Source: Candidatus Omnitrophota bacterium
GTDB taxonomy: Bacteria > Omnitrophota > Gorgyraeia > Zapsychrales > Fredricksoniimonadaceae
Direction of reading: 5' to 3'
Assembly (NCBI GenBank): GCA_028865345.1
Contig: JAGWKL010000015.1
Location: 1 to 35,639 of the forward strand
DNA length: 35,639 nucleotides
How positions within the stretch are numbered: the stretch's first letter is position 1; every line of letters starts with the position of its first letter. Shown piece after piece: positions 1-35,639 of the stretch. A program made the translations under genes and the position numbers. The notes beneath the pieces are model-generated. The model was not told the origin of the DNA. It did not search any database and was given only the letters and a program-made list of their open reading frames with translations.

Positions 1-1
1 C

Positions 2-355
2 CGGGAAACGGTGATTTTGATGTCCTTTATCTTCACGCCATTCAGGCGCAGTCACTTGTGGGGGTTCAGGATCAATTCATTGCTTGTCACCCTGTCCCTC
101 GTCGCCCCTTACTTCCTGATTTTTTATGGTTATATTTTGCTTTCCTTCGCCGCCCCACACTGGGCGTTGCGCCATGCGGTCATTATATTGCTCACCAGCC
201 TGCCTCTGGCGGCGATCTATTACACCGCCGAAAAAGATACGGATTTCGTATGGGTGATTGCTTACGGGTTCTTCTGGGTCCTCTCGTGCCAGTGGATCAT
301 CCCTTATGCTTTCCTGACCTGCCGCCGTCAGGGCGCGTGGCTTACGCGCGGCTGA
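2..355 (+). CDS. Partial membrane protein, possibly C-terminal end of a GT2 synthase
   Basis: This is the only plus-strand gene and its frame is open to the left edge, so the N-terminus is probably outside the window; a GTG at 11 and an ATG at 20 are possible internal starts. The visible part has about three hydrophobic segments and ends in a short basic tail with the motif AWLTRG after CRRQ. That layout (membrane helices, then a short tail ending in W-x-T-R) resembles the C-terminus of processive family 2 glycosyltransferases such as hyaluronan synthase/NodC-type enzymes, but the catalytic part is not visible, so this is only a suggestion. Its stop codon overlaps the 3' end of the converging giant gene by 14 bases. 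Confidence 0.5.
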   Translation, partial: RETVILMSFIFTPFRRSHLWGFRINSLLVTLSLVAPYFLIFYGYILLSFAAPHWALRHAVIILLTSLPLAAIYYTAEKDTDFVWVIAYGFFWVLSCQWIIPYAFLTCRRQGAWLTRG

Positions 356-3300
356 GGAACCCGTGAAGATCTGCGGTTTGCCGGATGCTGATGATCACCG
401 GCACAAAACCGGGGGAATCTTGAAGCTGTCGGAACATGGCAGGGTCGATATGGAATTTGATCCATGCGCCGGAATTTTGTATTTCCAAAGGCGTATTTTG
501 GGCGGTCAAATCAATACCGCCGTTCTCCGATACCGGTGCATGTGCCATCGCCTGATTTGCCTGCAATTCTATCCCCCGGGATTTTAAGAAATTAACGACA
601 ACATGGGGTCCCGATTGACCGGCGAAGAACCTGTAATTGTCGTCCATGGTGAAGTCCCGGCCATAGACATGCCTGTAACGCAGATAGCTGTCCAGCGCTT
701 CTTTCCAGGAATCATAATGCTGGTCCTGCGTATTGCTGATGATCCCATCCATGTCAAAAATAACGCCTTCAAGCCGACGCCCCGGATGTTTTTGATTAAA
801 CCAGGCTTTTAGGTGCTGAAGATCCAACCCTTCGGCCTCGTCGACATTGTGCACATCCTCCAAAATAATGTCCGCGCCGTTAGCCCGCAGCTCAGGCACG
901 ACATTCCTGTTTCTGGCGATGGCGACAATCAGGCCGAAACCTCCCTGCCTGGCGTCCTGGACACCCGCGGGGGCATCTTCAAAAACAACGGCATCTTGGG
1001 GATCCATGTCATCCATTCTTTGGGCGACGGCTTTAAAAAAATAGCCTGAAGATTTTTTAGGGACGCCCGGCGTGGTCGCATCAACCACCGTCCTGAACTT
1101 CGAGATGATCCCAAAATCTTCCAGGTTTTTCTTGGCATCCTTGCTCGATGATCCCACCCCCAACGCGTATCCGGCGCCGGCCAATTCCTGGATCAACCTT
1201 ACGGTCTTTGCATAGGGCTTAATAGGATCGAACCTGGCGATGGCGCCGAACAAGGCTCTTTTATAACCGATAATCACTTCCGGTGAAGTCGCCGGCCCCC
1301 ATTGCGGGGACTGTACCCCTGCCTGCTCGGTTGCCTCCTTGACCAATTGGGCGCTGTCCGCCGGACCCTGCCGGTCCTGCTCTTCCTGCGGATCGTCGGC
1401 TTCCACTATCGCAGGATTGACCTCAATGGGTTTTAAATTATGGAGCAGGCCCATCATTTCATTGATGACGGCCAATTTCTTTTGGCTCTTTTCGTCCATC
1501 CTATTTGCTAATTCCCTCAAATATTCCGGAATGAAAACTTTTCTTAAATAATCCACGGTCTGCCAGCGGTAAAAAGGGCTTTCTAAAATGCTTAAGATGA
1601 CGCCGGAATGATTGGGGTATGTTTTCTGCACCTCCAGGCGCATGGCTTCCGTCAATGGTTTGGGATGCCCCTGCGTCCCTTCTTTCTCCCTAAAGTAGCC
1701 TTCCTTCATCAGCCATTCAAAAAGATGTTCTATGCGGGGAGTTTTTAATTCGTTGAATTTTTCTTCAAACGTTTTTTCCGATACAGGCCCGGCAACAGGC
1801 ACAAACCCCGTTTTCTGCCTCAGGCCAAAACGTGTGTAGTTGCTCATAATATTAATGGTAGGGGTGCCGTTTTTCATGGTAGGGATATATTCCGGATAAA
1901 CACCCAGTATACGCTTAAAAGGACGGTCCGGACGTTCAAATCCATATTCGTTATAGCGCAAATGCCCCTGGGCCGCCAGTTCCAGGGCCACATACATCAG
2001 TGCCACGCCGGGATGGAGGTTCCCGAATTCATTGGAAAAAGCATTGATCGCCTTCTGCTGCCTCTGGACACCCTGCATCATAATGATACGAAGGGCGTCA
2101 CCCTGCGTATCAAGCCCTATCCTGAAAAACACTCCTTTTAAAGGATTCACCGGGCTGTGTTGTTCCACCCCCAGGGTCAAATAGTAGCCATTGGTGCTTT
2201 CCGCCAGACTGTATTGCATTCCTATAAAATATTTCGTACCCGGAATGTCCGCTTTGAATACGACATTTTGTTTGACAAAATCCGGTGAAGACATCTTCAT
2301 CAGGCGTTCAATATTGGCCCTGGCATCATTGATCTTTTCATTGGCATCCAGATAGGGAGCGCAATTATAAACAAACACCGGCTTGTCCAGCATCTGACTG
2401 TTTCTTACCCATACCATAAAAAACGCGTACAGAGCATCGTCGGAAACATTCTTAAGGGCTATTTTGTTCTGGGCTATTTTATTGTGGACCATCCATGTCA
2501 TGAGGGCATTCAATTCTCTCTGGGGAACGTTCCATTTTCGGGCAAGGACCTTCAGCCAGCCCGCTGCAATGGAAGGCGAACCGTTGGTTTGCTGGATAAC
2601 GATGTTGTTCCACAATTTCTTAAGCAGGGGCTTTTCCGGCAGTATTTTCTCGCTGCCCAACCATGATATTAAATCTTCCTGATCCTGGGGCTCCAGCATT
2701 CCCAGGTTCCTCATGGCACGGGTTTGGTTCTGCGCGGCCTGTTCGATCAACCCTTTCACCTCATCAGCCGTCTGGCCCTCATTAACCATGGCTGCATCTT
2801 TAAAAGAAGGGTAATTCTCAGACCGCATGTCGGCGGTAACCACATAAAGCGGGTCGTGTTCTTCAGGCATGACCCCAGTTACGGTCATTGCCATGTCCCC
2901 GAAGAAATTCACGCCCCCTGAGAAGTATTTCCTTGGGAAGGGCTGTTGGGTCCGGGGGTCGACCTCTTCCTTGATGTAGTCATAAGCGCCTTTTTTAAAA
3001 GCTTGCAGGTAGCGCTGGTAGATGGCCTCGACATCGCCGCCGGATTCCCCCGGAGTGCCGGAAGCATATCCAACCCCCTTGACCTTGTTCTTATCCGCAT
3101 AAACCTGCTCTAAAATGCTGTCCCTGATTTTCTTCTTATACCAATCAGCCAGGATAAGACTGTTGTAAACCTGGCGTAACCGGGCGAAGTTCCTGCCTTC
3201 ATTGACCTCCCTGGTCAGCTGGGGGATGACGATTTGACGGATGATGCCGGAGGCAAACCGGTTCATGGGGGTCATGTGACCGTTGACCTTATGCTTTTTC

Positions 3301-3938
3301 ATGGACAGATAATCCTGTTCCAGCATCACCTTGAGCCTGGCCTTAACCACATACGCGCTGCCTGCCTGGGCGTTCTCATACACCACCGCCTTGTCCGGGA
3401 CGATCCACACCTTGTTGAATGTATTGACAGGGACATCCGTTGTTCCGTATTTTGCCTGCGCCTCCTGATATACCTTCTTCCAAAATTCTTTGCCTATCCT
3501 TCCTTCGGGATAGATCAGCGACGCCGTGATCTGTTTGAGCATGTAATCCTCTGCCAACAAATCCCGGCCCATTTCCGTTAAGCCGAAACTTCGGGGAACG
3601 ATGCGGTCCTTTTCATAAGGACTTAAGTTTACCCAGAGGTCTTTTTCGGGGATGGTCAGGCTGGCCAGAAAATACTTGATCAGCCTGGCGGATTCATTCT
3701 TGAGTTGAGCATTGCCGATCCGGCTGTCGCCTTTATCAAGGATAAAGTCAAACCGGAAGGGATTATTGGTATGGACCTTGATGCCCTTGAGGACAGGCGG
3801 GGAAAAAGACGGACTTAAATGGACCATCACCCCCGGTGGCGGTAAACGAAGTCCGTCGGCCCGGGCCGACGGCAAGGGGCCGACCGTACCCGTACACAGA
3901 AAGCAAAGCAAGACCACCCATGATATAAATGATTTCAT
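342..3938 (-). CDS. Very large secreted protein with permuted HAD phosphatase module
   Basis: A protein of about 1198 residues with a signal peptide (hydrophobic core VVLLCFLC, likely cleavage after ARA near residue 29). I chose ATG at 3938; a TTG at 3944 would add two residues, and neither has a clear ribosome binding site. Residues 30-860 match no family I can name, but the style is one I associate from memory with Omnitrophota. From about residue 890 to 1055 there is the C-terminal half of a beta-phosphoglucomutase-type HAD enzyme: VGSSS (motif II, about 930), VPKKSS (motif III, about 963) and VFEDAPAG (motif IV, about 988). Only after this, at about 1060, comes the N-terminal half with motif I, FDMDG, plus its cap start. 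The last 60 residues (from ENGGIDL on) look like a separate small module. The order is thus permuted. The export signal and the HAD catalytic residues together are odd. Confidence 0.8.
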   Translation of the reverse strand: MKSFISWVVLLCFLCTGTVGPLPSARADGLRLPPPGVMVHLSPSFSPPVLKGIKVHTNNPFRFDFILDKGDSRIGNAQLKNESARLIKYFLASLTIPEKDLWVNLSPYEKDRIVPRSFGLTEMGRDLLAEDYMLKQITASLIYPEGRIGKEFWKKVYQEAQAKYGTTDVPVNTFNKVWIVPDKAVVYENAQAGSAYVVKARLKVMLEQDYLSMKKHKVNGHMTPMNRFASGIIRQIVIPQLTREVNEGRNFARLRQVYNSLILADWYKKKIRDSILEQVYADKNKVKGVGYASGTPGESGGDVEAIYQRYLQAFKKGAYDYIKEEVDPRTQQPFPRKYFSGGVNFFGDMAMTVTGVMPEEHDPLYVVTADMRSENYPSFKDAAMVNEGQTADEVKGLIEQAAQNQTRAMRNLGMLEPQDQEDLISWLGSEKILPEKPLLKKLWNNIVIQQTNGSPSIAAGWLKVLARKWNVPQRELNALMTWMVHNKIAQNKIALKNVSDDALYAFFMVWVRNSQMLDKPVFVYNCAPYLDANEKINDARANIERLMKMSSPDFVKQNVVFKADIPGTKYFIGMQYSLAESTNGYYLTLGVEQHSPVNPLKGVFFRIGLDTQGDALRIIMMQGVQRQQKAINAFSNEFGNLHPGVALMYVALELAAQGHLRYNEYGFERPDRPFKRILGVYPEYIPTMKNGTPTINIMSNYTRFGLRQKTGFVPVAGPVSEKTFEEKFNELKTPRIEHLFEWLMKEGYFREKEGTQGHPKPLTEAMRLEVQKTYPNHSGVILSILESPFYRWQTVDYLRKVFIPEYLRELANRMDEKSQKKLAVINEMMGLLHNLKPIEVNPAIVEADDPQEEQDRQGPADSAQLVKEATEQAGVQSPQWGPATSPEVIIGYKRALFGAIARFDPIKPYAKTVRLIQELAGAGYALGVGSSSKDAKKNLEDFGIISKFRTVVDATTPGVPKKSSGYFFKAVAQRMDDMDPQDAVVFEDAPAGVQDARQGGFGLIVAIARNRNVVPELRANGADIILEDVHNVDEAEGLDLQHLKAWFNQKHPGRRLEGVIFDMDGIISNTQDQHYDSWKEALDSYLRYRHVYGRDFTMDDNYRFFAGQSGPHVVVNFLKSRGIELQANQAMAHAPVSENGGIDLTAQNTPLEIQNSGAWIKFHIDPAMFRQLQDSPGFVPVIISIRQTADLHGFLSRA
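767..1277 (-). other. C-terminal half of HAD fold (motifs II-IV) within giant protein
   Basis: A domain-level note. This segment encodes about 170 residues matching the second half of beta-phosphoglucomutase-like hydrolases: motif II Ser, motif III Lys and motif IV Glu-Asp, with the G-F-G-L-I-V strand after it. The segment that should precede it (motif I Asp-x-Asp and cap) is instead encoded directly downstream, at about 560-767. The junction reads continuously in one frame, with no stop. Confidence 0.7.
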
Positions 3939-3947
3939 AGACAATAA

Positions 3948-3976
3948 AGGATAACATATAAACAGGAACGCGACAA
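3948..3976 (-). promoter_or_regulatory. Candidate promoter of the giant secreted protein gene
   Basis: Read on the minus strand there is TTGTCG at 3976-3971 and TATCCT at 3953-3948, with a 17-base spacer. Transcription would begin around 3941, almost at the ATG at 3938, giving a leaderless or nearly leaderless message. This fits the absence of a Shine-Dalgarno sequence there. Both hexamers match the consensus only at four of six positions, so this is tentative. Confidence 0.3.
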
Positions 3977-3995
3977 CCGCGAGAGCCCGGAAGAC

Positions 3996-4019
3996 AGAAA
4001 AGGACAGGTCCCTTTTTTA
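3996..4019 (-). terminator. Candidate intrinsic terminator after the Tyr/His-rich protein gene
   Basis: On the minus strand AAAAGG and CCTTTT can pair around a 7-base loop, directly after the stop codon of the upstream gene. The T-rich arm forms part of the stem, followed by CTGTCTT. The stem is short; a near-identical design recurs at about 5935-5960. Confidence 0.35.
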
Positions 4020-4691
4020 TTTCACATACATGGCCTTGAGCTGGGCAACGGTGGGAAAAGAGGCATAATATTCACCTTGCGGGCCGACATACCCCTTGCC
4101 TGACCTCTTAATGACCACGGTCGTATACCCGCCGCTGTTATTGGGGATATTGAGCGGAAAGCTGTCCTGGCCGTATGACGTTGCCGGCGCGGGCGGCGGG
4201 GCCGCCACCTCGACTTGTTGCGGTTGCTCCACGACCACAGGCGCGGGCTGTTCGTACACGACCGGTTGGGGCACCACCCTATAGCCGCGGGGCGTCCAAA
4301 CATAGTAAATGCCTTCACTCGTATAGTACGTCCTGCCGTTGATGATGACCGCCTGGAAATCCGGCGGAATGGCGCTGACATACGCCCCCACCGGCGGCTG
4401 CACGGTCACCCAATCCCCATAACCCGCATAGCTGTAATATACGCCGTCGCAATAAGAATACCTGGCGCCCTGTGACCAGATCGTGGTGCAATCCGGCGGC
4501 AGATAACGCTCATGATAACCCCAATACGGATGGTCACGCCAGTCATGATGCTCATCCCACCGATGGCGGTCCCAATCATGGTGATGCTCCGGCCCGCCCA
4601 CACCCACGCTCACGGCCCAATCCGCATAAGACCATTGGGAGCCCGTCGATAAAACCAGCATAAAAACCCCAAATATAATTTTTCTTAACAT
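4017..4691 (-). CDS. Secreted Tyr/His-rich protein (DUF6515-like)
   Basis: I place the start at ATG 4691, giving 224 residues, because AAGGAG lies 9 bases upstream; an in-frame ATG at 4745 lies within the upstream gene and lacks support. A signal peptide ends near SYA/DWAV. Residues about 30-65 are strikingly rich in His, Asp and Trp (HHHDWDRHRW and similar), suggesting metal binding. The middle holds repeated G-x-YY motifs (DGVYYSYAG, GRTYYTSEG, EGIYYVWTP) of the kind seen in DUF6515-type periplasmic or outer-membrane-associated proteins. Then comes a Pro/Val/Glu-rich linker, and a C-terminal domain with VVIKRSGKGYVGPQGEYY. Function unknown. It lies 40 bases after the MORN gene and is probably co-transcribed with it. 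Confidence 0.75.
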   Translation of the reverse strand: MLRKIIFGVFMLVLSTGSQWSYADWAVSVGVGGPEHHHDWDRHRWDEHHDWRDHPYWGYHERYLPPDCTTIWSQGARYSYCDGVYYSYAGYGDWVTVQPPVGAYVSAIPPDFQAVIINGRTYYTSEGIYYVWTPRGYRVVPQPVVYEQPAPVVVEQPQQVEVAAPPPAPATSYGQDSFPLNIPNNSGGYTTVVIKRSGKGYVGPQGEYYASFPTVAQLKAMYVK

Positions 4692-4731
4692 ACCTTGGTG
4701 CTCCTTCTTTAAATACGGGTGTCCGTCACCC

Positions 4732-5175
4732 TTATTGGCCGTCATCTTTATCGGCGTTTTTGACCGTAAAATCCCCGTCCTTGAATCGTCCCTGATAATG
4801 CTTGCCGGAAGGCATGATCAAAAGCCCCTGGCCGTTGATCTGGCCGTTGCTGAAATTCCCCTTATATGAGCCGCCGTCGGACCAGGTCAAGAGCCCCCGG
4901 CCGTTTAAAAGCCCGTTTTCAAACTGCCCTTCATATTTGCTGCCGTCGGTATAGACCAGGCTCCCTGGGCCGTCGTAAAGCCCGTGTTTAAATCCGCCGG
5001 TATATTCCCGCCCGTCGGGGCAGCTCAATGTCCCCTGCCCCTCGAGGGCCCCGTTGGCAAACGTGCCCTCATACGTACAGCCGTCGGGCAGGGTCTTTGT
5101 CTCAACCGCTGCGGCCCGGGCGCAGGCGCCCCATAAAACAAAAATAAGCAATGCCGCCCAGCCCTGTCTCACCAT
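4732..5175 (-). CDS. Secreted MORN-repeat protein
   Basis: A protein of 147 residues with a signal peptide (AALLIFVLWGACARA, probable cleavage before AAV). The mature part is made of four full MORN repeats and a partial fifth, each starting Y-x-G-x-F and continuing with a G-x-G-x-L core, at roughly residues 35-57, 58-80, 81-103, 104-126 and 127-140. MORN repeats form an open beta-sheet often used for lipid or protein contact at membranes; in bacteria their role is mostly unknown. An ACA motif near the cleavage site is not a proper lipobox (Trp at -3). The protein follows the kinase-like gene by 8 bases and precedes the Tyr/His-rich secreted protein, so all three may share a message. Confidence 0.8.
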   Translation of the reverse strand: MVRQGWAALLIFVLWGACARAAAVETKTLPDGCTYEGTFANGALEGQGTLSCPDGREYTGGFKHGLYDGPGSLVYTDGSKYEGQFENGLLNGRGLLTWSDGGSYKGNFSNGQINGQGLLIMPSGKHYQGRFKDGDFTVKNADKDDGQ

Positions 5176-5183
5176 GATTTTCC

Positions 5184-5870
5184 TTAAAATTGTTTTAAAA
5201 CCAGGCCGCCGATGAGCCGGGCTGTCTCTTGCGGCCCGACCGCATCAACATTAATGACAAGATCGTACAATAAGGGGTCGGCGTTGTCCTTGCCAAAATA
5301 CTTTTTAACGTAGTCCCTTCGATTACGGTCCTTTTTAAGCACAAACTCCCTGGCTTCTTTTTTGCTGACCTTCAGGTATTCCTGCATATGTTCGATGCGC
5401 TTCTCCAGCGGGCTGATAAGCCTCACATGCACCCCGCCCGGCACCTTGGCGGTGATGATGCCGGATGCCCTGCCGATGATGATGGCATATCCCAACTGGG
5501 CCAGCTGGAGAATGGTTTCGCTGGTTTCATGGACCAGCAGATACCTGGACGGATGCAGGCCGAAGAGCTCCTCCATCAAATCCTCGACTTCGGAGATCGT
5601 CGATTCCGACATATACGGCAGGACGGTTTCCGGCAGCTCAAGGCCGTCCACCACCTTCTTGAGCACTTCCTTGTCAAACACCGTCCACGGGCATTTCTCC
5701 CGCCTCTCATTTTTCTGCAGGTATTCGCATAACTTCCTGGCCACCGTCAATCCATAGGCCCCGGTCTGGCGGGAGATGGTCACGTAAGGCCGGTTGGTCC
5801 TCCTGTTTTTCTGGGGATCTTCCCTTAATTTCTTGGCCTGGGAATGAATGTAGGAAGTGTAATCATTCAT
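5184..5870 (-). CDS. Cytidylate kinase-like family protein
   Basis: 228 residues. The N-terminal strand and loop PYVTISRQTGAYGLTVARKL (residues 28-47) match the pattern of the cytidylate-kinase-like family (Cytidylate_kin2), in which the P-loop is written S-R-x-x-G-x-x-G rather than the classic GxxxxGK[ST]. Further on are IIIGRASG and an Arg-rich lid region (EKRIEHMQEY, KKDRNRRDYVKKYFGKD), typical for nucleoside monophosphate kinases. The role of this family is not established; true CMP kinase would normally be a separate gene. It is first in a three-gene unit with the two small secreted proteins. Confidence 0.75.
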   Translation of the reverse strand: MNDYTSYIHSQAKKLREDPQKNRRTNRPYVTISRQTGAYGLTVARKLCEYLQKNERREKCPWTVFDKEVLKKVVDGLELPETVLPYMSESTISEVEDLMEELFGLHPSRYLLVHETSETILQLAQLGYAIIIGRASGIITAKVPGGVHVRLISPLEKRIEHMQEYLKVSKKEAREFVLKKDRNRRDYVKKYFGKDNADPLLYDLVINVDAVGPQETARLIGGLVLKQF

Positions 5871-5933
5871 AGGAAACTCGGGTCAATTTATGATCTGAAT
5901 GCCATTACTCTATCACACGGCCCCATGCCGCGC

Positions 5934-5960
5934 AAGAAAAAGGGGCTTGTCCTTTTTACC
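5934..5960 (-). terminator. Candidate intrinsic terminator after DUF190 gene
   Basis: In the 93-base gap between the DUF190 stop and the next gene, the minus strand reads AAAAAGG, a 7-base loop, then CCTTTTT: a short hairpin whose A and T tracts are part of the stem. It would end the channel/CrcB/DUF190 message. The rest of the gap probably holds the promoter for the kinase-like gene, though I see no convincing hexamers. Confidence 0.4.
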
Positions 5961-5963
5961 ATT

Positions 5964-6305
5964 TTAGACGGGAGGGTTTGCCTTATACATGATGACGTTG
6001 GCCTTTTCCAGGGTGATGAGCCCGTCGCAGACCATCTCATCCAGGCACGGCAGGAAGGCTGCTATTTTTTCCTCACTATCGACGATTTCGATGACCATGG
6101 GCAAATCCTCGGAAAGCCTTAATAATTTCGAGGTGTGCATGTGGCTCTTGCAGCCGAACCCCATGCAGCCCTTGACCACTGTGGCCCCGGCCATTTTATT
6201 CTTGCGGGCCGTTTCAACGATCATCTCGTACAAAGGACGGTTGTGCCACTGGTCCCTTTCACCGACGAATATTCTTAACAGTTGTCCATTGGAAGGGATC
6301 TTCAT
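5964..6305 (-). CDS. DUF190 family protein (paired with CrcB)
   Basis: 113 residues of a small cytosolic alpha/beta protein of the DUF190 family, recognised by LLRIFVGE near the start, GATVVKGCMGFG in the middle and LPMVIEIVDSEEKI in the second half. The fold is PII-like. DUF190 genes sit next to crcB in many genomes, as here, and are thought to act with the fluoride channel, but a biochemical role is not established. It follows crcB by 22 bases with the same orientation. ATG 6305 is preceded by GAGAGGTGG, a good ribosome binding site. Confidence 0.85.
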   Translation of the reverse strand: MKIPSNGQLLRIFVGERDQWHNRPLYEMIVETARKNKMAGATVVKGCMGFGCKSHMHTSKLLRLSEDLPMVIEIVDSEEKIAAFLPCLDEMVCDGLITLEKANVIMYKANPPV

Positions 6306-6327
6306 TGTCCACCTCTCTCAAAAACGA

Positions 6328-6702
6328 TTAAATGATTTGACCGATCAAAATCCCCAAGCGCAGGGCGATAAAACCGACGATCGTACTTAAAAAAATATTG
6401 GCCAGGGCCTTGAACATTTCCCCCCCCATCACCAGATGGGAGGTTTCGAGCATATAGGTTGAAAACGTCGTGTAGGCCCCGCAAAATCCCACCATCAAAA
6501 AGACCTTGGCGCCGGGGCCGAGCAGGACCCGATCGTCGATAAGGGTCGAGAGAAAACCGACCAGAAAACAACCCGAAAGATTGACGATCAGGGTCCCGAA
6601 AGGAAAGTCCGTGCCCAATTTCTGGTAAAGATATCCGGCAAAATAGTACCGCGCCAATGTCCCTGAGGCCCCGCCCAATATCAAATAAACCAATTTTGCC
6701 AT
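6328..6702 (-). CDS. crcB: Fluoride ion channel CrcB/Fluc
   Basis: 124 residues, normal length, with four membrane helices. Family motifs are clear: GGASGTLARYY (Arg18), FGTLIVNLSGCFLVGF with the conserved Asn41, and GFCGAYTTFSTYMLE (residues 72-86) holding the pore phenylalanines and sodium-site region. Fluc channels are dual-topology dimers that export fluoride. The gene starts 7 bases after the stop of the upstream membrane protein gene, so there is no room for a fluoride riboswitch directly before it; any control would come from further upstream in the operon. Confidence 0.92.
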   Translation of the reverse strand: MAKLVYLILGGASGTLARYYFAGYLYQKLGTDFPFGTLIVNLSGCFLVGFLSTLIDDRVLLGPGAKVFLMVGFCGAYTTFSTYMLETSHLVMGGEMFKALANIFLSTIVGFIALRLGILIGQII

Positions 6703-6709
6703 ATATTTT

Positions 6710-7225
6710 CTAAACCTCCCTGGCGTCCACGTCTATGATATCGCCTTCTTGATGCGGGCGGGAAGGATCCAAAGTCAACAGCCATTGGCTGTAATACTTC
6801 ATGCCGTAAGCAAACCCGCCCCACAGGGCCAGATGCTCCGCCACATGCCAGGCGTTGCTGAAAAGCGCTCCGGCCAAGGCGATGAAGACCAGGTACTTGA
6901 ACAAAAATGCAAACAATATCCCGAAAAACCCGAAGGCTTTGATGACAAACAGGAACGCCAGTATCCAGGTGGCTGTGCCCAGGGCGTGGGACATCAAAAG
7001 CGAATACAAAGACAGGGTCGGCCTTAAAGGTTTAATGAGGGTGGCGGGAAGGAAGCCCACCACAAAAACGATGATCGTAAGATACGCCACGACGATCAAT
7101 ACGGGCAGGAAGAATTCCATGATCGCAGTCAGGCCCCAGAAGAAAACCAGCAGAAAAAGGACGGTGCCTATGATGAAAAAAAGAGGGAAACCGAAATTTT
7201 TTGATCCGGTGTATATTTTCAACAT
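6710..7225 (-). CDS. Multi-pass membrane protein of unknown function
   Basis: 171 residues with roughly five hydrophobic segments (about 12-33, 35-58, 75-95, 97-120, 120-140) and a soluble, acidic tail ending in EGDIIDVDAREV. A central HAEHLALWGG segment contains two His in a membrane-proximal position. I do not recognise the family. It lies between the KirBac-like channel (16 bases upstream) and crcB (7 bases downstream), so it is most likely expressed with two ion channels and may itself be a transport or regulatory membrane protein; that is inference from position only. Confidence 0.65.
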   Translation of the reverse strand: MLKIYTGSKNFGFPLFFIIGTVLFLLVFFWGLTAIMEFFLPVLIVVAYLTIIVFVVGFLPATLIKPLRPTLSLYSLLMSHALGTATWILAFLFVIKAFGFFGILFAFLFKYLVFIALAGALFSNAWHVAEHLALWGGFAYGMKYYSQWLLTLDPSRPHQEGDIIDVDAREV

Positions 7226-7240
7226 TTTACTCGGGGCCTC

Positions 7241-8260
7241 TCAAGAATCTCCGGAGGTATTCGCCTCGTACAGGTCGTGGATCCCTTTAAGGTCGATGTG
7301 TACCTTTTTATCGTGCCATATTATGATATCTTTAAAACGGCGGTTGTAAACAATGTCTTCCATGGAATACGCGTGGCGGGCGATGATGGGCTGCGAGAAA
7401 GTTTCATCCGTGCCTGTCAGGGAGGCCAGGACGCCCATTTGGGCCTCCCTCATTTTGGCCTCGTCCATGCCGAACAACGGGCTTCTCTCGTCGATAAAAT
7501 GCCGGACGGTCCAGCTTAATGAAAACAGCGGGGTGTGATCGCGCTCCAGCTTCAGGTCGTAAAATTTACGCGTCTTTTCCCCTTCCAGGCTGGTCTCATT
7601 CTTGGTCATGTGCAGGGTCATGCGCGCTTCCGCGATCTGGTTTAAGCGCTCGTTGGCGATCCGGAAAAACAGGCACGGGGCGCCGTTATGCCGGCTGATG
7701 ATCGCCTTGTTGCTGAAAATGACCCTGGCCGTGGCCCTGGAAAACCGGGCATAAAAAAGGCCGGTGATAACGGCAAAGGTCAGCAGGCCCAGGAATGCCT
7801 GGACCGTCATCAGCGCATGGACCACCAGACCCGCCGGGCCGGCCCTGCCGTAATCCACGGCGACCATGTTCTCCACACTTAAAAAGAAACATTGGCTGAA
7901 ATGTTTGTCTACCCCGCTTAGCAAATACAGGCCGGCAAAAAACAGGTTTATCAGGACATAGACGGCCGCGGCGTAAATGAAAAATTTGGGCCAGGAGAGG
8001 GAAAAAAGATAGTGGTAAAGATCGGCAAAGGGGTTATGCTTCTCACGGGTGCCGTGGACGTTCAGCTTCCCCTGCCTGTTGATCAGGGCGCGGAAATGAA
8101 AGGATTGCGCGTGTAACGATTGACGGGCGTTTTGCATTTTACTTGCGGCATGTTCCTTTCCACGTAAGGGGCGCTGGATGATATTTTCTCCGCGATGACA
8201 CAACTTTACGACATCAAAGGAAGTGCTGCTCAAGCCTTTTGACACTCGACCCTGCATCAA
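7241..8260 (-). CDS. KirBac-like inward-rectifier channel with altered selectivity filter
   Basis: Membrane layout and domain order match bacterial Kir channels: slide helix (DLYHYLFSLSWPKF, about 80-93), TM1 (94-114), pore helix (CFFLSVENM), filter, TM2 (about 146-170), then the cytoplasmic immunoglobulin-like domain with LFFRIANER, RMTLHM, FSLSWTVRHFIDE and SLTGTDETFSQ. The usual filter T-[VI]-G-Y-G is instead A-V-D-Y-G (residues 134-138; codons at 7861-7847), so Thr and the first Gly are lost. Start: ATG 8260 overlaps the preceding stop (ATGA), but the first 41 residues look unlike the family and ATG 8137 (298 residues) gives a family-typical N-terminus. Potassium conduction should not be assumed. 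Confidence 0.85.
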   Translation of the reverse strand: MMQGRVSKGLSSTSFDVVKLCHRGENIIQRPLRGKEHAASKMQNARQSLHAQSFHFRALINRQGKLNVHGTREKHNPFADLYHYLFSLSWPKFFIYAAAVYVLINLFFAGLYLLSGVDKHFSQCFFLSVENMVAVDYGRAGPAGLVVHALMTVQAFLGLLTFAVITGLFYARFSRATARVIFSNKAIISRHNGAPCLFFRIANERLNQIAEARMTLHMTKNETSLEGEKTRKFYDLKLERDHTPLFSLSWTVRHFIDERSPLFGMDEAKMREAQMGVLASLTGTDETFSQPIIARHAYSMEDIVYNRRFKDIIIWHDKKVHIDLKGIHDLYEANTSGDS

Positions 8261-10203
8261 AAGCCGAACATGTGGTCCAGGCAGAAGGATTTTTCGCCCT
8301 TCATAAGCCCGTGGTAACCGAACAGGCGGCAGGTGGTGTCACGGATGATGATGTAGGCGTCCCTCCCTGCGCGTTGGCGTTCTTCCTTGCCGAACATTTC
8401 ATGATAGCTCCAGAACAAGGAACCGCTGCAGGCGATATGCACCGTTTTCTTGAGAACTTCTTCGCCCTTTGAGTTGGTGAGGATAAGCTCCGTCGTGGAC
8501 TGGGCATGCCAGGGGGTGGATGCCGGATAGATCAAATGGCACAGGGTGTCTGTCCCCTCGTCGCGGCCTAAACGCAGGAAAAGCCGCGTGGTCAACCCCG
8601 GCGGCTTGCCGGCGTAGGACTGCGGCTCGTTTTTATAGACCATGACCGTATTAAAAATATGCGAGCCGAAACTGGTTTCTGTATTATGCCCGCTTGCGGC
8701 GTCCTCGTAACGCATCAGGGCATGCAGCCAGCCGTCAGCTTCCCCTCCTTGCGAAAAATCATAAATCAATTCCGCATGACCGAAACCGCCGGGAAAGTCG
8801 CTTTCGGCCCTCTTCCCTAATATATGGTTGATATTGTAATCTTTGATATTGGCACGGTCCAATAGCCCCAGGGAATGAGCCCCCATCTGCTTACCTTTGC
8901 TGTTATAGATCATGAGCGTCAGCGGCAGGTTTTTCTGGGCCGTTGACATCGGTGTGGGCAGGACGATGGTCTGCCAGCGGTTGACGGGCAAAACCGGCAT
9001 CGGCAATATATAGACCTTACCCATGACCTTGGAAAGTTCCTTGATGGCGGGATCGCTTTTAAGATCGGTGCGTTCGACGTTGGTGTGCGCGATCAGGCGG
9101 CGATTTTTAGCGTCGATGACCTCGTAACGGGGACGGACAAAATACCGGCCGGCATGCACTTCGAACTGCTGCGGCCATCTGGCCTGTGGAAACAAGTCCG
9201 CCACGTCGATGGCGCAGGTGGCGAAACCGGGGATTGGTTGATCATAGGTGACCACGTCGTCCGAACCCATGTAACTCAAGCCCAGGCCGTTGGCCGGGAT
9301 CGGGCATGGATGGCTGTTTTGCACCCATAGGAGGACCTGGTGGCCTTCCTTGGGCGCGGGCAGGCCGGCGTATAGATCGGCGGGCCAGGGGTTGGCGTCA
9401 TGCGTGCAGGACAGGACCGCATCGTCGTCGCCGTACGTATCAAGCGCGTATTTGGCCACGTCGTGGCCTGCGATGCCTGTAAAATGCACAAATAAACTAC
9501 CGGTGAAGTCGCCTAACTTCAGGCGCTGTTTGATCTCGCGGCTGTCCAGGGTGATGGTATGGACGGATTTCTGGAGATTTTCATTCCATTGCGCCAATGT
9601 TTTGCCGTCTTTATCAAATAAGCAGCACCACAGGCCCACGGTCTTGGGGCTGTACCCGGCCCAATAATTGGCCGTGACCAATCGCGTATGGTGCCCCGCT
9701 TCCTCCCTGAAAAAAACGAAATTGGTGGCAAAATTCAACGGGTCCAGATAGTTGCGGGTGTTAGACAAGAATTCATCGGCCAGACGGACGTCATCGAAAG
9801 AATAAACCCTGATCCCCTGAGGCAGCAAATGCCGGATTTGAGCGACAAGGCGCGCCGCATCAAAGGCGGAAACAAAAACAGCGTCGGCATCGGTGTTTTT
9901 AAGGGCTGTCACGGGTTGCGCGTTTTTTCCGAACAGCTCACGGCCGATATCGGCCACGTTTTGCACAAAGGCCGAGGCGACCTTGACGGATGAAAGCTCG
10001 TATAGGGCCTCCCATTCCTGGGCATGGCCCAGCGGATCATAGACGGCGATCCTGCCTGACGACGACAGGGTCTTTATCAGGCCCTTCATCCTGGCGGCCG
10101 TCAGCGGATGGCCCAGGGCTTTGAAAAGCGCTGAGGAGCCGCCCGTGTTATTAAATGTTTTGATCTTGAGAGGAATTCCCCGAGTGACCGTCGGTGTTGT
10201 CAT
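8257..10203 (-). CDS. 648-residue protein of unknown family
   Basis: I do not recognise this protein. No signal peptide or membrane helix is evident, so it looks cytosolic. Residues about 30-140 read like an alternating alpha/beta domain (GRIAVYDPLG, DADAVFVSA, QGIRVYSFDDV), possibly nucleotide- or sugar-binding. The remainder is rich in short beta strands with repeated phrases such as TANYWAGYSPKTVGLW, QVLLWVQNSHPCPIP, TLMIYNSKGKQMG and ELILTNSKGEEVL, suggesting several beta-sandwich units. Two N-S-K-G turns recur about 140 residues apart. It overlaps the stop of the ELM1-family gene by 4 bases and the Kir-like ORF by 4 bases, so it sits in one operon with the oxygenase and ELM1 protein. I have an unverified memory of such genes together in Alphaproteobacteria. 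Confidence 0.8.
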   Translation of the reverse strand: MTTPTVTRGIPLKIKTFNNTGGSSALFKALGHPLTAARMKGLIKTLSSSGRIAVYDPLGHAQEWEALYELSSVKVASAFVQNVADIGRELFGKNAQPVTALKNTDADAVFVSAFDAARLVAQIRHLLPQGIRVYSFDDVRLADEFLSNTRNYLDPLNFATNFVFFREEAGHHTRLVTANYWAGYSPKTVGLWCCLFDKDGKTLAQWNENLQKSVHTITLDSREIKQRLKLGDFTGSLFVHFTGIAGHDVAKYALDTYGDDDAVLSCTHDANPWPADLYAGLPAPKEGHQVLLWVQNSHPCPIPANGLGLSYMGSDDVVTYDQPIPGFATCAIDVADLFPQARWPQQFEVHAGRYFVRPRYEVIDAKNRRLIAHTNVERTDLKSDPAIKELSKVMGKVYILPMPVLPVNRWQTIVLPTPMSTAQKNLPLTLMIYNSKGKQMGAHSLGLLDRANIKDYNINHILGKRAESDFPGGFGHAELIYDFSQGGEADGWLHALMRYEDAASGHNTETSFGSHIFNTVMVYKNEPQSYAGKPPGLTTRLFLRLGRDEGTDTLCHLIYPASTPWHAQSTTELILTNSKGEEVLKKTVHIACSGSLFWSYHEMFGKEERQRAGRDAYIIIRDTTCRLFGYHGLMKGEKSFCLDHMFGF

Positions 10204-11147
10204 TTTTTAAGCCTTTCTGTAAGGCGTTCACGCACAAAATCAGCCGCTTTTTGAGTTTCGTTAAGCGCTGCGGCCTTGAAAGGCTCGACGCTGCCCCAAA
10301 AGGGGCGCACAAAGCCTTTTTGGATGAAATTCTCCACGAAGAGTTTATGCCTTTTTCCGGCATTTGGCAATTCATATATATAAACCGGCTTGGCCGTGGA
10401 ACAGCTCTCGGAAATCATGGAAATGGAATCGCTGGTCACCACGATCACGTCCCCGAGGCCGAGCATCCCGAAATAAGGGTTCTCGCCCTGGCCGTCCCAT
10501 ATATAGGAAGGGACCTCGGCGAGTTCGCGGCGCAGCATGGCTTCGTTGGCCGCGCCCGTCCGGCGGGACGGGGTCACGGCAAGCCCCCCTCCGCTGAGTT
10601 TGGCCGCCATCACAAGCTTTTGGGCAAAATCGCGGACCAGCGGGGCGGAAAGTTCCTGGTGCTTGTTTTTGCCGCCTACCAGGACACTGATCAAAGGGCG
10701 CGGTAAGGACCCCAGCAAGGGCTTGAAATGCCGGGAGGCATCCTCGAGTTTTTCCGTTGTCACGTGGTGCACGGACCCCTGGGTCACAAAAACATTCTTC
10801 CCGCGCAATTTGTCGTGCTCGGGCACAATAACGACGTCGAAATGTTTCGGGTTCATCAAAGGGTCCTGGATATGGACCGTGAACGTTTTGTTACGGCTCG
10901 CCCGCCGGACGGCCACCGAGACGGCGGCGCTTTGGCATCCGCAGGTGATCAGGACATCCGGCCATGGAGGCGTGAGACCATATTTCTCGGGCGATAAAAT
11001 CCCCCACCCCCAGGGTTTCCTGATCTCTTTTAAATCATAGGGGAAGCCCAGCGCCTGGGCAAGGCCCTTGGCCTGGTTTTGAAGGCCGATCAGACCTTGA
11101 GCTGCCACCCAGCACGACGATACCGCATGATCGGACTTGACGGCCAT
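10200..11147 (-). CDS. ELM1-family (GT-B-like) protein
   Basis: 315 residues matching the mitochondrial fission ELM1 family: an N-terminal half with GLQNQAKGLAQALG and LITCGCQSAAVSVAVRRA, then VHIQDPLMNP, FDVVIVPEHD, an inter-domain part with LISVLVGGKNKHQE, and a C-terminal half with VTPSRRTG, YIWDGQGENPYFGMLGLGDVIVVTSDSISMISES. This is the two-Rossmann layout of a GT-B glycosyltransferase; the D-S-[IV]-[SN]-M-x-[ST]-E motif is characteristic. Bacterial members have no proven function; the plant member affects mitochondrial fission. The family is known mainly from Alphaproteobacteria and plants, which makes it notable here. It begins 3 bases after the oxygenase stop. Confidence 0.88.
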   Translation of the reverse strand: MAVKSDHAVSSCWVAAQGLIGLQNQAKGLAQALGFPYDLKEIRKPWGWGILSPEKYGLTPPWPDVLITCGCQSAAVSVAVRRASRNKTFTVHIQDPLMNPKHFDVVIVPEHDKLRGKNVFVTQGSVHHVTTEKLEDASRHFKPLLGSLPRPLISVLVGGKNKHQELSAPLVRDFAQKLVMAAKLSGGGLAVTPSRRTGAANEAMLRRELAEVPSYIWDGQGENPYFGMLGLGDVIVVTSDSISMISESCSTAKPVYIYELPNAGKRHKLFVENFIQKGFVRPFWGSVEPFKAAALNETQKAADFVRERLTERLKK

Positions 11148-11150
11148 AGC

Positions 11151-11780
11151 TCAATAGGATGAGAACATTTTGAAGAGAGCGGAGAAGCGGTGCCGCTTTT
11201 GCTCCTGATCGACGAATTTTTGATGGGTCACCCAGTTCATCTGAATGACTTTGCGGGGGCCTTCAAACGGAAGATGCCCGTGGTAGGACCGGTCGGAACG
11301 TTTGAAAACCAGCAGGGTGCCGACGTCGGGCGGGATCTCGGTCTTGATGTCTTCGATATTGTTGCTGTTGAGCACACGCAGCCGGCCTCCCTGGTTTTCC
11401 CAGGAGGGGTTCATATAGAGAAGCACGGTGATGATCTTGCTCTCCGAATCCGTGTGGACCTGGCCGTCCTTGGACCTGCATTTGCCCCGGACCGTGAACA
11501 TGGTCGGTTTGCCTTCCAGATCAACGGAAAACTTCGATGCTATCGCACGGCGAAAGGCGCCGGAGTTCATTTCATCGATCAATTGTTTGAATTCGCGGCT
11601 GCAGGTGACGGTGGTCAACGGAAAGCTTCCGGCGGCCTTGAGCTTTGGATACGTTTCGATCAGCTTGTCCTTCCATTCGTCCCGGATAAAATTCGAGACC
11701 GTGATGTACTCATAAGGAAGGGTTTCCAGCCTGGCACTGTCAACCTTGCCGACGTCGATCATAGATAAACGTGAATCCAT
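11151..11780 (-). CDS. 2-oxoglutarate/Fe(II)-dependent oxygenase
   Basis: 209 residues of the prolyl-4-hydroxylase-like 2OG-Fe(II) dioxygenase superfamily. The iron-binding facial triad is visible as H109-x-D111 in GQVHTDSESK and the distal His in SYHGH (167 or 169), followed by GPRKVIQMNWV with Arg176 as the likely 2-oxoglutarate contact. The strand ITVLLYMNPSW and the turn GGRLRVLNS are typical. Family members hydroxylate proteins or small molecules; the substrate here is unknown. The start is supported by AAAGGA upstream of ATG 11780 and by a -10 element at 11813-11818. It heads the cluster with the ELM1 protein and the 648-residue protein. Confidence 0.88.
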   Translation of the reverse strand: MDSRLSMIDVGKVDSARLETLPYEYITVSNFIRDEWKDKLIETYPKLKAAGSFPLTTVTCSREFKQLIDEMNSGAFRRAIASKFSVDLEGKPTMFTVRGKCRSKDGQVHTDSESKIITVLLYMNPSWENQGGRLRVLNSNNIEDIKTEIPPDVGTLLVFKRSDRSYHGHLPFEGPRKVIQMNWVTHQKFVDQEQKRHRFSALFKMFSSY

Positions 11781-11812
11781 AGGCGATTCCTTTCGTCTGC
11801 TGACAAAAAAAT

Positions 11813-11818
11813 ATTATA
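11813..11818 (-). promoter_or_regulatory. Candidate -10 box for the oxygenase operon
   Basis: A perfect TATAAT on the minus strand at 11818-11813 lies in an A+T-rich gap and would place the start of transcription near 11806, 26 bases before the ATG. No good -35 box is present at 16-18 bases; the nearest candidates match only three of six positions. Confidence 0.45.
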
Positions 11819-11849
11819 AAACAAACCCAATTCAATTTACAGGTTTAAT

Positions 11850-12101
11850 TTAGGACAGAAGCTTGACCCTAATATGGCCGGCCTGGGCAGCGCGTAAAGC
11901 CACAAAATACCTGCCGATCTTGACCTCAATTCGGCCGGCCTGGACCCGCACGACCTCCACGACTTCACCGGGAACAAGCCCCATCTCCTGGATGCGCTCA
12001 CCCCGGTCGGTCTCAACAGAAAAAGCGACGATCAGCGCCTTTTGTCCGACAGGCACCTTGCTTAAGATCATCCATTGTTTATCATCTTTAGCGTCTGGCA
12101 T
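11850..12101 (-). CDS. FeoA-domain protein
   Basis: The recognisable domain runs from ILSKVPVGQKALIVAF to the end, with ERIQEMGLVPGEVVEVVRV and HIRVKLLS: the small SH3-like beta-barrel of FeoA. Free-standing FeoA proteins are cytosolic and are linked to the FeoB ferrous iron transporter or act as SH3-like modules; no feoB is present here, so an iron role is open. The start is uncertain: ATG 12101 (83 residues) or ATG 12071 (73 residues), neither with a clear ribosome binding site. The longer reading frame back to 12197 runs through the tRNA-Phe gene and is not real. Confidence 0.78.
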   Translation of the reverse strand: MPDAKDDKQWMILSKVPVGQKALIVAFSVETDRGERIQEMGLVPGEVVEVVRVQAGRIEVKIGRYFVALRAAQAGHIRVKLLS

Positions 12102-12108
12102 ACCGCAC

Positions 12109-12115
12109 AAAAAAA
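12109..12115 (-). terminator. T7 tract directly after tRNA-Phe
   Basis: Seven T residues on the minus strand follow the encoded CCA with no gap. The tRNA's own acceptor/T-arm structure before them could act as a weak terminator, or the tract could mark a processing site, with the FeoA gene expressed by read-through. Without a dedicated hairpin the terminator role is uncertain. Confidence 0.3.
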
Positions 12116-12191
12116 TGGTGCCGAGACCCAGACTTGCACTGGGGACGCCAGGATTTTCAGTCCTGCGCTCTACTACCTGAGCTATCTCGGC
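12116..12191 (-). tRNA. tRNA-Phe (anticodon GAA), CCA encoded, unusual elbow
   Basis: A 76-base tRNA gene on the minus strand. The acceptor arm GCCGAGA/TCTCGGC, D-stem GCTC/GAGC, anticodon stem CAGGA/TCCTG with loop CTGAAAA (anticodon GAA), variable loop GCGTC and T-stem CCCAG/CTGGG all pair perfectly, followed by discriminator A and encoded CCA. Two positions depart from the norm: the D-loop reads AGGTAGTA, putting A at position 18, and the T-loop reads TGCAAGT, putting G at position 55. The usual G18-U55 elbow pair is thus replaced by A and G, while G19-C56 and 54-58 are kept. The perfect stems argue against decay. Confidence 0.95.
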
Positions 12192-12225
12192 ATTCATGGG
12201 GCAGGTCGTTTTTCAAGAAAATCAT

Positions 12226-12253
12226 ATTCTACTTCAAAAGCCGGTATTGTCAA
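12226..12253 (-). promoter_or_regulatory. Promoter of tRNA-Phe
   Basis: On the minus strand a perfect TTGACA (12253-12248) is followed, after 16 bases, by TAGAAT (12231-12226). Transcription would begin near 12219, leaving about 28 bases of leader before the tRNA. The promoter starts 4 bases after the end of the galT gene, which agrees with the tRNA being separately transcribed. Confidence 0.6.
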
Positions 12254-12256
12254 ATT

Positions 12257-13252
12257 TTAAGCTTCCCTTAAAAAACAGGCCGCATCCTGCGGAAAGGTAG
12301 GCACGATATGCAGCCCTGTGCCCCACTCAAAACCGACGCTTCGGGTCAGTTTCGGAATGACTTCAATATGCCAGTGATACCACGCCGGATTCGCATACCC
12401 GAGAGGGGCTGTATGCACATAAAAATTATAAGACGGGTTGGCCAAGGCTTTTTTGACCTTTTGAAGGACAACCTGCAGGACCTGGGCCAGATGATGTTGT
12501 GTCGTATCGTCCGCGTTGGCAAAATCTGCGCTGTGCCCTTTAGGAATGATCCAAGTCTCGAAACAATACCTCGGCGCGTAGGGGCAGAACGCCAGAAAAC
12601 TCGTGTTTTCCGCCACGATACGTTCCTTGTCCCGGTATTCTTGAGAGATCATGTCGCAAAAAACACAGCGCCCGTGGAACTGATAATAATATTCCGTTCC
12701 CTTAAGCTCTTCCAGCACGGTTTTGGGGACCATCGGCAATGCAATGATCTGGCTATGCGGGTGTTCAATGGTGGCGCCTGCCGAGGGGCCAAAATTCTTG
12801 AAGATGGCGATATATTTGAAACGGCTGTCCCTCGACAGCTGGCGGAAACGGGAGACGTACTGGCCGATCACGGCGCGCATTTCGTCGGGCGTCAACCCGT
12901 CAAGGTTCTTCTCATGGTCAGGGCCTTCAATCACCACTTCATGGGCGCCGATGCCGCTCATCTGGTCGTAAATGCCGGCGCCCTCTTTTTTAAATTCCCC
13001 TTCGGTCACCAGCACCGGAAATTTATTGGGAACGGTGCGTACCAGCCATCCCGGCGAATTCGCAAAGCTGCCCGACGGGCGCACGCTATCAACTTCATGG
13101 GGAGTCTGATATTCACGTCCCGGACAAAACGGGCAGATCGCCTGGCCTTTGGGGGTGTTGTCGTCTTTGGGAAAATCCGCAGGCCCCTTGGTATGCTCGG
13201 AATCGATGATGACCCAGCGCCCCACCACGGGATCGCGTCTGAGTTCAGGCAT
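12257..13252 (-). CDS. galT: Galactose-1-phosphate uridylyltransferase (GalT)
   Basis: GalT transfers UMP from UDP-glucose to galactose-1-phosphate. I place the start at ATG 13252 because AAGGGAGG lies 8 bases before it; a TTG at 13261 directly abuts that site. This gives 331 residues. The zinc CxxC (CPFC, Cys40/43) and the active site H164-P-H166-S-Q168 are intact, and by coincidence carry the same numbers as in the E. coli enzyme. The second half has FETWIIPKGH and WYHWHIEVIPKLTR, as in the family. The gene overlaps the end of the neighbouring GalT-like gene by 8 bases, so the two are translationally coupled. Other sugar-1-P specificities are possible. Confidence 0.88.
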   Translation of the reverse strand: MPELRRDPVVGRWVIIDSEHTKGPADFPKDDNTPKGQAICPFCPGREYQTPHEVDSVRPSGSFANSPGWLVRTVPNKFPVLVTEGEFKKEGAGIYDQMSGIGAHEVVIEGPDHEKNLDGLTPDEMRAVIGQYVSRFRQLSRDSRFKYIAIFKNFGPSAGATIEHPHSQIIALPMVPKTVLEELKGTEYYYQFHGRCVFCDMISQEYRDKERIVAENTSFLAFCPYAPRYCFETWIIPKGHSADFANADDTTQHHLAQVLQVVLQKVKKALANPSYNFYVHTAPLGYANPAWYHWHIEVIPKLTRSVGFEWGTGLHIVPTFPQDAACFLREA

Positions 13253-14219
13253 TGATATCAACCTCCCTTAGAAAATCCGCCGTCATCTCGGGCGGTATGG
13301 GACAAATGTAAAAGCCGGTGCCCCGCTCAAAACCCGCCACCCGCGTCAGGCGCGGCATGACTTCGATATGCCAGTGATAGTCATCCTTGAACGCCAAAGG
13401 CTTTTTGACCGGCGAGGTCTGTATCATGTAATTGTAGGCGGGATCATTTAAGCCTATTTTAAAACGCAATAAAATGTCCTTCATGATGGCGGCCAGGGAA
13501 TCTTCCCGGCCGCGGATGCCGTCGGCAAAATCACAGTGGTGTTCCTTGGGCAGGATCCAGGTCTCAAAGGGAAACCGCGAGGCAAAAGGAGTGATCGTCA
13601 CAAAATGTTCGTTCTGGCAGACCACCCGCTCCTTTATTTTTAACTCTTGGGCCACCATATCGCAAAACAGGCAGCGTTCGTGATAGTCAAAATACTTTTG
13701 GGCCCCCTTGGTCTTGTCCTTGACGCGCATGGGCAGAACAGGCACCGCCATGATCTGCGAACGCGCATGCCCGATATCACGGCTCCCGGCGGCAACGCCG
13801 TAATTTTTATATGCCAGAATATACTCGATGGACGGGTCCTGGCGGTGGACCTGCATGCGCAAGGCATACGTTTTGATCACGGTCTTGATCTGCTCCTTTG
13901 AGAGATCTGCCATGTTCGCCGTGTGTTCTGTCGTCTCAATGACAATTTCATGACTGCCGTAGCTATGGGCGACTTCATAAAGCCCGTGGGTACGGCGTTC
14001 AAATGGACTGTGGCTGTTCAAAATAGGGCTGCTGCTGTTGATGACCTTCACGCCGTGGGACTTATAGACGACCTTGGCCGAAACATCCCTGCAATAAAGG
14101 CAATCCTTGGGGTCGGTGGCGGTCGATTGGGGGTCCACGAAAGCCGCCGGACGACGGGCGCGTTCGGTGGCCACGATGACCCAGCGGCTGACAATAGGAT
14201 CTTTCCTTAATTGCGACAT
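13245..14219 (-). CDS. GalT-family protein lacking the nucleophilic histidine
   Basis: 324 residues, clearly a paralogue of the downstream galT: both share L-R-x-D-P-[IV]-V-x-R-W-V-I at the start, the CxxC pair (here CLYC, 40/43), the GSHEIVIE strand, FETWILPKEH, and YHWHIEVMPRLTR. However, the active-site segment reads H151-A-R153-S-Q155 instead of H-P-H-S-Q; the Arg codon is CGT at 13763-13761. The middle His is the residue that is uridylylated in GalT, so this protein should not work by the usual two-step mechanism. It could be a phosphorylase-type or regulatory partner, or have lost activity. No Shine-Dalgarno is seen before the ATG; a TATAAT lies 8 bases upstream. Confidence 0.85.
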   Translation of the reverse strand: MSQLRKDPIVSRWVIVATERARRPAAFVDPQSTATDPKDCLYCRDVSAKVVYKSHGVKVINSSSPILNSHSPFERRTHGLYEVAHSYGSHEIVIETTEHTANMADLSKEQIKTVIKTYALRMQVHRQDPSIEYILAYKNYGVAAGSRDIGHARSQIMAVPVLPMRVKDKTKGAQKYFDYHERCLFCDMVAQELKIKERVVCQNEHFVTITPFASRFPFETWILPKEHHCDFADGIRGREDSLAAIMKDILLRFKIGLNDPAYNYMIQTSPVKKPLAFKDDYHWHIEVMPRLTRVAGFERGTGFYICPIPPEMTADFLREVDINA

Positions 14220-14226
14220 AGGTAGG

Positions 14227-14232
14227 ATTATA
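14227..14232 (-). promoter_or_regulatory. Candidate -10 box, leaderless GalT-like gene
   Basis: A perfect TATAAT on the minus strand at 14232-14227 is only 7 bases from the ATG at 14219. Transcription would then begin at about the A of the start codon, a leaderless message, which agrees with the missing ribosome binding site. The -35 region is poor. Confidence 0.4.
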
Positions 14233-14269
14233 CTGGATTTCGCTTAGCGCGGGAACGACATTTTTTTAT

Positions 14270-14287
14270 TTCCCCCCGAGTTGGGGG
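14270..14287. repeat. Short G/C hairpin between fmt and the GalT genes
   Basis: CCCCCC, a 5-base loop and GGGGGG form a perfect 6-bp stem in the 79-base gap after fmt. On the minus strand it is followed by an A-rich run rather than T, so it does not look like a standard terminator for fmt; it may be an mRNA 3'-end stabiliser. Confidence 0.45.
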
Positions 14288-14298
14288 GCAGGCCCTAT

Positions 14299-15231
14299 TT
14301 ATCCCAATAAAAAGCCCGGAATGATTTTATGCCCCGCCGTAAAACTTTGGGCAGACATCACCCTGCCTGCTTGGGGCTGGACTTCACTGATCAACAGGGC
14401 CTTGTCCGAACAGGCCACATAAAAACCATTTTTATCCGTCTTAGTCACCTGGCCCGCCGAGCAACCGCCGACGTCTTCCCCCGTCAGGCGGGTCCGGGTG
14501 ATTTTAAGCATCTTGCCGTTGTAAAAAGTGTACGTCCCGGGCCAGGGCTGAAGGCCGCGCACCTGATTATGGACCGTTGCCGCCGTTTTCTTCCAATCGA
14601 CCCTTCCCATCTCCTTGTTCAGTTTAGGCGCCCAGGTGACCAAATGTTCCTCTTGCGGCTTTAACGGAAATCGACCGCCTGGATTTTCATCCAACACCTT
14701 AACAAGCAGTTTAGCCCCTGCCGACGCCATCCTTGGCAGTACTTGCGCGGCACTTTCATCATCTTCAATGGCCATGGCCTCCTGGGCGATGATATCCCCG
14801 GCATCGAGGCCCAGGACCATCTTCTGGATGGTGACGCCGGTCACTTTGTCCCCGTTGAGAACGGCCCAGTTGACCGGTGCCGCGCCCCTGTATTTAGGAA
14901 GCAGAGAGCCGTGCACGTTGATGCACAGCATTTGGGGGATGTCGAGAATGCCCCGGGTGAGAAGATATCCGTATGCGACCACGACAAAAATATCCGCCCG
15001 GTAAGATTTCAAAGTCTCAATGATGTTTGGTTCTTTAAGGGACGGCGGCTGCAGGCACGGGATCCGGGCGTCCAAGGCCATCTGCTTGATGGGGGAAAAT
15101 TCCAGTTTCATCCCCCGCCCATGCGGCTTGTCCGGCCCGGTGACGCAGGCCGGCACGTCATGGTCCGCGGCCAGCAAGGCCCGCAGATGTTGCGCGGCAA
15201 ACTCATCGCTGCCAAAAAAAACAATACGCAT
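14299..15231 (-). CDS. fmt: Methionyl-tRNA formyltransferase
   Basis: Formylates Met-tRNA(fMet) with 10-formyltetrahydrofolate before translation starts. 310 residues, normal length. The N-terminal Rossmann domain begins MRIVFFGSDEFA; the catalytic triad is visible as N105 and H107 in CINVHGSLLPKYRGAAPVNWA and D143 in GLDAGDII, one residue off from the E. coli numbering. The C-terminal OB domain includes VRGLQPWPGTYTF. It follows the priA-like gene by 15 bases; the priA-fmt order is common in bacteria (often with def, absent here). Confidence 0.96.
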   Translation of the reverse strand: MRIVFFGSDEFAAQHLRALLAADHDVPACVTGPDKPHGRGMKLEFSPIKQMALDARIPCLQPPSLKEPNIIETLKSYRADIFVVVAYGYLLTRGILDIPQMLCINVHGSLLPKYRGAAPVNWAVLNGDKVTGVTIQKMVLGLDAGDIIAQEAMAIEDDESAAQVLPRMASAGAKLLVKVLDENPGGRFPLKPQEEHLVTWAPKLNKEMGRVDWKKTAATVHNQVRGLQPWPGTYTFYNGKMLKITRTRLTGEDVGGCSAGQVTKTDKNGFYVACSDKALLISEVQPQAGRVMSAQSFTAGHKIIPGFLLG

Positions 15232-15246
15232 CGTTCTCCTTACAAT

Positions 15247-16974
15247 TTACGGATCCACATTGATGGTCACGATGACCCCGCCGGGACGCTTGACACGACT
15301 CAGGCCGGCCTTGATGAATGCCACAGCCGCGGGCACATCGTCAGCCTGCACCATCACGTTAAAACGAAACAAGTCCCGTTTGCGCGCCACCTCGTCGGCC
15401 AGGGGCGATGTGACAACGCAGCCCTCCGGCGCCGCCTTGCTTAATTCATTATACACGTGTGAAGCCGCCTTGTGGGTTGATTTTTCGCCCGCCCCCCGCC
15501 AGGAGACCCTGATCCAGTGTTTAAACGGGCTGAAACCCAATTCCCGCCGCAATGCCAATTCCTCGTCGTAAAAACCCTTGATGTCCCCCCGTGAAAGATG
15601 CCCGAGCACATAATGACTGACGTTGCGGGTCTGGATGAACACGGAATCAGCCATGCCGGCCACGTGCTGCGCCAGGCTGAAGGCATTGAAGGCCGCACGC
15701 GCCTCCAGGCGGTTTAACTGGCTGTCGAAATCAATGAACGCGGCTGTCTGGGCCTTCCATCTGCCCTGAAAACGCAACAGGGCCCGGGTGGCAATGAGAA
15801 TATCAAAATCATCCGGGACGCCGGAGTGTTGAGCATCGGCCTTGTGCCCGCGCTCAAAGGCAACGATCCTCGCCTGCGGAAAAATCTTTTTTAACTCCGC
15901 CTGCACCTGTTCGACGCCGATCCCTTGCGAACGCCAGCTTTGGTGTCCGCACGCCGGGCAGACCGTGTCCTCGGGCGAGGTAAACGTGCAATGACGGCAA
16001 ATATATTTCTTCCGAGACCTGGAAAAATAAAGCGGACTGTCGCAGCGGGCGCACTTCAAAACCACCGCGCAATCAACACAGCGGGTCAAACGGTAGGAGC
16101 CCTTGACGTTCAAAACCAGAATGCTTTTACGCCCCGCTTTCAATGCCGATTCCAAGCCCAAGCGCACCGGCGGAGAAACCAGGCCCGGGACGAATTTATA
16201 ATTGGCCAGGTCCACGAGCCTGGCCGGCGCCAAAGCGGCCCCATCGTCACGACCCAAGAGGACTTTCTTTTCCCGGACCATGGCCATCAACTCGACCGAC
16301 GGGGAAACGCCGACAAAAGCGGCATCAAACCCGTACAATGCACAACGTGCCAGGAGCACCTGGCGGGTTTCATACATCGGTGTCTGTTCCTGTTTATAAG
16401 ACGCGTCCTCTTCATCCACCATAATGATGCAATCATACCTGCCGTCGGATTCAAATACACAGGAGCGGGCCCCCATGCTGACATCCCCCGCCAATTTCTG
16501 CCGGGAAAGCATTTCTCCTCGGAAAGCATCAGGGACGAGAACCAAAAAACGCGCCCCGGAAGGGTAGCCCGCCATGATCCGTTGAATTTGAACGGCGTAC
16601 TCATCGGGCGGGCACCTGTATAATGAAATGACCGGCTTACGGTCCCGCCGCATTGAAGGCTCCAGGTTCTTTTTATTCCTTAAGACCGTGGTAAGCGCCT
16701 CTCCCAGGCTGCATCCGTAATACGCGCCGAAGCCTTTGGCAAATTCCAGATCGAGCTCATTGAAGACAGGTCCCGCATCGGCCAGGCCTCCCACCGGCTT
16801 TAAACGGGCGATGGCGCTTTGATCAATGAGACCGACGACAAAACCAATCCTGGTCCCGCGTCCGAAGGACACCCTGACCCGGCAGCCGACGGTCACGCCG
16901 CCGGCCAAATGTTCCGGGACCAGATAATCAAACGGCCCATCGATGGGGAGATCGAACACGAGTTGAGCGATCAT
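15247..16974 (-). CDS. priA: PriA-like primosomal protein without ATPase/helicase motifs
   Basis: 575 residues from ATG 16974 (a TTG at 16986 is an alternative; residue numbers here count from it). The N-terminal DNA-binding domain (FDYLVPEHLAGGVTVGCRVRVSFG) and all eight zinc cysteines (303, 306, 312, 315, 330, 333, 343, 346) are kept, and the C-terminal domain ends near INVDP as expected. But the Walker A loop GxTGSGKTE is replaced by RCPPDEYAV (about 124), DEEH by DEED (191), the motif III SATP by VSPS (about 227), and the motif VI QVAGRAGR by HVAGMADS (441). It should not hydrolyse ATP. Actinobacterial PriA is likewise motif-poor, so a replication-restart scaffold role is plausible. Confidence 0.88.
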   Translation of the reverse strand: MIAQLVFDLPIDGPFDYLVPEHLAGGVTVGCRVRVSFGRGTRIGFVVGLIDQSAIARLKPVGGLADAGPVFNELDLEFAKGFGAYYGCSLGEALTTVLRNKKNLEPSMRRDRKPVISLYRCPPDEYAVQIQRIMAGYPSGARFLVLVPDAFRGEMLSRQKLAGDVSMGARSCVFESDGRYDCIIMVDEEDASYKQEQTPMYETRQVLLARCALYGFDAAFVGVSPSVELMAMVREKKVLLGRDDGAALAPARLVDLANYKFVPGLVSPPVRLGLESALKAGRKSILVLNVKGSYRLTRCVDCAVVLKCARCDSPLYFSRSRKKYICRHCTFTSPEDTVCPACGHQSWRSQGIGVEQVQAELKKIFPQARIVAFERGHKADAQHSGVPDDFDILIATRALLRFQGRWKAQTAAFIDFDSQLNRLEARAAFNAFSLAQHVAGMADSVFIQTRNVSHYVLGHLSRGDIKGFYDEELALRRELGFSPFKHWIRVSWRGAGEKSTHKAASHVYNELSKAAPEGCVVTSPLADEVARKRDLFRFNVMVQADDVPAAVAFIKAGLSRVKRPGGVIVTINVDP

Positions 16975-16988
16975 AGGATTGGCCAAAG

Positions 16989-17210
16989 CTAAAACAACCC
17001 CCGATACGGTTCTGTCCCCCCGTTAACCGCCTTCAGGAAAGCCGCAAACGAGCGCGGCGGGACGGTCATTTCCGTTACCTTTGCGTTGGTGACGTCCTCA
17101 AAAATCAATGTCATCCCCCGCTTGCCCTGGTCGTCCGTAAAATGCTTGACATAGACGCTATAGTGCGACCCTAAATAATCCCATTCGACCAAATCTTGCA
17201 GCTTTGCCAT
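16989..17210 (-). CDS. Small 73-residue protein upstream of priA
   Basis: 73 residues without signal or membrane segment, predicted as mainly beta (VEWDYLGSHYSVYVKHF, MTLIFEDVTNAKVTEMTV) followed by a short helix (PRSFAAFLKAVNG). I do not recognise a family. It has a good ribosome binding site (AAAGGGAG before ATG 17210), and its stop lies 14 bases before the PriA-like start. A small beta-rich nucleic-acid-binding protein coupled to PriA is possible, but this is inferred only from position and fold impression. Confidence 0.65.
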   Translation of the reverse strand: MAKLQDLVEWDYLGSHYSVYVKHFTDDQGKRGMTLIFEDVTNAKVTEMTVPPRSFAAFLKAVNGGTEPYRGLF

Positions 17211-17237
17211 AACGCTCCCTTTCCAAGCATTCCGAGC

Positions 17238-17489
17238 TTACTGTTCATACCCGTATTTCGTATAATCGATGCCAAGTTTCTGCATGTCCGTTTTCAAAGG
17301 CCCGTGGAATCCAAAGGGAGTTTCGATAAAAAAGGCATCCACCAGGTCTTTCTCCGTGACTTCAGAGCGATTGGCGTCTTTCACGATCCTTTCGATCCTC
17401 TGGGAGACCTTCTTACGCGCAATGTCCCGCATAAAAACCGGCACATTGGCAATGATCCCTTCAAACATATCGTTCACGCTTTTTTCCAT
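17238..17489 (-). CDS. PCP_red-like small protein
   Basis: 83 residues. The core VPVFMRDIARKKVSQRIERIVKD followed by SEVTEKDLVDAF resembles the C-terminal PCP_red domain of the dark protochlorophyllide reductase B subunit (pattern V-P-x-F-x-R-x-x-A-R-[RK]-x-V-E), a small helical domain that also occurs as a free-standing protein or in tandem in non-photosynthetic bacteria. Nothing here suggests chlorophyll synthesis; the function of free-standing copies is unknown. GGGAAGG lies directly before ATG 17489. It follows the acetyltransferase by 12 bases. Confidence 0.65.
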   Translation of the reverse strand: MEKSVNDMFEGIIANVPVFMRDIARKKVSQRIERIVKDANRSEVTEKDLVDAFFIETPFGFHGPLKTDMQKLGIDYTKYGYEQ

Positions 17490-17501
17490 ACCTTCCCGTC
17501 T

Positions 17502-18053
17502 TCACGGATTAATCGTCTTCTCCATCCTGTAATCATCCATGATAAAGCCGTCGCCTATGTTCGTAATGACCGAATCCGTTATAACAAACCCCAAACCCTG
17601 GTACGCCTTGACCGAACTGTTGCGCTTGTTGACCACAAGACCGATTTTAGAGCAGCCTTCCCTGCGTGCCGTCTCCTCGATAAATTCCAACGCTTCTTTC
17701 CCGTATCCCCTCCGGCGGTCTTCGGCGGTGATATAAAACTTGCTTAAGAATAATTCCTCCCCCCTGGGAACGACCGCGAAATACCCTACCCGGCGGCCTT
17801 CGGAGTGTTCCAGAAGAAAATACATATAACCTTCCTTGCCGATCTGAGCTTTGATGGCATTTTCCGACTGGAGCTTATCGAGCATGTACTCCACCTGCTT
17901 TATGCCTATGATAGCCGTATAATGTTCCCGCCAAATTTTCTGCGCCAGGGAAGCCACTATCGAAATATGCTGTGAATCATTGACCCTGACAGGCTTAATT
18001 TCTCCCACCCTGCCGGATTTTCTTCCGAGTTGGATTTTAAATTTCTCAAGCAT
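17502..18053 (-). CDS. GNAT-family N-acetyltransferase
   Basis: 183 residues. The acetyl-CoA loop is visible as ITAEDRRRGYGKEALEFIEE (R-x-x-G-x-G), preceded by the beta-bulge strand GEELFLSKFYI and followed by CSKIGLVVNKRNSSVKAYQGLGFVI, the classic motif B of GNAT enzymes. The first 24 residues (basic, LGRKSGRVGEIKPV) precede the fold. Substrate unknown. It starts 6 bases after the MscS stop. Confidence 0.85.
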   Translation of the reverse strand: MLEKFKIQLGRKSGRVGEIKPVRVNDSQHISIVASLAQKIWREHYTAIIGIKQVEYMLDKLQSENAIKAQIGKEGYMYFLLEHSEGRRVGYFAVVPRGEELFLSKFYITAEDRRRGYGKEALEFIEETARREGCSKIGLVVNKRNSSVKAYQGLGFVITDSVITNIGDGFIMDDYRMEKTINP

Positions 18054-18059
18054 ATTCAG

Positions 18060-19133
18060 CTACTCTTCTTTTTGGGAGAGGCGGCCGCTTTCCATATTGG
18101 GTTCCGGGCGTTTTTGCATCTCGACACGGGTGCGCGGCAGGGAGTCAGGATGTTGGGTCTGCATATAATTCAGAAGTTTTTCCCGAACTTCACAGCGCAG
18201 ATCCCAGGCCTTCGAGGAGTCGGACGCGCTCATCAGGGCCCGCAGCTCAACGGTGTGTTCCGACAAATTGGTCACTTGCAGGACATTGACTTTTTTATCC
18301 CACAACCGGCTTTGTCCTAAAATACGGGTCAATGCCTCCCTGACGCCCTGCACGTCGATAAGGTAGTCCGTATAGACAAAAACGGTCCCCAGCAAATCGG
18401 CGGAGACGCGGGTCCAGTTTTGAAAAGGCTTCTCGACAAAATAGGAAATCGGCAAAATCAGGCGGCGGAGGTCCCAGATGCGCACGACAACATAGGTCAG
18501 GGTGATCTCTTCGATCCAACCCCACTCGTTTTCCACGATCACCACGTCATCAAGCCGTATGGGCTGGGCAAAAGCGATCTGGATGCCGGCCATGAGGTTC
18601 CCCAGGGTTTTCTGGGCGGCAAAGCCCAGCACCACCCCCAAAATGCCCGCCGAGGCAAGCAGGCTCAAGCCGACCTGCCTGGCCTCGTTAAAGGTCATGA
18701 CCATGATCGCGAACGTCAAAAAAACGATCAGGATATTGATGATGCGCCCGATGACGCGGATTTGGGTGAACATCTTCCTGGCGCGCAGGTTATCAGCGAC
18801 GGTGACATCATAATGCTCGAGGACCATATCACGGACCATGTGCACGGACTTCATCAGAAGCCAGCCCACTGAAGCGATGATCCACAACTGTGCCGCGTGC
18901 ATGCCGAAGGATTGTATCTCGAGGGGAAAATGCAGCCACGGCAAAACGACGGCCACGCACACCCCGGGGATCAAATAGCGCAGCGGCTCAATCAAATAAT
19001 GAATGTTCAAGGGCCTTCCGGCAACGCTGGGTTTAGGCCGGCGTTTGATCAACATGGCGGCGATGGAGTGCAGAACAAGCCCCGCCAAGAGGGCAAAAAG
19101 AAAAACGATCAACGAAAATTGGATATTGGACAT
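18060..19133 (-). CDS. MscS-family mechanosensitive channel
   Basis: 357 residues, inner membrane. Four membrane helices lie at about 5-28, 53-70, 78-98 and 128-147, then the pore helix GLSLLASAGILGVVLGFAAQ (155-174), the kink KTLGNLMAGIQIAFAQPIRLDD, and the beta domain with GWIEEITLTYVVVRIWDLRRLILPISYFVEKPFQNW. This is the MscS pore plus Sm-like domain; two extra N-terminal helices put it with the larger MscS homologues. It releases solutes on osmotic downshock. The tandem 38-base repeat lies just upstream, in its leader or promoter region. Confidence 0.92.
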   Translation of the reverse strand: MSNIQFSLIVFLFALLAGLVLHSIAAMLIKRRPKPSVAGRPLNIHYLIEPLRYLIPGVCVAVVLPWLHFPLEIQSFGMHAAQLWIIASVGWLLMKSVHMVRDMVLEHYDVTVADNLRARKMFTQIRVIGRIINILIVFLTFAIMVMTFNEARQVGLSLLASAGILGVVLGFAAQKTLGNLMAGIQIAFAQPIRLDDVVIVENEWGWIEEITLTYVVVRIWDLRRLILPISYFVEKPFQNWTRVSADLLGTVFVYTDYLIDVQGVREALTRILGQSRLWDKKVNVLQVTNLSEHTVELRALMSASDSSKAWDLRCEVREKLLNYMQTQHPDSLPRTRVEMQKRPEPNMESGRLSQKEE

Positions 19134-19170
19134 ATGCCAGTCGTTCCTTTATTTATTAACCTCACGAAAT

Positions 19171-19246
19171 TCTACCCCCGGTTCGCCGAGCAAGCAATAG
19201 GGAATTTTTCTACCCCCGGTTCGCCGAGCAAGCAACAGGGAATATT
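19171..19246. repeat. Tandem 38-bp direct repeat
   Basis: Two copies in direct head-to-tail order, 19171-19208 and 19209-19246, differing at two positions (36 of 38 identical). Each contains CCCCGGTTCGCCGAGCAAGC. The pair lies in the 173-base gap between the glycosyltransferase stop (19307) and the MscS start (19133). Confidence 0.9.
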
Positions 19247-19306
19247 TCACTCTCCGGCCTGGAAACAGACAAAACAAAATCAGGGCCGACACGAACGAGG
19301 GAATGC

Positions 19307-20389
19307 CTATAACAAGGAAATGATGTCCGCCACCGCGTTGGGCCTGGAGAGCTCACCCAGCCGCCGGCGCAGAGCGTCCAAGTCTTCAGGATGGGAATGC
19401 CATTCATGGATGGTTTCCGCGATTTGGGACAGGGTGCTCTGGCCCTGGCAAAGCTCATAGGACGCCAGCACCTTGATATTGTTGGTCTCCTGCCCGGGAA
19501 TGGCGCTGAAAAACAGCATCGGCAATTTTTTGACCAACGCCTCTGAAATGGACAGCCCGCCGGGCTTGGTCACCATGACATCCGCCGCCGACATCAATTC
19601 ATGCATATTATCAACCAGACCCAGCACATGCGCCGTCGCAGAGGCCAGGGGCTTGAGACGTTCGTACAAGGCACGGTTATTCCCGCAGACAACCAGCAGT
19701 TGGTACTGCCCAAGAAGCTTCATCAGCTCGCCGATGGGCCCCATGCCAAAGGAACCGGTGGCGATCAAGACCGTCAGCGGCCCCGGCTGCAGCCCTAATT
19801 TCTTCTTTAAGGCCGCCGTGTCCGCCGGAAGGCCGAACTTGGCATCCGTCGGAATGCCTGTTATATGAACACTTTCGGGAGGCACCCCTAAATTGACCAG
19901 CTTGCTCTTGGTGTAGTCGCAGGCCGCGGCGTAGATGTCCGTGCCCCGGTTGACCCAAATGCGGTGGGCGTCAAAATCCGTCACCACACAGATGATTTTG
20001 GATTTGATCTGTCCCCGGCGTTTAAGGTGCGCGCCCACCTCCGCCGACAAAAAATGGGTCGCTATAACGGCGTCGAAGTTCTCCCGGACCAAAAACCGCT
20101 CCAGGCCTGCGGCATTGAAGCCGTTGTACAAACGCCGCCCCAGGCGCAAAACTGGCTGCATCCAGGCAGTATCCAGCAGCCCGAAAAAGAACCCCCAGCC
20201 CCAAGGCAGGCGGGTGACCAAAAAAGTATAAACTTCGGGGTACGATTTCTTAAAAAAAGGGTTGGTGTAATCCAGCGCGTCGACCAACCGGACATCATGA
20301 TGCCCTTGTTCACAAAGGCCGCGATAGATCGCCTCCGCGGCCCTTTTATGCCCTGCCCCGGCTGTTGCGTGAATGACGAGAATTCGCAT
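19307..20389 (-). CDS. MGDG-synthase-like glycosyltransferase (GT28 type)
   Basis: 360 residues from ATG 20389; the ORF is open up to 20512, but the part before MRILVIHATAGAGHKRAAEAI is a read-through of gmhB. The N-terminal domain carries the signature of monogalactosyldiacylglycerol synthases (G-A-G-H at 11-14 and DALDYTNP), and the C-terminal domain has VLIATGSFGMGPIGELM, LVDNMHELMSAADVMVTKPGG and LSISEAL, the UDP-sugar site of GT28/MurG-type enzymes. The likely reaction is sugar transfer from a UDP-sugar to diacylglycerol or a related lipid at the inner membrane. It overlaps the 3' end of gmhB by 44 bases. Confidence 0.85.
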   Translation of the reverse strand: MRILVIHATAGAGHKRAAEAIYRGLCEQGHHDVRLVDALDYTNPFFKKSYPEVYTFLVTRLPWGWGFFFGLLDTAWMQPVLRLGRRLYNGFNAAGLERFLVRENFDAVIATHFLSAEVGAHLKRRGQIKSKIICVVTDFDAHRIWVNRGTDIYAAACDYTKSKLVNLGVPPESVHITGIPTDAKFGLPADTAALKKKLGLQPGPLTVLIATGSFGMGPIGELMKLLGQYQLLVVCGNNRALYERLKPLASATAHVLGLVDNMHELMSAADVMVTKPGGLSISEALVKKLPMLFFSAIPGQETNNIKVLASYELCQGQSTLSQIAETIHEWHSHPEDLDALRRRLGELSRPNAVADIISLL

Positions 20390-20933
20390 GTTGGATGATT
20401 TGACCCGCCGCTTCAAGGTCTTTGACGATGTAATCGGGTTTGACCGTCCATTTGCGCATATGGCGCCTGTCCTCGTGTCCGGAAAGCACGAAGATGGTCT
20501 TGCAGCCGGCATTATGCCCGGTCTTGATGTCCCCTTCGGTGTCCCCGACGAAAAAAGCCTTCTGCGCGTGGGCGATGGTTTTATTGAGTGATTTAAGGGC
20601 TTTCTTTAAAAGGCCGATGCCGGGTTTGCGGCAGTCGCAGCCCGCGTTTGAACGGTGGGTGCAATAAAAACTTTTTCGAATCCGTCCGCCGGCGGCCACA
20701 ACACTCCTGATCATTTTGGCATCGATACGCCGGAGTTTGTCCAGGGAATAAACGCCCTTGCCGACACCTGCCTGGTTGGAGATGACGAAGAGCTTATGCC
20801 CGCTTTCCGTCAGGCTGCGGATGGCCCGCAGGGAACCCGGGATAAAATGGAAATCCTTGACCTTGGTCACGTAAGCGCCGTTGCCCGGAAACTCGTTGAT
20901 GACCCCGTCTCTGTCCAGAAAAACGACCTTCAT
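20346..20933 (-). CDS. gmhB: D,D-heptose 1,7-bisphosphate phosphatase
   Basis: 195 residues. HAD hydrolase of the histidinol-phosphatase branch that removes the 7- or 1-phosphate of glycero-manno-heptose bisphosphate. Motif I is FLDRDGVINE (Asp7, Asp9), motif II SNQAG, and the zinc loop typical for GmhB is complete: C91-T-H93 and C99-D-C101 with RKP after it. Motif IV is VGDTEGDI (Asp131, Asp135). The last 20 residues (SRHSRNSRGRA) are basic and overlap the next gene. With the HddA- and HddC-type genes further upstream it forms a heptose nucleotide pathway. Confidence 0.92.
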   Translation of the reverse strand: MKVVFLDRDGVINEFPGNGAYVTKVKDFHFIPGSLRAIRSLTESGHKLFVISNQAGVGKGVYSLDKLRRIDAKMIRSVVAAGGRIRKSFYCTHRSNAGCDCRKPGIGLLKKALKSLNKTIAHAQKAFFVGDTEGDIKTGHNAGCKTIFVLSGHEDRRHMRKWTVKPDYIVKDLEAAGQIIQHANSRHSRNSRGRA

Positions 20934-20939
20934 TGACTT

Positions 20940-21740
20940 TCAACCTTGTGTCTTAAACCGGTCGAGATAATAACCCTTGTCCTTCATCTCCCTGTATTTG
21001 CTGTAAACCGCCAGCTCATTGAAACTGCTGATGACCGCGGCCATAAAACCGTAGTAACCGTCCTTGTATCCGTTTTTAGCGACGAACCTCCGGAAAAAAC
21101 GGTCCCAGGCGCGCCACAAGGCCTTGCCCAGGGGCATCTTTCTTTTGTCCGCATACCACTTGAAGGCTTCCAGCGTCGAGTAGCGGTTGATCTTGGCGAT
21201 AAAGTCCTCCACATTGCGGAAACTGTAATGGATGGTCTTGGACTTCAAATGCCCGCCGCGATAGCCCACCGCTGTTTTTATCCCCGGGTGGATGACATCG
21301 TATTCCAGCTCCAGCCATTGGACATGCTTTCTGTTGTAGAGGCGGATATGCGGGCTTGACCAGCCGCCGTGGTTCAACTGCCTATCGCCCAGATAATTGA
21401 TCTGCGGCGCCCAGTAGGCGGCGATATGGGCCTCGCCGTTTTTAAGCGCCTCGGCGATCTCGGCTTTAAGTTCCGTGGTGGGCCGCTCGTCGCAGTCTAA
21501 GAGCATGATCCAGTCGTTCTTGGCCTTTGACGCCCCGAAGTTGCGCTGTTTGCCCTCGATATCCATGCGCCGCGAGTAAATCGAAGCGGTGTATTTCGAA
21601 GCAACGGCACGGGTATCGTCGCTGCTTTCGTCATCCACCACCACGATCTCATCCGCCCAACCGGCGACACTTTCCAGGGCGTCCTTGATCCGTGCGCTTT
21701 CATTCTTGGCGATAACCACAACGCTCAATGGAACTGCCAT
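20940..21740 (-). CDS. GT2 glycosyltransferase, WaaE/KdtX-like
   Basis: 266 residues from ATG 21740, chosen because AAGGAG lies 5 bases upstream; the frame upstream runs into a palindromic element. It begins with the GT-A nucleotide-binding strand SVVVIAKNESARIKDALESV, then EIVVVDDESSDDT, KQRNFGASKAKNDWIMLLDCDER with the D-x-D metal site, and IHYSFRNVEDFIAKINRYS. This matches the LPS-core glucosyltransferase WaaE/KdtX family, which transfers glucose to heptose I. The acceptor here is not known but a heptose would suit the neighbours. It starts the gmhB/MGT sub-operon. Confidence 0.88.
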   Translation of the reverse strand: MAVPLSVVVIAKNESARIKDALESVAGWADEIVVVDDESSDDTRAVASKYTASIYSRRMDIEGKQRNFGASKAKNDWIMLLDCDERPTTELKAEIAEALKNGEAHIAAYWAPQINYLGDRQLNHGGWSSPHIRLYNRKHVQWLELEYDVIHPGIKTAVGYRGGHLKSKTIHYSFRNVEDFIAKINRYSTLEAFKWYADKRKMPLGKALWRAWDRFFRRFVAKNGYKDGYYGFMAAVISSFNELAVYSKYREMKDKGYYLDRFKTQG

Positions 21741-21777
21741 CCCGCTCCTTTTTTCAGAATTCAGCCTGCTCCTGCTG

Positions 21778-21936
21778 TTCGGCCGTTGTATTTCCCTCGC
21801 AGGCACGCTCGCCGCGCCCAGCGGCGCGTCTTCGCTAGGGCCCGGGCCGATTTGCCGCCGTATGGAAAAAGCCGCAGGCGGACCTTGCCAAATCGGCCCT
21901 CTACTGCCTGCTCGGAAAATACAACGGCCGAATACG
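21778..21936. repeat. Palindromic intergenic element with terminal inverted repeats
   Basis: The 201-base gap between the DegT aminotransferase and the WaaE-like gene is a nested palindrome. The outer arms share a perfect 16-bp inverted repeat (TTCGGCCGTTGTATTT at 21778-21793, its complement ending near 21932) and stay similar, with one gap, through GCAGGCA. An inner pair, GGGCCGATTTG and CAAATCGGCCC, is perfect over 11 bp, and a small GCCGCGCC...GGCGCG hairpin lies in the left half. The length (about 155 bp), arms and lack of coding potential fit a MITE or other non-autonomous palindromic element. Confidence 0.75.
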
Positions 21937-21941
21937 CATCA

Positions 21942-23045
21942 TCATGTCAAAGCCTTTGTCAACGCCGCTGCCACAGCTTTGATCTGCTCCCTGGCCATAT
22001 GGGGGAACATCGGCAGGCTCATCACGCGGTCGGCCACATCTTCAGCGACGGGGAAGTCCCCTTTTTTATGGCCCAGCTCCGCGTAAGCCTCCTGCAGGTG
22101 CAACCCGATGGGATAATGGATCAGCACGCCCACGCCCGCAGCTTTCATGGCCTCCATCACCTTGTCGCGGTTGGGCACCAGCACGGCATAGGTCTGGAAC
22201 ACATGCGTGCGGTCCGGCCTGGTGATGGGAGTTACCACGCCTTTCAAGGGCTTCAAAAGTTGGGCGTAAATGGCCGCGTTATCGGCGCGCATCTTGTTCC
22301 ACTGGTCCAAATGTTTCAATTTGGCATTCAGGATCACGGCCTGGATGGTGTCCAGGCGCGAATTGGTCCCCTTGATCTTGTGCTCATAACGCCCCCGGCG
22401 GCCGTAATCGCGCAGCATGAGGGCCCGTTCATAAATGTCCTTGTCACTGGTGACGATCATGCCTGCGTCCCCGCAGGCGCCCAGGCTCTTGGTGGGATAA
22501 AATGAAAAACAGGCCACGTCCCCCAAGGACCCCACGCGCTTGCCCTTAAAACGCGAACCATGCGCCTGGGCCGCGTCCTCGACGACCTTGATGCCGTGCT
22601 GGCGGGCGATGGATACGATCTCGTCCATATTGGCCGGCTGGCCGTAAATATGCACCGGAATGACGGCCTTGGTCTTTTTGGTGATGGCCTTGCGAAAGGA
22701 TTGAGGATCAATATTATACGTGTCCTTTTCGATGTCCACAAAAACCGGTTTGGCCTGGGCAAAGGAAACGCACAGGGCCGTGGCGATAAAGGTGTGCGTG
22801 GGGACGATGACCTCATCTCCCGGCTCGATCTCCAAAGCCAGCAGGGCCAGATGCAGCGCGTCGGTGCCGGAATTAACGCCCACCCCGAAGCGGGCCTCGC
22901 AATATTGGGCAAAAGCCCCCTCAAAAAGACGGGCCTGCTCGCCCAGGATGTAATCGCCCTTTTCAAAAACTTTTTTGAACCCCGAATCCACCTCATCCGC
23001 GATCAGGCGGTTTTGCTCTTTGAAATCGATAAATGGAATGCTCAT
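21942..23045 (-). CDS. DegT/DnrJ/EryC1 sugar aminotransferase
   Basis: 367 residues. PLP-dependent aminotransferase acting on a 3- or 4-keto nucleotide sugar. Typical parts are YILGEQARLFEGAFAQYC, GVNSGTDALHLALLAL, DEVIVPTHTFIATA, VVEDAAQAHGS (Asp157) and CFSFYPTKSLGACGDAG with Lys186 for the Schiff base. The Y-P-T-K-[SN]-L-G-[AC] form is that of the QdtB/FdtB/WbpE group that makes 3-amino sugars. It overlaps the GT9 gene by 4 bases. Contrast this with the second DegT protein of the locus, which lacks the Lys. Confidence 0.93.
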   Translation of the reverse strand: MSIPFIDFKEQNRLIADEVDSGFKKVFEKGDYILGEQARLFEGAFAQYCEARFGVGVNSGTDALHLALLALEIEPGDEVIVPTHTFIATALCVSFAQAKPVFVDIEKDTYNIDPQSFRKAITKKTKAVIPVHIYGQPANMDEIVSIARQHGIKVVEDAAQAHGSRFKGKRVGSLGDVACFSFYPTKSLGACGDAGMIVTSDKDIYERALMLRDYGRRGRYEHKIKGTNSRLDTIQAVILNAKLKHLDQWNKMRADNAAIYAQLLKPLKGVVTPITRPDRTHVFQTYAVLVPNRDKVMEAMKAAGVGVLIHYPIGLHLQEAYAELGHKKGDFPVAEDVADRVMSLPMFPHMAREQIKAVAAALTKALT

Positions 23046-24109
23046 AGGATCTCTTGCACCTTTCTATAAACATCGTCGACGGACAAGTCCCGCAGGCAGC
23101 TGATATGGCTGCACGGCGGCATACGAAAACGGCGGTAACAGGGCTGACAGGCAAGCCCCTTTTGGACCTTCATGTGTTCTGCGGGAGGATACGGGCCGTA
23201 CACATTCGGATCAACCGGGCCGTAGATGGAAATGGCCTTGGTCCCTGACGCCACCGCCACGTGCACAGCGCCGGCATCGTTGATGACGGCCGCACGGCAT
23301 TGCTTAAAAAGCGCCGCCAACCCCAACAAAGAAGTTTGCCCGGCCGCAGAATACAAAGGAAACTGCGCCAAGCTGCAAACTTCACGGCATAACGGGATGT
23401 CTTGCGAATCTCCCATCAGTATAACGGCAGCGTCGTAATTTTCAATGATTTTGTCCGTTAATTGGGCATAGTTTGCGCCGCCCCAAAGCCTGAATCTGGC
23501 CGCCGCCCCCCAGCTGGCGCCCCCGCCGGGAAACACCGCCACCAGGGGTTTGCGCGCGTCTATGCCAGCCCGGCCGATCCACTCCCTGGCCCACCGGATG
23601 TCCGCCTGCGGAACATCGAGCCTGAGGCTCCTATCCTTCGCCGGAGCATCGACAAATTTCAGCAGGTCCAAAAAATAATCCACCACATGCCTGTCTTCAA
23701 ATCCGGCCAAGGGGACCTTATGATTCAGAAATTTTCCCCGGCCGCGGTAATCGAATCCTATGCGCTTTTTGATGCCGCAGGCGGCGGCCAGAAACCCGAA
23801 GGTGCCGTTGAGGGAATAATCAAAAACAACATCAAACCCGAAGCCACGGACATCGTTGAACAAGGCCATCCACTTTTGCACGAAGGCCAAGGGGCTTCGG
23901 CGGAAAGCTTTGACGAATTCATCCCGGTCATAGACAAAAATTTTGGCTATATCGCCATTGAACTTAAGGAACTCGGCCGTACGGCCATTGGCCAGGTAGG
24001 CGATCGAGGCTTGGGGAAAGGCCAGGCGCAAATTCCTGATGACAGGGGTGGTGAACAAAACATCGCCGATGCCGTAGGGATTGATGACGAGGAGCTTGGC
24101 GTAATTCAT
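23042..24109 (-). CDS. GT9 family (ADP-heptose:LPS heptosyltransferase-like)
   Basis: 355 residues. It begins LLVINPYGIGDVLFTTPVIRNLR, the hallmark of family 9, with Asp16 as the probable catalytic base, then FDVVFDYSLNGT, VAVFPGGGASW, AVILMGDSQDIPL, INDAGAVHVAVASGTKAISIYGP and a cysteine-rich end (CQPCYRRFRMPPCSHISCL). Enzymes of this family add heptose from an ADP- or GDP-linked donor to LPS or related polymers in the cytosol. The C-terminal C-x2-C and C-x4-C pattern is often seen in this subgroup. Neighbours on both sides overlap it by 4 bases. Confidence 0.92.
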   Translation of the reverse strand: MNYAKLLVINPYGIGDVLFTTPVIRNLRLAFPQASIAYLANGRTAEFLKFNGDIAKIFVYDRDEFVKAFRRSPLAFVQKWMALFNDVRGFGFDVVFDYSLNGTFGFLAAACGIKKRIGFDYRGRGKFLNHKVPLAGFEDRHVVDYFLDLLKFVDAPAKDRSLRLDVPQADIRWAREWIGRAGIDARKPLVAVFPGGGASWGAAARFRLWGGANYAQLTDKIIENYDAAVILMGDSQDIPLCREVCSLAQFPLYSAAGQTSLLGLAALFKQCRAAVINDAGAVHVAVASGTKAISIYGPVDPNVYGPYPPAEHMKVQKGLACQPCYRRFRMPPCSHISCLRDLSVDDVYRKVQEIL

Positions 24110-25413
24110 AAATCCACGATCTTATTATTTAAATTCATGACCGCCGCCGTTAAAGCGACCATAAGCCAGAACAAGACGACCAGTTGGACCTCGAAAAGCG
24201 AATTTTCAAAGAAACTGTTGGCAAGGATCGCAAAGGCGCCTGTCATCCCTCCCATAAGCACGGCATTCAGCCACGGGTCATGCCCTCTCTTTACGGCGCC
24301 GATGCCGTTTCTCATAAAAACAAACAACATCCATAAGAAGCAGGCCAGCCCCGTCCAACCGGTCTCCGCCGCCATCTGCAGGTAACTATTGTGGGCGTAC
24401 CAATAGGGCAAAGAAAATTTCTTAAGCATCCTGGTATAGGTATTCAACCCGCTGCCCAGCACCGGATGTTTTTCAATGAGGAAAACAGCAGTCTGCCAAA
24501 AGTGGATGCGGCCTGAACCGCCTTCAGACAAGACGCCGTCGACTATTTTGATCAAAGGCTGGCGAAGATCCACGGTCGCGGCGGGATTATCTTTGAACAA
24601 AGAAACATCGCGCATGGTTTTCAGCAAAGGCAGGGAAAACACCAGGAAGACCGCGAGCAGCAAGGCCGAAACAAAGATCTTACGCCAGCCGAAGAACATC
24701 ATGAAAACCATCGCGGCCATGAATCCCACCCAGGAGGCGCGGGAAAAAGTCCAGGTCAGGCAAAACATCAGCATCGCCAATAAAACGGCCAGCCCCAGCC
24801 GCAGCAGGGAAGATTTGCGTTTTGCATCGCCGGCAAACACCAGCGGGGTCGCGAGGCCAAGGACGGCTATGAGATACACCCCGAAGCTGTTGGCCATTTT
24901 CATCGATGATGAGACCCTGCCGTCAGGCGGCAGACGGTGCCCTGCCAGAAGATCAAGGCCGCAGAAATGCTGGATGATGCCATCCAAAGAGATCAAGAAC
25001 GCAGAGCCCAGAAAAACGGACACAAAAATGACTATCCGCTTTTTGCTCGTAAAAACTTCGATAAAGCTGAAATATAAAAAGATCACCTTTAAAAATTTTC
25101 CTACAAAGGCAAACAGGCTTAACCCCACAAACTGGCTGTGCAGGGCGGATATGAACGTGACTGCGGCCAGGACGGCGATCGGGCCATTGAGGACGCTCTT
25201 GGCGGGCGCCAGGCCTTTGAGGATCGGCGCCGGCCACGCCCCCGCAAGCCTGTGGATTCTCTTGACGAAATACAAAAAGATCGCCAGGCCTGCGAATGAA
25301 TCTGTAAGGGCAATGGAAATGGGAAGGCAGAAGGCCAGGGCGCAAAAAGCGAAGACCATGCCACGGTCACAGCAGCGCGCGATGTCAGGACACTTTGTGG
25401 CGTTCATCATCAT
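24106..25413 (-). CDS. O-antigen ligase/polymerase (Wzy_C family)
   Basis: 435 residues from ATG 25413, just after the stop of the GT2 gene (25415); a longer frame to 25509 lies in that gene and is rejected. About ten or more membrane helices are visible. The periplasmic loop between them ends in HPVLGSGLNTYTRMLKKF, with the P-x-x-G-x-G and a later WYAHNSYLQMAAETGWTGL, the signature of the Wzy_C (WaaL/RfaL) family with its conserved H-N-x-x-L. It either joins O-antigen to lipid A-core or polymerises repeat units. GAGAGGATC precedes the start. Confidence 0.9.
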   Translation of the reverse strand: MMMNATKCPDIARCCDRGMVFAFCALAFCLPISIALTDSFAGLAIFLYFVKRIHRLAGAWPAPILKGLAPAKSVLNGPIAVLAAVTFISALHSQFVGLSLFAFVGKFLKVIFLYFSFIEVFTSKKRIVIFVSVFLGSAFLISLDGIIQHFCGLDLLAGHRLPPDGRVSSSMKMANSFGVYLIAVLGLATPLVFAGDAKRKSSLLRLGLAVLLAMLMFCLTWTFSRASWVGFMAAMVFMMFFGWRKIFVSALLLAVFLVFSLPLLKTMRDVSLFKDNPAATVDLRQPLIKIVDGVLSEGGSGRIHFWQTAVFLIEKHPVLGSGLNTYTRMLKKFSLPYWYAHNSYLQMAAETGWTGLACFLWMLFVFMRNGIGAVKRGHDPWLNAVLMGGMTGAFAILANSFFENSLFEVQLVVLFWLMVALTAAVMNLNNKIVDL

Positions 25414-25414
25414 G

Positions 25415-26254
25415 CTAAATGATCCTCTCTTTGACCCTTCTCCCGGTCTTATGACGCAGGCGCATCCAAAAGAACGGGTTCCACCATGAGGAGCGCCGGA
25501 TGGCGGCAAAATCCTCCCTGCTTAACCGGTGCCCTTCCACGATCTCTTTCATGACAGCCGGATGGGTGCCGAAATACGCCGGGAAGCGCCCCAGGTTGCC
25601 GTAGCCTTGCGTCATGGAACTATTCTTGCCCGCGTCCGCGAACCCTATGGCTGCGGCGTTGGCGCAACGCTTGTGCATGTCTTCCTTGGAATTGACCCAG
25701 CCATAGTGGTAAAGGAAGCAACCCGACGGGTGCGCTCTTAAAGGAGCGCCGTCGCAACGCCCAAAATTAAACGCATCGCCGCAGGAAACGATTTGGCCGT
25801 TGTTACGGATGATCCTGTCCTGTTTCTGGTACCAGCCGGAATCAATGCGGTAGCGCCAGAACGACCCGTAAAAATGGAACCACTTAAAACGCAGGGCATC
25901 CACGTCTTTGCGTTCCAGACAATGGTACATCCTCAACTTCAATTTGTACAGATCAGCCTCGTGGATGACCTCATCGCCCTGCAGATAAAAAGCCCAGTCG
26001 CCGCTGCATTCTTTTAAGGCCAGATTGGTCTGCTCGGAAAGCACCTGGGAGCCTTTGCCCATGTCCCAGCGGTTTTCGATGATACGGACCTTGGAGCTGT
26101 TGATCGAACGTATCAACTCAAGAGTGGCATCCTCGCTGTCCCCCACATTGACGATGAACTCGTCGCAAATGGGCAAAATCGAACGGATGGAAGCCAGCGC
26201 CGGATAATTGAATTTGACCGCATTGCGGACTATGGTAAAACCGCTGATCTTCAT
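25415..26254 (-). CDS. GT2-like glycosyltransferase
   Basis: 279 residues of a GT-A fold family 2-like enzyme: ISGFTIVRNAVKFNYPALASI at the start, EFIVNVGDSEDATLELI, and the metal site written YLQGDEVIH, where D-x-D is replaced by Q-G-D-E. The second half is rich in aromatic and basic residues (KWFHFYGSFWRYRID, RSSWWNPFFWMRLRHK), suggesting contact with the membrane. Sugar and acceptor are unknown. It follows the GT-C gene by 3 bases. Confidence 0.83.
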   Translation of the reverse strand: MKISGFTIVRNAVKFNYPALASIRSILPICDEFIVNVGDSEDATLELIRSINSSKVRIIENRWDMGKGSQVLSEQTNLALKECSGDWAFYLQGDEVIHEADLYKLKLRMYHCLERKDVDALRFKWFHFYGSFWRYRIDSGWYQKQDRIIRNNGQIVSCGDAFNFGRCDGAPLRAHPSGCFLYHYGWVNSKEDMHKRCANAAAIGFADAGKNSSMTQGYGNLGRFPAYFGTHPAVMKEIVEGHRLSREDFAAIRRSSWWNPFFWMRLRHKTGRRVKERII

Positions 26255-26257
26255 AGG

Positions 26258-27904
26258 TTATCGTATCCGGCGGTAAATAAAATAACTCGGCGTTTGCGCC
26301 TCAACCGCATAATGTTCATGCAGAAATCGCATGGTCTGATCATATTTCAAGCGGTTGGCGGGCACCAAAAAATAGACCTTGTCGAAACAATCCGGCTTGA
26401 CCTTGTTGACAATGGCATATCTCGGAGGATGGCGCTCAAGCTGCGTCTCATATTCAGAAAACCAGCCGTCATCCATCCATGCCAATGTGGCCACGGGGAA
26501 ACGCCCCACCCACGGCCTGTTGAGTATAAAATTAAGGCTCCCCAGCTCCGGATACATCCACACCGTCTCATGCGCCGGCACATGGCTGTCGATAAACACT
26601 TTTAATTGCTCCAGGTCCTGGGCCTGCCAATCAGGGACGGTCATGTGCCTGATACGCGGCAAATCGATACGGCTGGCGGGCCATCCGTTGACCAATTCCG
26701 GTTTCCCTTTATCTTGGGCAACCAGAAAATGTAAGACCCCGGAAATTTCCCAATATCTGGTTTTGATCCGGCCGCCGAAATAAATCGCCGATGATATTAT
26801 AACCGCAGCAAGCAGTGCAAAGGCCACCCATCTGAATTTTATGAGCTTCGCCTCCGTGATGACGATCAACTGCTCCAGCAGGTAAAATAAAACGATTTTT
26901 TCCGGCTGCAAAGACATCTCGAAGACCGGCCCGCCCAAAAGACGAAACCCCGTCAAGAACAGGACCAAACCGTACACCGCCACCGCCAAAGCAGAGTGGT
27001 CCAGGACGGTCGCTTTTTTATCAACTATACGCCAAAAGTAAAATAAAAAAAAGAATACAAAACAATAGATCGGCGTCACCCTATAAAAACTCGGGTCCCA
27101 AGGGCAGAACATGGCGTGCAGAAATTCCGGGACGGTCTCCGGTACCGGAGGGACTTGCAAAAACGTTTTTGACATCTGGGTCACCACAACCCACTGGGCA
27201 TGCACGTAGGGCACGAATGCGTTCTGGCCCAATAAATAAATGCCATAAGGCACGCTGACCGCCAGAAACCCGGTTATAAATCCCCAGGCCCTTGGGCGGT
27301 ATTCGGGGCCGAAGATCATGACCGCTATAAAAGCGCCCACGCTGATGACGCCGATCTCGATGCTCGTAAACCAGCTGATCGCGGCCAAACACCCCGCGGC
27401 CATAAGCCAGCCGGGCCCTTTGGTCTTGCAAAACCTGACCAGGCACCATACCGCCAGCAATCCCCAGGCATAGCGCATCCCCCCCCAAAAAGTGAATACC
27501 GAACGGGGAAAAGTATGGGTCACCAGAATCAGTCCGAGAAAATAAAACAGCGCCCTTTGCCGGATAAGTTCATAGGCGATGAGCACGGCCACCAGGATCG
27601 TCAACACCGTGCCGGCATAAAAATAAGCCGCCAAAATATCCGCCCTGAAACCGAATATTTTCATAAACAGCGCCGGCAGATAAAGTTCAAAAGGACCGCG
27701 CAGATGAAAGAAATCCCTGAAAGGCACCTGGCCATGCAATACGGCGTCAATACCGGGCAGATAAAGCCCCCACTCGAAGAGGTTGAGCTCCTGATGCAGG
27801 TAGGATGAATTTAAAAGCAAAAGCAGGACAAGCAAAAACAATATGAAAATGTCTTTGGGTTGACGGCCTGCCTGCAGGAATTTAAACGATTTTTCTATAA
27901 ACAT
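26258..27904 (-). CDS. GT-C type membrane glycosyltransferase/flippase-like protein
   Basis: 548 residues with roughly ten or eleven membrane helices, beginning FILFLLVLLLLLNSSYLHQ. After TM1 comes LFEWGLYLPGIDAVLHGQVPFRDFFHLRGPFELYLP; the D-x-x-x-x-G-x-x-P-[YF]-R-D-F arrangement is typical for polyprenyl-phosphate-dependent GT-C enzymes (GT39/GT83-like). A soluble periplasmic C-terminal domain follows from about residue 390 (EQLKVFIDSHVPAHETVWMYPE). It probably adds a sugar from a lipid carrier on the periplasmic side. It overlaps the upstream GT4 gene by 23 bases. Confidence 0.78.
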   Translation of the reverse strand: MFIEKSFKFLQAGRQPKDIFILFLLVLLLLLNSSYLHQELNLFEWGLYLPGIDAVLHGQVPFRDFFHLRGPFELYLPALFMKIFGFRADILAAYFYAGTVLTILVAVLIAYELIRQRALFYFLGLILVTHTFPRSVFTFWGGMRYAWGLLAVWCLVRFCKTKGPGWLMAAGCLAAISWFTSIEIGVISVGAFIAVMIFGPEYRPRAWGFITGFLAVSVPYGIYLLGQNAFVPYVHAQWVVVTQMSKTFLQVPPVPETVPEFLHAMFCPWDPSFYRVTPIYCFVFFFLFYFWRIVDKKATVLDHSALAVAVYGLVLFLTGFRLLGGPVFEMSLQPEKIVLFYLLEQLIVITEAKLIKFRWVAFALLAAVIISSAIYFGGRIKTRYWEISGVLHFLVAQDKGKPELVNGWPASRIDLPRIRHMTVPDWQAQDLEQLKVFIDSHVPAHETVWMYPELGSLNFILNRPWVGRFPVATLAWMDDGWFSEYETQLERHPPRYAIVNKVKPDCFDKVYFLVPANRLKYDQTMRFLHEHYAVEAQTPSYFIYRRIR

Positions 27905-28991
27905 CCAGGGTCTTTCGGGCCATGGTCAAAAAGGAAAATTCTTGAGCGCGTTTGAGCCCCGCCTCCTGTAAAGATTTTTTCAAAGTCTGGTCCGTCAGGA
28001 CCTGCTCCATGGCCCGGGCTATTTTCCCCGTATCCTGCGGGTCGACGGTCACGGCCGCATCGCCGGCGATTTCCGCGCAGGATGACGTGGCCGACGTGAC
28101 GACCGGGGCCCCGCAGCAAAAAGCCTCCACGATAGGAAAACCGAAGCCTTCGTATAAAGAGGGAAAAACAAAAACCTCGGCCATATTATAAAGCAGCCTT
28201 AAAGTTTCGTCGCTGATAAATCCCGTAAAGACCACGTCCTTCTCTATGCCCAGTCCTTTGATCCTCTCCCGGAGGCTCTCCATCATCCAACCCTTCATGC
28301 CGGCCACAACCAACAGCCCGTCAAAGGCCTTGCCGGCCTTAAGCAAGGCAAAACCTTCCAGCAGGCCGTCGAGGTTTTTTCTGGGCTCGATGGTGCCCAC
28401 ATACAAAACATAGGGCCTCTCGATGCCAAGCGTCTTCAACCCGCCTGCGGCGGCAAGGCGTTCCTGCGAAGACAAAGGGCGGAACATGTCATGGTCCACC
28501 CCGTTATAGACCACAGAGGACTTCTCATAGGCAACGTTATACAATCGATGTAGGTCGCGGCGGGTATTTTCGGAAATGCAGATAATATGGTCCGCCTTTT
28601 CGGCCACGGCCTGCATGCATCTCTCCATCGATTCAACCGCCTGCGGAGTGTGCGTCTGGGGCCAGGTTTTATAAACGAAATCATGGATGGTGACAACCAG
28701 CTTGCCCGTGTAAGAACTGATATCGCCGAGGCAGGGAAAATGATAAACATCATACCGGCCGGCCCCCTGCTTGAAATAATCGGGGTACCTTCTTAAATTT
28801 TTATATCCCGAAAAATCCGGCAGGCGGCGCTTGAAATCGAACAAGGCTTTAGGCGTGTGAAGGATGTACTCATTGGCCTGGTCGATCTGCCCCAGCGCCT
28901 CCAGCAGGTGGTAGGTATAGCGCCCGATGCCGGTACGCCGGGTCAAAAGGATGGAGCGGCAATTGACGGCAATGCGCAAGCCCTTAGACAC
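27882..28991 (-). CDS. GT4 glycosyltransferase (mannosyltransferase-like)
   Basis: 369 residues from GTG 28991, which overlaps the previous stop by 8 bases and has AAAGG upstream; the frame extends to 29060 inside the neighbour. The N-domain holds NCRSILLTRRTGIGRYTYHLLEAL and VVTIHDFVYKTWPQTHT; the C-domain has VLYVGTIEPRKNLDGLLEGF, KDVVFTGFISDETLRLLYNMAEVFVFPSLYEGFGFPIVEAF, i.e. the E-G-F-G-x-P-x-x-E motif of family 4. The GIGRYT and TIEPRKN forms are those of the WbaZ/WbdB-type mannosyltransferases. Probable role: addition of mannose or another GDP-linked sugar to the O-chain. Confidence 0.9.
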   Translation of the reverse strand: MSKGLRIAVNCRSILLTRRTGIGRYTYHLLEALGQIDQANEYILHTPKALFDFKRRLPDFSGYKNLRRYPDYFKQGAGRYDVYHFPCLGDISSYTGKLVVTIHDFVYKTWPQTHTPQAVESMERCMQAVAEKADHIICISENTRRDLHRLYNVAYEKSSVVYNGVDHDMFRPLSSQERLAAAGGLKTLGIERPYVLYVGTIEPRKNLDGLLEGFALLKAGKAFDGLLVVAGMKGWMMESLRERIKGLGIEKDVVFTGFISDETLRLLYNMAEVFVFPSLYEGFGFPIVEAFCCGAPVVTSATSSCAEIAGDAAVTVDPQDTGKIARAMEQVLTDQTLKKSLQEAGLKRAQEFSFLTMARKTLDVYRKIV

Positions 28992-30174
28992 GGTGGCCTT
29001 TGGACTTAAGGAATTCCCCGACCACATGGATAATATAATCCATCTGCTGTGTTCCCACATCCTGGTGACAGCCGATATGCGTCCCGTGATCGGAGCAGTA
29101 CTCCGCCTCGGGGAAATCCCCTAACCGGTGCCCCATGAACTGATAGCTGGCCGTCTGGGTGGGAATGGAATAGAACAAATTGCGCGAATCGACACCCTGC
29201 TTTTCCAAATAGGTGACAAATTCATTCTTGGTAAAGTTAAGGCCCTCCTTCAGGATGATGGAAAAGGCATGCGGCCCCAAAATTTCATGCTTATCTTCCT
29301 TGAGATACCAAAAATATTGTTCGAACTTCTTGAAGGCCGCCATCAAATGGCGCACGTTGGCGCGGCGTTTCTCCAAAATGTCTGGGAAAATTTCGATATT
29401 GCCCAGGCCCACCGCGGCCTCGATCTCGTTCATCTTGGCGGAAAACCCGATGCGCTTGAACTGGAACTTCCCGTCGATGCCGTGGTTGCGCAGGGAGCGG
29501 GCCGCGTCCGCCATCCGCTCATCATTGGTGATGAGCATGCCGCCTTCGATGGTGGTGATGATATGCGCCGCGTACAACGAAAAGCAGGCCATGGCGCCGA
29601 TGGCGCCGATTTTGCGGCCCTTGTATTCGGCGCCGTGCGCTTCGGCCGCGTCCTCGATCACATAAAGTTTGTGTTTCTTGGCTATGCCCATGATCTCATC
29701 CATGGCCGCGGGCCTGCCCATCAAATGCACGGGCATGATGGCGCGGGTGCGCGGGGTGATGGCACCTTCGATCTTCTTAGGATCGATATTCAAGGTTTCC
29801 CTCTCCACGTCGACGAACACCGGCACAAACCCCGCCTGCAGCACCGCGTTGCCCGTGGCTACGAAGGTGAGGGCCGGCACGATGATCTCGTCTGCGCGCC
29901 GGGCGCCGAAATCATAGAGCACGGCGCAGGCGATGGCATCGGCATCCGTGCCGCTGGAGACCGCAACACCGTGTTTGACGCCAAAGAGACTTGCGAATTT
30001 CTCCTCGAATTCCTTGACGTACCGGCCCCTGGTCAGCCATCGGCGCTCGATGGCCTCGTTGATGAGTTTCTGGGCGTAGGGCGTGATGGACACCGTCCCA
30101 AACGGGACCTTATATTGGGACTTGGACGCCTCCTGCCCATCGCGGACAGCCGTCGCTTTATTAAAATCAACCAT
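28984..30174 (-). CDS. DegT-fold sugar 3-dehydratase (Lys to His), ColD/E1-like
   Basis: 396 residues of the DegT family with SVSITPYAQKLINEAIERRWLTRGRYVKEFEEKF, SSGTDADAIACAVL, DEIIVPALTFVATGNAV and YVIEDAAEAHGAEYKG (Asp175 contacts PLP). At the position of the Schiff-base lysine the sequence is CFSLYAAH-IITTIEGG, so His204 (codon at 29565-29563) replaces Lys. Exactly this exchange defines ColD (GDP-4-keto-6-deoxymannose 3-dehydratase) and the CDP-hexulose 3-dehydratase E1, which use PMP to remove the 3-hydroxyl. E1's C-x57-C-x-C-x7-C cluster is absent, so ColD is the better model. The locus may therefore make a 3,6-dideoxy or 3-deoxy sugar. AAGGAG lies 13 bases before ATG 30174. Confidence 0.85.
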   Translation of the reverse strand: MVDFNKATAVRDGQEASKSQYKVPFGTVSITPYAQKLINEAIERRWLTRGRYVKEFEEKFASLFGVKHGVAVSSGTDADAIACAVLYDFGARRADEIIVPALTFVATGNAVLQAGFVPVFVDVERETLNIDPKKIEGAITPRTRAIMPVHLMGRPAAMDEIMGIAKKHKLYVIEDAAEAHGAEYKGRKIGAIGAMACFSLYAAHIITTIEGGMLITNDERMADAARSLRNHGIDGKFQFKRIGFSAKMNEIEAAVGLGNIEIFPDILEKRRANVRHLMAAFKKFEQYFWYLKEDKHEILGPHAFSIILKEGLNFTKNEFVTYLEKQGVDSRNLFYSIPTQTASYQFMGHRLGDFPEAEYCSDHGTHIGCHQDVGTQQMDYIIHVVGEFLKSKGHRV

Positions 30175-30298
30175 AGAACTTACCCATACTCCTTAATGTG
30201 GTTCTGCCAAAATTATTAAAACATGCCCTTCACCGGCGGGGCCTGTCCGAAGCGTCAACGTTAAGGTGCTCCTTGGTTCTATCAAAAGTTCCTGGTGA

Positions 30299-30425
30299 AT
30301 ATGGCTGGCATAACTCCTTTCGCCAAGGTGTTGGGTTTCCCAATACCTCGTTTGGCCGTACTCGTTGACAATCGGATAAGGAATTCTGGGATGAACCTTG
30401 GCTTAAGGAGTTACGCCAGCCATAT
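30299..30425. repeat. MITE-like inverted repeat element (31-bp arms)
   Basis: The arms 30299-30329 and 30395-30425 are inverted copies matching at 28 of 31 positions (outer end ATATGGCTGGC; inner end GCCAAGGT), with a 65-base non-palindromic centre. Only an implausible 70-residue ORF covers it. It lies in the 264-base gap between the HddC-like gene and the ColD-like gene. The rest of this gap shows nothing recognisable apart from the ColD-like gene's ribosome binding site. Confidence 0.85.
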
Positions 30426-30438
30426 CTGTCGTGCGTTA

Positions 30439-31149
30439 TCAACGTTTTCTCCTTAGCGTTTCCAAATGTTCCTGCGCCCAGGAGTAGCGCTCAGGCGTGC
30501 CGATGTCGACAAAACGGTTTTCCACTTCAAAGGCATAAAAACCTTTCCCCACCAAATGCGGGAAGAAATCATATTCAATGGAGAATTTCGACGGGGTTGC
30601 GACCAAAGAAAAAACGTCCCGGTCAAAACAATAGGTCCCCGTATTGATAAAAGCAGCCCCCGCCCCCAACTGCTTTTCCTTAAAAGCTTCAATGGCGCCG
30701 GTCGGCGATATTTCAATGGTCCCGTAATCCTGGGGCTCAGGCATCAGGGTCACGGCAAGTGTGGCCCGGGCGCTATGCTGCTGATGAAATGCGGTCAAAC
30801 GCAGGTAATCGATCACGCAAAAACAATCCCCGTTCATGGCCAAAAAACGGTCCGTCCTGACGTGTTGCGATCCCTGCTTAATGGCCCCGCCGGTGCCCAA
30901 CGGCGAATCTTCCACGGAAAAAATAATCTCACGGTCCCGGTATTTATTCTTAAAGTAGGCCGCGACATCCCCGCTGCCATGACCGACACACAAAATAAAC
31001 CGCCTGCCGCCCTGGGAGGCGATATAATCGATGAGGATCTCTAAAAAAGGCCTGTCCCCTATTTTGGCCAGGACTTTTTGGGAGCCTCCGGTGATCGATT
31101 GCAGGCGTTTGCCCAGGCCTCCGGCAAGAATGACGACATCAGGAAACAT
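30439..31149 (-). CDS. hddC: HddC-like heptose-1-phosphate nucleotidylyltransferase
   Basis: 236 residues from ATG 31149, with TTGGAG just upstream; the frame extends to 31356 without support. It has the sugar nucleotidyltransferase signature LAGGLGKRL with KVLAKIGDRPFLEILIDYI, EDSPLGTGGAIKQG, FLAMNGDCF (metal-binding Asp) and FINTGTYCFDRDVF, and ENRFVDIGTPERY. The form is that of D-glycero-D-manno-heptose 1-phosphate guanylyltransferase and close RmlA/GlmU-type enzymes. The directly preceding HddA-type kinase (13 bases) supports the heptose assignment. The base specificity (GTP, CTP or ATP) cannot be read from the sequence with certainty. Confidence 0.83.
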   Translation of the reverse strand: MFPDVVILAGGLGKRLQSITGGSQKVLAKIGDRPFLEILIDYIASQGGRRFILCVGHGSGDVAAYFKNKYRDREIIFSVEDSPLGTGGAIKQGSQHVRTDRFLAMNGDCFCVIDYLRLTAFHQQHSARATLAVTLMPEPQDYGTIEISPTGAIEAFKEKQLGAGAAFINTGTYCFDRDVFSLVATPSKFSIEYDFFPHLVGKGFYAFEVENRFVDIGTPERYSWAQEHLETLRRKR

Positions 31150-31162
31150 ACCGCTCCAAATT

Positions 31163-32146
31163 TCAAGGCTGATAAACAATGATCTGGCTGCCCGAACTCT
31201 CGAACTTGAAGGGGACTTCCAGAAGATTTTTGAGCGCCTGGCGTATTTTGGCCTGCCTGGAAGGCTCGGCGAAAAACAGCACAAACCCGCCCCCGCCCGC
31301 GCCCAGCAATTTCCCGCCCACGGCCCCGGCCTTGACGGCCGTGGCGTATAAATCATCGATATGCGGCGTGGAGATCTTGTCGGACAGGGTCCGTTTGAGC
31401 TTCCAGCTCTCGTCGAGCAGCCGGCCGAATTTCAACAGGTCATTGCCGTTTAAGACCTCCACGGCCTCGCGCACCATTTCATGCATGCGGGACAATTCCA
31501 CCTTCTTTTGCGGAATATTGTCAACCTGGGCCTTGGCGATGGTGGAGGCGTTGCGGGAAAACCCGGAAAAAAACAGCATCAGGTGCTCCTGCAGGAGCTC
31601 CAGTTTCGAGGCGGGCAAGGTCAGCGGCTGCACCCGCAAATGGTTGGTGCCGCCGAATTCGATCAAATTAAAACCGCCGTAGGCGGCCTGCATCTGGTCC
31701 TGGCAGCCGACATTTTCCTTGATCATGTCCTGCTCCACGTGGATGGCCTCACGGGCAAGCCTCTCCTTGCTCACCATCTGGCCTTTAAGGGCATAGAGGC
31801 TGTTGAGAAGCCCGACGGTAAATGAAGAACTTGACCCCAGGCCGGTCCGGGCCGGCAAATCGCCGTCGTGATGGATCTCCAGGCCTTCCTGGATCTTCAA
31901 AAACCGCAGGCATTCCCGCACCGAAGGGTGGTTGATCTCATCGATGGAATCCCTGACATGTTCCATGACGGAATAAATGATACGGGATTTATGTTCAAAG
32001 AACGGCGGCAGGTAGCGGCAGGTGATGTAGCAGTACTTGTCGATGGTGGTGGCCAAAACCGCGCCGTTATGCTCCTGGAACCAGCCGTTATAATCCGTGC
32101 CTCCGCCGAAAAAAGACATGCGAAAAGGTGTGCGGGAGATGATCAT
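31163..32146 (-). CDS. hddA: HddA-like D,D-heptose-7-phosphate 1-kinase (GHMP family)
   Basis: 327 residues. GHMP kinase: SRTPFRMSFFGGGTDY at 4-19, the ATP loop ARTGLGSSSSFTVGL (99-113) and the C-terminal GGKLLGAGGGGFVLFF. The FGGGTD[YL] start and the PxxPxxTGLGSSS form are those of D-glycero-D-manno-heptose 7-phosphate kinase (HddA) rather than galactokinase. It phosphorylates C1, giving the 1,7-bisphosphate that GmhB (at 20.3-20.9 kb) would then hydrolyse. It overlaps the radical SAM stop by 4 bases. Confidence 0.88.
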   Translation of the reverse strand: MIISRTPFRMSFFGGGTDYNGWFQEHNGAVLATTIDKYCYITCRYLPPFFEHKSRIIYSVMEHVRDSIDEINHPSVRECLRFLKIQEGLEIHHDGDLPARTGLGSSSSFTVGLLNSLYALKGQMVSKERLAREAIHVEQDMIKENVGCQDQMQAAYGGFNLIEFGGTNHLRVQPLTLPASKLELLQEHLMLFFSGFSRNASTIAKAQVDNIPQKKVELSRMHEMVREAVEVLNGNDLLKFGRLLDESWKLKRTLSDKISTPHIDDLYATAVKAGAVGGKLLGAGGGGFVLFFAEPSRQAKIRQALKNLLEVPFKFESSGSQIIVYQP

Positions 32147-33684
32147 CTGATGGAAATTCCCTCCAAAATTTTACGTTTTAATTTGATCCTGGTCGATTTC
32201 AAGGTCTCCTCCACGGCCGGCGTCCCGAATTTCTGTTTCAAGAGCCCCAAAAACTTTTCACTGGTGTGGTATTTCATCCAGGCCTCGTCCCTGAAGGCCA
32301 GCACCTGTTCGGCGCTCAAGTATTTGGTCGGCAAAGGCTGCCCTTCATACGAATGCTGCGAGAAGCCGGCATAGCTCGAGGGCAATTTCCACCCTTCTTT
32401 TTTCGCCAGGCCGTACAAAGGAGAGCCGGGATAGGCCATGGCGGAATAAAAATTGGCTTCCTCGGTGTTCATCTCCATGGCCAGATCCAGCGTCATCTGC
32501 ATGCTGTCTAAGTCGTCCTCGGGCAGGCCGAAGATGTAATTGCCGATGACATTGATGCCGTGGTCGCGGATCTTGGCCACCACCCCGCGGATGTCCACGT
32601 CATCGAAGCGGCCTTTGGTGACGTCCTTGCGCACCTTGGAGTTGCCGCTTTCGATGCCCAAGGCCAGCCAGTTGACCCCGGCTTTTTTAAGGATGTCGAG
32701 ATACTGGTCTTTGACCGTATCGACCCTGGAATAGCACCAGATATTGAATTTATACCCGCGCTGGATGATCAGTTCGCAGAGTTTCAGGAAATGGTCCGCC
32801 CGCAGCACAAAAAGCTCGTCGGCGATCTTGATGTTGGTGATCCCCTGGGAGGCGAAATGGTCGAACTCCTTGATGATGTGCTGGGGTTCCCAATAACGGA
32901 ACACCGCTGACCCGTCGGAATATTCGTTCTCCTGGCGGTTGATGATGTTGATCATGCAGAAAGAACATTTCATGGGGCAGCCCAGGGAGGTGTACAACGC
33001 CGCGAAAGGCTGACGCACGGAATTGTTGGGGTAGGAATGCCACAGGGCCGTGCGGTAATTTTTAAACGGAAGCAGGTCCCAGGCGATGCCCGGAAGCTCG
33101 GCGGGCAGGTCGGCCTTGGCCACGATGGCTGAGGGCTTGTTCAGAATGACCCCGGCGCTCTGGCGGTCGGATTGACCGACACTCGCCGTTGCTCGAAACC
33201 CCAGGCCGTCCACCTTGTGAAGCTCATCTTTTAAATTCGTCCTCAATAAATTGGAAATCGTATAAACGCCTTCGTTCTGGCAGACAAAATCGATGCTGCT
33301 GTGGCGCTGGAGCACTTCCCGCGGCAGGGCCGCTACGTGCCCGCCGACAAAAAGGATTTTTGCCTCCGGCGCCAGTCGTTTGACCGCATCGGCGAGGCTG
33401 GTGGCCCCGGCCATGTTCTGGGAACTGGCCGAGGGCTGCTGGCCATAGACCACAAAACAGACCAGGCGCGCGTGGGCCCCTGCTATTCTCTTTGCGGATT
33501 CTTCCTCGCTTAAATGCAGGGCCTCGCAATCCAGAATGTCGACGGAAAACCATTTCAGCCGGCAATGATTGGCCAGCAAGCCCGCCCAGATCGGCGGTTC
33601 GATGGCGGAAAAATCCTGGGCTAAGTCCTGATAAATTTGATGGGACGCGTTGGCGTGGACAAACAGGACATCCAGTTGTTTCAT
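32143..33684 (-). CDS. Radical SAM protein with B12-binding-like N-terminus
   Basis: 513 residues. The first 200 residues look like a cobalamin-binding Rossmann domain (DVLFVHANAS, VCFVVYGQQPS, ILFVGGHVAALP, DFVCQNEGVYTI), but the D-x-H-x-x-G ligand motif of base-off binders is not seen. The radical SAM core has the [4Fe-4S] motif C236-PMK-C240-SF-C243 in YTSLGCPMKCSFCMI, then IKIADELFVL, VNWLALGIESGN and GNYIFGLPEDDLDSM. The class includes methyltransferases and ring-rearranging enzymes. It sits between the epimerase and the heptose kinase and overlaps the latter by 4 bases, so a role in making or modifying the activated sugar or a glycan lipid is likely but not shown. AGGGG precedes the ATG. 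Confidence 0.88.
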   Translation of the reverse strand: MKQLDVLFVHANASHQIYQDLAQDFSAIEPPIWAGLLANHCRLKWFSVDILDCEALHLSEEESAKRIAGAHARLVCFVVYGQQPSASSQNMAGATSLADAVKRLAPEAKILFVGGHVAALPREVLQRHSSIDFVCQNEGVYTISNLLRTNLKDELHKVDGLGFRATASVGQSDRQSAGVILNKPSAIVAKADLPAELPGIAWDLLPFKNYRTALWHSYPNNSVRQPFAALYTSLGCPMKCSFCMINIINRQENEYSDGSAVFRYWEPQHIIKEFDHFASQGITNIKIADELFVLRADHFLKLCELIIQRGYKFNIWCYSRVDTVKDQYLDILKKAGVNWLALGIESGNSKVRKDVTKGRFDDVDIRGVVAKIRDHGINVIGNYIFGLPEDDLDSMQMTLDLAMEMNTEEANFYSAMAYPGSPLYGLAKKEGWKLPSSYAGFSQHSYEGQPLPTKYLSAEQVLAFRDEAWMKYHTSEKFLGLLKQKFGTPAVEETLKSTRIKLKRKILEGISIR

Positions 33685-33692
33685 GAGGACCC

Positions 33693-34625
33693 CTAAATAT
33701 TGGCAAATTGATTGCGTTTGATGACCTGATAACCTTTGATCAATTCCTGCAGGCCCTTGTGCAGGGAAACATCCGGCGTAAACCCGGTTTTCTCGATCTT
33801 CTCATTGCTGACGATATAATCGCGTTTGTCAGGGTCTTCGCCGATGGCGGCCTCTACAAAATAAAAATCGGGGCAGAGCTTTTTGATCTCCTGGCACAAT
33901 TGCATCTTCGTCAGATTGGCGTCGCTTAAGCCGACATTATAGGGTTGGTTTTTCATCTTGTCAAAATGATTCAAGGCGTGGATGAAGGCCTTGGAGATGT
34001 CCCGGACATGGATGTAATTGCGGCTGAAATGGGCCTCAAAGAGGATCACAAACCTGTCGTAGACAGCGCGATAGGTGAAATCATTGACCAAAAGGTCCAG
34101 GCGCATGCGCGGGGAGACCCCGAAGGCCGTGGCCAGGCGCAGGGTGATGCTGTTGCCTGCCTGCAGAAGCATATTTTCCGCCTCCACCTTTAATTTGCCG
34201 TACAAAGATATGGGACGCAAAGGCGTTTCTTCCGTGCAATGTTTGCCTTTCTCCCCCACACCGTAACCGCTGTTGGTGGTGGGAAAAATAATCATCTGAT
34301 CTTTACCGCGCAGCTCAAGGATCATTTTGATCGCATCCAGCAGGATGGTCTGCGCGCCGATGGGATCCTTGGCGCATAAAGGCGCTCCGGTCAGGCAGGC
34401 CAGCGGGAAAATGGCGTTGGCGCCCTTCATGAGTTTGGTCATCAAATTCCGATCCCGCGTGTCCCCCCGCACAATGGTCAGTTTATCGTGCCAGCAGACG
34501 TCCAGCAAGGAGGACTGGTTATACATAAAATTATCCAGGGCTATCACTTCATGCCCTTCGGCCAATAACCGCGGCACCAGTACCGCACCGATATAGCCTG
34601 CTGCACCTGTCACCAAGATCTTCAT
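33693..34625 (-). CDS. NAD-dependent nucleotide-sugar epimerase/dehydratase
   Basis: 310 residues, extended SDR. NAD-binding VTGAAGYIGAVLV (G-x-x-G-x-x-G), Asp31 at the end of the second strand favouring NAD over NADP, the catalytic set T-T-N-S-G-Y-G around 116-122 and Y142-GKL-K146. The substrate pocket has SRNYIHVRDIS and QPYNVGLSDANLTK. Probably acts on a nucleotide-activated hexose or heptose; a role in making the sugar used by the ColD-like enzyme, or 4- or 6-epimerisation of the heptose, both fit. It opens the polysaccharide locus, 8 bases before the radical SAM gene, after a palindromic repeat. Confidence 0.88.
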   Translation of the reverse strand: MKILVTGAAGYIGAVLVPRLLAEGHEVIALDNFMYNQSSLLDVCWHDKLTIVRGDTRDRNLMTKLMKGANAIFPLACLTGAPLCAKDPIGAQTILLDAIKMILELRGKDQMIIFPTTNSGYGVGEKGKHCTEETPLRPISLYGKLKVEAENMLLQAGNSITLRLATAFGVSPRMRLDLLVNDFTYRAVYDRFVILFEAHFSRNYIHVRDISKAFIHALNHFDKMKNQPYNVGLSDANLTKMQLCQEIKKLCPDFYFVEAAIGEDPDKRDYIVSNEKIEKTGFTPDVSLHKGLQELIKGYQVIKRNQFANI

Positions 34626-34648
34626 ATCTTCCCTACCCTTTCGTTGTC

Positions 34649-34690
34649 ATTCCCGCGCCTGGCCCCAGACTAGGGGCGCAAAGCGGGAAT
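34649..34690. repeat. REP-like palindromic repeat
   Basis: ATTCCCGC (34649-34656) and GCGGGAAT (34683-34690) are perfect inverted copies with an inner GCCCC/GGGGC stem around AGACTA. Repeats that start TCATTCCCGC and end GCGGGAATCCA are widespread dispersed palindromes in bacterial genomes. It lies between the HNH-like gene and the epimerase gene and has no T-tract, so it is not a standard terminator. Confidence 0.75.
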
Positions 34691-34704
34691 CCATTCTACT
34701 TCCT

Positions 34705-35178
34705 TTATTTTTCATGCGGCCCGCGACTCGGCCAAAACTTAAAACTTATTTTCTTCATCTTCGCCCCTGTTCGCCAATGCCGGCTCAATTGGTTGACCAA
34801 ATTCTGCCATTCCTTGAATGCGAGGACCGATTTCATTTCATTGATCACGGCGCAAGTCAGGACGATTTTTCTGTTGTCCCCCGGTATGAAGTGGTCGAAT
34901 TCGAAATAATACGGGCTTTTAGGATTTGTCAAATCCAGGGCCCATCCGGTATAGTAGCAGACGTAGCCGTGTTTACGCACCCACTCCCAAATCGCTTTAA
35001 CCGCCCCGGCATGAAGGCCCCGCTGGTTCATCCGCCGGCAGAAATGAAAACAGCGCAGGCAATAAATCGAATGCTTTGAATAAACCTTCCTGCCGCAGAT
35101 GCAGCATCTGTCTTTCGGCCTCCCGGGCCCCGCGAGCTTAAGGATGATTAAGTCCGTTCTGGTCAGTTTCATAGACAT
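34705..35178 (-). CDS. Small zinc-ribbon/HNH-like protein
   Basis: 157 residues (start ATG 35178; ATG 35172 is equally possible). The N-terminal part carries CCICG (Cys25/26, 28) and YCLRCFHFC (Cys40, 43), a zinc ribbon. The C-terminal half has CYYTGWAL, then FEFDHFIPGD (Asp95-His96), VINEMKS (Asn113, Lys116) and WQNLVNQLSRHW, which follows the spacing of a degenerate HNH nuclease (D-H, N, K/H). I am not certain the catalytic triad is complete. No family name is certain. No mobile-element or restriction partner is visible in the window. The base composition to its right is more A+T-rich. Confidence 0.6.
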   Translation of the reverse strand: MSMKLTRTDLIILKLAGPGRPKDRCCICGRKVYSKHSIYCLRCFHFCRRMNQRGLHAGAVKAIWEWVRKHGYVCYYTGWALDLTNPKSPYYFEFDHFIPGDNRKIVLTCAVINEMKSVLAFKEWQNLVNQLSRHWRTGAKMKKISFKFWPSRGPHEK

Positions 35179-35313
35179 CTAACATTCTTTATAAACACAT
35201 GATTTTGGAATTATAGCATCCCATCCCCCGAATACAAAGGGAAAGACAGGGAGATTCATGCTCAACAGGAGGGTTTTATTTCAGCGAGATGACGATCAAA
35301 TGCCGGAAGAAAT

Positions 35314-35639
35314 CTATTTATCAGCTTCTTCCAAATTTCTATAGAACTCAGCAATCTTTGATTTTACTTGAGCAAAAGACAAAGAACTGAAACACCCTCC
35401 TTTGTTATTGAAGGAAGAAATAATCAAACGATCAACATCTGCTGCAGAAACATGGAACTCCTTAACACCTGAAAAACGAATATTCAAACCGATGGTCTTC
35501 ACCCCAATTGGCTTGATACCGAATTGGCCGACAAATTGCGTCAATGATTTCTGTGAATACCCCCACTTATGATTTCCAAAATCTCCAATATAAACATGCC
35601 CTTGCAATACATTTTCACCAAAAACCTGATCAACCAAAT
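35314..35639 (-). CDS. Partial protein of unknown function at the window edge
   Basis: At least 107 residues, open to the right edge, so the N-terminus is missing. Recognisable only as a mixed alpha/beta sequence: GYSQKSLTQFVGQFGIKPIGVKTIGLNIRF, then EFHVSAADVDRLIISSF and a helical end, KSKIAEFYRNLEEADK. I do not recognise a family. The coding stretch is visibly more A+T-rich than the rest of the window, which could mean recent acquisition. The 135 bases between it and the HNH-like gene show nothing I can name. Confidence 0.5.
   Translation of the reverse strand, partial: LVDQVFGENVLQGHVYIGDFGNHKWGYSQKSLTQFVGQFGIKPIGVKTIGLNIRFSGVKEFHVSAADVDRLIISSFNNKGGCFSSLSFAQVKSKIAEFYRNLEEADK

Follow-up and report, generated by a model that had tools for sequence, protein, structure and literature searches.

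The window, i.e., the whole stretch of DNA that was analyzed (35,639 nucleotides; contig JAGWKL010000015.1 of assembly GCA_028865345.1), comes from a Candidatus Omnitrophota bacterium. Near one end, an uninterrupted frame of 1200 codons on the minus strand encodes a large protein, for which an ATG two codons inside the frame is an alternative and possibly the true start. Toward its C-terminus, this protein carries a domain of the haloacid dehalogenase (HAD) superfamily whose parts are arranged in swapped order. The features of the locus are as follows:

342–3944, minus strand: open reading frame of 1200 amino acids hosting the permuted domain (from the list of frames and the homologues of the N-terminal module)
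3852–3938, minus strand: signal-peptide-like N-terminus, residues 3–31, MKSFISWVVLLCFLCTGTVGPLPSARA/DG (recognized by eye)
2886–3851, minus strand: conserved N-terminal module, residues ~32–353, common to a family of secreted giant proteins (from homologues)
1281–2885, minus strand: middle region, residues ~354–888, with no recognized family in Pfam or NCBIfam
777–1280, minus strand: first piece of the HAD domain, residues 889–1056, with cap helix 4, motifs II, III and IV and the natural C-terminal helix (profile positions 95–236; helix 15–32 to helix 169–179 of the AlphaFold2 model)
1143–1151, minus strand: motif II, Ser932–Ser934 (SSS), the first Ser aligning with Ser114 of Lactococcus β-phosphoglucomutase
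1053–1055, minus strand: motif III, Lys964 (Lys in both permuted copies; 98% conserved among relatives)
975–980, minus strand: motif IV, Glu989-Asp990 (99% conserved and present in both permuted copies)
774–797, minus strand: junction of the natural C-terminus LKAWFNQKHPGRR with the natural N-terminus LEGVIFDMDG (compared with normal-order relatives)
564–773, minus strand: second piece of the HAD domain, residues 1058–1127, with motif I (FDMDG, residues 1063–1067; Asp1064, Asp1066), Thr1072 and cap helices 1–3 (profile positions 2–79; strand 187–191 to helix 240–248 of the model)
345–533, minus strand: C-terminal tail, residues 1138–1200, GGIDLTAQNTPLEIQ...PGFVPVIISI, common to the giant family (tails 49–63% identical in many giants)

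The host protein is apparently exported, as suggested by its signal-peptide-like start, which the earlier note had also read as a signal peptide. Judged by eye, a secreted MORN-repeat-like protein (4732–5175, minus strand) adjoins the giant, and the neighboring small frames at 5964–6702 (minus strand) look similar to a protein of the DUF190 type and a fluoride exporter of the CrcB type.

The HAD domain (residues 889–1127) is of the β-phosphoglucomutase (β-PGM) type and is best placed at 564–1280 of the window, against 560–1277 in the earlier note. That note had given the frame and the motif order correctly: motifs II, III and IV come first and motif I last, all between residues 932 and 1067 of the 1200-residue protein. 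The order I-II-III-IV is thus lacking in the window, as it is in a second copy from genome G021, both reading II-III-IV-I. The subfamily name proposed there was also right, the closest solved structure being the β-PGM Rv3400. Pfam HAD_2 aligned residues 906–1004 with profile positions 76–174 of 178, and TIGR02009 aligned residues 893–1003 with positions 73–181 of 186, a second stretch matching elsewhere. The scores for TIGR01990 and TIGR02009 (66.7 and 80.8 bits) lie below the curated cut-offs (189.4 and 153.35 bits), although these models would penalize any permuted domain.

A normal-order HAD profile was built from 107 relatives. It matched the domain in two stretches, model positions 95–236 at residues 895–1035 (i-E 6e-27) followed by 2–79 at residues 1059–1132 (i-E 1e-14). 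These stretches do not overlap, each model position is used at most once, and only positions 80–94, a single cap loop, lie at the cut. A profile permuted in silico gave one colinear match covering positions 12–234 of 236 with 149.5 bits. Likewise, comparison with solved Rv3400 (PDB 8h5s) placed model positions 165–227 on chain residues 21–95 and 3–152 on 107–259 (E 7.7e-52). The match in swapped order is well beyond chance. At the junction, the natural end ..DLQHLKAWFNQKHPGRR directly precedes the natural start LEGVIFDMDG; in normal-order relatives the corresponding segments are ..IEYFESWFNKKPKPL (cf. ..DIEYFESWFNKKPKPL) and TFDSVIFDLDG. Each part of the fold is therefore present once, the old ends are joined, and the new ends lie at one place, as in a natural circular permutant. 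The source is a draft assembly of 65 contigs, in which a misjoin or frameshift might mimic such an order. This explanation is refuted by the one unbroken frame of 1200 codons and by the same order in the independent genome G021 at 35% identity, and its probability is close to nil.

The fold was predicted with AlphaFold2 for residues 874–1138, using an alignment of the window sequence with unpaired halves of relatives. Both pieces form one globular HAD domain (pLDDT 87.9, pTM 0.84), as the earlier note had proposed to check; a normal-order control, L112, reached pLDDT 96.4 and pTM 0.88. The model shows a Rossmann-like core with a helical cap inserted after motif I, an arrangement taken from the predicted structure. 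Its secondary-structure elements are those of the control (E-H-H-H / H-H-E-H...) with the first four shifted to the end. In a Foldseek search, the top match was Rv3400 (8h5s), aligned over 133 columns at 1.4 Å for the permutant and over 237 columns for the control. The shorter match is as expected, because Foldseek aligns sequentially. Since the halves were unpaired in the alignment, their packing reflects inference by AlphaFold2 and not paired covariation, and the HAD fold is one that AlphaFold2 knows well. The short junction linker could also suit a domain-swapped dimer, in which the N-terminal piece of one giant pairs with the C-terminal piece of another, but the single-chain model is confident throughout (pTM 0.84), which makes such a dimer very improbable.

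The related genome G021, a congener of the window genome, has the identical swapped order, which answers the earlier note's question of whether the order is conserved. Its copy (contig C17, L046; a frame of 1720 amino acids at 1255–6417, minus strand) has the same cut site and is 35% identical to the window domain. In L046, the HAD unit directly follows the N-terminal module and is flanked by SDQAM and EDQAM separators, whereas the window unit adjoins the C-terminal tail. These different contexts imply that the unit moved as a whole, and the shared order and cut site argue for one mobile domain. No third HAD permutant was found among the matches listed for three genome sets (384 from the phylum and 384 from the class, which overlap, and 32 from the family); the remaining listed matches were partial, as expected of normal order. 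Within the window's own family, other HAD proteins matched only weakly, the three that were checked belonged to a distant group, and no close normal-order copy was found. Viral contigs gave no match. The same-class genome G340 and Candidatus Saelkia tenebricola have identical HAD copies.

Searched separately, both halves were nearest to the same subfamily, with best identities of 45% for the N half and 41% for the C half. Separate trees of the halves had low resolution. The joined tree groups the two permutants as sisters with an SH-aLRT support of 89; both lie on long branches, and this grouping may be due to long-branch attraction. In both, G-x-S-G replaces GKPR. Together with the common cut site and junction, this feature speaks for a single permutation event.

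The earlier note had offered two options, a circular permutation or a pair of half-domains remaining from a tandem duplication. Half-domains surviving as relics that do not fold together or do not function would account for the shortness of the motif I half and for the changed cap specificity residues, and either history would probably have begun with a tandem duplication. Nevertheless, the pieces together make up a complete fold that is cut once, the catalytic set is intact in two copies at 35% identity, a unit with the same boundaries occurs in a different protein context, and AlphaFold2 yields one confident domain. We consider such relics improbable. The option that stands is circular permutation, supported by the complete, non-overlapping fold, the one-domain model, the G021 copy and the catalytic residues. 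The two outcomes that the note had named as refuting its observation did not occur, since the pieces form one predicted fold and the related genome has the swapped order. Because a tandem duplication is its probable origin, the two options would be linked in history.

Residue conservation was scored against the 107 relatives, and numbering was transferred through alignments to β-PGM. Both permutants keep the Asp pair of motif I (Asp1064 and Asp1066 in the window) with the following Thr and Trp, the first Ser of motif II (Ser932), the Lys of motif III (Lys964) and the Glu-Asp of motif IV (Glu989 and Asp990). The positions of motifs I, III and IV are 98–100% conserved in relatives, and all seven core catalytic positions are intact in both copies at about 35% overall identity. 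In contrast, the position of Lactococcus β-PGM Arg49 (R60 of L112) is Arg in 99% of relatives but Gly in both permutants. K96 of L112 is Lys in the window and Arg in G021. In the G021 copy, H20 and the Ser-Lys-Asn (SKN) substrate-site residues, including the K117 and N118 equivalents, are changed. Arg49 of β-PGM holds the distal phosphate. The set of Arg49 and lysines that hold this phosphate is thus incomplete in both copies, and with the loss of the Arg49 equivalent, a phosphatase acting on some phosphate ester is likelier than a mutase. Mutase function is doubtful, and the domain is probably a catalytically competent phosphatase.

A true permutant might still be catalytically dead and have a binding or structural role in the giant. 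The Gly at the Arg49 position in both copies and the altered K117/N118 equivalents in G021 point in this direction, as does the fact that most giants of the family carry enzyme-like domains that would normally be found in a quite different compartment; the seven core positions retained at about 35% identity point against it. Judged independently of the other alternatives, a dead module is unlikely, though distinctly more plausible than any of them.

We therefore consider it very probable that residues 889–1127 form a single C1-capped β-PGM-type HAD domain of the Rv3400/OtsB1-N-terminal subfamily that was circularly permuted in nature, most likely through duplication, and that is probably a phosphatase. 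In the proposed route, the HAD segment would have been duplicated in tandem and in frame, and the outer cap parts would then have been lost. New ends would have opened in one cap loop (model positions 80–94, flanked by the SRGI and GNRKN helices), with the old ends joined through a short linker. The unit would subsequently have been transferred as a whole between secreted giant proteins. The chain would be expected to fold in vivo to the usual Rossmann-like core and helical cap, so that the nucleophile Asp1064 and the acid/base Asp1066, now on the C-terminal side, would meet Ser932, Lys964 and the Mg-binding Glu989 and Asp990. The probable outcome would be hydrolysis of a sugar phosphate or another small phosphate outside the cytoplasm.

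The host has all the marks of a family of giants, namely a signal-peptide-like start (by eye), an N-terminal module of about 350 residues and a GGIDL...PGFVPVI tail. The N-terminal module has about 19 other matches in the same genome and 18–72 per genome in the genus, and it had no Pfam match and no significant PDB match. Homologues of window positions 2886–3938 in G000 and G019–G024 represent a huge paralogue expansion with different enzyme-like middles, with up to 72 matches per genome. These middles comprise GGDEF, protein kinase, response regulator, PPDK, starch synthase, PGM/PMM, histidine-kinase ATPase, MutS, acyl carrier repeats, Fic, NUDIX, peptidase M3 and HEAT. Motifs of the form [DN]xAM (DQAM, DRAM, DAAM) recur between the domains of giants like separators (L046, L188–L205, L208–L247).

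A second enzyme of this protein family shows such a swap too, which the earlier note missed. Triosephosphate isomerase (TIM) is permuted in four giants, from four genera of the order:

L217 (G021, 3139 amino acids), residues 590–885, locus 6764–7666, minus strand: C-terminal part first, then the N-terminal NWK segment
L278 (G030, another genus), residues 397–684: same swapped order
L279, residues 2319–2590: same swapped order
L281, residues 646–900: same swapped order

In L217, the C part aligns with TIM chains (start at residue 85–125, end at residue 258) and is followed by ..DGRIPYFGANWKTNRP.., the usual TIM N-terminus with the active-site Asn and Lys. L278 matches this permuted TIM along the whole permuted length with 55–59% identity. 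In a profile comparison of the four permuted with 27 normal TIMs, positions 4–203 matched 51–250 (E 1.7e-51). A second match, 213–265 to 3–57, was modest (E 3.4e-4; 2.1e-5 for the tail alone) but includes the conserved N-x-K-T. The catalytic Asn, Lys, His and Glu are retained. Two further candidates were rejected: L282 has the normal order, and in L280 the C part is not followed by an N-terminal TIM piece.

L217 (G021:C10:1–9566) combines the permuted TIM, GAPDH, a DeoC/LacD-type aldolase and enolase in one exported-looking protein, i.e., a glycolysis polyprotein; L278 has TIM, GAPDH and the regions after them in common with it. The 3299-residue frame L281 has a second, more degenerate TIM copy (residues 1532–1676) beside the permuted one.

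Other domains that were checked gave no sign of a swap. No swapped order was seen in the PGM/PMM of L198, the uridylyltransferase of L233 or the MutS of L208, and an all-against-all BLAST of 70 giants revealed no swapped-order pair, a comparison that would miss the TIM case because only one of the 70 held a TIM. Since several domains are in normal order, permutation is recurrent and not general. The best reading of these sequences is that circular permutation is recurrent in these giants of Omnitrophota, affecting two unrelated folds in one protein family. It could further be imagined, although we lean against it, that the giants acquire enzyme domains by a process that repeatedly gives permutants, such as tandem or circular DNA intermediates opened anew between DxAM-type separators. 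Permutation might then be a regular family feature, with the HAD and TIM cases independent and both enzymes, their catalytic residues kept, working outside the cytoplasm. The open-access literature searched, a part of the whole literature, contained no HAD enzyme and no TIM that is circularly permuted in nature. Two unrelated permuted enzymes in one family would offer a natural system for studying the origin of permutants and the reasons for their retention. They also draw attention to a large, almost unannotated and apparently exported family in a little-known phylum, whose cargo is cytosol-type enzymes and related proteins (glycolytic enzymes, kinases, GGDEF, PPDK, acyl carrier proteins).

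Giant frames of Omnitrophota have been reported as large secreted or membrane-associated proteins of unexplained role, and frames over 20 kb were counted (PMC10066038); the parts of that report consulted do not describe the N-terminal module family or the permuted enzymes. The two permuted enzymes share this giant family but differ in fold, the TIM barrel being unrelated to HAD and cut before strand 3. Among HAD enzymes, the nearest solved relative by both sequence and fold is Rv3400 of Mycobacterium tuberculosis (PDB 8h5s). It has the same kind of cap and all core catalytic positions, yet it is a separate chain of 260 residues with the order I-II-III-IV, whereas the permuted domain lies inside a giant; the Arg equivalent to R49, found in 99% of relatives, is Gly in the permutants. 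The nearest normal-order relatives, in Omnitrophota and Bacteroidota, are in many cases β-PGM domains fused to GH65 or OtsB (OtsB1/Rv2006 type). Normal-order relatives in general are widespread and Rv3400-like, often with Pfam GH65 or Trehalose_PPase beside the HAD domain, and their GH65 and trehalose-phosphatase fusions are similar to Rv2006-type proteins. In these fusions, the HAD domain comes first, in normal order and without a surrounding giant, unlike the permutants. Lactococcus lactis β-PGM (PDB 1lvh and others) is not permuted and has R49 where the permutant has Gly, but its D8, D10, T16, S114, K145, E169 and D170 all have counterparts in the permutant. Collectively, the domain is a circularly permuted variant of the β-PGM-type HAD family, a member by fold and motifs and not by motif order.
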